From Microcystis wesenbergii FACHB-1317 (GTDB taxonomy: Bacteria > Cyanobacteriota > Cyanobacteriia > Cyanobacteriales > Microcystaceae): a DNA stretch of 53,178 bases. Shown piece after piece: positions 1 to 53,178 of the stretch. The stretch lies in NCBI RefSeq assembly GCF_014696875.1, contig NZ_JACJQV010000192.1, forward strand, positions 1 to 53,178, in the 5' to 3' direction. Both the position numbers and the translations under genes were made by a program. How positions within the stretch are numbered: the stretch's first letter is position 1; every line of letters begins with the position of its first letter. The notes under the pieces were generated by a model. It had not been told where the DNA came from. It saw only the letters and a program-made list of their open reading frames with translations, and ran no database searches.

Positions 1-2
1 CA

Positions 3-200
3 ATAACAGAGGGACAGAGGTGGTTAGCTGAACGTTGGGAAAAACTGATAGTTTTATCGACGTAAGAAGCAGAAAAATTAGCTAAATTAACAGGATGTAC
101 TCTCAGAAAATTTCAAGAGAGATAGGCTTTTAGTGGCTTGGGAACAGGCTTTATCAATCTATTCATAATAAATATTGGCAGAAGATTAAAGATTAGTTAT
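3..200 (+). pseudogene. Decayed coding fragment at the left edge
   Basis: The third forward frame reads as plausible protein (an ITEGQRWLAERWEKL-like stretch, then EAEKLAKLTGC) but is broken by TAA at 63-65 and TAG at 123-125. No start codon is visible and the fragment runs off the left edge. The family is not recognised. The clean amino-acid composition on both sides of the stops is why I call it a gene remnant rather than spacer. Confidence is low. Confidence 0.3.
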
Positions 201-478
201 TGTCACTAACTCTTTTGATTAGAAAAAGATAAACTTGAGAATTTTCATTCAAATTTATTGACTCAAAATCCGCTGTACTTAATTTAAATGAATCAACCCT
301 ACCCGTTGGGGGACGGCTGCTGACGCATCTGTAATAATTTAAGAGTCACTCCCCTTGCATGACTGTCTCTCCTGATATGTAGCCTATACTCAACGGATTT
401 AACCCCGTGTGCAACTATATTTTTACTCTTGATTTACAAGGCTTTCAGAAATCAGCAGAGATAAAGTATCCTCTGTAA
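201..478. other. AT-rich intergenic stretch with one dispersed repeat
   Basis: I see no gene in this stretch. It lies downstream of the penicillin-binding protein gene. Positions 326-350 match 25 bases at 40169-40193 exactly, so part of it belongs to a dispersed repeat family. Confidence 0.5.
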
Positions 479-499
479 CCCCCGCAAATCCTGCGAGGG
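479..499 (-). terminator. Possible terminator hairpin after the penicillin-binding protein gene
   Basis: Read on the minus strand, an 8-bp stem (arms 492-499 and 479-486, with one G-T pair) closes a 5-nt loop about 13 bases past the stop codon at 513. The U-tract after it is poor, so termination activity is uncertain. Confidence 0.4.
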
Positions 500-512
500 T
501 TGTCGTGCCGAT

Positions 513-2963
513 TCAGCGTCTTTCTGCCGGGGGTGCAGGAGGAGCCACATCGGTGGGAGGAGTTACCTGTAGGGGAACCGAACGAGTGTCGGGAGCTGCC
601 ACAGTGACGGGAACGGTAATCGGTTCAGCTGCTGCGGGGGCCGTATTTTCAGGACGAGGAGCAGCGGCGCTGGTAGGAGCGACGGTAGTACGCCGACGAC
701 TAGAACGGCGTTGGCTCGGTTCGCTAGTATTAGAACGAACGATAGTTTGCTCGCGACTTACCCGAACCCGTCGCCGTCTGCGGATGGGTCCTTCGCTGGG
801 GGAACCCTCATCGCTGCTGGCTAAACGATTATTAATAGTTTGGGTAAAGTAGGTACGTCGGGGTTTAATTGGTTCCGCTTTTAATGTCACTGGACGTTTG
901 CCTAAATTCGGTTCTGGGAAACCTTGATAGGGAATATCCTTAATTGCTCCTAACATAAATTGTCGCCACATCCAAGCGGACATGGTACTGGCTCCATTGG
1001 TGGGTTTATTATTGTCATTACCGAGCCAAATTCCCGTGACTAATTGGGGAATATAACCGACGAACCAAAGGTCGCGAGCCTTGTCAGAAGTGCCGGTTTT
1101 TCCTGCCACCGGACGACCAATTTGTGCGGGGGTTCCCGTTCCCGAATTAACCACATCCTCTAGCATCCAAGTCATCGTCGCTGCCGTGTTTTGATTGAGA
1201 GCAGTTTTCGGTTTAAAATTGGCTTGATAAATTACTTTACCATTGCGATCGAGTACCTGATTAATACCGTAAACTGGTTGATGCACACCATTATTAGCAA
1301 AGGTTCCGTAGGCGCTGGTCAATTCTAAAAGATTGACTTCCGAAGCACCCAAAGCCAAAGAATAAGTGGGTAAAAGTTTCGACTGGATACCCATATCTTG
1401 AGCTAATTTAATCACCGGATTCCAACCCACAGCCACTAACACCTGAACTGCCACCACATTCAGGGAAGAAGTCAAAGCATCGCGCATGGACACCTGGCGG
1501 CCGCTATACTTATCGCCGTAGTTTTCCGGTTTATAACCATCCACCACATACTGGGCATCTTTATAACTAGAATAGGGGGATTTCCCCGCCGCAATCGCCG
1601 CCGCATAGACAAAAGGTTTAAAAGTAGATCCCGGCTGACGTTTTGCCTGTGTCACCCGATTGAATTGATTCTTCTCGTGGTCAATTCCTCCAACCATAGC
1701 CTTAATTTGTCCATTTTTGGGGTCAATTGCCACTAAAGCCGCCTGTTGGAAGTTCTGCCACTGGCCATAACGAGAAACCGCTCTTTCTACCACTTCCTCC
1801 GCTTCGCTTTGCCAACGAGGATTAAGGGTAGTTTTTACCACCAATCCCCCCGCTTCTAGGGTTTTAGCGGGAACCAGTTGCGGCAGTTCTTTTTCCACAT
1901 AATCGGTAAAATAGGCCGCTTGCCGTTGCAGACGTTTTAGGGGACTGGTTTTAAGGCCTAGGGGAGATGCGATCGCCAGTTTTGCCTGAGCAGCAGTAAT
2001 AAATCCCACCTCGGACATAGTTTTGAGGACGATATTACGCCGTTCTAGGGCAGATTTAGGGTTTTCGAGGGGAGAATAGAGACTAGGAGCGGGAACAATC
2101 CCGGCAAGGGTGGCAGCTTCGGCTAGAGTTAATTTATCGACGGGTTTACTGAAATATAACCAAGCGGCATCGGCCAGACCGTAGGCCCCGGAACCGAGAT
2201 AAACTAGGTGAAAATAACGCTCTAAAATCTGGTCTTTTGTATATTTATCTTCTATTTTCTGAGCGATACGCATTTCGCGTAATTTGCGATCAAAACTCCT
2301 TTCTTGGGATAAAAAGACAATCCGGGCCAATTGCTGGGTGATGGTGCTGCCTCCCTCTACCACTCCCCCGGCTCTCAGGTTAGAAAAGAGAGCGCGAGCA
2401 ATACCCTGGCCATCCACTCCCCCGTGTTCGCGAAAACGGCGGTCTTCACTAGCGATAAAGGCCTCCTGTACCAGTGGGGGAACTTGAGCAATTTTCACGG
2501 TTTCGTAGGTACTAGGGCCATTTTGCTTGAGGATTTCCCCATTAGCGGCTTGAATAGTTATGGTGCCTGGACGAGCATAGGTTTGTATATCGGCGATATT
2601 TTGCGGTAGAGAGGTTTCAAGGCGATAAATGCCCCAACCTACCCCCAAAATGCCCCCAGTTACGCCTAATCCCAATCCCAAGTACAACCCAAAGCGGGGA
2701 TGTTGTCGCCATTGCGGTAGGGGGGAATTGTCGATCAGGGTGGTAAATTTGTTTTTTACGGGTTTAAATGTCTCTAGAGCCTTGCTACTGGTTCGGGAGA
2801 CTAAATTAACCTTTTTTTCTTCAGAAGTGGCTTCTACTGGCTTTTCCTCGGCAACGGGCGCAGATTTGGAGTCGATAGGATCGACTTTAGTGGGTTGCTG
2901 GGAATTTTCTAATTTATTAGCAAGATTATGAAAAAATTGACTAAGTTTTTGTTTGTATTTCAT
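513..2963 (-). CDS. Class A penicillin-binding protein (PBP1A-type transglycosylase/transpeptidase)
   Basis: This is a bifunctional peptidoglycan synthase that polymerises lipid II and cross-links peptides on the outer face of the inner membrane. After a charged cytoplasmic tail of about 90 residues comes a membrane anchor (around 91-115). A GT51 domain follows, with EDRRFREHGGVD and GGSTITQQLAR motifs. The transpeptidase domain has the SxxK motif in RQPGSTFKPF, an SLN motif in TSSLNVVAV and KTGTS. The last 110 or so residues are rich in Arg, Ser, Pro and Ala and look disordered. At 816 residues it is a normal length for cyanobacterial PBP1A proteins plus this tail. It lies downstream of mreBCD on the same strand, which fits a role in side-wall growth, but repeats fill the gap, so co-transcription is uncertain. 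Confidence 0.95.
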   Translation of the reverse strand: MKYKQKLSQFFHNLANKLENSQQPTKVDPIDSKSAPVAEEKPVEATSEEKKVNLVSRTSSKALETFKPVKNKFTTLIDNSPLPQWRQHPRFGLYLGLGLGVTGGILGVGWGIYRLETSLPQNIADIQTYARPGTITIQAANGEILKQNGPSTYETVKIAQVPPLVQEAFIASEDRRFREHGGVDGQGIARALFSNLRAGGVVEGGSTITQQLARIVFLSQERSFDRKLREMRIAQKIEDKYTKDQILERYFHLVYLGSGAYGLADAAWLYFSKPVDKLTLAEAATLAGIVPAPSLYSPLENPKSALERRNIVLKTMSEVGFITAAQAKLAIASPLGLKTSPLKRLQRQAAYFTDYVEKELPQLVPAKTLEAGGLVVKTTLNPRWQSEAEEVVERAVSRYGQWQNFQQAALVAIDPKNGQIKAMVGGIDHEKNQFNRVTQAKRQPGSTFKPFVYAAAIAAGKSPYSSYKDAQYVVDGYKPENYGDKYSGRQVSMRDALTSSLNVVAVQVLVAVGWNPVIKLAQDMGIQSKLLPTYSLALGASEVNLLELTSAYGTFANNGVHQPVYGINQVLDRNGKVIYQANFKPKTALNQNTAATMTWMLEDVVNSGTGTPAQIGRPVAGKTGTSDKARDLWFVGYIPQLVTGIWLGNDNNKPTNGASTMSAWMWRQFMLGAIKDIPYQGFPEPNLGKRPVTLKAEPIKPRRTYFTQTINNRLASSDEGSPSEGPIRRRRRVRVSREQTIVRSNTSEPSQRRSSRRRTTVAPTSAAAPRPENTAPAAAEPITVPVTVAAPDTRSVPLQVTPPTDVAPPAPPAERR

Positions 2964-3000
2964 GTTAGTTGAGCGGGTGAGGGTGAGTAATCAGTGAACA

Positions 3001-3246
3001 GTAATCAGTAATCAGTAATCAGTGAACTGAAAACTCAAATCTGGACTCTTCTCGACTTTGTGTGATAATTTTTGCTTATGGAATCGTGAAATGCTTATCG
3101 GGCAAGACTTTTAGTGCTATTTTGACGTTCGGCGATGCTCAGTCGAGCGGCGGAAGAAACTATCAGTATAGACCTCGTTTCCACACAGTGAACTGAAAAC
3201 TCAAATCTGATCACTGATAACTGATAACTGATAACTGATAACTGAA
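3001..3246. repeat. Repeat-filled spacer: heptamer arrays and a 23-bp direct repeat
   Basis: The spacer between the PBP gene and mreD contains TAATCAG-like repeats (3001-3020) and an array of CTGATAA units (about 3210-3246). An identical 23-bp sequence occurs at 3021-3043 and 3187-3209, enclosing about 140 bp. I see no gene here. The same heptamer family recurs at 7330-7395, 7561-7596, 7938-7985 and 26376-26430. Confidence 0.75.
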
Positions 3247-3257
3247 AAGCTGACTCT

Positions 3258-3794
3258 TTAAAGATCGCTAAATTGTCGCCACCATTGCTGGAGAGGATAA
3301 TAGACGAGGGGAGTCCAGAGACTACTAAGCAGAGCAGAAGTGAGGGCAATGCGTTGATAATCCATCCAAAGATCAGCGAGATTTTTGCCTCCTTGTAGAT
3401 AGTATTGAAAAGCGATCGCACCATCGGCGATTAAAGTCATAACAAAGACAATTAAGACCACGGCGATCAATTCTTCTTTAACATAACGTTGTCGGTGTAA
3501 ACAGGAAGTGAGGAAGCCGATCAGACCAAAAACCATGATATGGGAAGGATAATTAGAGGTAAGACTATCTTGAATAGCACCGAGCGCTAATCCGGCCACC
3601 ACACTATCGAGACAAGAGCGATTGAGACTCCAACTAACCAACCAAATCAGTAACCAATTGGGAGCGATGCCTAAAATCTCCATACCGGGCAGCCGCATTA
3701 AGGAAAGAAAGGTACAGAGAAGCATCGAAGCGATAGTGACTAAAATATTCAGGATAAAACGAGAACGGGCTGATAAACGGCTTAATTTCAGCAT
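3258..3794 (-). CDS. mreD: Rod shape-determining protein MreD
   Basis: This small integral membrane protein is part of the elongasome and works with MreB and MreC to direct side-wall peptidoglycan synthesis. The ATG at 3794 is preceded by a purine-rich GAGAGGGGGAATT ribosome site and gives 178 residues, close to the usual family size. A longer reading from 3839 would overlap mreC and is less likely. Hydrophobic segments run through the whole chain (for example ILNILVTIASMLLCTFLSL and ELIAVVLIVFVMTLIADG). It starts 11 bases after the mreC stop codon, which supports an operon. Confidence 0.85.
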   Translation of the reverse strand: MLKLSRLSARSRFILNILVTIASMLLCTFLSLMRLPGMEILGIAPNWLLIWLVSWSLNRSCLDSVVAGLALGAIQDSLTSNYPSHIMVFGLIGFLTSCLHRQRYVKEELIAVVLIVFVMTLIADGAIAFQYYLQGGKNLADLWMDYQRIALTSALLSSLWTPLVYYPLQQWWRQFSDL

Positions 3795-3805
3795 AATTCC
3801 CCCTC

Positions 3806-4555
3806 TCACTGCTGGGGTTGCGGGTGAACGAACACCCATTCGAGATTGTCCACGGTGGCGGTAAATTCAATTTTGGCGGTGGGGGCGGGATTTTCCTGTA
3901 AATTAAGGGAAATTATGCGACCGATGGGCAAACCCGGCGAAAAAAGACTACTAAAAGCCGAAGTTGTCACCACATCTCCCGGTTTGACATCGGGAGCTTT
4001 TTCAAAAAAGCGCAGGGTGGCGACTTGGGAATTCTGACCTTGAATTAAACCCATGGCCCGACTACGATTCACCGTTGCTCCGATGCGACTTTGGGAATTA
4101 CTGACCAATAAAACTTTGCTGGTGTGGGGGGTAACTTCCGTAATCCGTCCCACTAAACCACCAATTCCCGTCACCGAAGCACCCACTGGCACACCATCGG
4201 TGCTACCCCGACCAATAATTACCTGTTGCCACCAATCATCAGCGCTGCGGCCAATAATTGGGGCAGAAATCAGGGGTTTTTTCTGGGTTTGATAATAACC
4301 AAGCTGTTTTTTTAATTGTTGATTTTGATATTCGACTTCACTTAAACGATTTTGTAATTCTCGCACCCGTTGATCGGCCAGAAGTTGCTCTTGCAGATTA
4401 GTTTCCTCTCCCTGAAAAGGGCGGGTTAATAAACCATACAATTCTAAAATCGCCCCACTTTGATAGGTGCGAATGTACCAAGCTACCCCCAAAGCGGCAG
4501 CGAGCAGAAAAAGTCGCCATCCCTGCTGTGTCCATTTTCGTCGTGCTGAATACAT
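3806..4555 (-). CDS. mreC: Rod shape-determining protein MreC
   Basis: This membrane-anchored periplasmic scaffold links the MreB filament to penicillin-binding proteins. The 249 residues comprise an N-terminal transmembrane segment (about 13-30), a coiled coil (about 50-85, QEQLLADQRVRELQNRLSEV onward) and the beta-rich MreC domain, with PIIGRSADDWWQQVIIGRG and later VKPGDVVTTSAFSSLFSPG. It sits between mreB and mreD in the conserved order, with a 73-bp gap to mreB. Confidence 0.93.
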   Translation of the reverse strand: MYSARRKWTQQGWRLFLLAAALGVAWYIRTYQSGAILELYGLLTRPFQGEETNLQEQLLADQRVRELQNRLSEVEYQNQQLKKQLGYYQTQKKPLISAPIIGRSADDWWQQVIIGRGSTDGVPVGASVTGIGGLVGRITEVTPHTSKVLLVSNSQSRIGATVNRSRAMGLIQGQNSQVATLRFFEKAPDVKPGDVVTTSAFSSLFSPGLPIGRIISLNLQENPAPTAKIEFTATVDNLEWVFVHPQPQQ

Positions 4556-4628
4556 GAGCGATTTAAAACCTCTTGGCTGTGTAGAGTGAGAATCCGTCCA
4601 TTTTTCCGCTAACCGATCCTAGTGACCT

Positions 4629-5669
4629 TTAGACATTGCGAGTTGTTTCATTAACGATCCGCTCAAAGAGTTTCTGATTTTTTAACACTTCTCCCGTGCC
4701 TTTGACAACACAGAGCTTGGGCTCTTCAGCGACATGGGTAACGATACCGGTTTCGTGACTGACTAGGCGATCGAGTCCCCGTAATAAAGCACCTCCTCCC
4801 GCTAACATGATCCCGCGATCGATAATATCGGCCGCTAATTCGGGGGGAGTTTTTTCTAGGGTACGTTTGATCGCATCAACGATCACGGAAAGTGGCTCAT
4901 CCATACTTTCCCGCACTTCTTCCGCTTTGATGGTCACGGTGCGGGGTAAACCGGACATAAGATGCAATCCCCGCACTTCCAGAGGAGGAAATTCATCTTC
5001 GGGGGAGGGATAAGCGGAACCAAGGTGAATTTTAATATCTTCGGCTGTACGTTCCCCGATAATCAGGTTATGGACTTTTTTTAGATAAGCGATAATTGCT
5101 TCCGTGAGTTCATCCCCGGCCACACGGACGGATTCGCTGATCACGGTCCCATCGAGACTGAGAATCGCCACTTCCGTCGTGCCACCACCGATATCGATGA
5201 TCATATTTCCCGTCGCTTCCGAGACGGGTAAACCGGCGCCCAAGGCCGCAGCAACCGGTTCATCAATTAACCCCACTTCTCGCGAGCCGGCATTTTTGGC
5301 CGCGTCCACCACCGCACGTCTTTCTACGCCGGTAATGCCACTGGGAACACCGATTACCATGCGGGGATTGCCAATCGTGCCATCGAGCGCTCCTTTGATG
5401 AATTCCGCTAACATGATCTCGCAACTGTAAAAATCGGCGATTACCCCATCGCGCAGGGGTCGCAGCGCGGTGACATGGCCCGGAGTGCGACCGAGCATTT
5501 TTTTGGCCTCCTCCCCGACAGCGACCAGGTTACGATCTTGATCGATCGCCACTACCGATGGCTCCTGTAAAACGATGCCTTTCCCTGACACATAAACGAG
5601 GGTGTTTGCTGTACCCAAGTCTATACCTATGTCCCTTGATAAGCCTAGTCTTCTAAAAAAACCCGCCAC
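4629..5669 (-). CDS. mreB: Rod shape-determining protein MreB (actin-like)
   Basis: This bacterial actin forms membrane-associated filaments that orient cell-wall synthesis. The 346-residue length is typical. The phosphate-1 motif is DIGIDLGTANTLVYVSGKG near the N-terminus, phosphate-2 is IIDIGGGTTEVA, and the adenosine-binding part includes IMLAGGGALLRGLDRL. It is the first gene of mreBCD. The product is expected at the cytoplasmic face of the inner membrane. Retention of mreBCD in a coccoid genus would fit growth control rather than rod shape; that last point is inference. Confidence 0.97.
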   Translation of the reverse strand: MAGFFRRLGLSRDIGIDLGTANTLVYVSGKGIVLQEPSVVAIDQDRNLVAVGEEAKKMLGRTPGHVTALRPLRDGVIADFYSCEIMLAEFIKGALDGTIGNPRMVIGVPSGITGVERRAVVDAAKNAGSREVGLIDEPVAAALGAGLPVSEATGNMIIDIGGGTTEVAILSLDGTVISESVRVAGDELTEAIIAYLKKVHNLIIGERTAEDIKIHLGSAYPSPEDEFPPLEVRGLHLMSGLPRTVTIKAEEVRESMDEPLSVIVDAIKRTLEKTPPELAADIIDRGIMLAGGGALLRGLDRLVSHETGIVTHVAEEPKLCVVKGTGEVLKNQKLFERIVNETTRNV

Positions 5670-5892
5670 TTGTTTTCACTCCTGTTCTGATAACAACGTT
5701 GCTATAGCTAGACTTTCGATCGAATCGACTTGGATTTTATTACGTTTTGTTTCTCAAGTCTAGTTAATTATCGCTTCTTTCTCTCCAGATTGACGCAAAT
5801 CCTGCCCCTAATTTTCTCCCTAGCCACCGGTCAAGGCTAAGGTTTCGGGCTAAAATGAACATACTATTGTACTAAATTGAGGATTTAAGACC
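5670..5892. promoter_or_regulatory. Divergent promoter region between mreB and ssb
   Basis: This 223-bp spacer separates the divergently transcribed mreB operon and ssb, so it must hold both promoters. On the ssb side there is an AT-rich TACTAT-like -10 candidate near 5861 and a GAGG ribosome site near 5879. No convincing -35 box is visible. On the mreB side nothing definite can be picked out. Confidence 0.45.
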
Positions 5893-6243
5893 ATGAGTGT
5901 AAATCTGGTTCATTTGGTGGGACGAGCGGGGAGAGACCCAGAAACCAAGTATTTCGAGTCGGGTAAGGTTTTATGTACTTTAACTTTAGCGGTTAATCGT
6001 CGCTCGAAAAATAGCGATCAGCCGGATTGGTTCGATCTGGAAATTTGGGGTAAAACGGCGGAAGTGGCCGCTAATTATGTAAAAAAAGGCGGTTTAATCG
6101 GGATTAAAGGGTCTTTAAAAATGGATACCTGGAATGATAAAAATACGGGATTAGCTCGCTCTAAACCGGTGATTCTCGTCGATCAACTAGATTTACTCGG
6201 TTCTAAACGCGATAGTGAGGCTAATTCCGAGCGAGAATTTTAA
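5893..6243 (+). CDS. ssb: Single-stranded DNA-binding protein
   Basis: This OB-fold protein protects single-stranded DNA in replication, recombination and repair. The start MSVNLVHLVGRAGRDPETKYFESGKVLC is the typical SSB N-terminus, followed by FDLEIWGKTAEVAANYVKKGGLIGIKGSLKMD. At 116 residues it has the OB domain and only a short acidic tail ending in EREF, so the usual DDIPF-like interaction tip is weak or absent. A hairpin terminator follows it. Confidence 0.92.
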   Translation: MSVNLVHLVGRAGRDPETKYFESGKVLCTLTLAVNRRSKNSDQPDWFDLEIWGKTAEVAANYVKKGGLIGIKGSLKMDTWNDKNTGLARSKPVILVDQLDLLGSKRDSEANSEREF

Positions 6244-6272
6244 AGCTTGAGCGGTATTATTTCCAGATTTTA

Positions 6273-6304
6273 GGTGTGTTAGCCTCTAGTAACACACCCT
6301 TATT
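6273..6304 (+). terminator. Rho-independent terminator after ssb
   Basis: A perfect 9-bp stem (6273-6281 with 6290-6298, GGTGTGTTA/TAACACACC) with an 8-nt loop is followed by CTTATTT. It lies 30 bases past the ssb stop codon. Confidence 0.75.
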
Positions 6305-6305
6305 T

Positions 6306-6521
6306 AGGGTTTGCGGCAAAAAGTTTTTCGTGGGGGTAGGGTGTGGGGTGTGGGGTGTAGGGTGTAGGGTTTTACCCATTTTCAGGTGGTAAATTACCTA
6401 ATTTTCAGGGAAAAAGTCCCTGAATTTTCCCCCCAATCACTCCCATGGTCGGCACTTTTTGAGGGAAAAAAAGTCTAAAAACCTTGTTGGATAAGGTTTT
6501 TAGATTTATTCAGCAAACCCT
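6306..6521. mobile_element. MITE-like element, copy 1 (about 216 bp)
   Basis: The element is bounded by inverted ends AGGGTTTGC (6306-6314) and GCAAACCCT (6513-6521) and carries no gene. A related element lies at 27225-27457, with the same ends, the same central AATTACCTAATTTTCAG block and the same TTTTTAGATTTATTCAGC right end. It contains G-rich GGGTGTA/GGGTGTG heptamers at about 6337-6370. TATTTA occurs just outside both ends and may be a target duplication. It stops a few bases before the 3' end of the next gene. Confidence 0.65.
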
Positions 6522-6528
6522 ATTTATT

Positions 6529-7329
6529 CTATAATTGACTGGAAAAATATTGCTGTAAATCCGGTAAAACTTGCCGATAAATGGCTGTATTTATCTCTAT
6601 ATCCCAGCCAAGAATAGAATTAAAAGGGATAATTTCCACCAGAGAATTACTATAGGCGATCGCTTGTAAAGTCCTGACAAATTCAGGAGTCCAGAGATTT
6701 TCTTGCAGGGAAATATTGTGTTTTTTTAACCAGCCGATCAAAGCCGAGCGCCCGATTCCGGGCAAAATATCAGCAGTCAGCAGGGGACTGTACCAGCAAT
6801 TATCTTTCCATCCCCATAAATTACCCGTGCTAGTTTCTAACCAATTCCCGACTCGATCAACTAATATCGCTTCTTTTGCTCCTTTTTTTTGAGCAGTTTG
6901 TGACGCTAACCAAGGGGTTAAATAATTACCAGTTTTATGTTCTCCTAAAACGCGTTGCCAAGCGGGATTATCTATTACCCATCCAATAATTCCCCGCTCT
7001 TGTCTAAGGTTTAAATCTTCGGGGAGAAATCTGCCTTTAATCCACTCCCTGCCATCGGGAAAAATTGTAATTCTCAGGACAGGATACAATAGGGATAATT
7101 CTTCGGCTCCTTGGCGAATTCGCTGCCAATCGGGATCGGGCCATTGAAAAACTTGTAAACTAGAGTGCAGACGTTTGAGATGTTCTTGCCAATGGGTCAG
7201 GGGATGATCTAAGCTTTGTTGATAGACACGCAGGGTAGTAAATATTGTCGCTCCATAAAGCAGCCCAATATCATTAATATCCAGACTTATTCGCTCATTC
7301 TCGATTAATTCGCCATTATACCAATACAT
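6529..7329 (-). CDS. Class IV aminotransferase, probably aminodeoxychorismate lyase
   Basis: This is a PLP enzyme of the PabC/IlvE/D-amino-acid transaminase fold. The 266-residue length and the N-terminal LDINDIGLLYGATIFTTLRVY motif fit PabC-like enzymes, which release p-aminobenzoate from aminodeoxychorismate for folate. The candidate PLP lysine is in EHKTGNYLTPWLASQ. The phosphate-cup region is ILVDRVGNWLETSTGNLWGW. The substrate cannot be fixed from sequence, and a branched-chain or other class IV aminotransferase is possible. It is a single-gene unit; its stop lies just beyond a MITE-like element. Confidence 0.8.
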   Translation of the reverse strand: MYWYNGELIENERISLDINDIGLLYGATIFTTLRVYQQSLDHPLTHWQEHLKRLHSSLQVFQWPDPDWQRIRQGAEELSLLYPVLRITIFPDGREWIKGRFLPEDLNLRQERGIIGWVIDNPAWQRVLGEHKTGNYLTPWLASQTAQKKGAKEAILVDRVGNWLETSTGNLWGWKDNCWYSPLLTADILPGIGRSALIGWLKKHNISLQENLWTPEFVRTLQAIAYSNSLVEIIPFNSILGWDIEINTAIYRQVLPDLQQYFSSQL

Positions 7330-7993
7330 AAACAGTTATCAGTTATCAGTGATCAGTTATCAGTGATCAGTTATCAGTGATCAGTTATCAATTATCATAT
7401 GTGAGTTTTCAGATGTGAGTTTTCAGTTCATTAGACATATCCAAAAATTATAACTCAATCAGAGCTTGCTTTGATGTTTTGTACTAATGAGTAGTTCTAG
7501 GCTGATATATATGTGTCATTGCTAATTCAATTTAACTGAAAAATCTGGGGACATTAAAATCAGTTATCAGTTATCAGTTATCAGTTATCAGTTATCAGAT
7601 GTGAGTTTTCAGTTCATTAGACATATCCAAAAATTATAACTCAATTAGAGCTTGCTTTGCTGCTCTGTACTAATGAGTAGTTCGATGTTGAAATATATAA
7701 GTAGGTGGGTGTAATTAAATATAAGATGAACGTAGGTTGGGTTGAAGCATGAAACCCAACGCCCGATTATGTTACGCTACCGCTAACCCATCCTACAAAT
7801 AATTGTGCCTCCCTACTTATCTGTCGTTGCTAATTCAATTTAACCGAAAAAATATGGGGACATTAAAATCATTTTCATTTGGGTAATTTGCTTGTATAGA
7901 CAAAATTTTATTCTTGAGATAATATTAGATATAAGTCCAGTGATAACTGTTTACTGATAACTGTTTACTGATAACTGATAACTGACCTAGCTT
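7330..7993. repeat. Repeat-rich intergenic region: heptamers, 150-bp tandem duplication, MITE
   Basis: I see no gene in these 664 bp. CAGTTATCAGTGATCAGTTAT-type heptamer arrays lie at 7330-7395, 7561-7596 and 7938-7985. A block of about 150 bp at 7411-7561 is repeated at 7597-7870, where it is interrupted by a 118-bp element (7700-7817). The two blocks share the ATGTGAGTTTTCAGTTCATT start and the GGGGACATTAAAATCA end. The last heptamer array stops eight bases before the next start codon. Confidence 0.8.
7700..7817. mobile_element. 118-bp MITE-like element with TA target duplication
   Basis: Inverted ends AGTAGG.../...CCTACT flank a non-coding 118-bp element with TA directly outside each end (7698-7699 and 7818-7819). 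The neighbouring tandem copy at 7411-7561 lacks it, which gives an empty-site comparison. The TA duplication is typical of IS630/Tc1-mariner related elements; family membership is inference. A partial inverted copy lies at 12966-13056. Confidence 0.75.
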
Positions 7994-9616
7994 ATGAACC
8001 GTCAAAAATTTACTTGGGGATATTCTAGTTATAAATTGCGTCAGAGAGAAAATTTTAAAGAATTTCTGTGTTTACTGGGATTATTAATAGCGGCCTTAAT
8101 TATTTATCTAGTGGGATTAGGTAATTTACCCTTGCGGGATTGGGATGAAGCGACCATTGCTCAGGTGGCCAAGGAAATTAGCCAAACCCCACTGGAACAA
8201 TTGCGCTGGTTATTTCCCAGTCTTTGGGGTGATCCCTACCTGAATAAACCGCCATTGATTCATAGTTTAATTGGTCTAACCTACCATTTCTGGGGCATCA
8301 ATGAGGCCAATACTAGACTAATTCCCGCTTTTTTTACAGCTTTATCGGTGCCGCTTCTTTATCTTCTCGGTCGAGAAATTTTTCCGGCTCGTTTGCCAGC
8401 TTTACTATCGGCCTTGATCTATTTAACTTTTTTGCCGGTGGTGCGCCATGGCCGTTTAGCCATGTTGGATGGAGCGGTATTGTGTTTTGAAATGCTGATG
8501 TTTGTTTGTTTACTGCGCTCACGGCGCGATTTACGCTGGTCTCTGGGGGCGGGGTTAGGATTTGCCCTCCTTTGTCTGACTAAGGGGATTATGGGGCTAT
8601 TATTGGCGGGTATCGGCTTGATTTTTCTGCTCTGGGATACTCCTCGGTTATTAACTTCTGCCTATTTTTGGTCGGGTTGGTTATTGGGAGCAACTCCCGC
8701 TTTTGCCTGGTATAGCGCCCAATTTTGGCACTACGAGCGGGAGTTTCTCGATTCCCTTTTTGTTCAACAGTTAAAGCGAGTTAGTGACGATCTGGACAAT
8801 CATCGCGGCCCGTTTTGGTATTATCTGCTGGAAATTCTTAAATATAGTTGGCCCTGGTTAATTTTCTCGGTTTGGGGTTTACGTTTAGCCCGTCAGGAAT
8901 ATCTCTACAGTTGGGCGAAGTTACTGTTAGTTTGGACGGGTGTTTATCTGCTGGTGGTTTCGGTAATGGCGACTAAGTTACCTTGGTATATTCTGCCGAT
9001 CTATCCGGCCTTGGCTTTAGCGGCCGGTTATGCCTTGGCGCAGCTGGGTAATCTTCCCATCGATCGCCCCTATAATCCGATCTGGTCAATTATTTTGGGT
9101 ATTATCGGCCTTGGGGCGGGTTTATTAGCTTTAATGGCCTATTTTCCTGGTAATTTTGCCCCGATCGAACCTGTCCATCCTTTGATTCTGTTAACCTTAT
9201 TGTCACTTTCCCTGACCATGGTGACAACGGCGATTTTGTTAGCCCGGCGCTCGGAACAATTCATCGTGGTTTTACTCTGGGGAATGTTGGTTTCTTTGTT
9301 TATTTTTGTCAATTCTCCCCTGTGGATATGGGAATTAAATGAGAATTTTCCCGTCAAACCGGTGGCGAGTTTAGTGCAGAAATATGTGCCAGCCGATCGC
9401 CCTGTTTATATTGCTTTTGCCTACGAGCGCCCCTCGTTAAATTTTTATAGTGGTCGTCGGGTTTTTCCCCTTGCTGCCGAAGAATTAATCAATCACTGGC
9501 AAAGTCACAAGCAACCTTACCTAATTATCGATCGTCAAACCAAAGAAGCTACTGATTTAGAAGGATTAAAGGCGATCAGATCCACGGATTCCGGTTGGTT
9601 TTTGGTGACGAAGTAG
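7994..9616 (+). CDS. ArnT/GT39-like integral membrane glycosyltransferase
   Basis: This is a polytopic GT-C glycosyltransferase of the PMT_2/ArnT group, which move a sugar from a polyprenyl-phosphate donor onto lipid or protein on the periplasmic side. The 540 residues show a first membrane helix at about 25-43 and then the loop motif RDWDEATIAQ, with the Asp-Glu pair (D51, E52) that is catalytic in this family. Some ten further hydrophobic helices and a soluble C-terminal tail (about 450-540, with YVPADRPVYIAFAYERPSLNFYSG) follow, as in ArnT-like proteins. The start codon follows a heptamer repeat array. The acceptor is unknown. Confidence 0.85.
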   Translation: MNRQKFTWGYSSYKLRQRENFKEFLCLLGLLIAALIIYLVGLGNLPLRDWDEATIAQVAKEISQTPLEQLRWLFPSLWGDPYLNKPPLIHSLIGLTYHFWGINEANTRLIPAFFTALSVPLLYLLGREIFPARLPALLSALIYLTFLPVVRHGRLAMLDGAVLCFEMLMFVCLLRSRRDLRWSLGAGLGFALLCLTKGIMGLLLAGIGLIFLLWDTPRLLTSAYFWSGWLLGATPAFAWYSAQFWHYEREFLDSLFVQQLKRVSDDLDNHRGPFWYYLLEILKYSWPWLIFSVWGLRLARQEYLYSWAKLLLVWTGVYLLVVSVMATKLPWYILPIYPALALAAGYALAQLGNLPIDRPYNPIWSIILGIIGLGAGLLALMAYFPGNFAPIEPVHPLILLTLLSLSLTMVTTAILLARRSEQFIVVLLWGMLVSLFIFVNSPLWIWELNENFPVKPVASLVQKYVPADRPVYIAFAYERPSLNFYSGRRVFPLAAEELINHWQSHKQPYLIIDRQTKEATDLEGLKAIRSTDSGWFLVTK

Positions 9617-9641
9617 TAGTGAGGTTAATTGTTAATTGGGT

Positions 9642-9690
9642 GCAGATCACATTGGCAAAAATACCGACAATCAGCAATTATCAGTGACTC
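9642..9690 (-). repeat. Dispersed repeat, inverted copy
   Basis: These 49 bases are a near-identical reverse complement of 40186-40234 (shared CTGATAATTGCTGATTGTCG core). They lie in the spacer between convergent genes and have no coding content. Confidence 0.7.
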
Positions 9691-9763
9691 CCGACTGCTA
9701 ACCCCAGGAAAAAGTTTTTCAGCAGCTCCTAGTTAATTTTAGAGGCCAAGTTCCGAAAAACCA

Positions 9764-9795
9764 GAAAAAAGCGGGGTAATTTGCAACTACCCCAC
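9764..9795 (-). terminator. Rho-independent terminator after gcvP
   Basis: Read on the minus strand, an 8-bp stem (9788-9795 with 9771-9778, one G-T pair) is followed directly by six T residues. It lies 23 bases past the gcvP stop codon. Confidence 0.85.
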
Positions 9796-9817
9796 TAATA
9801 TTATCAAGGAATTACGA

Positions 9818-12763
9818 TTACTTATAAGCGTCCATACCCTCACAGGAACAAACCAGATTTCTGTCCCCGTAGGCATTATCAACCCGTCCCACTACCGGCC
9901 AGAATTTATAATCTTGTAGCCAAGAAAGCGGGTAAGCTGCCTGTTGACGGGAATAGGGACGATTCCAATCATCAGCAGTTAAAACTGCGGCTGTGTGGGG
10001 GGCATTTTTTAAGGGATTATCGTGGATATCCATGCTACCATTAGCGATCGCTTGTACTTCTTGATAGATAGTTAACAAAGCTTCACAAAAACGGTCTAAT
10101 TCCCCCAAAGATTCGCTTTCCGTGGGTTCCACCATCATTGTACCCGCCACGGGCCAAGAAACCGTCGGTGCGTGGAAACCGAAATCCATCAAGCGTTTTG
10201 CCACATCTTCCACCTCGATGCCGGCCTGTTTTTTCAGGGGACGTAAATCAATCACGCACTCGTGGGCAACCGTTCCCGCGCTACCCTTAAATAAAACCGG
10301 ATAGGCCGACTCCAGACGAAAAGCCATATAATTAGCGTTCAAAATTGCCACTTCTGTCGCTTTTTTCAAGCCTGCTGCCCCCATCATAGCGATATACATC
10401 CAAGAAATCACCAAAATGCTGGCACTACCCCAAGGCGCGGCCGAAATTGCGCCAATCGAGTCCTGATGCTTACCGTTAGCGGTTTCTGGGGATAATTTCG
10501 CCAAAACCAGGGAAACATCGGGCAGAAAAGGCACTAAATGGGATTTTACTCCGATTGGTCCCATACCCGGTCCGCCACCACCGTGGGGAATACAGAAAGT
10601 TTTATGAAGATTCAAGTGACAGACATCAGCACCAAAATCCGCCGGACGACATAAACCCACCTGAGCATTCATATTCGCACCATCCATATAGACTTGACCA
10701 CCGTATTGATGAATCAAGGCGCAAATTTCGCTAATTCCCTGTTCAAAAACGCCGTGAGTGGAAGGATACGTTACCATCAAAGCCGCTAGATTATCCTGAT
10801 GCTTCTGGGCCTTAGTTTTCAGGTCATCAATATCAATATTGCCCCGAGAATCGCAATTAACCGCCACTACTTTCATACCACACATAACGGCGCTGGCAGG
10901 ATTAGTCCCGTGAGCGGACTCAGGAATTAAGCAAATCTGACGATGACCTTGACCGCGACTTTCATGGTAGGCTCGGATCACCTGTAAACCGGCATACTCT
11001 CCCTGGGAACCGGCGTTCGGTTGTAGAGAAATGCCATCAAACCCGGTAATTTCCCCTAACCAAGTCTCTAACTGTTGAAAGAGCAGTTGATAGCCTTCTG
11101 CTTGGTCAATCGGGGCAAAAGGGTGTAATTTGCCGAATTCTGCCCAAGTTACCGGAATCATCTCCGCTACGGCATTGAGTTTCATCGTACAGGAACCGAG
11201 GGGAATCATGGAAGTATTTAAGGCTAAATCCTTTGTTTCCAGACGGTGCAGATATCTGAGTAATTCCGTTTCCGAGTGGTAACGATTGAACACCGGTTCG
11301 GTAAGATAGGCACTGGTACGGGTTAAATTAGCGGGTAATTCTAGACTAATTTTCTCGACTAATTCCGCCGCGGTAAAGGGTAATTCCTCGGTGGGGGCAA
11401 AAATTTGCCATAAATCCCACACATCCCTGAGACTGGTGGTTTCATCGAGACTAATTCCTAGATTATTCTCATCAAAATAACGCAGATTAATCTTATGGGT
11501 TTTTGCCTTGGCGAAGATATCCTTAACTCCCGTGGATACCGTAACTTTGAGCGTATCGAAGTACGGTTCTTTCCCCACTTGATAACCCAACTTTTTTAAA
11601 CCATTTGCCAATAAAGCGGTTAATTTCTGCACTCTTTGGGCGATTTTCTTGATTCCTTCCGGTCCGTGATAGACCGCGTACATGGAAGCAATCACCGCTA
11701 GTAACACCTGTGCGGTACAAATATTACTGGTGGCTTTATCCCGGCGGATATGTTGTTCCCTGGTTTGCAAAGCTAAACGCAGTGCGGGTTTACCCTGACT
11801 ATCCTTCGATACCCCGACAATGCGCCCCGGAATGCTGCGTTTATAGGCATCTTTGGTGGCAAAATAAGCGGCATGGGGACCCCCATAACCCAAGGGAACC
11901 CCAAAGCGTTGACTGCTACCCACGGCAATATCAGCCCCCAATTCGCCGGGGGGAGTCAACAGGGCTAAACTGAGAATATCGGCGGCAACGGTGACTAAAG
12001 CCCCATTTTCCTGCGCTTTGGCGATAAATTCCCGATAGTCATAAATTACGCCATCGGTGGCTGGATATTGTAATAATGCGCCAAAAATCGGCGTTTGAAA
12101 GTCAAAGAGACGATGATCATCGATAATAATGTCAATACCTAAAGGAATCGCTCTGGTTTTAACAACTTCGATCGTTTGGGGATGGCAACTACTAGAGATA
12201 AAGAAAGCATTGGCTTTAGTTTTACACAGTCCATAACTCATACTCATCGCTTCCGCAGCTGCTGTTCCTTCATCGAGGAGGGAAGCGTTAGCAATTTCCA
12301 GACCGGTTAAGCTAGTGATGAGAGTTTGGAAGTTTAGGAGAGCTTCTAAGCGTCCTTGGGCGATTTCCGCTTGATAGGGAGTATAGGCGGTGTACCAACC
12401 CGGATTTTCTAAGATGTTGCGGAGAATTACCGGCGGGGTGATACAGTCATGGTAGCCCATGCCGATAAAGGAGCGAAATACCTGATTTTTGGAGGCAATA
12501 GCTTTTAATTGGGCAAGAGCGGCGTATTCACTCAAGGCAGGTGCTAGATTAAGGCTTTTTTGTAAACGAATTGCTGCGGGGACAGTTTTAGCGATTAATT
12601 CCTCAACGGTAGCAACACCCAAAACCGCCAGCATTTTCTCGATTTCCGTCTCCGTCGGCCCAATATGACGGTTAACAAAGCTATCGGTGCAGTCTAGCAG
12701 GTCTAGCAGGTCAGCAGGAGCGAATTCCTCGGTTTTCTCGGCCGTAATTGACCTATTTAGCAT
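9818..12763 (-). CDS. gcvP: Glycine dehydrogenase (decarboxylating), P-protein
   Basis: This is the PLP-dependent P-protein of the glycine cleavage system. It decarboxylates glycine and passes the aminomethyl group to lipoyl-GcvH; in cyanobacteria it serves photorespiratory glycine. The single chain of 981 residues has the fused N- and C-terminal halves of the homodimeric type. [17 protein letters not shown] is near the start, and the PLP lysine is in [18 protein letters not shown] (about residue 721). I prefer the ATG at 12763; an in-frame ATG at 12805 would add 14 residues but has no ribosome site. The other gcv genes are not in this window, and a terminator closes the unit. Confidence 0.97.
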
Positions 12764-12965
12764 ATTAATCTCGGTTTCAACAATTACAAAAGTGCTGCGT
12801 TTCATCGCTAGGGGTGATTTTAACGCAACTTGTAAAATTTTTGTAATATTTCAAGTCATCAGCTAGATAAGCTGCCTGCGCCTTTAAATTGCTTGTTGAA
12901 ATGAGGCAAGAGGCAAAGCACAAGGCAAATCCGCACCCCGTCAAGAAAAACTACGGGTTTCAACC

Positions 12966-13056
12966 TAAGTAGGGAGGCACAATTATTTGTAGGATGGGTT
13001 AGCGGTAGCGTAAACTATGCGGGCGTTGGGTTTCATGCTTCAACCCAACCTACGTT
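12966..13056 (-). repeat. Truncated inverted copy of the 7700-7817 element
   Basis: These 91 bases match the reverse complement of 7729-7819 closely, starting with the TAAGTAGG end. The other end of the element is missing. The sequence supplies the last codons and stop of the glycosyltransferase gene that ends at 13040. Confidence 0.75.
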
Positions 13057-13909
13057 CTAGACGCGGTTTAGTGATAATTCTTTGACAATAGAGTTGAATT
13101 CCCTGTAACTTGGCTAGGGAGAATTTGGGTTTAATTGCAAGGATCAGTAAAGACATAAAACTCATCCGCAGCAAGCGATAAACAAGGATAGTTAAAGTCG
13201 TATGTTTTTCGAGACTGAGAAGATAGCTGTAGATATTATGAGTTAGTCTTAGATAACCATAGCGACGGGTGATAGAAGATGGTTCATGAATGATTTTAAT
13301 CTGATTGGTAACAACGACTAAATAGCCTTGATTTGCGTATCTTCGGGAAAAATCAAAGTCTTCGTAGTAGAGAAAGTAATCGGGATCAAAATGGGGACAA
13401 GTGGAAAAATTAGAGAAGTTAATTAATAAACTGCATCCCGTCACCCAGTCGGGAATAAGATAGGGTTTATCTCCATAGTCTAAGGATTCCTCTACTACGT
13501 TAATTGTGCCGATTTTGGCATTGAATTTTCCCCAACCAAACCAGATTTTACCATCCGGTTCGTAAATTTCTGTACCAGCGATGGCAACTTCGGGATATTG
13601 CTGAAAAAATTTGCTTGCTTTCTCCAGAGAGTCCGGTAATAAGTAAGCATCGGGATTAACTAACCAAACAATAGCTTCTCTATCTTGTTGATAAATCCAA
13701 TCAAGTCCTAGATTACATCCTTTCCCAAATCCTAAATTTTCCCCCGCTTCAATAATCTTGACTCTTTGCGCTGCTAAAGATTGGATATTTTTATCTTCAG
13801 TGGAATTGTTAACAATGATGAGAGTAGCAGATAAGTTATCGTTGAGGGAAGCGATTAAACGCTTAATTAATTCCGCGCAATTGTAGTTAACCGTCAATAG
13901 ATAAATCAT
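13040..13909 (-). CDS. Family 2 glycosyltransferase (rhamnosyltransferase-like)
   Basis: This is a cytoplasmic GT-A enzyme that transfers a sugar from a nucleotide donor, probably in surface polysaccharide synthesis. The ATG at 13909 gives 289 residues beginning MIYLLTVNYNCAELIKRLI. TLIIVNNSTED, LVNPDAYLLPDSL (the DxD-like site) and YYEDFDFSRRYANQGY follow, a pattern seen in rhamnosyltransferases. The C-terminus is odd: the last codons (RRLG and stop) fall inside the repeat at 12966-13056, so the native tail may have been replaced by an insertion. The next two genes upstream on this strand are membrane proteins likely to be in the same pathway. Confidence 0.85.
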   Translation of the reverse strand: MIYLLTVNYNCAELIKRLIASLNDNLSATLIIVNNSTEDKNIQSLAAQRVKIIEAGENLGFGKGCNLGLDWIYQQDREAIVWLVNPDAYLLPDSLEKASKFFQQYPEVAIAGTEIYEPDGKIWFGWGKFNAKIGTINVVEESLDYGDKPYLIPDWVTGCSLLINFSNFSTCPHFDPDYFLYYEDFDFSRRYANQGYLVVVTNQIKIIHEPSSITRRYGYLRLTHNIYSYLLSLEKHTTLTILVYRLLRMSFMSLLILAIKPKFSLAKLQGIQLYCQRIITKPRLERRLG

Positions 13910-13973
13910 TACAGATAAAATGTAGGAGTCACTGGTAATTAACAATGGTTAGAGAATAGCTTTTCCGTGAGAA

Positions 13974-15578
13974 TTACTTTTTCTGGAGACGACAGAGATT
14001 AAAGTTTTCGATTTTGGTGGGAAAGGGTTGACAACTTTGGAAGTCAATAACGAGATTTTCCTTGGCTAAATCCTCCACTATATCAGGGGATTTTTTATTA
14101 AAGTCTGTCTGGAGAATGTAGAGAGATTCTGGGGGAGTATTAGCAATAAATGTCTCGGCATTTTTTCGCATTAAAGTTCCCTCACTGACTCCAGTATTGC
14201 CTTTGAGTCTTACAAAACGAGTCGAAGCGGGAAAATAAGGAACGATAAAAGATGTTCCTTCATCTCCCCAGATAACAATCGTGGAATTTTCGTAGGGTTT
14301 TAATGCTTGACTATCGATACCAAAATAACTATCTGACCATCCCATTCTCCACCAATCCATCGGTTTAACCATAGTGACAATTAAGGAAAATATTAGCAAA
14401 TTTATGATTAATAATGGTTTTCTGCGAGGATAAAGATAGGCAATAATCAAAATAATTAAAGTGGGAGTGATTAATTCTAATGGCATCAGATAACGATAGA
14501 TAGAAAATCCCACTAACCAAATAGAGTAAGCAGTCAGAGAAAAAGGCAGTAAAAACCCTAAAACTGCACCATGAGTTAAGTCAGGTTCAGAGGATAGATT
14601 GCGCTTAGAAATAGCACGAAAAATAATTACTACTATTAGTAAAATTATCAATAAATAGGTGATGGCTAATCGGCTATCTTGGAAAGGAACCTCAGAGACA
14701 AGAGTTTGTCTCTGGATAAAATAAACAGGATAAAACAACCATTGCCAGATATCTTTAGGTAAATATTGTATCCCTTTAAAATTGTAGTCGGTTTCAATAT
14801 AAGGAGATTGAAAGATTTTATTATAGAAGGGAAAAAGAGGATTAGCAAACTTTGTCCACATTAGGATAATCCAATAACCAGCAGTGAGACTAACCCCCAG
14901 GGCCATTGAGAGAATTGATAGAATTAAATTGCGTAACTTTTCTGACCAAGAATTAGGTAAAAAATTAATGGCTACCAACAAGCTAATACTATATAAAGCA
15001 TTAGTTAATTTTAATCCCGTTGCCAATCCTAATAAGAGTCCAGCTAAAAGAATATTTTTAGAGGGAATTGGCAGATTTTTCCCTAAACTACTAACTATAA
15101 AAAATAATCCTACCAGAACGAAAACACTGGTGGTATTATCACCAATACTGGTTCCTAACTCCGAGATATAGGCTGCCCCAAAAATACTGGTAATCGCTGC
15201 CGCTATGCTTAGAGTTATCTTGTATCTTTCGGAAACTTTATCGAGGGAATGATAGGTAATTAGGTGAACTAACCATTGATTTAACCCGTGAAATCCTCCC
15301 ATTAAAAACCCGACGACAATTGGAGGCAGTTTCAGATAATAAATAGCGACAAAGAAGGGAACATCAATCAGGGGGTTAAAAAAAGTTTGTATCTGTGCGG
15401 GTAGGACATCATACTTAAACCTTCCTGTCAATAACATATAGGGATTATAGAAATGATAATTGCGTAAATCCCAACTAACATCTTGACCTAAGATAACCGA
15501 GATAATTCCTAAAGCAATAAAGTAGATAATTGCCCAAAATAAGGGATGAGAAAGTGGAAAAAGTTTCAGAGTTGTCAT
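13974..15578 (-). CDS. Polytopic membrane protein, probable GT-C glycosyltransferase
   Basis: The 534-residue protein has about ten to twelve hydrophobic helices. Its first extracytoplasmic loop contains GQDVSWDLRNYHFYNPYMLL, which resembles the acidic first loop of GT-C enzymes. The C-terminal part (about 430-534) is soluble and ends SCQPFPTKIENFNLCRLQKK. No family was recognised with confidence. It lies 65 bases after one putative glycosyltransferase and before another on the same strand, so a role in assembling a cell-surface glycan is inferred from context. Confidence 0.65.
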   Translation of the reverse strand: MTTLKLFPLSHPLFWAIIYFIALGIISVILGQDVSWDLRNYHFYNPYMLLTGRFKYDVLPAQIQTFFNPLIDVPFFVAIYYLKLPPIVVGFLMGGFHGLNQWLVHLITYHSLDKVSERYKITLSIAAAITSIFGAAYISELGTSIGDNTTSVFVLVGLFFIVSSLGKNLPIPSKNILLAGLLLGLATGLKLTNALYSISLLVAINFLPNSWSEKLRNLILSILSMALGVSLTAGYWIILMWTKFANPLFPFYNKIFQSPYIETDYNFKGIQYLPKDIWQWLFYPVYFIQRQTLVSEVPFQDSRLAITYLLIILLIVVIIFRAISKRNLSSEPDLTHGAVLGFLLPFSLTAYSIWLVGFSIYRYLMPLELITPTLIILIIAYLYPRRKPLLIINLLIFSLIVTMVKPMDWWRMGWSDSYFGIDSQALKPYENSTIVIWGDEGTSFIVPYFPASTRFVRLKGNTGVSEGTLMRKNAETFIANTPPESLYILQTDFNKKSPDIVEDLAKENLVIDFQSCQPFPTKIENFNLCRLQKK

Positions 15579-15617
15579 AATTAAAAGTTCAAGATTTATT
15601 TGTTTAGTTTTACTAGC

Positions 15618-16988
15618 TTAACTTGGCAATTTATAGTTAAGGATGAGACTAAGATTACCTAGTAACAATCCCCCCAAGACAATAAGCATGATTATTTTAA
15701 CAAAATTAGTTAAAATTTTCGATTTTTTCTCGGTTAAATCATTCAAGAAAAATCCCCCTAAAATAATTGCCGTTCCGATAATAAAGTAATATCTACCGTA
15801 AGGGGAACTCAAAACCCAATCCTTAATATTTAAATTCACCGACCAAACGACAAGAAAACTAAAGATAGTGGCAGCAGTGATAAAATCAGAGTTTTTACGA
15901 AAATCGTCTAAGAATATACCAAGCACCAGAAAGAGAAATCCATAGTAAGGAATTACATACCAAGCATAGTAATGACTTTGAGCACCAGAAAAGGTGAGAA
16001 GAATTGTATAGATTAATATAGGAAAAATTACTAATCGTATTTTAGATATTTTCAAAGGAAATCTGGACACTAACAGGAGAGTGATCCAACTAAAAATTAA
16101 CCAACCATCCTCAAAAAAAACTGTGGGTAAAACTAGATTTTTTAACATAGCAAAATCCGTAAAGCGATTTTTATGTTCTTGAACAGTAGTTAAAAACCAA
16201 CTAAAATCATAAAACCAACCGTAAAGGTAATACAAACCAAAGGATAAAACTGCCGTCAGAGAAGCGATTAAGCTATCTCGCCAATTTTTTTGTAATAACA
16301 GTAAAGCGACTAGAGAAGCTAGAATATATAATCCTGTCACCTTAACTAAAGGTGCTAAACCCCCTAAAAATATAGCCAAATATAGATACTTTTTTTGAGA
16401 CTTTTCACCGTACTGAAAGAATAAAAGTGCTACCGCTAAACTTAGACATAATAATAAATTTTCACTAACTGCTAAACGAGATAAAAAAACCGTATTGGGG
16501 TTAGTGGCAAAAATTAAAGAAGTTATAATCGCCACACTGGTATTAGTCAAACGTAAAGCTAATAAATAAAGTAAGAAAATAGAGAGAGTACCAAAAACTA
16601 AAGAAGGAATCCTAATTACTGTTAAACTACAGTCAAAAAATTCCTTTGCTCCCGATAAAATAGCCGTCATACCCACAATTAATCCAAACAAGGGAGGATG
16701 ATCGAACCAAGGGGTAACAAAACGATAACGAACGGCAGTTTTTTCCCAAACTGTCACCAGAAAATCATCCGTGGGACTGAGGAAAGACCAACTGGTAGGA
16801 ACTCCCTCTTGAATCAAACTCATGCCACTCCAAGCAAAAGCAAATTCATCTTGAGTCCAGTTATAGGGAGGCAAGGAATCGTACTGATAATATCTTAAGA
16901 TAAAACCTAATCCAGTAATTAAAAAACCCAGAAATAGACGGTAATCAAACTTTTCAAAATGCTTAAATAGAAAATCTCGTTGCATCAT
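15618..16988 (-). CDS. GT39/PMT_2-type membrane glycosyltransferase
   Basis: This 456-residue integral membrane protein belongs to the dolichyl/polyprenyl-phosphate mannose transferase superfamily. After the first helix (about 17-32) comes the first-loop acidic pair in PYNWTQDEFAFAWSG (D47, E48). HPPLFGLIVG follows, the HPP motif common in PMT_2 proteins. About ten helices follow. It ends after a final hydrophobic segment with almost no soluble tail. It is the first gene of a minus-strand group of three. Confidence 0.8.
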   Translation of the reverse strand: MMQRDFLFKHFEKFDYRLFLGFLITGLGFILRYYQYDSLPPYNWTQDEFAFAWSGMSLIQEGVPTSWSFLSPTDDFLVTVWEKTAVRYRFVTPWFDHPPLFGLIVGMTAILSGAKEFFDCSLTVIRIPSLVFGTLSIFLLYLLALRLTNTSVAIITSLIFATNPNTVFLSRLAVSENLLLCLSLAVALLFFQYGEKSQKKYLYLAIFLGGLAPLVKVTGLYILASLVALLLLQKNWRDSLIASLTAVLSFGLYYLYGWFYDFSWFLTTVQEHKNRFTDFAMLKNLVLPTVFFEDGWLIFSWITLLLVSRFPLKISKIRLVIFPILIYTILLTFSGAQSHYYAWYVIPYYGFLFLVLGIFLDDFRKNSDFITAATIFSFLVVWSVNLNIKDWVLSSPYGRYYFIIGTAIILGGFFLNDLTEKKSKILTNFVKIIMLIVLGGLLLGNLSLILNYKLPS

Positions 16989-17368
16989 TATTCTGAAATT
17001 AGCTCGCTATTTATTTTTTTGGGTGAACCCGTGCTATTGTATCACGGTTTGACGGTTAAATTTTTTAACAAACCCAGATCGATTAAACACCTGATTATCG
17101 AGATGATTTAACCTTGATAATTTCTCCTTCGTAAATTCTCAGGGGTATCAAATGGCAAACTCATCTTTATAGCCAACTCCAGACAAGGGACTCATTTCTG
17201 GCAGAAAAGTTCCCCAGTTTCTCCCTGCTAAACTACCACTTAAGAGATTGACATTACCATCAGCAATATGCTAAAAAACATTAGCTTGATAGCCGAGTAA
17301 CAACAATTACCCCGTTAAAAATCCCGATATTTTCCCCTAAAGCAAACATCTTGTCCTTGGTTGTAAAC
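16989..17368. other. Divergent spacer with a decayed coding fragment
   Basis: This 380-bp spacer lies between divergently transcribed glycosyltransferase genes and must contain their promoters, which I cannot place. A minus-strand gene remnant occupies about 17148-17295. Confidence 0.45.
17148..17295 (-). pseudogene. Decayed gene fragment in the spacer
   Basis: On the minus strand a reading frame encodes ADGNVNLLSGSLAGRNWG and continues to DEFAI and a TGA at 17148-17150. Upstream, the same frame (LLLGYQANVF) is interrupted by TAG near 17268. There is no plausible start. The parent gene is not recognised. The protein-like composition suggests a 3' relic. Confidence 0.3.
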
Positions 17369-18859
17369 ATGATTCGTCAGTTAAATTATTCTAGAGTTTG
17401 GTTGTTATTAATCCTTATTTTTGCCCTTTTCCTACGTCTAAATGCCGCTTTCTCTTATCCTAATATTCTCTGGCCGGATGAAATTTTTCAGACCTTAGAA
17501 CAGGGTCATCGACTAGCTTTTGGCCATGGGATGATACCTTGGGAGTTTCGGGACGGGATTCGTTCTTGGTTATTTCCGGGCATTCTTGGCGGGATTATGA
17601 AGCTAACTGCTGGTTTTTCCGAGGGCTCCAGTGGCTATCTGGCCAGCGTCAAGATTTTCCTCAGTTTACTATCTTTAATCCCCGTTTGGATCGGATTCTC
17701 GATCGCCTACGAAAGCATCGGTTTGGCCGGCGCTATCCTAACCGGCGGTATTTGTGCGATTTGGTTTGAATTTATTTATTTTGCCCCGAAAGCCTTCACC
17801 GAAGTTATTGCCGCTTATTCCCTGCTGGTGGGCGTTTATTTAGGATGTTACGGCAAAAATCCCCCCTCTCGTCAGCGACTGTATTGGACGGGGTTTTTCT
17901 ACGGATTGACCACCTATCTTCGATTTCATTTACTGCCGGCCATCGCCATCGCCCTCATTTATCAAGTTAGACAAAAAAACTTTCCACAATTACTGCCCCT
18001 TGCCCTCGGTTTTATCGGTCCGGTTTTGCTGGGGGGTGCTTTAGACGCTTTCACTTTGTCCACCCCCTTCCAATCGATTTGGAAACTGATCTGGATTAAT
18101 ATTTTTGAAGGAAAATTTAATAGTTTTGGCGTATCCCCCTGGCAGCAATATTTTACTTGGTTAGCCCTCAATTGGTCTTGGTGGCTGTTTCCGATCCTCT
18201 TCTTCTCTGTAATCGCTGCTCGTCGTCACTGGATTCTCGCCCTTCTAGCCCTAGTTATTATCCTCTCTCACAGCTTTTTAGGTCACAAAGAATATCGTTT
18301 TATTTTCCCCGCCTTACCACTAATTATTATTCTCGCTGGTTTGGGGACTGCCACTCTCGTCTCACGTTTATCGTTAATGCGAGGTTCCCTCGCCGGCAAA
18401 ACTATCGTTATTTTTAGTAGTTTACTTCTTTGGGCTTTTCTCTCTTGGTTGTTGGCGGGGCGTTTTAATACGGACCAGACTTTTAATTTCGGACCGCCTT
18501 GGCAAAAACCGGGCTATACTCACTGGCAAACCCACGGCGGACAATTACAAGCCTATCAGTATTTAAGTAGCGAGAAAAAACTGTGCGGTTTAGGAGTAAA
18601 AGGATTGGCGTGGCAGTACACGGGGGGATACGCCTACTTACACCAAGATGTACCGATTTATTTCCTTAAAGATAACCAAAATTTCGAGGAACTACAACCT
18701 TATTTTAATTATCTATTATTTAACCAAGACACTGCCGCGGTCGGAGATTATCAACGGGAGAAATGCTTTAACGGAACTTGCGTTTACAGGCGCTCGAACT
18801 CTTGTCAAGTTAACCCGAATTATCATATCAATCAGTATCTCAAAGAAGCTGGCGAGTAG
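17369..18859 (+). CDS. GT22 (Alg9/GPI-mannosyltransferase-like) membrane glycosyltransferase
   Basis: This GT-C membrane enzyme is expected to use a polyprenyl-phosphate sugar. The ATG at 17369 gives 496 residues; a TTG at 17351 is in frame but less likely. Two motifs point to family GT22: the first loop PNILWPDEIFQTLEQGH (D37, E38) and HKEYRFIFPALP, the HKExRF signature of Alg9/Pig-B proteins. About ten helices are followed by a soluble tail with several Cys residues. Its acceptor is unknown. GT22 proteins are much less common in bacteria than GT39 proteins. Confidence 0.82.
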   Translation: MIRQLNYSRVWLLLILIFALFLRLNAAFSYPNILWPDEIFQTLEQGHRLAFGHGMIPWEFRDGIRSWLFPGILGGIMKLTAGFSEGSSGYLASVKIFLSLLSLIPVWIGFSIAYESIGLAGAILTGGICAIWFEFIYFAPKAFTEVIAAYSLLVGVYLGCYGKNPPSRQRLYWTGFFYGLTTYLRFHLLPAIAIALIYQVRQKNFPQLLPLALGFIGPVLLGGALDAFTLSTPFQSIWKLIWINIFEGKFNSFGVSPWQQYFTWLALNWSWWLFPILFFSVIAARRHWILALLALVIILSHSFLGHKEYRFIFPALPLIIILAGLGTATLVSRLSLMRGSLAGKTIVIFSSLLLWAFLSWLLAGRFNTDQTFNFGPPWQKPGYTHWQTHGGQLQAYQYLSSEKKLCGLGVKGLAWQYTGGYAYLHQDVPIYFLKDNQNFEELQPYFNYLLFNQDTAAVGDYQREKCFNGTCVYRRSNSCQVNPNYHINQYLKEAGE

Positions 18860-18955
18860 GATAATATATCCTTAGGCAAACTTGCTAAATTTGTCAAAAA
18901 TAAGTCTAAAAAGCAGAGAAAAAAATTTAATTATGTAAGCGGGATAACTTCGATC

Positions 18956-20548
18956 ATGAAAAAAGTTAAAATCTTGCCAATTTACCTAAGTTTTCTAATT
19001 TTAATCTATATAATTTCTGTCATGACGGTCAACCTCTCCTCTTTCCCCGGATTGCACGGAGATGAGGCTTGGTTTGGACTGAATGCCAGGGAAATCCTCC
19101 ACCACGGAACTCGATCGCTCCACGGACTAAACACCTATACTAGCTCTTTCTATAGCTGGTTAATTTCCCTAACATTTCGCTTGCTAGGCATCAAAGTTTT
19201 TTCCCTGCGATTACTGGGGGTTTTCCTTAACCTATTAGGTTTTATTATCGTCGTTTATAGCCTGAATAAATATGTGGATCAAAAGACGAGTATTCTTTTC
19301 TTATTTTTACTACTATCTTGTTCTTCTTTACTGCTTTTTCCTAGAATAGCCTGGGAAGTATTCGCTTTACAAGTATTCTTTCTTTCCCTTAAATTTAAGC
19401 TTCTTCTCAAGTACTTTAAAAATCATGAATTTACTGGACTCGATATCTTTCTTTTCCTTTTCATAACTTTCCTGGGAGTTATCAATCATTTTATCTTTAT
19501 CTTTGAATCCCTCGGTTTAACTGTGGCGGCTCTAAGTCTGCACCTACGTTATTTTAATAAAACCACGATCCAGCTTTTCTATTTATCTTTTTTATCCCTG
19601 ACAGTCGTTTCTATAATTTATGTAACTAAACCTTTAATTAGTGATGAAATTTTTCAAGCATATCGATATATTTTATTGATAATTAGCCTAGCAGTTCTCG
19701 CTCTTTTTAGTAAAGTTTTTATCAGAACGCAGCAACAAATTAGCCAGATTTTATCCTTGCCACCACGGTTTAAGCAAATATTTTCTTGGTTAGCTGGTGT
19801 TTTTCTCCTACTGCTATCAATATTTTTATTGAGAAACTTCCTGACTATTCATTCCCAAAGTTTTCTTGGCACTATCTCAGGAATTATCGTCATCGAAAGA
19901 CTCTCCTCCACCCTGTTAACTGTCTTAGAAAAACAATGGTTAGAAATTACTTGGATAGCTCTCATAAGTATTTTTATCCTGCGGGGGTTACAGAAGCTAA
20001 TCAATAATAACAGTACTAATAACTTACAAACGGAGGTATTTTTCTATTTATATCCCCTATTCTGTTTATTGTTTGTTTCCCTAGCACCGGGTAACTCCGA
20101 TCGCTATTATATTATTCCGGGTTATCTTTTTCTGATTGCTTTTCCCCTAGTCGTCCGCAGTCAATATATTACCTATCAAGTTCGTTACCTATACCTATCA
20201 CTAATTATTTTATTAGGATTCACCTTTACCCTGCAGCAAACTCTCCTCTGGATAAATATTTTAGCCACCGAAAACAAATCACCACGATTGATCCGTTATG
20301 GAAACTTTCAAGATTTATCCTATCACTTTTTAAAACAAGATCAACTCTTAAAATTCCTGCAAGAAAGACAAATTTGTCAAATAAATCAAATCGATAGAAA
20401 TACGGTTTACTTTATCTATGCTTCCTTAGACTTTCATTTTCTTGAACGGCAGCTTTCCTGTCATAATCCCACCACTGTTTTGATTGAATACTGTCCCCAT
20501 TGTCGAGATTTTCCCAAATATTTTAAAATTATCGAAACTAATCATTAG
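18956..20548 (+). CDS. GT39-like polytopic membrane glycosyltransferase
   Basis: The 530-residue integral membrane protein has the GT-C first-loop signature FPGLHGDEAWFGLNAREIL (D36, E37), as in ArnT/PMT-like proteins. About eleven hydrophobic helices follow, then a soluble C-terminal region with an unusual cluster of Cys residues near the end (CQINQ, LSCHN, YCPHC). It is in the same direction as the GT22 gene and 96 bases downstream, so they may be co-transcribed. Donor and acceptor are unknown. Confidence 0.78.
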   Translation: MKKVKILPIYLSFLILIYIISVMTVNLSSFPGLHGDEAWFGLNAREILHHGTRSLHGLNTYTSSFYSWLISLTFRLLGIKVFSLRLLGVFLNLLGFIIVVYSLNKYVDQKTSILFLFLLLSCSSLLLFPRIAWEVFALQVFFLSLKFKLLLKYFKNHEFTGLDIFLFLFITFLGVINHFIFIFESLGLTVAALSLHLRYFNKTTIQLFYLSFLSLTVVSIIYVTKPLISDEIFQAYRYILLIISLAVLALFSKVFIRTQQQISQILSLPPRFKQIFSWLAGVFLLLLSIFLLRNFLTIHSQSFLGTISGIIVIERLSSTLLTVLEKQWLEITWIALISIFILRGLQKLINNNSTNNLQTEVFFYLYPLFCLLFVSLAPGNSDRYYIIPGYLFLIAFPLVVRSQYITYQVRYLYLSLIILLGFTFTLQQTLLWINILATENKSPRLIRYGNFQDLSYHFLKQDQLLKFLQERQICQINQIDRNTVYFIYASLDFHFLERQLSCHNPTTVLIEYCPHCRDFPKYFKIIETNH

Positions 20549-20711
20549 TCCCCGGTATAATTAGAGGAGTCAGAAGGTCAATTGTTCTCTAAGGAAGTTA
20601 CCCAGAATCTATAATTATTCAAAATCAATTATCAGCAAAAATTCTCAGCTTAATATTCATAAAAGCCAATAATAAGCTGACTTTAAACCTCAATTTTTTT
20701 TGGTAAATATA

Positions 20712-20741
20712 TTGACAAATGATTCCGATCAATGGTATGAT
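20712..20741 (+). promoter_or_regulatory. Sigma-70 type promoter for the methyltransferase gene
   Basis: TTGACA at 20712-20717 and TATGAT at 20736-20741 are separated by 18 bases, a near-consensus pair. Transcription would begin around 20748, about 75 bases before the start codon at 20823. Confidence 0.7.
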
Positions 20742-20822
20742 AAGAGTAGTTTTGGTAAAAATATCGAACAGCCAGACACCCCCTAGACTAACTTAGTAAA
20801 ATTAATTCCCCCCTATTGATAG

Positions 20823-21797
20823 ATGAAAATCAAGAAATATCTTAAGTTCTGGAAATATCCTCGCTTAGTTGATGAACGAGAGACTTTAATTGAAGAACGA
20901 GATTCCCTCAAAGATCATCTGAAGAGTTTGAATCAAGAAAAACAAGAAATGATTCGGGAAAAAAACGCTCTTTATGAAAGATTAGGTCAGTTATCTTTAA
21001 CCATTCCCGAACTGCAAGAAATTAGTCCCAAACTTCTCGATATTAGCGTGATCAAAAATAAGGCCCGCCAGTTTCGAGTCCAATTAGATGCCGAAAAAGA
21101 AAAACTCGCTCCCGACAATTTTGGCTGGTATCCTTACAACACTTTAACCTGCTTCGAGATTCTCGAATTACTATTAACGGGTAAAAACCGTTTTCTACTG
21201 GAATTAATCTCGGACAAACCGATTGTTGATATTGGTTGTGCCGATGGCGATCTGGCGTTTTTTCTGGAATCTTTGGGCTGCAAAGTGCAGGTAATGGACT
21301 ACGCTCCTACTAACTTTAATCTTATGCAAGGAGTTAAACTGCTCAAAACTGCTCTTTCTTCCTCTGTGGAGATTCATGATGTTAACTTAGATTCCCAGTT
21401 TCTCCTTCCCGAAAAAAGCTATAGTTTAGTCATCTTCTTAGGAATTTTATACCATCTCAAAAATCCCTACTATGCCCTCGAAACCCTAGCGAAATCTGCC
21501 AATTATTGCCTAATTAGCACCCGCATCACTAAGTTTAATGCGGTGAGTAATGCCGCTCATCGAGTCGATCTTTCCCCGATTCCTCTAGCCTATTTACTCG
21601 ATGAACTAGAAGCAAATAATGATTCTACTAACTATTGGATCTTTTCTAATGCCGGGTTACGCCGAATTTTACAGCGAACTGGCTGGGAAATTTGCGATTA
21701 TATAACAGTAGGTAATACCGAAAACTCCGATCCCGCCAGTCGTGACGGCGATGAAAGAGCCTATTGTTTAGTAAAAAGTCGTTTCTATCAAGATTAG
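20823..21797 (+). CDS. Coiled-coil SAM-dependent methyltransferase (CmoB-like fold)
   Basis: The 324-residue protein starts with a charged coiled coil (about 15-60, with ERETLIEERDSLKDHLKSLN). A class I methyltransferase domain follows. Motif I is VDIGCADGD (135-143), and a later GILYHLKNPYYALETL segment is typical of the CmoB/DUF1698-like group. It has its own promoter and sits inside a glycan gene cluster. That context suggests a polysaccharide or small-molecule methylation role rather than tRNA modification; this is inference. The coiled coil may tether or oligomerise the enzyme. Confidence 0.75.
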   Translation: MKIKKYLKFWKYPRLVDERETLIEERDSLKDHLKSLNQEKQEMIREKNALYERLGQLSLTIPELQEISPKLLDISVIKNKARQFRVQLDAEKEKLAPDNFGWYPYNTLTCFEILELLLTGKNRFLLELISDKPIVDIGCADGDLAFFLESLGCKVQVMDYAPTNFNLMQGVKLLKTALSSSVEIHDVNLDSQFLLPEKSYSLVIFLGILYHLKNPYYALETLAKSANYCLISTRITKFNAVSNAAHRVDLSPIPLAYLLDELEANNDSTNYWIFSNAGLRRILQRTGWEICDYITVGNTENSDPASRDGDERAYCLVKSRFYQD

Positions 21798-21831
21798 AAA
21801 TGCCTAAATATCAGACCAGTCTCCTAAAAAT

Positions 21832-22902
21832 ATGAACTATCGCCCTAATCCCCTCTTAAACCGACGTAGTTTGCTGAAATTAGCAGCCCTAGCCGGAGGA
21901 AGTGCCGGACTAGCTACCCTTCTCTCCCCTCGGATCAGTTACTCTGCCGACGAAAACCAAGCTAGTGCCAAGAGTATAGAGGCAATAGAGGAATTTTTGC
22001 GGCAAATTCGCCCAGTAGATTCGCAAAATCTCCAGTGGACAGAATATAGCTTTGAAACAGTTACCGTTGATCGTCGAGGGCAAATTATCGATCGCCGTCA
22101 GGGTAGCGCTCGCTCCTGGCGCGAACCCCTAGGCAACGGCAGCGAACTAGAAATGGTGGCTATTCCGGGGGGCAGTTTTCTACGAGGCTCGAAAAATGAG
22201 GAAAAAGGCGATCATACTAGCAGTGAAAAACCAGAAAATTCCCTGACGACGGCGGCCTTTTTTCTGAGCAAATACCCGATCACCCAAGCACAATGGCGAG
22301 CGATCGCCCAACTGCCCAAAATTAATCTCGAACTCAACCCGGCGCCCTCCTTTTTCCAAGGGGATAACTTACCCGTTGAGAGAGTCTCCTGGTACGAGGC
22401 GATCGAATTTTGTCAACGACTCTCCCGATCCACCGGCAAAGATTACCGACTAGCGAGTGAATCACGCTGGGAATACGCCTGTCGCGCCGGTACAACCACC
22501 CCCTTTTACTGCGGGGAAACCCTCACCAGCGAGCGGGCCAATTACTTTGCCGTCTATGATCCCTACGCCGAAGAACCCAGCAGCGCCTATCTGGCCAGGA
22601 CTACCCCGGTGGGCAGTTTCGCCCCCAATAATTTCGGTCTCTACGATATGCACGGCAACGTGGGCGAATGGTGCGCCGATAGCTGGCACCGCAATTACGA
22701 GGGAACCCCGCCCCTGGATGGTAGTGCTTGGTTAGACAGGGATAATCGCTTGCAGCCCCGTTATCGTTCCGCCCGTTTAGTGCGAGGGGGCAGTTGGGGC
22801 GATGAAGCTAGGCACCTACGCAGTGCCAATCGCACCTTTTGCCTTCCCGATCAACACCACAGTGTCTTGGGTTTACGAGTCATGGCCGATAGTACCGGTT
22901 AA
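21832..22902 (+). CDS. Tat-exported SUMF1 (formylglycine-generating-enzyme-like) domain protein
   Basis: The 356-residue protein begins with a twin-arginine signal (NRRSLLKLAALAGGSAGLATLL, R11-R12), so it is probably exported folded. The rest is a SUMF1/DUF323 domain: MVAIPGGSFLRGSKNEEKGD, YPITQAQWRAIA, PVERVSWYEAIEFCQRLS, YRLASESRWEYACRAG and DMHGNVGEWCADSW, ending near SANRTFCLPDQHHSVLGLRV. The paired cysteines of true formylglycine-generating enzymes are not seen; only one Cys is present near the expected site, so sulfatase activation is doubtful. It is 34 bases after the methyltransferase gene. Confidence 0.85.
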   Translation: MNYRPNPLLNRRSLLKLAALAGGSAGLATLLSPRISYSADENQASAKSIEAIEEFLRQIRPVDSQNLQWTEYSFETVTVDRRGQIIDRRQGSARSWREPLGNGSELEMVAIPGGSFLRGSKNEEKGDHTSSEKPENSLTTAAFFLSKYPITQAQWRAIAQLPKINLELNPAPSFFQGDNLPVERVSWYEAIEFCQRLSRSTGKDYRLASESRWEYACRAGTTTPFYCGETLTSERANYFAVYDPYAEEPSSAYLARTTPVGSFAPNNFGLYDMHGNVGEWCADSWHRNYEGTPPLDGSAWLDRDNRLQPRYRSARLVRGGSWGDEARHLRSANRTFCLPDQHHSVLGLRVMADSTG

Positions 22903-23042
22903 TCAATGCTTGTGTCCGCCCAAGAGACGACAAAGGTATGGTTCAATAGGGTAGATTGCCAAAAGGCCAAAAGTATTCAGAATCTTCTGCCGTTGTCAGT
23001 GCGTCTATAGCTAAATCAACCGCGAGTGAGGTCAAATTTTTC

Positions 23043-24320
23043 ATGAAGGTACAGCAGTCTCATCTTTTCTTAACTCCCCCCACAGGAGATCTACAGGTAC
23101 CTTTATCTCCTCCTCCCCCGGACGACGGCAACTTAGAAGAAGAAAAAAATTATCCTCTCAGCCTGTCCCTAGTCATTCCCACCTACAATGAACGGCAAAA
23201 TATTGTTCAATTAGTCAACATTCTCAGTCAAATACTTGACGAAGCCCTTGCCCATGATTACGAACTGATCGTTGTCGATGATAATAGTCCCGATCGCACT
23301 TGGGAAGTCGCCGCATCTTTAATCCCTGAATATCCCCAGCTGCGAGTGCTGCGCCGGGAGGGAGAAAAAGGCCTATCCTCGGCAGTGGTGAGGGGGTGGC
23401 AAGTGGCACGGGGCGACATACTTGGGGTCATCGATGCCGATTTACAGCACCCCCCGGAAGTGTTATTAAAATTATTCGAACAAACCAGAGCCGGAGCCGA
23501 TCTCGCCGTGGCTAGTCGCCATGTGGAAGGGGGTGGAGTCAGCGAATGGAGTCTGACTCGACGCTTCCTCTCCCGGGGGGCGCAGCTGTTGGGATTAGTC
23601 ATTCTGCCTAATGTGGTGGGACGGGTATCAGATCCGATGAGTGGCTATTTCATGGTTAATCGACAAGCGATCGCGGGCCCGATCTTAAACCCGATGGGCT
23701 ATAAAATTCTCCTCGAAGTTATCGGCCGCGGCAATATCGACCGGATCGCCGAAGTGGGTTACGTTTTCCAAGAGCGTCAAGACGGCGAAAGCAAAGTCAC
23801 CTGGCAACAATACATCGAATATATCCTGCACCTGCTGAAATTGCGTTCCCGCGGTCGTTTCGGTCGTCTGAAAAGACGTTGGCAATTCCCCCTCGCTCGC
23901 TTTCTTCGCTTTAGTTTAGTCGGGTTTAGTGGCGTATTTGTCGATATGGCTATCTTTTATCTCCTCAGCGATCCCACTACCCTCGCTTGGGGAGTAACTC
24001 GCAGTAAGATTATCGCCGCCGAGGTAGCTATTATTAATAATTTTCTCTGGAATGATCGCTGGACTTTTGGCGATTTGTCCACTGGCCAAAATCAGTGGCA
24101 GCAGCGTCTGAAACGTTTTCTTAAATTTAATCTTATTTGTTTGGCCGGTTTGATCCTCAACGTGCTGCTCTTGAACTTTTTCTTCAATGTCTTACATATT
24201 AATCGCTATATTGCTAACTTAATAGCGATCGCTATAGTTACCGTTTGGAACTTCTGGATGAATTTAAAACTCAGTTGGCGTGTGACGGATGTTAAACCGG
24301 AAAAGTCCGGCAAGCCATAG
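23043..24320 (+). CDS. Dpm1-like GT2 glycosyltransferase fused to a GtrA domain
   Basis: This probable polyprenyl-phosphate sugar synthase makes the lipid-linked sugar that GT-C enzymes use. The ATG at 23043 gives 425 residues. The GT2 domain (about 40-275) has LVIPTYNERQNIVQLV, VVDDNSPDRTWE and the metal site GVIDADLQHPP. A GtrA-like domain of four helices (about 300-420, starting ARFLRFSLVGFSGVFVDMAI) follows. GtrA proteins are thought to flip the lipid-linked sugar, so one chain may both make and translocate the donor. It sits among several membrane glycosyltransferases that would consume such a donor. Confidence 0.88.
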   Translation: MKVQQSHLFLTPPTGDLQVPLSPPPPDDGNLEEEKNYPLSLSLVIPTYNERQNIVQLVNILSQILDEALAHDYELIVVDDNSPDRTWEVAASLIPEYPQLRVLRREGEKGLSSAVVRGWQVARGDILGVIDADLQHPPEVLLKLFEQTRAGADLAVASRHVEGGGVSEWSLTRRFLSRGAQLLGLVILPNVVGRVSDPMSGYFMVNRQAIAGPILNPMGYKILLEVIGRGNIDRIAEVGYVFQERQDGESKVTWQQYIEYILHLLKLRSRGRFGRLKRRWQFPLARFLRFSLVGFSGVFVDMAIFYLLSDPTTLAWGVTRSKIIAAEVAIINNFLWNDRWTFGDLSTGQNQWQQRLKRFLKFNLICLAGLILNVLLLNFFFNVLHINRYIANLIAIAIVTVWNFWMNLKLSWRVTDVKPEKSGKP

Positions 24321-24355
24321 GAAAGCCTGGGAAAACTTGCCCTCTCAAGGAGGGG

Positions 24356-24535
24356 ATGGAATGGCTTAATCAAAATGCCGATGACTTTGCTTGGGGAAAG
24401 GCCGCCGACCCCGATTATTAGATGGGTTTATCCCGATACGATTACTTCCAAGCTTTCCCCCATTGTCCCACTGTTCACGCCGTCCAACGCCAGGACACCC
24501 CCCTAACCATCATTAAACATTGTCGTCAGCCATGA
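24356..24535 (+). pseudogene. Short coding fragment with an internal TAG, overlapping the next gene
   Basis: An ATG at 24356 with a strong AGGAGGGG ribosome site opens a frame (MEWLNQNADDFAWGKAADPDY) that hits TAG at 24419-24421. It continues in the same frame as MGLSRYDYFQAFPHCPTVHA and onward to TGA at 24533-24535. That TGA overlaps the next start codon as ATGA. I read it as the C-terminal relic of a larger gene with a nonsense codon (TGG to TAG is plausible), formerly coupled to the glycosyltransferase gene. The family is not recognised. Confidence 0.45.
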
Positions 24536-25497
24536 TCGAAATGACTGCTATTCCGCCGATTTCCCTGCAAAACTACCGTATCGCCGCGATTATTCCCTGT
24601 CACAACGAACAACTAACGATCGCTAAAGTTGTCTCCCAATTCCAAACTTTTTTGCCAGAAGCGGCAATTTATGTCTATAACAACCGCTCTAGCGATGATA
24701 CCGTGACCGAGGCCCTCAAAGCGGGGGCGATCGTGCGTCAGGAAATCCAACCGGGAAAAGGCAATGTTGTCCGGCGGATGTTTGCCGATATCGAGGCCGA
24801 TATCTATATTCTCATCGATGGTGATGATACCTACGAAATTGCGGCAGTACGACGCTTAATTGAACGAATGTTGGGGGAACAATTGGATATGGTGGTCGGT
24901 GCGCGTCGGGAAGCGGCAAAATCCTCCCAGGCTTATCGTCCCGGTCATCGCGCTGGTAATCTATTTTTAACAGGATTGGTGAAATTTCTGTTTGGAGCGC
25001 GTTTAATCGATATGCTCTCCGGTTATCGCGTCTTTTCTCGTCGTTTCGTCAAATCTTTTCCCGCTTTGTCCAATGGTTTCGAGATTGAAACCGAGTTAAC
25101 TATCCACGCTTTAGAATTAAAAATTCCCTTCGCCGAAGAACCAACCCTCTACGGGGAACGTCCCGAAGGTTCCCAAAGTAAGTTAAAAACCTTTCAAGAT
25201 GGCTGGCGAGTATTGGGAACCGCTATCCTACTTTTTAAAGAAATTCGTCCTTTTCTCTTTTTTAGCCTTGTCTCGCTAATTTTGGCGGTTATTTCCCTCC
25301 TCTTAGCGATCCCCGTCCTGTTTGAATACCTCGAAACCGGCTTAGTACCACGTTTTCCCACCGCTATTTTATCGGCCTCGATCATGCTTTTAGCCTTTTT
25401 AAGTTTGACCTGTGGCATGATCCTCGATTCCGTCTCCCGGGGACGAAAAGAGATGAAACGAATGGCCTATCTAGCTAACAGTTGGCTGAAAGGTTAG
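24532..25497 (+). CDS. GT2 glycosyltransferase, polyprenyl-phosphate glycosyltransferase type
   Basis: The cytoplasmic GT-A domain begins AAIIPCHNEQLTIAKVV, continues YVYNNRSSDDTVTEALKAGA and has the metal-binding IYILIDGDDTYEI. DMLSGYRVFSRRFVKSFP and GFEIETELTIHALEL follow, as in DPM1/DPG synthase-like proteins. Two helices at the C-terminus (about 240-300) anchor it. The ATG at 24532 (321 residues) overlaps the stop of the preceding fragment; ATG 24541 is an alternative. It is the second lipid-phosphate sugar synthase candidate in the cluster. Confidence 0.85.
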   Translation: MIEMTAIPPISLQNYRIAAIIPCHNEQLTIAKVVSQFQTFLPEAAIYVYNNRSSDDTVTEALKAGAIVRQEIQPGKGNVVRRMFADIEADIYILIDGDDTYEIAAVRRLIERMLGEQLDMVVGARREAAKSSQAYRPGHRAGNLFLTGLVKFLFGARLIDMLSGYRVFSRRFVKSFPALSNGFEIETELTIHALELKIPFAEEPTLYGERPEGSQSKLKTFQDGWRVLGTAILLFKEIRPFLFFSLVSLILAVISLLLAIPVLFEYLETGLVPRFPTAILSASIMLLAFLSLTCGMILDSVSRGRKEMKRMAYLANSWLKG

Positions 25498-25540
25498 GGA
25501 AAAAGTTCGCTAAACATACAGGTCTAGGTCACATCTGGGG

Positions 25541-25906
25541 TTAAACCGTCTCTAACCGTTGCAGCACGGAGGAGGGTTTTTTGTCAATAAATTCCGCCGG
25601 CGAAATTTGATATTTAATCAGATTGGCTAATTCCTGTAGTTGGCTGATGGCTTCTGCACCTTCGAGTTTCATTAACTCTCGATCATCGCGCATTTCTGTC
25701 CAGGTGATGCCGTAATCGGACACGAGAAACCGAATTAGATGGGTTTCACCCAATCCCACCATAAAAGATGCGCTGTTCATTTGACCGCCACAGGTGTAGC
25801 AAGATGCTAGATAACCTTGATTTTCTAGTGCGATCGCTAAGGCCTGTAAATCCATGACCAAGTCTTTGACTAGTTGGCGATGCTGTTCTGCAAGTCGTTT
25901 AAACAC
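25541..25906 (-). CDS. DUF1815 family protein
   Basis: This conserved cyanobacterial protein has no known function. The start is GTG at 25906, set by a perfect AGGAGG ribosome site six bases upstream (25913-25918); the upstream TTG at 25933 would place that site inside the gene. The resulting 121 residues start with FKRLAEQHRQLVKDLVMDLQ and contain a YTCGG motif with two nearby cysteines (CYTC). The protein is soluble, with no signal or membrane segment. It is convergent with the glycosyltransferase gene to its left. Confidence 0.82.
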   Translation of the reverse strand: MFKRLAEQHRQLVKDLVMDLQALAIALENQGYLASCYTCGGQMNSASFMVGLGETHLIRFLVSDYGITWTEMRDDRELMKLEGAEAISQLQELANLIKYQISPAEFIDKKPSSVLQRLETV

Positions 25907-25933
25907 AATGTTCCTCCTGACAACACTGATCAA

Positions 25934-26483
25934 GTATAAAACCTTAACACTTTTTTAAGATTCTTTTTTGAGAAAATAAGGTAGATGAACCAGGTTTTTT
26001 TACGGATGTTAAGTAACAAAATGTAAAGAACCCGATACCTAGAGTAGCGTGAATTCCTGATATCGCCAAGTATGTGTAAGTACAAAGATACCAGTTTATC
26101 CGTCTTTCCACCCCCTCGATCCCAACTATTCCCATCATGCCTATTTTTAAAGTTTAAGATCCGGTTTCGACAAAAAAGTTCGCAAATCTAGGTTGACAAT
26201 TACATAAACCTATGCTTCTATGCCGGATGCGGAGGGGTGTGGGGTGTGACCCCCCCAACCCCCCCGACATCGGGGGGGCAGGTGGGGTGTGGGGTGTGGG
26301 GTGTAGGGTGTAGGGTGTGGGGTGTAGGGTGTGGGGTGTGGGGTGTAGGGTGTAGGGTGTTTTCTCAGTGAACTGATAACTGATAACTGATAACTGATAA
26401 CTGATAACTGATCACTGATCACTGATCACTGATTGCTGATAAGATTGTTACGAAAATATAAACACGAAATTCTATAGTTAGCC
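25934..26483. repeat. Intergenic region with G-rich and CTGATAA heptamer arrays
   Basis: I see no gene in these 550 bp. Positions 26236-26270 hold C- and G-runs (a hairpin around CCCCCCGACATCGGGGGG). Positions 26280-26360 hold about a dozen GGGGTGT/AGGGTGT heptamers, and 26376-26432 hold CTGATAA/CTGATCA heptamers. A TTGACA at 26192-26197 with a poor -10 could belong to the rpe promoter. Confidence 0.7.
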
Positions 26484-27191
26484 ATGACCCAAAACGGAAG
26501 CTCGAAGTCGATCGTTGTCTCTCCCTCGATCCTATCGGCGGATTTTAGTAAATTAGGAGCCGATATCGAGGCTGTGGATAAGGCAGGAGCCGATTGGATT
26601 CACGTTGATGTGATGGATGGTCGTTTTGTCCCGAATATCACCATTGGACCCCTGATTGTCTCCGCTATTCGTCCCTATACGAAAAAACCTTTAGATGTGC
26701 ATTTAATGATCGTGGAACCGGAAAAATATGTGGCTGACTTTGCGAAAGCAGGTGCTGACATTATTTCTGTTCACGCTGAACATAATGCTTCTCCCCACCT
26801 CCATCGTACTCTTTGCCAAATTCGCGAACTCGGTAAACAAGCGGGTGTGGTATTAAATCCCTCCACTCCCTTAGATTTAATCGAATATGTGCTGCATTTA
26901 TGCGATTTAGTCCTAATTATGAGCGTTAACCCCGGTTTTGGTGGCCAGAGTTTTATCCCGGAAGTTGTCCCCAAAATCCTTCAATTACGCCAAATGTGCG
27001 ATGAAAAAGGCTTGGATCCCTGGATTGAAGTGGATGGCGGCTTAAAACCGGCTAATACTTGGCAAGTTCTCGAAGCGGGTGCTAATGCGATCGTAGCAGG
27101 TTCGGCGGTATTTAATGCCCCTGATTACGCAGCAGCGATCGAAGGTATCCGTAACAGCAAACGTCCCCAACCTCAATTAGCCACCGTTTAA
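26484..27191 (+). CDS. rpe: Ribulose-phosphate 3-epimerase
   Basis: This enzyme interconverts ribulose-5-phosphate and xylulose-5-phosphate in the Calvin cycle and pentose phosphate pathway. The 235-residue TIM barrel has [14 protein letters not shown], the metal and catalytic motif [35 protein letters not shown] and [14 protein letters not shown]. These cover the conserved His and Asp metal ligands and the phosphate-binding loop. It stands alone, with repeats on both sides. Confidence 0.97.
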
Positions 27192-27224
27192 TTGCCGCAG
27201 GGGTGGGTTAGCTGTTGATTAATT

Positions 27225-27457
27225 AGGGTCTGCTGAAAAAGTTTTTTGTGGGGACAGGGTGTGACCCCCCCTGCCCCCCCGACATCGGGGGGGTGTGGGG
27301 TGTAGGTTTTTACTGATTCCCATCTGGTCAATTACCTAATTTTCAGAGAAAAAGTCCCGTAATTTTCCCACGATCACTCCCATAACTGGTACTTTTTGAT
27401 TGACAAAAAGTCTAAAAGTCTTACCCAACAAGGTTTTTAGATTTATTCAGCCAGCCT
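27225..27457. mobile_element. MITE-like element, copy 2
   Basis: This non-coding element is related to 6306-6521. It starts AGGGTCTGCTGAA and ends TTCAGCCAGCCT, with the same AATTACCTAATTTTCAG core and the same right part. TTAATTA lies outside both ends and may be a 7-bp target duplication. It contains a CCCCCCGACATCGGGGGG palindrome (27266-27298) that also occurs at 26259-26278. Confidence 0.65.
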
Positions 27458-27477
27458 TAATTATCTTAGTATTGGCA

Positions 27478-28284
27478 CTAACCCACTCTGCTGATTTGTT
27501 CTAAAACCTGCTGCCATAAACCCGAATTAGAGACGGCTAAAACTTCGCTAGAATCAGCTTGTAGGGGATTACCAGACCAATCGCTAATTATTCCGCCCGC
27601 ACCTTCAATAATCGGGATTAAAGCACAAAAATCGTAGTATTTCAGGTCTGATTCTAGGATTACCATCGGCATGGCAGTGCAGCCAGTGGCTAACATCATA
27701 TAGTTATAACAATCACCCCCAAAAGCGGTACGTTTACAGACGGTTTGCATCTGACGAGCGATCGCTTGTTGTCGTTCTGTGATAAACATTAAGGGAGTGG
27801 TGGAGGCTAAACAAGCATTTTTTAAGGCAAGTTCTTGATCTTGACAGTAGGGATTAACAATCATCTGGTTATTATAAAGACTCCCTTTTCCCTTCACTCC
27901 TAACCAGCGATCGCCTAAAATCGGTTGATCGACAATTCCTAAAATCGGTTGATTTTCTGCCACTAGGCCGATTAAAGTCCCAAAAATCGGTAATCCTTTG
28001 ACAAAAGAGGATGTGCCATCGATCGGATCTAACACCCAATAACGACCACTTTGGGAGGGAATATTGGCTCCTTCTTCCCTAATAACCCCATCTTCAGGCA
28101 ATTCTCGCCGAATAATCGCCACCATCGCCTCCTCAGCTTCTTGATCGGCGATTGTTACTATTGAGGAAACTTGATCGAGTTTGGTTTCGGTTTCTAGATG
28201 AGGCTGCCGAAAATAGCGCCGGATAATCTCTCCAGACGCGTCCGCTAATTGATGAGCTAGTTGGATAGTGCGATCGATATTCAT
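27478..28284 (-). CDS. hisN: Inositol monophosphatase family protein, histidinol-phosphatase-like
   Basis: This Mg-dependent phosphatase most resembles the HisN type that removes phosphate from histidinol phosphate. Motifs include the metal site VLDPIDGTSSFVKGLPIFGT, IREEGANIP with the activating Glu, and a C-terminal YDFCALIPIIEGAGGIISDW. The ATG at 28284 (268 residues) is preferred over the TTG at 28287. Other inositol-phosphatase family substrates remain possible. The upstream region and first nine codons are duplicated in tandem (see 28261-28524). Confidence 0.85.
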   Translation of the reverse strand: MNIDRTIQLAHQLADASGEIIRRYFRQPHLETETKLDQVSSIVTIADQEAEEAMVAIIRRELPEDGVIREEGANIPSQSGRYWVLDPIDGTSSFVKGLPIFGTLIGLVAENQPILGIVDQPILGDRWLGVKGKGSLYNNQMIVNPYCQDQELALKNACLASTTPLMFITERQQAIARQMQTVCKRTAFGGDCYNYMMLATGCTAMPMVILESDLKYYDFCALIPIIEGAGGIISDWSGNPLQADSSEVLAVSNSGLWQQVLEQISRVG

Positions 28285-28524
28285 CAATAAAAGTTATCCA
28301 TACAGGAAAACAATAATGTTTATTTATGGCAAAGGGGAAGTGGAGGATTTAGCGGAAATTTCCTTATCACCCTAAATCCCTATTGCCTCTTGGATAGTGC
28401 GATCGATATTCATCAATAAAAGTTATCGATACAGGAAAACAATAATGTTTATTTATGGCAAAGGGGAAGTGGGGAGATGGGGGATTTAGCGGAAATTTCC
28501 TTATCACCCTAAATACCCTATTGC
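28261..28524. repeat. 129-bp tandem duplication covering the hisN start
   Basis: Copy A (28261-28389) contains the first hisN codons, the start codon and upstream DNA; copy B (28390-28524) repeats it with a 129-base period and a few changes. In copy B the start codon at 28413 opens a 13-codon frame (MNIDRTIQEAIGI). Any promoter within the unit would be doubled. Confidence 0.85.
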
Positions 28525-28642
28525 TGCGTCGAACCTAGAACTATCAATGGGTAACAGCTTGATTTTGACTCCATAATTAAATTAGTCAACGATCGACTCA
28601 ATCTCAAGACGAGAAAAAATTAATCTATTAGGAGTTTAGCTG

Positions 28643-29095
28643 ATGACGGCTTTTACGGAAAATGACCTAAAAAGGTTAGAAGATTTGATTATCAATGGAC
28701 AAAAAGCGATCGAAACTCGTTTAACCTCTTTGGAGAGTGGACAAAAAGCGATCGAAACTCGTTTAACCTCTCTGGAGAGTGGACAAAAAGCGATCGAAAC
28801 TCGTTTAACCTCTTTGGAGAATGGACAAAAAGCGATCGAGAATAGCATCGGAGAGATCAAAAGAGAAATTCAAGTCCTAGAGATAGGACAGACGGAAATT
28901 AAGGGAGAAATCAGGACTTTAGACGCAAAAATCACGGGTTTAAATGAAAGAGTGCAACTCATCGAGGCATCCGTGGGAAAAATTCCCGATTTAGCCGAAA
29001 AAATTGGGGAAGTAAAAAACTGGAAACAGATCGGTATATCGATTGTGACTGCTTTTGTGGGTGGGGTAATTGGTTGGTTGATTCGGGGAAAATAA
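28643..29095 (+). CDS. Coiled-coil protein with 14-residue repeats and a C-terminal membrane anchor
   Basis: The 150-residue protein carries three near-identical GQKAIETRLTSLES repeats (residues 19-60) encoded by 42-bp DNA repeats, plus a partial fourth. A further amphipathic coiled coil follows, then one helix near the C-terminus (about 128-147, IGISIVTAFVGGVIGWLI). The AGGAG ribosome site eight bases before ATG supports the start. It resembles small cyanobacterial hydrolase-free coiled-coil membrane proteins; no function is known. The near-exact DNA repeats suggest recent expansion, and the repeat number may vary. Confidence 0.75.
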   Translation: MTAFTENDLKRLEDLIINGQKAIETRLTSLESGQKAIETRLTSLESGQKAIETRLTSLENGQKAIENSIGEIKREIQVLEIGQTEIKGEIRTLDAKITGLNERVQLIEASVGKIPDLAEKIGEVKNWKQIGISIVTAFVGGVIGWLIRGK

Positions 29096-29147
29096 AACTA
29101 AGGAATGTAACATAGTATTAAGCATTTGTATATTTTTATTAATTTTT

Positions 29148-29822
29148 ATGGAACAGACAGCTTTAAATCTGATCGCGATTACCGTTTTTTCGATCACTCT
29201 TTCCGTATTTGTCACCCCTTTGCTGTCTATTTCGCCTTTTGTCCCCGCTTTAGCTACTTTTAGCCTCTTGGGATTAGTTACCGTTGATACTCTCACCTTT
29301 AATAACCGGGGCGTGACTTTACTACTGGATGCTCTTTCTCCCAGTAAACACCGTCAAAGAGTTATTCACCACGAAGCCGGACATTTTCTCACCGCTTATA
29401 TTTTAGGCATTCCGATCGCCAGTTATAGTTTGACCGCCTGGGAAGCCTTTCGTCAAGGCCAGGAGGGAGTCGGCGGTGTTCAATTTGACATAGCAGATTT
29501 AGAGCAAAAAGTCAAGAACTTTACTGATTTTCCCGCTTTTTTAGAGCGAATTTCTACGGTGTGGATGGCGGGAATTGCTGCCGAAACCTTAGTTTATGGT
29601 AAAGCAGCAGGGGGAGAAAGCGATCGATTTTATCTGCAATCGGCCTTAAAATTAGCGGGGGTTCCTGAGAATAATTATGCCCAAAAAGAGCGTTGGAGTT
29701 TATTACAGGCAAAAACTCTTTTAGAAAAACAACAGACTGCCTACCAAGCTTTAGTGATAGCTATGGAAAAAAGGGCAAGTGTGGAAGAATGCTGTCGGGT
29801 GATTAGTGAAAGTTTAGTATAA
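29148..29822 (+). CDS. M41-like membrane metallopeptidase without an AAA domain
   Basis: The 224-residue protein has two N-terminal hydrophobic helices (about 5-47) and then a peptidase M41-like domain. The zinc motif is HHEAGHFLTAYILG (H75, E76, H79), and AAETLVYGKAAGGESDRFYL contains a candidate third ligand, an Asp, where FtsH has its Asp. The AAA ATPase module of FtsH is absent. Similar ATP-independent proteins are known in cyanobacteria and plastids. Active-site residues are intact, so proteolytic activity is plausible. Confidence 0.75.
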   Translation: MEQTALNLIAITVFSITLSVFVTPLLSISPFVPALATFSLLGLVTVDTLTFNNRGVTLLLDALSPSKHRQRVIHHEAGHFLTAYILGIPIASYSLTAWEAFRQGQEGVGGVQFDIADLEQKVKNFTDFPAFLERISTVWMAGIAAETLVYGKAAGGESDRFYLQSALKLAGVPENNYAQKERWSLLQAKTLLEKQQTAYQALVIAMEKRASVEECCRVISESLV

Positions 29823-29871
29823 CGGGAAAAGTAATCAGGGATGAATTTGATGATTTCCCCGTTAAATTTTT

Positions 29872-32136
29872 ATGAATAATCAGAGCATTCAGTCCGATCA
29901 GCGATTAGCTTTAATTGTGCGCGGAGCAGTACAAGGAGTCGGTTTTCGTCCTTTTGTTTATCGATTAGCAACGGAATTAAACCTAACGGGTTGGGTGAAT
30001 AATACAGCAGCGGGAGTTTTTATTGAAGTTGAGGGCAATCGAGAAAAACTAGAAACTTTTTTGACTCGATTATCTTTAGAAAAACCACCTCGATCGCTAA
30101 TTGAAAATATTGAGACTCAATGGTTAAATTCTATCGGTTATCAAAACTTTAGCATACGTCATAGCAGCGGCGGTGAAAAAAATACAATTGTTCTGCCCGA
30201 TTTAGCCACTTGTCCCGATTGTTTAGCCGATATTTTTGACCCCAATAATCGTCGTTATCGCTATCCTTTTACTAACTGCACTAACTGCGGTCCTCGCTAC
30301 AGTATTATCGAGAGTTTACCCTATGATCGCAGTGCCACAACCATGAGGGGTTTTAATCAGTGTCCCGAATGTCAAAGGGAATACGAAAACCCTCTAGATC
30401 GCCGTTTTCATGCCCAACCGAATGCCTGTCCTCGTTGCGGACCCCAAATTAGTCTTTTAGACAGTCAAGGCTCTGTATTAGCGGAAAAAGATCAAGCTTT
30501 AATCGCCACTGCTAGAGCAATTGAACAGGGAAAAATTATGGCGATCAAAGGATTAGGAGGATTTCACCTGGTTGTCGATGCAAGAAATACGGAAGCAGTG
30601 CAAAAATTGCGACAACGTAAACAGCGACCGGATAAGCCTTTTGCCGTGATGTATCCTAATCTTGAGTTAGTGAAAAAGCATGGTTATGTCTCTTCTTTAG
30701 AATCGCAATTATTGCAGTCTTCTGCTGCGGCAATCGTCCTGATCAAACAGCGAAAAAATTATCTTTCTGCTGGCGTTTCTCCGGATAATCCCTATCTAGG
30801 AGTCATGTTACCCTATACTCCCCTACACCATCTTTTATTAGCAGAATTAGGCTTTCCTATTGTAGCAACCAGTGGTAATCTAGCCGATGAACCTATCTGT
30901 ATTGAGGAAAAAGAAGCTTTAAAAAAATTAGGAACAATTGCCGATTTATTTCTAGTTCATAATCGTCCCATAGTTCGACCGGTGGATGACTCTATTATCA
31001 GGGAAATGGCAGGAAAAGCGATGATTTTGCGGCGAGCGCGGGGATATGCTCCCTTTCCCATTAAAGTTAATGATGGAGATTTTCCCCCGATTTTGGCTGT
31101 GGGAAGTTATTTTAAAAATACCGTGGCTATCTACCAAAAAAATCAAGTTTTTATCAGTCAACATATCGGCGATTTAGATACGGTTAAGGCTGTCAATCAT
31201 TTTGAAAATATCCTCGATAGTTTAAAAAAATTATACGAGTTTGCACCCGAAGTTATTGCCTGTGATGCTCATCCTGAATATCTAGCGACCAAGTACGCTT
31301 ATAGCTTAAATTTGCCCGTTATTCCCATTCAACACCATTACGCTCACGTTTTATCCTGCATGGCAGAACATCAGCTACGACCTCCGGTTTTAGGGGTTGC
31401 TTGGGATGGAACAGGATACGGTTTAGACGGCACAATTTGGGGGGGAGAGTTTATCCATATTGCTGCCGATTCTTGGCAGCGAGTCGCCCATTTTAAACCC
31501 TGGCTATTACCGGGAGGAGAAAAAGCGGTTAAAGAACCCAGACGAGTGGCTTTAGGATTACTAGAAGTTATGGAAAATACTGATAGGATAAAATCAGCTT
31601 TTAGTGAACAGGAATGGTCTATTTTTAGGCAAATGTTAACCAAAAAAATTAATTGTCCTTTAACTTCTAGTGTCGGGCGTTTGTTTGATGGTGTGGCGGC
31701 GATTCTAGGTTTATGTTATCAATTAAGTTTTGAGGGACAGGCAGCAATGCAGTTAGAATTTGCCCTTGAGGGCATTAAAACGGAGGAATATTATAATTTT
31801 TCTTTATCAGCTGACTCACCCATAGTTATTGATTGGAATCAGCTAATTTTAGGAGTTGTTGAGGATTTAGAAAAACAAGTACAAATCGGCATAATTGCCG
31901 CTAAATTTCATAATAGTTTAAGTGAGATTATTGTAGAAATTGCTCAGAAAATAGGCAGAGAAAAAATTCTCCTGACGGGAGGCTGTTTTCAAAATCGTTA
32001 TCTGACGGAAAGAACAATTAATCGCCTACAAGCTTCGGGATTTCAACCCTACTGGCAGCAAACTGTTCCCACTAATGATGGTGGTATTAGCCTTGGTCAA
32101 ATTATCGGTGCTTTTTCTCAACTTAAACAGTTCTAG
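29872..32136 (+). CDS. hypF: Carbamoyltransferase HypF (hydrogenase maturation)
   Basis: HypF makes the thiocarboxamide precursor of the cyanide ligands of [NiFe] hydrogenase, passing it to HypE. The 754 residues contain an acylphosphatase domain (about 10-95, RGAVQGVGFRPFVYRLA) and two zinc-finger repeats (about 109-185: CPDC, CTNC, CPEC, CPRC). A YrdC-like domain (about 200-380, KGLGGFHLVVDA) and a Kae1-like C-terminal domain with HHYAHVLSCMAEH and GGCFQNRYLTE follow. All four domains appear complete. No other hyp or hox genes are in this window. Confidence 0.96.
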   Translation: MNNQSIQSDQRLALIVRGAVQGVGFRPFVYRLATELNLTGWVNNTAAGVFIEVEGNREKLETFLTRLSLEKPPRSLIENIETQWLNSIGYQNFSIRHSSGGEKNTIVLPDLATCPDCLADIFDPNNRRYRYPFTNCTNCGPRYSIIESLPYDRSATTMRGFNQCPECQREYENPLDRRFHAQPNACPRCGPQISLLDSQGSVLAEKDQALIATARAIEQGKIMAIKGLGGFHLVVDARNTEAVQKLRQRKQRPDKPFAVMYPNLELVKKHGYVSSLESQLLQSSAAAIVLIKQRKNYLSAGVSPDNPYLGVMLPYTPLHHLLLAELGFPIVATSGNLADEPICIEEKEALKKLGTIADLFLVHNRPIVRPVDDSIIREMAGKAMILRRARGYAPFPIKVNDGDFPPILAVGSYFKNTVAIYQKNQVFISQHIGDLDTVKAVNHFENILDSLKKLYEFAPEVIACDAHPEYLATKYAYSLNLPVIPIQHHYAHVLSCMAEHQLRPPVLGVAWDGTGYGLDGTIWGGEFIHIAADSWQRVAHFKPWLLPGGEKAVKEPRRVALGLLEVMENTDRIKSAFSEQEWSIFRQMLTKKINCPLTSSVGRLFDGVAAILGLCYQLSFEGQAAMQLEFALEGIKTEEYYNFSLSADSPIVIDWNQLILGVVEDLEKQVQIGIIAAKFHNSLSEIIVEIAQKIGREKILLTGGCFQNRYLTERTINRLQASGFQPYWQQTVPTNDGGISLGQIIGAFSQLKQF

Positions 32137-32256
32137 ATAGGACAAAATTAACTTCTTGGTTAGGACAGGCAAGAGGTAGTTATAAACCACAGAGACACAA
32201 AGAACACAGAGAGCCGATTTTTTTCTAGACTGTTGGGATTGTCGAAAATTGAGATT

Positions 32257-32547
32257 TTAGCTTAAACGATGCCACTCAACGATTTTATTGCCTACTTTCA
32301 AAATAATTGCTTGACCTAAACCCAGTTCTTGTGTCACATTAACTAGATGGGCGAAATTTTGACGAGTGATTGCTAGTCCCTGCAAACAGGCTAGAAAATC
32401 GAGACAGAGAACCGTAGAAAATTCCCAAGTTTGTCGGTAAACACGGCAATTATCGGGTAAAAAAGCCACAAGAGCGCGAAAATGAGTCAAAGCGGCTTTC
32501 TCAAAATTGGCGCTAGTGCAGTCAAAAGACGAGTGCTGATAGCTCAT
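32257..32547 (-). CDS. Conserved hypothetical protein, 96 residues
   Basis: This small soluble protein has no recognised family. It begins MSYQHSSFDCTSANFEKAAL and contains three cysteines and a moderately hydrophobic centre (WEFSTVLCLDFLACLQGL). It ends KVGNKIVEWHRLS. Composition and codon use look like a real gene. It is divergent from the flavodiiron gene to the right. Confidence 0.55.
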   Translation of the reverse strand: MSYQHSSFDCTSANFEKAALTHFRALVAFLPDNCRVYRQTWEFSTVLCLDFLACLQGLAITRQNFAHLVNVTQELGLGQAIILKVGNKIVEWHRLS

Positions 32548-32912
32548 AAAAACTTTGCCTGATAGGGAGAGAGCAGGGTTTTCCTCAGACTAGCACCTCG
32601 CTTCTGGGGATCACCTTCCCTTTAGAATTTCTCAATAGACTGGCAAATCCCCCCAGAGGAGTATTGTTACCCGCGAACAAATTGCCAGAAGCTAGGTTTC
32701 TTCCCAGAGATAGTGTACTTTAGATATTGATGTCCTTCCGGCTGGCAAGATAACCTATAAATTTTCCCACTCGTCCCCAGCGATAAAAGGCTGTATTTAG
32801 TTAAAAATCAAGTGTTGACTTTGATGCCAAACTTGCCTAGTAAAAAATGATCACAGCCTCAAGTTGCCGCTTAACTACTTGACTAATTAACTGATAACTG
32901 GTAACTAAAATT
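32548..32912. promoter_or_regulatory. Upstream region of the flavodiiron gene with a candidate promoter
   Basis: I see no gene here. TTGACT at 32815-32820 and TAGTAA at 32838-32843, 17 bases apart, could be a sigma-70 promoter for the gene starting at 32913. A short CTGATAACTGGTAAC heptamer stretch precedes the start codon. Confidence 0.4.
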
Positions 32913-34643
32913 ATGAATAATGCAATTGTCAAACCGAGAGATGTACAAGTAGCACCGATCGCCGTCGATACTTTTGTCTTTCGTTCCCGCACTTGGGACC
33001 GGTTAAAATTCGAGATCGAATACGGATTACAAAAGGGAACCACTGCCAATAGTTATCTAATTAAAAGTGAAAAGGTCGCTCTTTTTGATCCACCAGGCGA
33101 ATCATTCTCGGCTATATTTTTAGAGGCTTTAACTAAAAGAATCGATCCGAAAACTATTGATTATATTATCCTCGGTCATGTTAACCCCAATCGTGCCGTC
33201 ACCCTCAAGGCACTTTTAGAAATCGCTCCTCAAGTCACTTTTGTTTGTTCCAATCCGGGGGCAATTTCCCTGAAAAAAATTCTCGAAACCGAAGCATTAA
33301 ATCTGTTCGTTGTCAAGGGGGAAGAAATATTAAATTTAGGAGCAAATCATCAATTAGAATTTATCCCCACTCCTAACCCCCGATTTCCCGATCAACTCTG
33401 TACCTACGACAGTAAAACCGATATTCTCTACACCGATAAATTGTTCGGAGCGCACGTTTGTGGCGACCAAATTTTTGATGAGGGTTGGAGCGTTTATAAC
33501 GAAGATCGGCGTTATTATTTTGATTGTCTCATGGCTCCCTATGCCAGCCAAATTAGCAACGCTTTGGAGAAATTAGCCGCTAAATCGCCCTTATTTTATG
33601 CTGTTGGTCACGGTCCTCTGGTGCGTTACGCGATGCACGAATTGACCCTTTCCTATCAACAATGGTTAGCAGTACAAAAGTATCAAGAGTTGACAATCGC
33701 CCTGATTTATGCCAGTGCCTACGGCAACACCACCACCCTCGCTCAAGCGATCGCCATGGGGATCACGAAAGCGGGAGTAGCAGTCACGGCGATTAATGCC
33801 GAGTTCGCTGAACCGGACGAGATCAAAACGGCGATCGAAAAAAGTGTCGGTTTTATCTTTGGTTCCCCCACTTTGGGAGGACACGCACCGACTCCCATCC
33901 AAACCGCCTTGGGGATTACCCTAGCAAATGGCGATAAAAGCAAGCTGGTGGGAGTTTTTGGCTCCTACGGTTGGAGTGGGGAAGCGGTCGATCTTTTAGA
34001 AGGTAAATTCCGGGATGGCGGTTATCGCTTCGGTTTTGAGCCAATTCGGGTTAAATTTAAACCCACGGAGGCAATTTTAAAGACCTGTGAGGAAGCAGGA
34101 ACCGATTTCGCTCAAGCAGTCAAAAAAGCTCGCAAAAGCAGACAACCGAAAACTAATGTTAACCAATCCCAAAGCGATCGGCGATCGCAGGCTTTGGGCC
34201 GTTTGGTGGGTTCTCTCTGTATCGTCACCTGCGAATTGGGAGAATTGCGCGGCGCCATGTTAGCCTCTTGGGTATCGCAAGCGACGTTCACACCCCCCGG
34301 ATTGACTATTGCCGTGGCGAAAGAACGAGCGATCGAGTCTCTGCTTTATAGCGGTACGCCTTTTGTCCTTAATATCCTCCAAGAAGGTGAACATTTGGCT
34401 TTAATGAAGCATTTTCTTAAACCTTTTTCCCCCGGAGAAGATCGTTTTGCTAATATCGAAACCACTAAAGCTGAGAACGGTGGGCCGATTCTGGCCGAAG
34501 CGCTCGCTTATCTGGAATGTCGGGTAGAACAACGAATGGAGTGCGGTGATCATTGGCTGCTTTATGCGATCGCAGAAAAAGGCAAGGTTTTACACCAGGG
34601 TTTAACCGCCATCCATCATCGCAAATCCGGCAGTTATTATTAA
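32913..34643 (+). CDS. Cyanobacterial diflavin flavodiiron protein, non-canonical iron site (Flv1/Flv2 class)
   Basis: The family reduces O2 to water using electrons from photosystem I, as Flv1/Flv3 (or Flv2/Flv4) pairs. The 576 residues comprise a beta-lactamase-like domain (1-250), a flavodoxin domain (about 260-400, LIYASAYGNTTTLAQAIAMG) and a C-terminal flavin reductase-like domain (about 425-576). The usual iron-ligand motif HxExDH reads HVNPNR, and the later Asp ligand is Lys in LYTDKLFG. Such losses mark the Flv1 and Flv2 classes. With no flv4 next to it, Flv1 is the better guess. Its last 282 bases are duplicated at 35963-36244. Confidence 0.92.
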   Translation: MNNAIVKPRDVQVAPIAVDTFVFRSRTWDRLKFEIEYGLQKGTTANSYLIKSEKVALFDPPGESFSAIFLEALTKRIDPKTIDYIILGHVNPNRAVTLKALLEIAPQVTFVCSNPGAISLKKILETEALNLFVVKGEEILNLGANHQLEFIPTPNPRFPDQLCTYDSKTDILYTDKLFGAHVCGDQIFDEGWSVYNEDRRYYFDCLMAPYASQISNALEKLAAKSPLFYAVGHGPLVRYAMHELTLSYQQWLAVQKYQELTIALIYASAYGNTTTLAQAIAMGITKAGVAVTAINAEFAEPDEIKTAIEKSVGFIFGSPTLGGHAPTPIQTALGITLANGDKSKLVGVFGSYGWSGEAVDLLEGKFRDGGYRFGFEPIRVKFKPTEAILKTCEEAGTDFAQAVKKARKSRQPKTNVNQSQSDRRSQALGRLVGSLCIVTCELGELRGAMLASWVSQATFTPPGLTIAVAKERAIESLLYSGTPFVLNILQEGEHLALMKHFLKPFSPGEDRFANIETTKAENGGPILAEALAYLECRVEQRMECGDHWLLYAIAEKGKVLHQGLTAIHHRKSGSYY

Positions 34644-34715
34644 CTCATGGTGACGGTCAAGGGATCGCAAAAAACAAGGGTTTCAGCTGATCCCGAAAGT
34701 GAACAATACTCTCCC

Positions 34716-35198
34716 CTATCCTTCTGCTACTGTTTGTAAAACAAGATCAATAAATTTCTGGCTGTAGTATATGCCTTGTTGTTGCATCGTTTCTATGTAA
34801 GGTTTGACTGCAGCGATCTTTCCCAACTGTTTTGCTTTAATTAAAATACCGATCGAACCTGTAATTGGAATATTGAGAGATTTACACACCTGACGAGCAG
34901 CTAATTCATCGATAAGCACTAAAGAGGCTTTTTGTTCTAGTGCAAGGACGATGACTTCTGATTCTCCTCGATCTAGAGTCGGTAATAGTAAGGAAACCTG
35001 CTGTTGAGAGGCGATTTCTCGGACAGAAATCCACTGTTCTCGTAATAGATCGATCGAGCCAGTTTTGTCTTGATCGTAAGTGCTGATTTCAAGAGCTACT
35101 GCCTTAGGAATAACGATGCTTTTAACTATTTCTTGTAAAAGACCGAGTTGACCAATTCGCGCAAAAGCGATGAGGGGAGTAGCGTTACTTACAATCAT
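34716..35198 (-). CDS. DUF3368 PIN-like toxin
   Basis: The 160-residue protein matches the DUF3368 group of PIN-related nucleases found in toxin-antitoxin pairs. It starts MIVSNATPLIAFARIGQLGLLQEI, has LDRGESEVIVLALE in the middle, then VLIDELAARQVCKSLNI and GSIGILIKAKQLG. The first acidic residue of the PIN motif appears as Asn (SNATPL), so activity is uncertain. It overlaps its partner gene by 14 bases. Confidence 0.8.
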   Translation of the reverse strand: MIVSNATPLIAFARIGQLGLLQEIVKSIVIPKAVALEISTYDQDKTGSIDLLREQWISVREIASQQQVSLLLPTLDRGESEVIVLALEQKASLVLIDELAARQVCKSLNIPITGSIGILIKAKQLGKIAAVKPYIETMQQQGIYYSQKFIDLVLQTVAEG

Positions 35199-35469
35199 CA
35201 GGCTCCAGTTTTTCTATTCCCTTTAATTCAACCGCTAACGCCGATTCGTCATAATCGAACAATACAATCCCTTTTTTAGACAAAATATCCATAAATTCTA
35301 GGCGATTAATTCTCGCTAATTCCGCCGCTTTTCCTAAAGAAAGTCGCTTTTCTTGAAAATAATAAATAGCGGCCAGAAGTTTAATTTCTTGACCGAGTTC
35401 ATCAATTCCTATTTTTAAAGCGGCAAGAACATCGGGAGAAAATTCTAGATTTAATATTTCATTTTTCAT
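35185..35469 (-). CDS. UPF0175 family antitoxin
   Basis: The 94-residue protein has the UPF0175 pattern: AAIYYFQEKRLSLGKAAELARINRLEFMDILSKKGI, a helix-turn-helix-like segment usual in antitoxins paired with DUF3368. It lies first in a two-gene unit and overlaps the toxin gene by 14 bases. It probably neutralises the toxin and autoregulates the promoter upstream of 35469; that is inferred from the family. Confidence 0.82.
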   Translation of the reverse strand: MKNEILNLEFSPDVLAALKIGIDELGQEIKLLAAIYYFQEKRLSLGKAAELARINRLEFMDILSKKGIVLFDYDESALAVELKGIEKLEPDDCK

Positions 35470-35962
35470 TCTAAGTACCTAGTTAAAAATAAAGTTAACT
35501 TTAGAGACAAGGGAACTCCGGAACAGGGAACAGAAGGGTTTCTGACTTTTTTTAAGATGTCTCTTAATTATTACAGCTTACAGCGTTTCTCATAAAGATG
35601 AAGTATAATTTGATTTGGCATCGTCTCCTGACTCCTGATTGAGGTGATTAAACCGCACAGTGCGCTATTATAGCAGCGGGCAGAAGGCAGAAGGAAAATC
35701 CTTGCCAGAACTGAATTTTAGCGATTTAGGTTGTCCTAACCAACTCGTTCTCTGCTATAAGTCTTATTAAGGGGGTGTTAGACCGATGCAGGTGAGATAG
35801 TGGCAGCAATTCTCATTTTGAAACGATTTTGCCTTGTTTCAGCGATCTAGAGATTCGTTAAGAATTTTAACCCCTCTAGGTGCAAGGGTTTTAATGTCAT
35901 GAAACCTTAAAATGAGAATTGCTGATAATACCTCCCATCGACTCTACCCACTTTATATCCAT
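35470..35962. other. Spacer between the toxin-antitoxin pair and the flavodiiron remnant
   Basis: No intact gene is seen. It must contain the antitoxin promoter on the minus strand near 35480-35520, which is AT-rich. A MITE-like element lies at 35804-35924. Confidence 0.45.
35804..35924. mobile_element. 121-bp MITE-like element
   Basis: Perfect 16-bp inverted ends (CAGCAATTCTCATTTT at 35804-35819 and its reverse complement at 35909-35924) enclose 89 bp of non-coding DNA. Partial pairing continues inward past a few mismatches. It ends 38 bases before the duplicated flavodiiron fragment. No clear target duplication is seen. Confidence 0.65.
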
Positions 35963-36244
35963 TTTGTCCTTAATATCCGGCAAGAAGGACAACATATAGC
36001 TTTAATGAAGCATTTTCTCAAACGTTTTACTCCAGGAGAAGATCGTTTCGCTAATATCGAAACCACTAAAGCTGAGAACGGTGGGCCGATTTTGGCCGAA
36101 GCGCTCGCTTATCTGGAATGTCGGGTGGGACAACGAATGGAGTGCGGTGATCATTGGTTGATTTATGCGATCGCAGAAAAAGGCAAGGTTTTACACCAAG
36201 GTTTAACCGCCATCCATCATCGCAAATCCGGCAGTTATTATTAA
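35963..36244 (+). pseudogene. Duplicated 3' fragment of the flavodiiron gene
   Basis: These 282 bases align without gaps to 34362-34643, the last 94 codons including the stop, with about 18 differences by my count (roughly 94% identity). It encodes part of the flavin reductase-like domain (FVLNIRQEGQHIALMKHFLK to HHRKSGSYY). The frame is open to an ATG at 35912, but that 5' portion comes from the MITE end and spacer, so the product would be only a partial domain. Confidence 0.85.
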
Positions 36245-36263
36245 TTTGTTGTTATGATCATTT

Positions 36264-36300
36264 CAGGGGGTGTGTTAAGGCAAAATAACGCACCCTGATT
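36264..36300 (+). terminator. Hairpin upstream of bchH, probable terminator
   Basis: A stem of about 12 bp (36264-36277 with 36286-36297) is followed by ATTTAT. It lies 20 bases after the flavodiiron fragment's stop, so it may be the original flavodiiron terminator. It shares GTGTGTTA with the ssb terminator. Confidence 0.6.
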
Positions 36301-36319
36301 TATCAGAAAATAAATTCTT

Positions 36320-39300
36320 ATGAAAAGCATTGTTTTAATTGTTGGCTTTGAAACCTTTAACACCAATTTATATCGGCAATCGGCCCAGTTAGCTAGTTCT
36401 AAATGTCCCGATTTAGAAGTAAAAGTATTCAGCGATAAATCCTTGACTAGCGAACCGGAAATAGTCGAGCAAGCTTTAGCCACTGCCGACGTTTTTTTTG
36501 CTAGTTTGATCTTCGATTACGATCAAGTTACTTGGCTGCGGCAACGAGCGGCACAGATTCCGATTCGCTTAGTTTTTGAGTCTGCTTTAGAGTTAATGAG
36601 TTTAACCCGTTTGGGAGAATTTGCCATCGGGGATAAACCAAAAGGAATGCCAAAACCAATTCAATTTATCTTGAGTAAATTTTCCAGTGGCAAGGAAGAA
36701 GATAAGTTAGCCGGTTATCTCAGTTTCCTCAAAACTGGACCGAAACTGCTGAAATTTATTCCCGCTAAAAAAGTTCAAGATCTGCGTAATTGGTTAATTA
36801 TTTACGGTTATTGGAATGCGGGAGGAACGGAAAATGTTGCCGCTATGTGTTGGGTAATTGCCCAAAAATATCTAGGATTAAAAGTACAGGAAATACCCGA
36901 AGTTATCGAAACTCCCAATAAGGGACTATTACACCCCGATTATCAGGGTTATTTTCTCACTCCCCAAGAATATTTAGCTTGGTATAAAAAAAATAAATCC
37001 CTTGATAAACCAGTGGTTGCCCTGCTGCTTTATCGGAAGCACGTTATCAGTAAACTACCCTATATTAATCAATTAATCCGTCATTTTGAAACGGCTAATT
37101 TAATTCCCCTACCCGTGTTTATTAACGGAGTGGAAGGTCATACAATTGTTCGGGATTGGTTAACCACAGACTACGAAATTCAGCAAAGAAAAAAAGGAAT
37201 CATTGAAACTCCTTCTTTAAGTGAAGATGCGGTGACAGTAGATGCAATTGTCTCGACGATTGGCTTTCCTTTGGTGGGGGGTCCTGCGGGTTCTATGGAA
37301 GCAGGAAGACAGGTAGAAGTGGCTAAACGAATTCTGTCGGCTAAAAATATTCCTTATCTTATCGCTGCCCCTTTATTGATTCAAGATATTTATTCTTGGA
37401 CAAGACAGGGAATCGGTGGTTTACAGAGTGTGGTTCTATACGCTTTACCGGAATTAGATGGGGCAATTGATACAATTCCTCTGGGGGGATTAGTGGGGGA
37501 AACTATCTATTTAATCCCCGAAAGATTACAGCGTTTAACTGGACGTTTGAATAGTTGGATTAAGTTACATAAAACCCCTCCGCAAGAACGCAAAATAGCC
37601 ATCATTCTCTATGGATTTCCCCCGGGTTATGGTGCAGTTGGTACGGCAGCTTTGTTAAATGTTCCCCGGAGTTTGGTTAAGTTTTTACAAGCTTTAGAAG
37701 CGCAGGGTTATAATCTGGGAACGATTCCCGAAGACGGGGAAGAAATTATTCAAAAAGTTAAGTTTGCCGATGATGAAAATCTCTGTAAACAAAATCGTTT
37801 ATCGATAGAAACTTTAGAAAATTGGCTAGGTTATCTGTTAACTTCTCGCATTGAAAAACACTGGAAATCTCTGAAAGATGCGGGGATAAAAACCATTGGC
37901 GACCATTATCATTTAGGGGGAATTGAGTTAGGTAATATCTGGATTGGAGTCCAGCCACCTTTAGGAATTGCTGGGGATCCGATGCGGTTAATGTTTGAAA
38001 AAGATTTAACTCCTCACCCTCAGTATGCAGCCTTTTATCAGTGGTTACAAAAAGATTTTAAGACCGATGCGCTCGTTCATTTTGGTATGCACGGAACCGT
38101 CGAATGGCTGCCCGGTTCACCCCTAGGAAATACTGGTTATTCTTGGTCAGATATTTTATTAGGAGATTTACCGAATTTATATATTTATGCCGCTAATAAT
38201 CCCTCGGAATCTATCCTAGCCAAACGTCGCGGCTATGGGGTGTTAATTTCCCATAATGTGCCTCCCTACGGACGAGCGGGATTATATAAAGAATTGATGA
38301 TTTTACGAGATTTGATTGCAGAGTTTCGAGAAAATCCTGAGAAAAATTACGCTTTAAGAGATAGTATCCTCCAAAAGATTATTGATACAGGTATCTCTAA
38401 AGATTGTCCTTTTCTGGAAGCAGAAAAACAGGGAATAGAATTCACTTTAGAAAATGCCAAATTATTTAGCCGCTATGCACTAACCGATTATTTTGTCAAG
38501 GTGTATAATTACCTACAAATCGTCGAACAAAGACTATTTTCTTCGGGTTTACACACCCTAGGAACTGCTCCTAATCAGGAAGAATTAAAAGGTTATCTTG
38601 ATGCTTATTTCACCGATTTATCTGAGCGAGAATTTCAGCAAATTATCGCTGACGAAGCAACCAATGAAAAGGTTAAAGAAGGCATTGCTATTAAAAATTT
38701 ATTAGGACAAAATAGCGAAGAATTAACTAATCTTTTGCGGGGATTAAATGGGGAATATGTACCACCAGCGCCAGGGGGTGATTTACTCCGGGATGGTGCG
38801 GGAGTTTTGCCCACAGGACGCAATATACACGCTTTAGACCCCTACCGGATGCCTTCCCCAGCAGCCTACACCCGCGGACGAGAAATCGCCAAAAAACTCC
38901 TAGAACAAAACCTAACCGAAAAAGGAAAATATCCCGAAACCGTAGCGGGTTTACTCTGGGGATTAGATGTGATTAAAACTAAGGGTGAATCCTTGGGTAT
39001 TCTCTTAGAATTAGTCGGTGCGGAACCGGTAAAAGAGGGGACAGGAAGAATTGTCAGGTATGAATTAAAACCTCTAGGGGAAATTGGACACCCGCGCATC
39101 GATATTCTGGCTAATTTATCGGGAATTTTTCGGGATACTTTTATCAATATTATCGAGTTATTGGATGATTTAATGCAGCGGGCAGCCGAGATAGAAGAAT
39201 CGGAAAATGATAATTATATCCGTAAGCACTATTTAGCCTTAAAAAGTCAAGGAATTGACAATGCCAGCGCTCGTTTATTTTCCAATCCTGCCGGGGATTT

Positions 39301-39985
39301 TGGCTCTTTAGTTAATGACCAAGTAGTGGAGGGAAATTGGGACAATGACAACGAATTAGCGAAAACTTGGGAAAAGCGTAATGTTTTTAGTTATGGTCGT
39401 CAAGATAAGGGACAAGCGCGACCAGAAGTGCTACAACAGTTATTAAAAACCAGTGAAAGTATTATCCAAGAAATTGACTCGGTAGAATACGGTTTAACCG
39501 ATATTCAGGAATACTACGGCAATACAGGAGGATTAAAATTAGCCGCAGAAAAACAAAGCGGTAAACGGGTGATGACGAGTTTTGTTGAGAGTTTTTCCAA
39601 TGATACAACTCCCCGCAAATTAGAGGAGGTTTTGCGCTTAGAATACCGCAGTAAATTACTCAATCCTAAATGGGCTAATGCCATGGTTAATCAAGGTTCC
39701 GGTGGGGCCTACGAAATCTCCCAAAGAATGACCGCTTTAATTGGTTGGGGCGGTACGGCTAATTTTAGTGACGATTGGGTGTATGATCAGGCAGCCGATA
39801 CCTACGCTTTTGATGCAGAAATGGCGGAAAAATTGCGTCAAGCTAATCCCGAAGCTTTCCGTAATATTGTCGGTAGAATGTTAGAAGCACAGGGTCGCGG
39901 TTTTTGGCAAGCAGACCCCGACAAATTAGAGAAATTACAGGAATTATATCAATTGACCGATGAAAAATTAGAAGGGGTTACTTAG
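36320..39985 (+). CDS. bchH: Magnesium chelatase subunit H (BchH/ChlH-type, short paralogue)
   Basis: This is the large, porphyrin-binding catalytic subunit that, with BchI/ChlI and BchD/ChlD, inserts Mg into protoporphyrin IX. The 1221 residues contain the CobN/Mg-chelatase domain: VHFGMHGTVEWLPGSPLGNTG, NPSESILAKRRGYGVLISH, PPAPGGDLLRDGAGVLPTGRN and GSGGAYEISQRMTALIGWGG. It is about 100 residues shorter than the usual cyanobacterial ChlH, and its N-terminus (MKSIVLIVGFETFNTNLYRQ) differs from the one I know for that protein. It may therefore be a second, BchH-like copy. A cobaltochelatase CobN is less likely. Confidence 0.85.
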   Translation: MKSIVLIVGFETFNTNLYRQSAQLASSKCPDLEVKVFSDKSLTSEPEIVEQALATADVFFASLIFDYDQVTWLRQRAAQIPIRLVFESALELMSLTRLGEFAIGDKPKGMPKPIQFILSKFSSGKEEDKLAGYLSFLKTGPKLLKFIPAKKVQDLRNWLIIYGYWNAGGTENVAAMCWVIAQKYLGLKVQEIPEVIETPNKGLLHPDYQGYFLTPQEYLAWYKKNKSLDKPVVALLLYRKHVISKLPYINQLIRHFETANLIPLPVFINGVEGHTIVRDWLTTDYEIQQRKKGIIETPSLSEDAVTVDAIVSTIGFPLVGGPAGSMEAGRQVEVAKRILSAKNIPYLIAAPLLIQDIYSWTRQGIGGLQSVVLYALPELDGAIDTIPLGGLVGETIYLIPERLQRLTGRLNSWIKLHKTPPQERKIAIILYGFPPGYGAVGTAALLNVPRSLVKFLQALEAQGYNLGTIPEDGEEIIQKVKFADDENLCKQNRLSIETLENWLGYLLTSRIEKHWKSLKDAGIKTIGDHYHLGGIELGNIWIGVQPPLGIAGDPMRLMFEKDLTPHPQYAAFYQWLQKDFKTDALVHFGMHGTVEWLPGSPLGNTGYSWSDILLGDLPNLYIYAANNPSESILAKRRGYGVLISHNVPPYGRAGLYKELMILRDLIAEFRENPEKNYALRDSILQKIIDTGISKDCPFLEAEKQGIEFTLENAKLFSRYALTDYFVKVYNYLQIVEQRLFSSGLHTLGTAPNQEELKGYLDAYFTDLSEREFQQIIADEATNEKVKEGIAIKNLLGQNSEELTNLLRGLNGEYVPPAPGGDLLRDGAGVLPTGRNIHALDPYRMPSPAAYTRGREIAKKLLEQNLTEKGKYPETVAGLLWGLDVIKTKGESLGILLELVGAEPVKEGTGRIVRYELKPLGEIGHPRIDILANLSGIFRDTFINIIELLDDLMQRAAEIEESENDNYIRKHYLALKSQGIDNASARLFSNPAGDFGSLVNDQVVEGNWDNDNELAKTWEKRNVFSYGRQDKGQARPEVLQQLLKTSESIIQEIDSVEYGLTDIQEYYGNTGGLKLAAEKQSGKRVMTSFVESFSNDTTPRKLEEVLRLEYRSKLLNPKWANAMVNQGSGGAYEISQRMTALIGWGGTANFSDDWVYDQAADTYAFDAEMAEKLRQANPEAFRNIVGRMLEAQGRGFWQADPDKLEKLQELYQLTDEKLEGVT

Positions 39986-40095
39986 GTTTTTTAGGCTGCA
40001 TCTCATTTTTGTCAATCTACCAAGTTGGGATTTTTACGGGGACACTCTCGGCTAAAATCGGTCATTACTTCCGATTTTACCACTCAATCCAAGCC

Positions 40096-40118
40096 TTTGG
40101 GGGGTTCTACCCCCCAAA
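40096..40118. other. Perfect G/C hairpin between convergent bchH and moaC
   Basis: TTTGGGGGG and CCCCCCAAA form a 9-bp stem around TTCTA. It could stop transcription from either side but lacks a U-tract. It may instead be a dispersed palindromic repeat. Confidence 0.45.
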
Positions 40119-40168
40119 CCCCCCGCGCATTAGTTTTTCGGTGGGATGCTTACACGCAGCCGCTGACC

Positions 40169-40234
40169 CATCTGTAATAATTTAAGAGTCACTGATAATT
40201 GCTGATTGTCGGTATTTCTGCAAATGTGAGATGC
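40169..40234. repeat. Dispersed repeat copy
   Basis: The first 25 bases match 326-350 and the part from 40186 on matches the reverse complement of 9642-9690. It is non-coding and lies just past the end of moaC. Confidence 0.7.
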
Positions 40235-40244
40235 ACCCGGGTTT

Positions 40245-40745
40245 TCATCGCAACAGGGAATCCTGATGATAATCTGATTTCCCTCCTGTTTTACTCAGCA
40301 GACGGATATTTTCAATCAGGATTGATTTTTCTAACGCTTTGGCCATATCGTATAAAGTCAAGGCTGCCACAGATACCGCCGTTAAAGCCTCCATTTCTAC
40401 ACCGGTTTCCGATTTTGTCACCACTTCTGCCCGAATTTCGTAACCGGGTAACTCTGCTTTCGGGATAATCTGAACATTGATTTTTTGCAGGGGTAAGGGA
40501 TGGCAAAGGGGAATTAAGGAGGAAGTTTGTTTGGCCGCCATAATTCCCGCTAGTCTGGCCGTCCCTAAAACGTCACCTTTAGGCGCATTTCCCTGTTCTA
40601 TGGCTTCAAAAGTCGTTTTTAGCATTCTCACTTGTCCTAGGGCGATAGCAGTGCGTTTAGTGGGCATTTTCTCCGATACATCCACCATCCGGGCCTCGCC
40701 TTGGCTGTCGAGATGAGATAATTTTTCTTTACCCTCTTGCGTCAT
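40245..40745 (-). CDS. moaC: Cyclic pyranopterin monophosphate synthase MoaC
   Basis: MoaC completes formation of cyclic pyranopterin monophosphate in molybdenum cofactor synthesis, after MoaA. The 166-residue length is usual. Motifs include [18 protein letters not shown] at the N-terminus, IPLCHPLPL and [30 protein letters not shown], which hold the conserved His, Glu, Asp and Lys of the active site. No other moa genes are nearby. Confidence 0.97.
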
Positions 40746-40788
40746 TGAATGAACCTGTGCTATAGTAGTTTACTGTTGAGAAAAACAA

Positions 40789-40862
40789 GGGCTTGTAGCT
40801 TAGTGGATTAGAGCGTGTGGCTACGGACCACAAGGTCGGGAGTTCGAGTCTCTCCAAGCCCG
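40789..40862 (+). tRNA. tRNA-Arg (anticodon ACG)
   Basis: The 74-nt cloverleaf folds completely: acceptor stem GGGCTTG/CAAGCCC, D arm, anticodon stem TGTGG/CCACA around CTACGGA (anticodon ACG), a 5-nt variable loop, and T arm GGGAG-TTCGAGT-CTCTC with discriminator G. No CCA is encoded. A34 is normally deaminated to inosine to read CGN codons. Confidence 0.96.
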
Positions 40863-41045
40863 TTACATACAATGGCATATACTACAGGAATTAGGGACCT
40901 ATGGTTCCTAATTTCTTTGGTTTTTTGCCCCATCTTCCCACTTTCCTATACTTTTTAAACAGGATTTAGTATCATCAGCCAGTTTTGCTGGAGTATTTTT
41001 TACCCTCAAACAGTGAAAGAAACTAAACTTTTAGGATTGTATAAT

Positions 41046-42359
41046 ATGAATTCTCCTGCACCTGTGCCGACACCCTTTCAAGTTGCTTTAGAGCGTTACC
41101 AGAATGCTCTAAATTATTTAGATACTTCTCATAATAAATCTCTGAAAAAAGCAGAGGCTTTAGAAATTATTGCCGCCAGAGATGCTCTTAATAAACAAAT
41201 GGAAGCTGAGGCGGAAATTTCGGTTGATATGTCGTCAAACTTAATCGAACAAGATAATAGATTAAAACAGAAAAGTTACAAAATTACTCAAGTTCTTGAC
41301 TTAGCTGAATATCGGGAGACTTTACCTATTTCTGCTCAAGCTTGGTGGTGGCATTTAGAAAGTAGGGAATCTCTGCATCCTTGCAATCGCTTTGATTGGC
41401 TATTGAGAATCGGTAAACTGGTTTTATTAGGGGTTAATTTTACATTAATCGGAACGATTGCTACTCGGTTTCTTAGTGGTGGTTCAGGTTTGCCAGAAAT
41501 AGGGGGTGTTATTTTTTCGACTTTCATTTCTTTATTACAAACTGAAAATGCTCTCACACGGACGCGCCAGAAGGGTTTTGTTAAGTTAATGAAATTTCTT
41601 AGGATTGCTGAACATTGGTATGAAGAAATACAGTTTTCTGTAACAGTAATAGTCTTTGCTTTTCTCTTGGGAATTTATCTAAATTTCTCTTGGTTTTCTG
41701 AGTTTTATAAGCAAGAAGGCAACCGTTTACAATCTCCTCCGCCAGCAAGTCAAGAATTTCCTAATTTAGCTTCAGCCGAAGAGAAGTATTTAAAAGCGAT
41801 TGAGTTAGATCCAGATAATCTAGATGCTCATTATAAGTTAGCAACACTTTATGAAGAGTTACAGGATTTGACTAATGGGAAGAAACACTATTTAATCGCG
41901 GCAAAAGGTGGTTTTATAGATGCTTATAATAATCTCGCTTATTGGTATCTGCGCGATAATAAGAATGCAGAAGCAGTAGAGTTACTGGAAAAAGCCAAGA
42001 GATTATTAGCAGAAAAAGATGAAAAACTAGACCAATTTACTGAAGAGGAGAAACGCAATTTAGCAGTACAAAAATATAGTATTTATAAAAATCTAGGCTG
42101 GGCCAGATTTAAGCAAAATCGCAGTGAAGATGCAGTTCCTAATCTTTTAGTTGCTATTGGTATCGCTGAAAATCCAGCTTATCAGAAATTTATCCGCAAT
42201 CCCGGTGCTGCTTTTTGTATTTATGCTCAACTTTTAGAAAAACAAGACAAGAAATTGTCTCAGGAAAATTGGCGTAAATGTCTTAAATTAGCCGAAGGGA
42301 GGATAATTAATACAGAGGAAGAACAATGGTTATATGAAGCGAGGAAAAAATTAAAGTGA
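41046..42359 (+). CDS. Membrane-anchored TPR protein
   Basis: The ATG at 41046 gives 437 residues; an upstream GTG at 41013 is possible. The N-terminal half is soluble and partly helical, then two hydrophobic helices follow (about 132-155 and 204-225, GKLVLLGVNFTLIGTIATRF and VTVIVFAFLLGIYLNF). The C-terminal half has TPR repeats, the clearest being AEEKYLKAIELDPDNLDAHYKLATLYEE and AYNNLAYWYLRDNKNAEAVELLEKAK. It probably acts as a protein interaction platform at the membrane. It opens the accessory island that follows. Confidence 0.75.
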   Translation: MNSPAPVPTPFQVALERYQNALNYLDTSHNKSLKKAEALEIIAARDALNKQMEAEAEISVDMSSNLIEQDNRLKQKSYKITQVLDLAEYRETLPISAQAWWWHLESRESLHPCNRFDWLLRIGKLVLLGVNFTLIGTIATRFLSGGSGLPEIGGVIFSTFISLLQTENALTRTRQKGFVKLMKFLRIAEHWYEEIQFSVTVIVFAFLLGIYLNFSWFSEFYKQEGNRLQSPPPASQEFPNLASAEEKYLKAIELDPDNLDAHYKLATLYEELQDLTNGKKHYLIAAKGGFIDAYNNLAYWYLRDNKNAEAVELLEKAKRLLAEKDEKLDQFTEEEKRNLAVQKYSIYKNLGWARFKQNRSEDAVPNLLVAIGIAENPAYQKFIRNPGAAFCIYAQLLEKQDKKLSQENWRKCLKLAEGRIINTEEEQWLYEARKKLK

Positions 42360-42374
42360 AGTAAAGTTTAGTGA

Positions 42375-42788
42375 CTATTCTCTGAGTAATGCGCTAAATC
42401 CTTCTTGCTGAAAATGCTTATCAAAGGTTAAGATTTCATTGATTTCCAGTTGTCTCATAATCTGCATGGAAGCACAATCAGTTAAGCTGTAACCTTTATC
42501 TAAGCGTCTTTGATAAAAATCAAAAGCCTGCTGAAATTGTTCACTGGTTTGGGGAATGATTTCTATACTAGAATCGTTTTTCAAATCGTTGGTTAAGTTA
42601 ATAGCAGATTGGCGTAGATAATCTCCTCTTCCTGACAATGCGTTAAGTAATTCTGTCAAAATCATTTCGCTAGTAATTCCTGTAAATTTTCCTAGTCTTA
42701 CTGTCATTAGTGTGGCAAGTTCATGGAGATTGTCTCTATAATCAGCGAGTGCTTGCAAATAGGATGTATCTAAGAAAATTTTTCTCAT
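42375..42788 (-). CDS. VapC-like PIN-domain toxin
   Basis: The 137-residue PIN-domain ribonuclease has the four acidic positions: D7 (KIFLDTSYL), E46 (ILTELLNAL), D104 (YSLTDCASM) and D123 (LTFDKHF). Such toxins cleave RNA, often tRNA. It overlaps the upstream gene by four bases (ATGA), the layout of a toxin-antitoxin operon with the antitoxin first. Confidence 0.85.
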   Translation of the reverse strand: MRKIFLDTSYLQALADYRDNLHELATLMTVRLGKFTGITSEMILTELLNALSGRGDYLRQSAINLTNDLKNDSSIEIIPQTSEQFQQAFDFYQRRLDKGYSLTDCASMQIMRQLEINEILTFDKHFQQEGFSALLRE

Positions 42789-43048
42789 TCTTCCTCATCT
42801 TCTCTTGGTGCGCCGTACATATAGTGTTCAAAATTACGCGCAAAGTCTGTAGGTAAGTGTTTTCGCCATTCTGACTGGGGAACAAGTGCGCCAATTTCTG
42901 CAATTCTTTGCCAAAAAGGTTTTTTGCGGAATTCGGGATCAGCTTGAAGTTGAGCGAATTTTGCTTGTAATTCAGCTATTGTCGGAAGTTCCTCTATTGT
43001 CGGAATTTCTTCTGTGCGAGTGGGATTGTTTGGGGGATTCATAATCAT
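42785..43048 (-). CDS. Probable antitoxin of the VapC-like module
   Basis: The 87-residue acidic protein is translationally coupled to the PIN toxin gene. Its N-terminal half is low complexity (IEELPTIAELQAKFAQL) and its C-terminal part (PEFRKKPFWQRIAEIG to YGAPREDEE) is nearly identical to that of the neighbouring gene at 43109-43360. The family is not recognised; the role is inferred from position and size. Confidence 0.65.
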   Translation of the reverse strand: MIMNPPNNPTRTEEIPTIEELPTIAELQAKFAQLQADPEFRKKPFWQRIAEIGALVPQSEWRKHLPTDFARNFEHYMYGAPREDEEE

Positions 43049-43108
43049 TTAGTGGGATTGGTTTACTACATATATTATAACTTTGAATTGACGTTAGTTC
43101 TGTGTTTG

Positions 43109-43360
43109 TTATTTTTCCTCATCTTCTCTCGGTGCGCCGTACATATAATGTTCAAAATTACGCGCAAAGTCTGTAGGTAAGTGTTTTCGCCATTCTGATT
43201 GGGGAACAACTTTACCAATCTCAACAATTCTTTGCCAAAAAGGTTTTTTGCGAAATTCTGGGTCATTTTCTAGTGCATCCCATTTAGCATCGAGTTCTTC
43301 CATTGATAACTCAGGCTCTTCGGATGTGTTAGAGGTTGAATAATTGTTTAAGTTAGTCAT
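43109..43360 (-). CDS. Paralogue of the neighbouring antitoxin-like protein
   Basis: This 83-residue protein duplicates the gene at 42785-43048: the last 47 residues are almost the same and the DNA is close to identical over about 150 bases. Its N-terminal half differs (MTNLNNYSTSNTSEEPELSM). It has no toxin of its own next to it. It may act as a second antitoxin for the same toxin, or be a remnant of a duplicated module. Confidence 0.6.
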   Translation of the reverse strand: MTNLNNYSTSNTSEEPELSMEELDAKWDALENDPEFRKKPFWQRIVEIGKVVPQSEWRKHLPTDFARNFEHYMYGAPREDEEK

Positions 43361-43444
43361 GATTAAAGGTTCCTTAGTGATAATAGGTTACTTTTATTAT
43401 AGCATTTTCAAGTTGGAGCGAGGTACGGAGATTATCGAGGGGAA

Positions 43445-43509
43445 TTAACCACAGAGACACAAAGAACACAGAGATTATTCACCGATGTTATAATTTATAA
43501 TGATGATGG
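43445..43509. repeat. Left direct repeat flanking the HigBA-like module
   Basis: This stretch (TTAACCACAGAGACACAAAG, then GATTATTCACCGATGTTATA) is repeated with changes at 44252-44320 in the same orientation, just outside the toxin-antitoxin pair. The ACCACAGAGACACAAAGAAC part also occurs near 32187. Confidence 0.65.
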
Positions 43510-43572
43510 CAAGAGAGCCGAATGTTTAACTGAAAGCTTGACATTATTTTATGTACAGACTATATTATAGTT

Positions 43573-43929
43573 ATGGAATAGAATATTATATTTGATCCAG
43601 ATTTTAGGTTCTGGTTTTATCAACAAGAACAGGGACTTCAAAATGAAATATTTGCTGTTTTAACTGTATTGATGAAACTTGGACCAGCACTGGGGAGACC
43701 ACGAGTTGATACCATTGAAGGAGCTTCTTTTAAGAATATGAAAGAGCTTCGTATTCAGTATAAAGGTGAACCTTGGCGTGTTTTATTTGCCTTTGATCCT
43801 CATCGACAAGCAATTTTACTTGTTGGGGGGAACAAGTCAGGTAACAAAAGATGGTACAAAGAAAATATTCCTATAGCAGATCAACGTTATCAAAAATATC
43901 TGGAAAAACTTAAGGAAGAAAAGTCATGA
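43573..43929 (+). pseudogene. HigB/RelE-family toxin gene with an amber codon at position 3
   Basis: The frame from ATG 43573 reads Met-Glu-TAG-Asn-Ile-Ile-Phe-Asp-Pro and then continues without interruption to 43929. It includes FWFYQQEQGLQNEIFAVLTV, LGPALGRPRVDTIEGASFKN and ELRIQYKGEPWRVLFAFDP, a typical HigB-like (phage Gp49-type) toxin. Family members often start ME-W, so TGG to TAG (43579-43581) is the likely lesion. Without the start, only a TTG at 43669 or ATG at 43672 remains, losing about 33 residues. The toxin is probably off; the antitoxin gene overlaps by four bases. Confidence 0.8.
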
Positions 43930-44255
43930 AAGAATATACCAACTTCTCGGAAGAATTTAATAAACTTTGTGGAGAACGACAAGCAATTATTAAAGCAAGA
44001 GCTTCCCAAATTTATCTGGAGGAACTTACGCTTAAGTATTTGCAGGAAAAACTAGGTTTATCTTTATCAGAATTGGCAAAGTATCTTGAAGTACAGCAAT
44101 CAATAGTACCTAAACTTAAACAAGAGCAAAATCTAGAGCTAAATACACTGCGCGAAGTAGTTAACGCCTTAGGTGGAACTGTCGAAATTATTGTCAAAAT
44201 TCCCAACAAAGAACCTATAATTATTGGTGACTATTCAGAAACGAAGTGTAATTAA
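43926..44255 (+). CDS. HigA-like XRE-family antitoxin
   Basis: The 109-residue protein has a helix-turn-helix (about 42-95: LKYLQEKLGLSLSELAKYLE and LREVVNALGGTVEIIVKI) of the XRE type seen in HigA antitoxins. Its ATG overlaps the toxin stop as ATGA, with toxin first, the order typical of higBA. It is intact, unlike the toxin gene, and may still act as a repressor. Confidence 0.85.
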   Translation: MKEYTNFSEEFNKLCGERQAIIKARASQIYLEELTLKYLQEKLGLSLSELAKYLEVQQSIVPKLKQEQNLELNTLREVVNALGGTVEIIVKIPNKEPIIIGDYSETKCN

Positions 44256-44320
44256 CCACAGAGACACAGAGGACAGGGAGATTATTTGCCAATGTTATAA
44301 TTTGTACTCAATAATAAAGG
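44252..44320. repeat. Right direct repeat flanking the HigBA-like module
   Basis: This is the direct counterpart of 43445-43509. It starts at the antitoxin stop codon (TTAACCACAGAGACACAGAG) and includes AATGTTATAATTTGTACTCA. Confidence 0.6.
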
Positions 44321-44393
44321 TGTTCGCTTTTGGAACACAATATTTAAGATGGAATTAACGGGAAGACTCCATGAACGCTATAAAGCAAAAATC

Positions 44394-44762
44394 TTAAATT
44401 GGTAAAAGTCTAATCCGAAAAATACGATCTGTTACTGACACAATTGCTCCCGTCTTTAATGCTTTTGTACAATCTCGTAAAACTATAGTTAAACGCTGAT
44501 TAATTAGATTGTAGTTTTCATTGCCTAAACGGAATAGGATGACACTTGGTAAATTATCACCACTAATAGCGAGAAGTTGAGAAAAATCTAGATCGACAGT
44601 TAAAATTATCCGCTTTTCTCTTTTTGCTTTGGCAAGAATTTCCTGATCAGATAAAGTTTGTAAGCCTTCATCTCGAAGATGAACGACATCATAACCTTGT
44701 TCTCTTAACCATGAGACTGTACGCAGAGAAATCCCCATATCGGCTAGAAACTCTATCTCCAT
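44394..44762 (-). CDS. DUF5615 PIN-like toxin
   Basis: The 122-residue protein matches the DUF5615 group of PIN-like nucleases: EIEFLADMGISLRTVSWLREQGYDVVHLRDEG, then LAKAKREKRIILTVDLDFSQLL with the acidic TVDLDF motif. It overlaps the DUF433 gene by ten bases, the usual pairing for this module. RNA cleavage is presumed from the fold. Confidence 0.85.
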   Translation of the reverse strand: MEIEFLADMGISLRTVSWLREQGYDVVHLRDEGLQTLSDQEILAKAKREKRIILTVDLDFSQLLAISGDNLPSVILFRLGNENYNLINQRLTIVLRDCTKALKTGAIVSVTDRIFRIRLLPI

Positions 44763-45001
44763 TGCTCGATTAATTCAAAATGATGAACTTGTTCTCTGGC
44801 TAACCAAGAAGCATATAATAAACATTGGTGAATATCTTCTCTTTCTAGGTCAGGGTATTCCTCTAAGATTTCCTCTATCGGCTTTTCGTTAGCAAGTAGA
44901 TTAAGAATTAAAGAAACAGGAATACGCATTCCTCGAATACAGGCTTGACCTGCCATAATTTTGGAGTTAAAAGTAATTCGGTCTAATTGTTTTAAGGTCA
45001 T
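44753..45001 (-). CDS. DUF433 family antitoxin
   Basis: The 82-residue protein has the DUF433 signature: ITFNSKIMAGQACIRGMRIPVSLILNLLANEKPIEEILEEYPDLEREDIHQCLLYAS. It contains a winged-helix-like DNA-binding fold and is the first gene of the pair. It probably represses its own promoter in the AT-rich DNA just upstream (45002-45060). Confidence 0.87.
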   Translation of the reverse strand: MTLKQLDRITFNSKIMAGQACIRGMRIPVSLILNLLANEKPIEEILEEYPDLEREDIHQCLLYASWLAREQVHHFELIEQWR

Positions 45002-45184
45002 ATAGTTTCCAGAAATATGAAGATGATACCTGTGGTAATTTTATTATAGCTAATTCTATAGTTGCGAGCGGAAGTGGGAAATTACTCCTTCAGTCAGGGT
45101 GCAAAGCTTGTCTCCAACCCCATAGGGAAGATTAGAGAATGGTGAGGTTTTAAGTTGTAGTAGTATAGTATAACAAGTTAGACG

Positions 45185-45217
45185 AGAAAACGGGTTTTTT
45201 CAAAAAACCCGTTTTCT
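45185..45217. repeat. 33-nt perfect palindrome upstream of the TIR gene
   Basis: Two 16-base arms, AGAAAACGGGTTTTTT and its reverse complement, are separated by one base. A related palindrome lies at 47694-47726. A partial repeat (AACCGGTTTCTGAAATC) follows at about 45239-45255. In RNA it would form a strong hairpin before the TIR gene. Confidence 0.85.
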
Positions 45218-45269
45218 GAAATCAATAGTTTGAAAAAAACCGGTTTCTGAAATCTTAAAACTGAGAGCC

Positions 45270-46886
45270 ATGATTTTACCTAATCCAGACATATCATCCA
45301 CACCGCTCGATGTATTTATTTCTTACTCTCACCGGGATGAGAAACTGCGGGAAACTTTGGGACTTCACCTCGCGTCATTACAAAGACAGGGAGTGATTAA
45401 ATCATGGCACGATCGCAAAATTAGTGCTGGAACAGAGTGGAAACAAGCCATTGATGAAAATCTCAATTCAGCCGAGATTATTCTGTTGTTGATTAGTGAA
45501 AACTTTATCGCTTCTGACTACTGTTATGATCTTGAAATGGAACGGGCGATCGCACGCCATGATGCGGGGGAGGCGCGGGTGATTCCGATTATTTTGAAGC
45601 CGGTGGATTGGAGTGGTGCGCCTTTTGGTAAGTTGCAAGCTTTGCCAAAAAATGCCAAGCCTGTGACGACTTGGAGTAATCGGGGTGAGGCGTTTTTAAA
45701 TATTGCTAAGGGGATTCGCCACGCGGCAATGGAAATGGCGACAGTGTTAACTGATAAACAGCCTACTGTCTTGCCAGAGCCGCAACAATCCGCAAAAGCC
45801 ACTGAGATGCCAACGCAATCGGAACCCCTCAAGCCAACAGTTACTCCAGACAAGATACAACAGGAAATTAGCTTGGAATCTCCAGAAGGACAAGTTAGCA
45901 TTGACTCTCGCTTTTATATTACTTCCCCTTACGAAGAACGGTGCTATGAGGAAATTCAAAAGCCTGGCTCCCTGATTCGGATTAAATCGCCCCACAATAT
46001 GGGCAAATCGTCCCTGATGGCGAAGGTACTTGCCCAAGCATCTCAACTAGGCTATCGTGCGGTAACGATCGATCTGGAACAGACCAATCAAAAGTTCTTT
46101 GACGATCTCGACAAGTTCATGCAGTGGTTTTGTGCGTCGGTGGGTAAACCACTAGGAGTAAGGGTCAAGATTGAAGAGTATTGGGATGATATTTTTGGAG
46201 CGAACGATAACAGTACGGATTATTTTGAGAAGTATTTATTAGAGGGGGACGATCGCCCGTTAGTGTTGGCGATCGATAACTTTGATCGCATCTTTAAATA
46301 CGCAGATATCGAGACGGATTTATGCGGATTATTGCGCGGCTGGCATGAAAGTTCCAAGATTAAAAAACTGTGGCAGAAATTGCGGCTGATCATCGTCCAT
46401 TCTCAAGAGTCCTATGCCCAACGGGATATCAATCAATCGCCTTTTAATGTGGGGTTGCCCATCGAATTGGGAGAGTTTACGCCTGAACAGGTACAGGAGT
46501 TGGTAGCACGGCACGGATTAACTTGGACAGAGGGGGAACTCGAACAATTTATGGGGTTAATTGGAGGGCATCCCTACATGGTGCGCTCGGCACTCTATCA
46601 CATTGCAGCGGGGGATCTTTCTTTGGCGGAATTTTTGCGGACGGCTCCCACAGAAGCGGGAATTTACAGCGATTATCTGCGGGGACATCTGAAGACTTTG
46701 GAAGATTATCCTGAACTGGGGGCAGCCATGAAATTGGTTATTACTTCTGAAGTGCCGGTGCGTTTGCGGTCTGAGGAGTCGTTTAAACTGGATAGTATGG
46801 GATTAGTGGTGCGGGTTGATAATAATGTGAAACCTCGCTGTGATCTTTATCGTCGGTATTTTTGCGATCGCTTGGGAGGAAATTAA
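45270..46886 (+). CDS. TIR-domain protein with a C-terminal AAA-like (STAND-type) ATPase
   Basis: The 538-residue protein has an N-terminal TIR domain (about 12-157: LDVFISYSHRDEKLRETL, WHDRKISAGTEWKQAI, LLISENFIASDYCYDLEMERA). Acidic candidates E89 and E91 lie at the site where NAD-cleaving TIRs have their Glu. A linker rich in Pro and Gln leads to an AAA-like domain (about 200-538) with P-loop PHNMGKSS (K246) and a Walker B-like RPLVLAIDNFDRIF. LIGGHPYMVRSALYHIA follows, as in the AAA_35 group. TIR-NTPase fusions are common in bacterial immunity. The protein is soluble. Confidence 0.87.
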   Translation: MILPNPDISSTPLDVFISYSHRDEKLRETLGLHLASLQRQGVIKSWHDRKISAGTEWKQAIDENLNSAEIILLLISENFIASDYCYDLEMERAIARHDAGEARVIPIILKPVDWSGAPFGKLQALPKNAKPVTTWSNRGEAFLNIAKGIRHAAMEMATVLTDKQPTVLPEPQQSAKATEMPTQSEPLKPTVTPDKIQQEISLESPEGQVSIDSRFYITSPYEERCYEEIQKPGSLIRIKSPHNMGKSSLMAKVLAQASQLGYRAVTIDLEQTNQKFFDDLDKFMQWFCASVGKPLGVRVKIEEYWDDIFGANDNSTDYFEKYLLEGDDRPLVLAIDNFDRIFKYADIETDLCGLLRGWHESSKIKKLWQKLRLIIVHSQESYAQRDINQSPFNVGLPIELGEFTPEQVQELVARHGLTWTEGELEQFMGLIGGHPYMVRSALYHIAAGDLSLAEFLRTAPTEAGIYSDYLRGHLKTLEDYPELGAAMKLVITSEVPVRLRSEESFKLDSMGLVVRVDNNVKPRCDLYRRYFCDRLGGN

Positions 46887-46947
46887 ATAAAAACACTTTA
46901 CAGTCTATTGTCTATTTATCTAGTCGTTTATGCTAACTTAGTCCATT

Positions 46948-47364
46948 ATGCCCGCTCTCGATCTGTATCATAATGCTGCGAAGCAAGCCCTGATTAAAGA
47001 TGGGTGGACGATCACGCACGATCCGTTTCATCTCCGTTGGGGTCGAAAAGATATGTACGTCGATTTGGGGGCTAAAAAGCTAATATTAGCAGAGCGATTG
47101 GAGCAAAAAATTGCTGTAGAAGTTAAAAGCTTTCTGGGGGAATCAGAATTACAAGCCTGTCGTGATGCGATTGGACAGTTTGCGATCTATCGGGCTGTTT
47201 TGCGTCGTTCTTATCCTGATTATAAACTATATTTGGCGATTAGAGATGTGATTTATAATTCATTTTTTGAAGAGCCAATCGGACAAATTTTAATCGAAGA
47301 TGAAAATCTCAAGTTTATTGTTTTTGATGCTGAAAAGGAGGTCATTTCGCAATGGAAAAATTAG
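46948..47364 (+). CDS. xisH: XisH family protein, PD-(D/E)XK nuclease-like
   Basis: The 138-residue protein is a homologue of XisH, one of the factors needed for excision of the fdxN element in Anabaena. It starts MPALDLYHNAAKQALIKDGW. D39 (YVDLGAKK) and E58-x-K60 (IAVEVKSFLG) fit a PD-(D/E)XK nuclease core, followed by a Q-containing helix (IGQFAIYRAVL). XisH/XisI pairs are widespread in cyanobacteria without an fdxN element, so the role here is open. It overlaps xisI by 13 bases. Confidence 0.9.
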   Translation: MPALDLYHNAAKQALIKDGWTITHDPFHLRWGRKDMYVDLGAKKLILAERLEQKIAVEVKSFLGESELQACRDAIGQFAIYRAVLRRSYPDYKLYLAIRDVIYNSFFEEPIGQILIEDENLKFIVFDAEKEVISQWKN

Positions 47365-47687
47365 ATCAGTATCGTCATATTATTAAATCGGTTTTGATTC
47401 CTTATACTGAAATCCCTTATTCTCACGGCGAATTGATTTGTAAGCCGATTTTTGATGAAGTTCGAGATAGCTATCTTTTGATGACGCTCGGATGGGATCG
47501 CAAAACTCGCGTGCATGGCTGTTTAATTCATTTGGATATTATCAACGAGAAAATCTGGGTACAACGAGATGAAACCGAAGACGGAGTAACCCATGAGCTA
47601 GTGGCGGCGGGTGTTCCCCGGCAGGATATTGTCCTCGCTTTTCATCCGGCGGATGTACGCGGTTACACGGGCTACGCGATCGCCTAA
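47352..47687 (+). CDS. xisI: XisI family protein
   Basis: This 111-residue partner of XisH starts MEKLDQYRHIIKSVLIPYTEIPYSHGELICK. It includes DSYLLMTLGWDRKTRVHGCLIHLDII and ends with the family's VRGYTGYAIA motif. A strong AAGGAGG ribosome site (about 47335-47341) lies within xisH. Gene overlap and size match a two-protein module. Whether XisI restrains or targets XisH is unknown. Confidence 0.92.
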   Translation: MEKLDQYRHIIKSVLIPYTEIPYSHGELICKPIFDEVRDSYLLMTLGWDRKTRVHGCLIHLDIINEKIWVQRDETEDGVTHELVAAGVPRQDIVLAFHPADVRGYTGYAIA

Positions 47688-47693
47688 CCTCTT

Positions 47694-47726
47694 AGAAAAC
47701 GGGTTTCTTAAAGAAATCCGTTTTCT
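47694..47726. repeat. 33-nt palindrome between xisI and the CHAT gene
   Basis: The arms AGAAAACGGGTTTCTT and AAGAAATCCGTTTTCT pair with one mismatch around a single base. The outer ten bases equal those of 45185-45217. It starts a few bases after the xisI stop and could attenuate transcription into the next gene. Confidence 0.8.
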
Positions 47727-47755
47727 GGGACATATTTTTAGCAACTTGGTATCAG

Positions 47756-50700
47756 ATGACAAACCCAACTCCCTCGACTTCTTTTAACTACCAAGTAGGC
47801 GGGAGCTTACCTGCCGAATATCGTGGGTATGTAGAGCGACAGGCCGATCGCGAATTGTACGATCGCCTGAAATCAGGAGAATATTGTTTTGTCTTTAACT
47901 CGCGGCAGATGGGCAAGTCTAGTTTGCGGGTGCGGGTGATGCAGAAGTTAGCGGCAGAGGGGGTGGCTTGTGCGGTCATTGACCCGCAAACCCGGGGAAC
48001 CAGTTTGAGCGAGGATCAGTGGTATGCCGGAACCATAAAACGCTTGATCGATGATTTGCATTTACAAGAGAAAATCGATTTTTCGAGTTGGTGGAAGGAT
48101 CTGGCGGCTCAGTCGATTTCGGCGGTCGAACGCTTTACTTATTTTATCGATCGCGTATTGCTGGCAGAACTCTCGCAAGATGTCGTCATTTTTGTCGAAG
48201 AAATTGATAACCTGCTCAGTCTCAAGTTTGATACCGATGGTTTTTTCATTCTGATTCGCTCTTTCTTTGAGCGGCGGGCGGAAGATCTGCGTTATCGGCG
48301 GCTGACTTTTGCGTTTTTAGGGGTGGCAACACCTTCCGATCTGATTGTCAGTAAGCATAGTTTGGCGTTTAATATCGGTCGGGCGGTGGAGATGAGTGGC
48401 TTTCAACTCCAGGAAGCTCAACCGTTGATGCAGGGTTTGGTGGGCAAGGTGGACGATCCGCAGGCGGTGCTGCAAGCGGTGTTGTATTGGACGGGGGGAC
48501 AGCCGTTTTTGACGCAGCGGGTCTTGAATTTGGTAGTGCAGGAGGCAGATTTGCGCCTATCGCCCCCAGATTTGGTGGCGCAGGTGGTGACGAGCCAGCT
48601 TATCGATAATTGGGAGGCGCAGGACGTGCCGCCGCATTTGAAAACGATTCGAGACAGGATTTTACGCAGTGACGAACGGCTACGGGGGCGACTGCTAGGG
48701 ATTTATCAGCAAGTTTTGGATGCTGAACCCCCCCCTCTCTCATCCAGAAAGGAAGGGGGGATCATTGCCGATGAGAGCTACGAGCAACTGCAACTGCGGC
48801 TGACGGGTTTGGTGGTGAAGCGAGAGGGCAGGTTGAAAGTCTATAACCCCATCTACGCGCAGGTGTTTAATGGGCAGTGGGTGGCTCGCGCTTTGGCGGA
48901 TTTGCGTCCGGGGTTTTATGGGGAGGCGTTTAAGGCTTGGCAGGAGGCACAAGAAGAGCAGAAAGAGTCGTTTTTGTTGCGGGGACAGGCGTTGCGGGAG
49001 GCGGAGACTTGGGCAAAAGGAAAGCGCTTGAGTAAAGAAGATGAACGCTTTTTAGATGATAGCCAGGATGTCGAAAAACGGGATATGGAAAGGCGGTTGG
49101 CGGCGGAAACGGAAGCGAATCAGATTTTGACGGCGGCGAGGGAACAGGCGGAAACAGAATTAGAAACAGCGAACCAAGCATTATTAGAAACAAGGGAGGA
49201 ATCCGACAAAATCATCAAAAAAGCCAATCGACGGAATAAGCTTAGTTTGTTGGGGGCATTGGGAGCTATTGCCATTGCTGCTATTGCCGTTCCTATTTCG
49301 ATAAAGGCGGTAGATGATTTGAAAATAGCATGGCAGGATGTACAAGAAGCGGAGGGAGAAAAAAAACAACTTGAACAAGATAAAGACCAACTTAATAAGG
49401 ATAAAATCAGTCTCAATCGCAGTTTAGAGCAAACTAAAACTAACAAAAAGCAGGCAGACATAAACGCACAAAAAGCAAAACAGTTACAGCTAGAAGCAGA
49501 ACAGAAATTGAAACAAGTTAATCAAAATTTAGTTGCAGAAAAGAAGCACCTAAAGCAAGTTACTGAAATAGCTCAAGTCACTATCAAAGCAAAAGAACAA
49601 CAGGTTCAAGAAGTTGAGAAACAATTTACAGAAGCGACCAAAAACACACAAGATGCCCGAAACGAGTCCAAAATAGCAAGGGAAGAGAAACAGCAAGCAC
49701 AGACTCAACTATTAGAAGCACAGACTCAACTATCAGAAGCACAGACTCAACTCAATTCAGTGCTTGCTTCACTTAATGGAGTCAGAAATCAAGTCGGAGT
49801 AAGTGAAGCTGAACCTCTTTTACAACAGTCTTTAGCTATCAGGAAACAACAGTTAGGAGACAACCATCCTGATGTCGCTCAAAGTCTCAACAACCTAGCA
49901 GAACTTTACCTATCACAAGGAAGATACAGTGAAGCTGAACCTCTTTTACAACAGTCTTTAGCTATCAGGAAACAACAGTTAGGAGACAACCATCCTGATG
50001 TCGCTCAAAGTCTCAACAACCTAGCAGAACTTTACCTATCACAAGGAAGATACAGTGAAGCTGAACCTCTTTTACAACAGTCTTTAGCTATCAGGAAACA
50101 ACAGTTAGGAGACAACCATCCTGATGTCGCTCAAAGTCTCAACAACCTAGCAGAACTTTACCTATCACAAGGAAGATACAGTGAATCTAAACCTCTTTTA
50201 CAACAGTCTTTAGCTATCAGGAAACAACAGTTAGGAGACAACCATCCTGATGTCGCTCAAAGTCTCAACAACCTAGCAGAACTTTACCTATCCCAAGGAA
50301 GATACAGTGAAGCTGAACCCCTCTACAAACAAGCCTTAACTATCAGGAAACAACAATTAGGAGACAACCATCCCGATACCGCACAAAGTCTCAACAATTT
50401 GGCTGGACTTTACTGGTCTCAAGATGATATTCCTCAAGCAATTAATTATCTCAACCAAGGACTTGCAGTAGAAGAATACAACCTCTCAAAAAACCTGAAT
50501 ATTGGAGATGACAAGCAAAAACAAGATTATATGGCAAAGGTTTTAGGGACGACTAATTCGGTGATTTCCCTCAATCTTCAAGCTGCACCGAATAACCCAG
50601 AAGCAACCCGTCTTGCATTGAAAACTATCTTAGAACGCAAAGGACGAATTTTAGATGTTGCAACCAATAGCTTACAAATTCTCCGACAACGTACTGATGA

Positions 50701-52072
50701 CCTCGAAAGTCAACAATTATTAACTCAACTGATTGAAGTTCGGACTCAACTATCTAATCTGACTTTTAAAAAGCCTGATGATATCCCCTCACCAGAAATT
50801 TACCGTCAACAACTTAACGAAGTTACCGCAAAAGCAAAAGAAATAGAGGATAAAATCGGTCGTCGTAGTGCCAGATTTAGTAGCCTATCCCAACCCATTA
50901 CCCTCGAAGGTATTCAAAAGTTAATTCCTGCCAATGCTGCTTTAGTTGAAATAGTCCGCTATCGACCTTTTAATCCTAAAGCGCCTGAAAATAAACGCTA
51001 TGGCAATCCTCGTTATGCTGTTTATATTCTCTATCCCAATGGTGACATCAAAGCCAAGGATTTAGGGGAAGCTAAACCGATTGACGACAAATTAATTTAC
51101 TTCCGTGACAATCTTGCAGACGCACAAACTCCTCTCCCTCAACTACAAAAATCAGCGCGTAAACTTGATGAGACATTGATGCAGCCTATCCGTCAATTAT
51201 TAGGCAATACTAAAACAATTCTGCTTTCTCCTGACGCTGCACTTAATTTAATTCCTTTTGAAGCTTTAGTGGATAAAAATAATCAATACTTAGTGGAAAA
51301 TTATCATATTACTTACCTCACTTCTGGACGGGATTTACTGCGCCTTAAAGATAAATTTGCCAGTCAACAATCTCCGCTTATTGTAGCTGCTCCTTTCTAC
51401 AATAAAGCAGGAAAAAAAAGCACTATCACTCGTTCCATCTACCTGTCTGAGTTTACTTTTTCCGGTCTTCCGGGTACAGAGGAAGAAGCTAAAGCGATTA
51501 AAAATATCTTACCTCAAGCCACTGTTTTAACTGGTTCTCAAGCCACAGAAAACGCCGTCAAGCAAGTGAAAAAACCGAATATTCTCCACATCGCTACTCA
51601 TGGTTTTTTTATTAAACCAGAAAGGAATGTTATTGAGAATCCTTTATTGCGTTCTGGGTTAGTTTTAGCAGGAGTTACAATCGGTCAAAGTGCAGGAGAT
51701 GATGGGGTTCTCACGGCTTTGGAAATTACTGCACTCAATCTAGTGGGAACCAAATTAGTTGTCCTTTCTGCTTGCGATACGGGGAAAGGAGATATTAAAA
51801 TCGGTCAAGGAGTTTATGGATTGCGCCGCGCTTTAGTTATTGCAGGAAGTGAAAGCCAATTAATTAGCCTTTCGAAAGTATCTGATGATGCAACTAAAGA
51901 TTTAATGGTGGCCTATTATGGACGCTTACAAAAAGGAGAAGGACGCAGTGAAGCTTTACGGCAAATTCAACTAGGAATGCTCAAGAGTGAAAACTATCAA
52001 CATCCCTTCTACTGGGCAAGTTTTATTATTTCTGGTGATTGGACTCCGATGGAATTTAGTTCATCCCCATAA
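47756..52072 (+). CDS. AAA-like ATPase - coiled coil - TPR - CHAT caspase-like protein
   Basis: The 1438 residues contain an AAA_35-type ATPase domain (about 10-390, P-loop NSRQMGKSS with K54, Walker B-like [11 protein letters not shown]), a coiled coil, and one membrane helix (about 495-516). A long Lys/Gln/Glu-rich coiled coil (about 525-680) and five 42-residue TPR_10 units (about 683-892) follow. A linker leads to a CHAT protease domain (about 1120-1435) with the catalytic dyad in HIATHGFF (H1282) and [10 protein letters not shown] (C1340). CHAT proteases are caspase relatives used in programmed death and immunity. Four of the five TPR units are almost identical at DNA level. Confidence 0.92.
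48728..48760. repeat. C-run/G-run palindrome inserted in frame in the CHAT gene
   Basis: A run of eight C and a run of six G flank a short Ser/Arg/Lys-coding core, giving [12 protein letters not shown] in the protein between two parts of the ATPase domain. It looks like a dispersed palindromic repeat that inserted without breaking the frame. Confidence 0.5.
49802..50431 (+). repeat. 126-bp tandem repeats encoding TPR units
   Basis: Units begin at 49802, 49928, 50054, 50180 and 50306. The first three are identical by eye; the fourth differs at a few bases (AGTGAATCTAAA at its start, one change near its end); the fifth is diverged. Each encodes one 42-residue TPR unit. Confidence 0.9.
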
Positions 52073-52218
52073 TAAATCAACATAAAATAGAAAAAATAAG
52101 TTAGTATCAATAAAATTAACAGTCAAGAAATAGTTCATAGTTGCGCTTCAGCGCACCGGATTATGACTAAAGTTCAACAACGAACCTAATTAAAGCCAAA
52201 CCTCAAGTGATTCAACCC

Positions 52219-53010
52219 ATGAATAAATTTCTCAAAATCTTTACCCCCATTTCCCTGATATTAATTACGGTAGGATTTCCGGCGGCGACTTTTAGCAACA
52301 CTGTTGGAGTTAACACGATTTTTCAGGTAAAAGGGAAAGTTACCGTTAAAAAACCACAATGGAAAAAACCCCTTCCTGCTTCTGTCGGACTTACCCTCAG
52401 TTTTGATGATAAGTTAGAAGTGGCAGCTAACGCTTCCGTTAAGGTTTATTGTAGTAATCTCAAGCAGTGGACGGTTAAAACAGGAAAGTATATTGTTTCT
52501 AGTGGCTGTCCTCGGGGAAATCCTGTGATTTCACTTCCCAATAGTAATAATACAACCCTCCGTCCAACAGGAAATAAAGAGAAAGTTTTAGCAAAATTAC
52601 CTTACCTAATTACTCCTCGTCAAACGAATATTATTACCAATCGTCCTTCACTGCGGTGGAATGCTGTTCCGGGTGCAACTAATTATACTATCAAAATAGA
52701 TGGGGTTAATTGGGAAACGCAGACAAATAAAACTCAAATAGTCTATCCTGGTGAACCTCCTCTGGAAGCAGGAAAGCGATATCGAGTAACCATAGAAGCT
52801 GATAATGGTGCGTCTTCTAGACGTGATGATGAAAACGTCGGGTTTACAGTATTAGATGAACAGAAGAAGAAAACGGTTTTAGATGCTGTTAAAGCTGTTC
52901 AACAGCAGCAATTATCCCCAGAGGAAGCAGGGTTAGTTTTAGCGCATCTTTATCGAGGTTATGGGTTGTATGGGGATGCGGTTGAGGTATTAGTGGGACT
53001 TAAACGCTAA
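52219..53010 (+). CDS. Secreted FecR/DUF928-like protein
   Basis: The ATG at 52219 gives 263 residues with a signal peptide (MNKFLKIFTPISLILITVGF, cleavage near ATFS). A FecR-like beta domain follows (about 30-105, VNTIFQVKGKVTVKKPQWKK and DDKLEVAANASVKVYC), then a fibronectin-like segment (TNRPSLRWNAVPGATNYTIKIDG) and a helical C-terminus (LSPEEAGLVLAHLYRGYGLYGDAVEVLVGL). An in-frame GTG at 52207 is less likely. It lies 146 bases after the CHAT gene and may be co-transcribed. Proteins of this type often neighbour CHAT-TPR genes in cyanobacteria. Confidence 0.72.
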   Translation: MNKFLKIFTPISLILITVGFPAATFSNTVGVNTIFQVKGKVTVKKPQWKKPLPASVGLTLSFDDKLEVAANASVKVYCSNLKQWTVKTGKYIVSSGCPRGNPVISLPNSNNTTLRPTGNKEKVLAKLPYLITPRQTNIITNRPSLRWNAVPGATNYTIKIDGVNWETQTNKTQIVYPGEPPLEAGKRYRVTIEADNGASSRRDDENVGFTVLDEQKKKTVLDAVKAVQQQQLSPEEAGLVLAHLYRGYGLYGDAVEVLVGLKR

Positions 53011-53070
53011 ATAAAGATCAAATCGAGTATAATCGTTAAAGAATAAGCACTTTACGTTGAAAGAGCAGCG

Positions 53071-53178
53071 ATGAAAGAGACAACCCCAGCCGCGATGCCC
53101 CCATGCTTTGACCGATGGTGTCGGCGGTTTGACAATTGCTTCAAAAACGAAGCGCAAAAAAACGGCTTCAGACAATAT
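53071..53178 (+). CDS. Transposase, N-terminal part (IS701-like), cut by the window end
   Basis: An open frame of 36 codons runs to the window edge: MKETTPAAMPPCFDRWCRRF and onward to KNGFRQY. From memory this resembles the N-terminus of IS701/IS4-type transposases of cyanobacteria; I cannot confirm it with a search. An insertion sequence therefore begins between 53010 and 53071. I could not define its terminal repeat. Confidence 0.6.
   Translation, partial: MKETTPAAMPPCFDRWCRRFDNCFKNEAQKNGFRQY

Follow-up and report, generated by a model that had tools for sequence, protein, structure and literature searches.

An inserted island with two STAND-like NTPase genes and an XisHI module in Microcystis wesenbergii

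Closest described systems and content of the locus

TIR-NLR receptors (RPP1, Roq1 and WRR4A) and the bacterial Avs STAND proteins share a TIR domain, an NTPase and a winged helix with gene A of the locus analyzed here, which lies in a 53,178-nucleotide stretch of Microcystis wesenbergii FACHB-1317 DNA (the window). In contrast to these proteins, gene A lacks a C-terminal sensor, and a sensor-like tail resides on a second, apparently membrane-anchored NTPase, gene B. The VMAP/iSTAND ternary systems (PMC7159879) combine a MoxR-vWA pair with a VMAP or inactive STAND core; their core component carries the same N-terminal menu of TIR, caspase-like and trypsin domains, and exchangeable parts reside on another component, likewise in the present locus. 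Related systems occur in GUN4 and FGS versions (PMC8195603). The window locus, however, encodes two NTPases that both keep the Walker A lysine, and membership was rejected because no MoxR or vWA gene is present among the ten genes scanned with Pfam between 41 and 53 kb (all ORFs of that interval except three small ones). Thoeris membership was also rejected, since the TIR part of gene A matches one ThsB model (3.9e-61) over aa 15–185 only, and none of the five locus proteins matches a ThsA model at 0.01. A full-text search, with most subscription journals outside its reach, returned no paper naming the Pfam accession PF14516.

XisH and XisI are known from the Anabaena fdxN element, and the window genes are clear members of both Pfam families (177.9 and 141.9 bits, respectively, against a curated cut-off of 25) and lie adjacent to each other. 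Their solved relatives are 2INB, 2OKF and 3D7Q. XisH has been placed in the PD-(D/E)XK superfamily (PMC1189080), and the function of both proteins in non-heterocystous strains is given as undisclosed in PMC2674450. The window copies differ from those of the fdxN element in that their clade is a separate one, linked to pairs of NTPases.

ORF calls and Pfam matches confirm the co-oriented TIR-ATPase, XisH, XisI and ATPase-TPR-CHAT genes of an earlier note on this DNA (TIR-AAA_35, XisH, XisI and AAA_35-TPR-CHAT), followed by a secreted-looking ORF. All five ORFs are on the + strand, with successive gaps of 61, −13, 68 and 134 bp. The hairpin in the XisI-gene B gap is also present in G001 and missing in G003; the region contains 4 terminator-like sites against 8.1 expected in shuffles, and a promoter scan of the region found 11 sites against 14.3 expected, which is no excess.

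Table 1. Features of the locus in window coordinates
Feature	Position	Strand	Description
Palindrome, left edge of island	45186..45216	.	31 bp, perfect except the centre base; member of a dispersed repeat family
Inserted island holding the whole unit	45223..52162	+	About 6.9 kb; edges accurate to a few bases
Gene A	45270..46886	+	538 aa; TIR domain (aa 15–114; TIR_2 9e-17), STAND-like NTPase-a (AAA_35, aa 205–532; 4e-132), winged helix
Gene A key residues			TIR Glu89, Walker A Lys246, GGHP 432–435
XisH	46948..47364	+	Pfam 1e-52; PD-(D/E)XK nuclease family; DLG...E-x-K residues retained
XisI, partner of XisH	47352..47687	+	Pfam 1e-41; 13-bp overlap with XisH
Terminator-like hairpin, XisI-gene B gap	47690..47730	+	19-pair stem, then T-rich
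Gene B	47756..52072	+	1438 aa; STAND-like NTPase-b (aa 16–276 by Pfam, fold reaching ~384; AAA_35 1.5e-21), helical linker, predicted transmembrane helix, coil, TPR, CHAT
Gene B predicted transmembrane helix	49247..49303	+	aa 498–516; by hydropathy only; more positive side precedes the helix
Gene B coil segment	49309..49785	+	Begins where identity with G001/G003 stops
Gene B TPR array	49802..50397	+	126-bp tandem unit, 4.7 copies, 96% matches
Gene B CHAT domain	51146..52039	+	CHAT 1e-84; His1282 and Cys1340 present, which we take to be the His-Cys dyad
Resident secreted-looking gene, 5' piece	52207..53010	+	Interrupted near 52994 by an insertion sequence (by reading); outside the island

Two NTPase genes inherited as a pair

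The conserved unit is a pair of STAND-like NTPase genes, not the combination of TIR, XisHI and CHAT. In gene A, NTPase-a is fused to one of several exchangeable domains (TIR, kinase, CHAT-like, cyclase or trypsin). In gene B, NTPase-b is followed by a predicted membrane helix and then by a tail that is likewise exchangeable (WD40, TPR or CHAT). Gene B lies within 3 kb downstream on the same strand at 59 of 80 A loci, which are the best among the matches listed; 8 of the remaining 21 have less than 3 kb of sequence available. The same 12 loci, whose outer domains differ, form a 100/100 clade in both the A tree (96 rows) and the B tree (76 rows); A and B are co-inherited. Both ATPases match AAA_35; rather than one kind, they represent two different types, with about 20% identity between them, which are repeatedly found together.

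The linkage of the TIR-NTPase gene, XisHI and the second NTPase gene suggested in the earlier note was recovered in three of 12 genus genomes, these being all the carriers of the TIR gene, and, with other N-terminal domains on A, in Pseudanabaena-family genomes. For each genome, at most 10 first-look candidates were scored (at most three in one search), and absences are thus approximate. CHAT as a conserved third effector did not hold up: the tail is WD40 in G003, gene B is truncated in G001, and the tails in scanned relatives are mostly WD40 or unclassified. The unit of TIR, XisHI and CHAT was accordingly ruled out. These paired STAND-like genes, present in many cyanobacteria, constitute a testable family with interchangeable outputs and inputs.

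The four top Foldseek matches of the predicted gene A fold are chains of the plant TIR-NLR RPP1, followed by Avs3 and Avs4, and a structure search with the predicted gene B fold returned the same set of NLRs and archaeal ATPases. 2fna, 2qen, NLRs and CED-4 rank high in the fold comparisons of both proteins, with ORC2 among them. Across 26 rows of gene A, K246 and D336/D339 (Walker A/B) as well as G432, G433 and P435 are invariant, and the catalytic TIR glutamate, on a domain joined to the NTPase, is retained in 21. Gene B shows a comparable pattern over 35 rows, with invariant G53-K54, E149 and D151, and G248 and P250. In both proteins another residue takes the place of the first Walker A glycine (by reading), and each model contains a winged-helix-like element. 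A GxP-like motif in the helical lid and a winged helix are traits of STAND NTPases. The gene A model stops with the winged helix, and its chain does not go on into the C-terminal ligand-sensing repeats of TIR-NLRs.

Within the genus, the gene B core shows 97–99% identity through the whole of the membrane helix, after which the sequence continues as TPR-CHAT in the window or as WD40 in G003; the G001 orthologue is cut short, next to an ORF that looks transposase-like by reading. Hydropathy predicts a transmembrane helix in 24/25 WD40-tailed, 2/2 CHAT-tailed and 2/2 TPR-tailed B proteins, compared with 1/80 A proteins. The net charge is higher before the B helix than after it in 33 of 38 cases. 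Since the CHAT end of the window protein is located past this predicted helix, it probably does not act as an effector in the cytosol. A sequence search for solved relatives of the CHAT part gave none.

The XisHI module

XisHI genes are common and usually free-standing, and the window copy falls in a distinct clade. The XisH rows from the slot between A and B form one clade (100/99 in a 58-row tree; five slot rows, two of them identical). XisH copies that are at least 84% identical lie directly behind A in 6/6 genomes in which they were found, with B following in five, and the neighbouring A proteins carry TIR, kinase or CHAT-like domains; at loci with XisH 62–69% identical, none of nine lies directly behind A. 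Because its clade is distinct and these copies lie behind A in all six genomes, one subtype probably has XisHI as a dedicated component. Between the window and Pseudanabaena copies, silent sites approach saturation, indicating that the association of XisHI with the NTPases is not recent. In the same comparison, dN is 0.064–0.081 for XisH and 0.088–0.125 for XisI, and is higher for A (0.19–0.47) and B (0.27–0.41). XisI occurs alone in 8/15 cases, which come from about three separate loci, compared with 3/83 for XisH, an asymmetry that fits an inhibitor-effector pair. Through the NTPase pairs, the abundant, unexplained XisHI genes gain a concrete context.

Alternatively, XisHI could be a selfish, toxin-antitoxin-like passenger between A and B, with the NTPase pair functional on its own. 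We regard this as rather unlikely, even though the 1.5-kb flanks lack an NTPase gene at 36/37 XisH loci (8 own, 29 family), 28 of 30 loci in a second XisH set likewise have none alongside, and XisHI is absent behind A at 79 of the 80 best A loci (XisH or XisI is present at three, and in the A-B slot at one). Furthermore, the dS of XisHI falls below that of A and B between two Pseudanabaena copies, a hint of hopping, and toxin-antitoxin-like pairs crowd the same site as the island (Pfam). Against these observations, the one clade fills the slot not only in the genus of the window but also in genomes of the Pseudanabaena family, next to NTPases that have diverged (A 45–72% identical), and no slot-clade XisHI was found outside the slot among the candidates scored in the genomes searched. 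The spacing in Pseudanabaena is operon-like (9 and 12 bp in the A-XisHI-B arrangement of G447), and no other part of the locus is as conserved as XisHI.

Proposed mode of action

With about equal weight for and against, we interpret the locus as a signalling system of two NTPases that is mobile and modular and has an XisHI nuclease module dedicated to it. In the scheme below, we infer the topology, signalling order, enzyme activities and defence role. B would be a STAND-like NTPase anchored in the inner membrane, as its predicted helix suggests. The exchangeable tail of B, which is TPR-CHAT in the window and WD40 in the sister strain, probably faces the periplasm, where it may sense a signal or damage by proteolysis. 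Once activated, the NTPase of B would either nucleate its soluble partner, the short TIR-NLR A, or set it free. Clustering of A could bring the TIR domains together, leading to NAD cleavage or synthesis of a nucleotide messenger; the A proteins of relatives would use a kinase or a CHAT-like domain instead of TIR. XisH, restrained by XisI, may form a second arm that cuts nucleic acid upon firing of the complex. The most likely use would be growth arrest or cell death triggered by stress, phage or kin. More tentatively, and a little short of an even chance, the locus may represent a bacterial membrane-spanning paired-NLR system, in which the periplasmic ectodomain (WD40, TPR or CHAT) of B, an inner-membrane STAND receptor, is exchanged whole where the membrane segment ends, soluble A carries a swappable TIR, kinase or CHAT-like effector, and a dedicated XisHI nuclease-inhibitor pair provides an additional arm in one lineage. 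If so, XisHI would have a role of general reach, not confined to excision of the fdxN element. An ectodomain in the periplasm, as predicted for B, suggests an NLR-like bacterial receptor that senses outside the cytoplasm.

A defence role is plausible on domain content alone. Distant cyanobacteria carry related clusters, which suggest a system for signalling or defence that is assembled by mix-and-match. The NTPase pair might instead be a general signal-transduction module, for example for stress or developmental kinase signalling; versions with kinase, cyclase, histidine kinase and GUN4/FGE exist, and none of the PADLOC-DB matches listed spans the NTPase parts. This explanation appears doubtful, as the locus unites TIR, CHAT and nuclease parts, is patchily distributed (3/12 genus genomes), and combines module swapping with island insertion at clean empty sites, features typical of conflict systems. 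An assembly chimera that joined the AAA-WD40 gene to the neighbouring secreted TPR-CHAT gene is a highly improbable source of the AAA-TPR-CHAT fusion: the draft assembly has 248 contigs, TPR arrays are repetitive, gene B of G003 has WD40 and the secreted neighbour is 87% identical in TPR-CHAT, but the ~480-bp coil between the fused parts is unmatched by DNA elsewhere in the 12 genus genomes, its own included, the CHAT 3' end and flank keep synteny with G003 (93% over the stop codon and on into the following gene), and AAA-CHAT fusions occur elsewhere (L188 and L248).

At the empty sites of G006 and G007, the left flank joins the right flank (window position 52163 onward) directly. The palindrome, for which the mean chance expectation is 0.00, is also present at the empty site of G006 and slightly altered in G007; its repeat family is carried by 24 of 329 loci examined, some of them overlapping. 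Since the island-free genomes G006, G007, G009 and G010 carry the secreted-looking gene, it belongs to the insertion site rather than to the island, and its proposed membership in the unit as a 'FecR-like' gene was excluded; the label itself is not confirmed, the ORF having no Pfam match at 0.01. A WD40-end block lies behind gene B in G003 and behind a second TPR-CHAT gene in contig C189. The last ORF of the window (267 aa) is the 5' piece of a gene encoding 366 aa in G003, which an insertion sequence interrupts where the contig ends; its 3' piece was found, together with the other end of the insertion sequence, at one end of contig C189 (both ends assigned by reading).

Paired NTPase genes and their outer domains

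ORF calling places five ORFs on the + strand: the TIR-AAA_35 gene (gene A), XisH, XisI, the AAA_35-TPR-CHAT gene (gene B), and a secreted-looking ORF. The first four have strong Pfam support, which bears out the co-oriented TIR-ATPase, XisH, XisI and ATPase-TPR-CHAT series described in the earlier note. Each part alone is ordinary, since the 5.04-Mb genome (248 contigs, the window being contig C104) contains 12 XisH (some partial), 12 AAA_35 and 9 CHAT matches.

The full-length TIR-AAA gene is rare, occurring in 4 of 50 family genomes: this genome, two others of the genus, and G023 (60% identity). In G023, gene B lies 4 bp behind gene A with XisHI absent between them, and another AAA_35 gene adjoins most of the other fetched relatives of A. 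Fourteen aligned A proteins served as the query for a scan of named genomes, and the best 80 of at least 557 matches were analysed, with B-type genes and outer domains called using profiles built in this analysis. A B-type gene on the same strand lies within 3 kb downstream in 59 of these best 80 loci and within 300 bp in 40, against a chance expectation below 1% (a rough value, from about seven B-type genes per 5-Mb genome). Among the 21 loci without such a gene, the available sequence is shorter than 3 kb in 8, and three of the other 13 (L205, L210, L242) hold a B-type gene in a different arrangement. One and the same set of 12 loci around the window is recovered as a clade with 100/100 support in both the A tree (96 rows, in which G447 and L113 join as long branches) and the B tree (76 rows); therefore, A and B co-inherit. 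The A–B pair is the real conserved unit.

Across the same best 80 loci, the N-terminal region of A holds TIR (34), Ser/Thr kinase (12), CHAT-like (10), or a combination: cyclase and TIR (5), kinase and TIR (4), trypsin and TIR (3), or CHAT-like and TIR (2); none was recognised in 10. The tails of the 59 paired B proteins are WD40 (26), TPR (2), FGE/GUN4 (1), unclassified (28), and CHAT in only 2. Examples of the outer domains of both proteins were confirmed with Pfam. The combined locus of TIR, XisHI and CHAT proposed earlier thus reduces to the A–B pair as its constant part. A Synechococcus gene B (L184, 9582-11804) ends in a T6SS VgrG3-like domain (PF21277, 1.2e-17), which is usually part of a cell-wall enzyme. 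A Nostoc gene B (L192, 9572-11650) has a histidine kinase end (HisKA and HATPase_c), and no membrane helix was seen across the range scanned.

Tail exchange and a predicted membrane helix in gene B

Up to position 49308, gene B of the window is 97.3% and 99.2% identical at the DNA level to its counterparts in G003 and G001, the two other genus genomes with the unit; beyond this point the sequences are unalike. The G003 gene runs on into WD40, and the G001 frame stops after 717 aa, next to a transposase-like ORF. In the window, a stretch of about 480 bp with no other match in 12 genus genomes precedes TPR-CHAT, 87% identical to a resident secreted TPR-CHAT gene in contig C189. Part of this CHAT 3' end survives in G003 (93%) ahead of its secreted gene; a CHAT-ended gene may therefore once have stood there too. 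A block comprising the WD40 end, small genes and the CHAT 3' remnant lies behind gene B in G003 (L060) and behind the second TPR-CHAT gene in C189 of this genome (L066), a shift that would represent a rearrangement. The TPR units of the window gene are 96% identical to one another in DNA, which suggests that they expanded or were homogenised recently; this repeat is also a possible weak spot of the assembly.

A hydropathy scan revealed one strong hydrophobic helix directly after the NTPase module of gene B (aa 498-516 in the window). Since the swap point is at aa 517-518, it falls at the helix end. The 80 loci supplied 52 B proteins of 600 aa or longer; among these, the helix is present in 24/25 with WD40, 2/2 with CHAT, 2/2 with TPR and 1/1 with FGE/GUN4 tails, and in only 9/22 with an unclassified tail; any such stretch occurs in 1 of 80 A proteins. 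In 33 of 38 cases the net charge ahead of the helix exceeds that behind it, and by the positive-inside rule the tail is predicted to face the periplasm. The tail resembles a signal-peptide protein. The CHAT domain of the window would accordingly lie outside the cytoplasm, in contrast to the picture given in the earlier note.

XisHI, free-standing and in the slot behind gene A

Most XisHI copies are unrelated to these NTPase genes. XisI stands beside XisH in 36 of 37 XisH loci (8 from this genome, 29 from a family search), among which the window alone has an NTPase gene within 1.5-kb flanks. In the best 30 XisH loci of a phylum search (386 genomes), an NTPase gene adjoins only in the window and G003. 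Of the best 80 of at least 557 A loci, one has XisHI between A and B: L187 of Pseudanabaena cinerea, located on the contig of L309 (G427), with XisH 89% and XisI 83% identical to those of the window. In the family of G231 (38 genomes, taken as Pseudanabaenaceae from its relatives in the A tree), three genomes have XisH at 84-89% identity, after which the best match drops to about 52%; in the searches of the phylum (386 genomes) and order (388 genomes), the top remaining matches reached 62-69%. None of nine loci at 62-69% is in the A–B slot, with flanks of as much as about 8 kb where the contig is long enough, and L322 has an A–B pair several kb off.

The gene order is kinase-A, XisH, XisI, a 208-aa HSDR_N-like ORF and B-WD40 in G427; CHAT-like-A, XisH, XisI and B-WD40 in G447, spaced by 9 and 12 bp; and degraded A, XisH and an XisI fragment in G434, where no gene B was found. 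The HSDR_N-like ORF (L309, 7719-8345; 8.8e-06, just over the cut-off), between XisI and gene B, is perhaps a second nuclease in the slot. G447 and G434 entered via XisH, so the 4 of 12 slot occurrences in the NTPase clade, versus 1 of 80 in the A scan, are not an unbiased rate.

Slot XisH sequences form one clade (100/99; 58 rows, 5 of them slot rows, two identical, G001 left out) and retain the D...E-x-K residues. Their distribution on the A and B trees requires three changes; therefore, either XisHI entered the clade more than once or a single gain was followed by several losses. Silent sites between the window and Pseudanabaena are near saturation in all four genes. Between G427 and G447, XisHI has a lower dS (1.1-1.2) than A (2.5) or B (1.6), a hint of its transfer from one pair to another; dN of XisH and XisI is below that of A and B in every comparison. 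XisHI is probably a dedicated component of one subtype, perhaps mobile between NTPase pairs.

XisI lacks XisH in 8 of 15 cases in loci fetched by other genes (about three separate loci in several strains), and XisH lacks XisI in 3 of 83 cases when XisH itself was the query (two of these are one G005 locus, one is near a contig edge). This pattern fits an inhibitor and its effector. XisH is placed among PD-(D/E)XK members in one paper (PMC1189080), and another (PMC2674450) calls the role of XisHI in non-heterocystous strains undisclosed.

We propose that gene B senses and that ATP-driven assembly with A would cluster the effector carried on A, whereupon clustered TIR would have NAD or nucleotides as its substrate; XisH, kept in check by XisI, would provide a second arm cutting nucleic acid. 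In the window, a hairpin separating XisI from gene B could restrict their cotranscription. The general kind, an NLR-like conflict system whose effectors can be exchanged, is known (PMC7159879, PMC8195603). A literature search by accession found no paper for PF14516, and of five papers matching AAA_35 one deals with cyanobacteria, on sigma factors. The PADLOC matches listed (25 of 35 for one protein) cover TIR, kinase, CHAT-like, coil or WD40 parts, leaving the NTPase parts uncovered. On the searches made, three features look new within this kind: the layout of paired NTPases, the predicted swap of periplasmic tails and the probably dedicated XisHI arm.

The island and its host site

The full TIR-AAA gene occurs in 3 of 12 genus genomes, this one included, at 98-100% identity. 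The linkage of TIR-AAA, XisHI and CHAT suggested earlier holds as A-XisHI-B in all three carriers, but CHAT is replaced by WD40 in G003; the G001 XisH has an insertion near its start. In G006, G007 and G009, the same neighbourhood lacks the unit: toxin-antitoxin (TA)-like genes are followed directly by a secreted-looking gene of 366 aa, then XisI (plus XisH in G009) and a TPR-CHAT gene with a signal peptide. Next comes ureC in G006 and G007, and the G009 contig stops inside its TPR-CHAT gene. G010 resembles these sites but lacks DUF433/DUF5615 and XisI. The left flank joins the right flank directly in G006 and G007, which delimits the island, adjoining a 31-bp palindrome of a dispersed family (24 of 329 fetched loci, some overlapping).

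Features of the window
Feature	Positions	Basis or remark
PIN-like pair	42375-43048	by reading only
Near-duplicate small gene	43109-43360	amid the TA-like pairs
Gp49/HTH pair	43669-44255	Pfam
DUF5615/DUF433 pair	44394-45001	Pfam
Palindrome	45186-45216	island edge; dispersed family
Island	~45223-52162	flanks joined in G006 and G007
Palindrome	47695-47725	between XisI and gene B; dispersed family
Repeated TPR units	49802-50397	gene B

Because the secreted-looking gene is present at sites without the island, the "FecR-like" ORF, named earlier as following the four genes and without a Pfam match at 0.01, belongs to the host site. An insertion sequence appears to interrupt it near 52994, and the two ends of that element would lie at ends of contigs C104 and C189. 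XisI without XisH adjoins the secreted TPR-CHAT gene in L060, L066, L179 and L182, and L180 (G009) has both; XisH may have been lost before XisI at this site. Three TA-like pairs stand in a row (42375-45001) in the same insertion hotspot.
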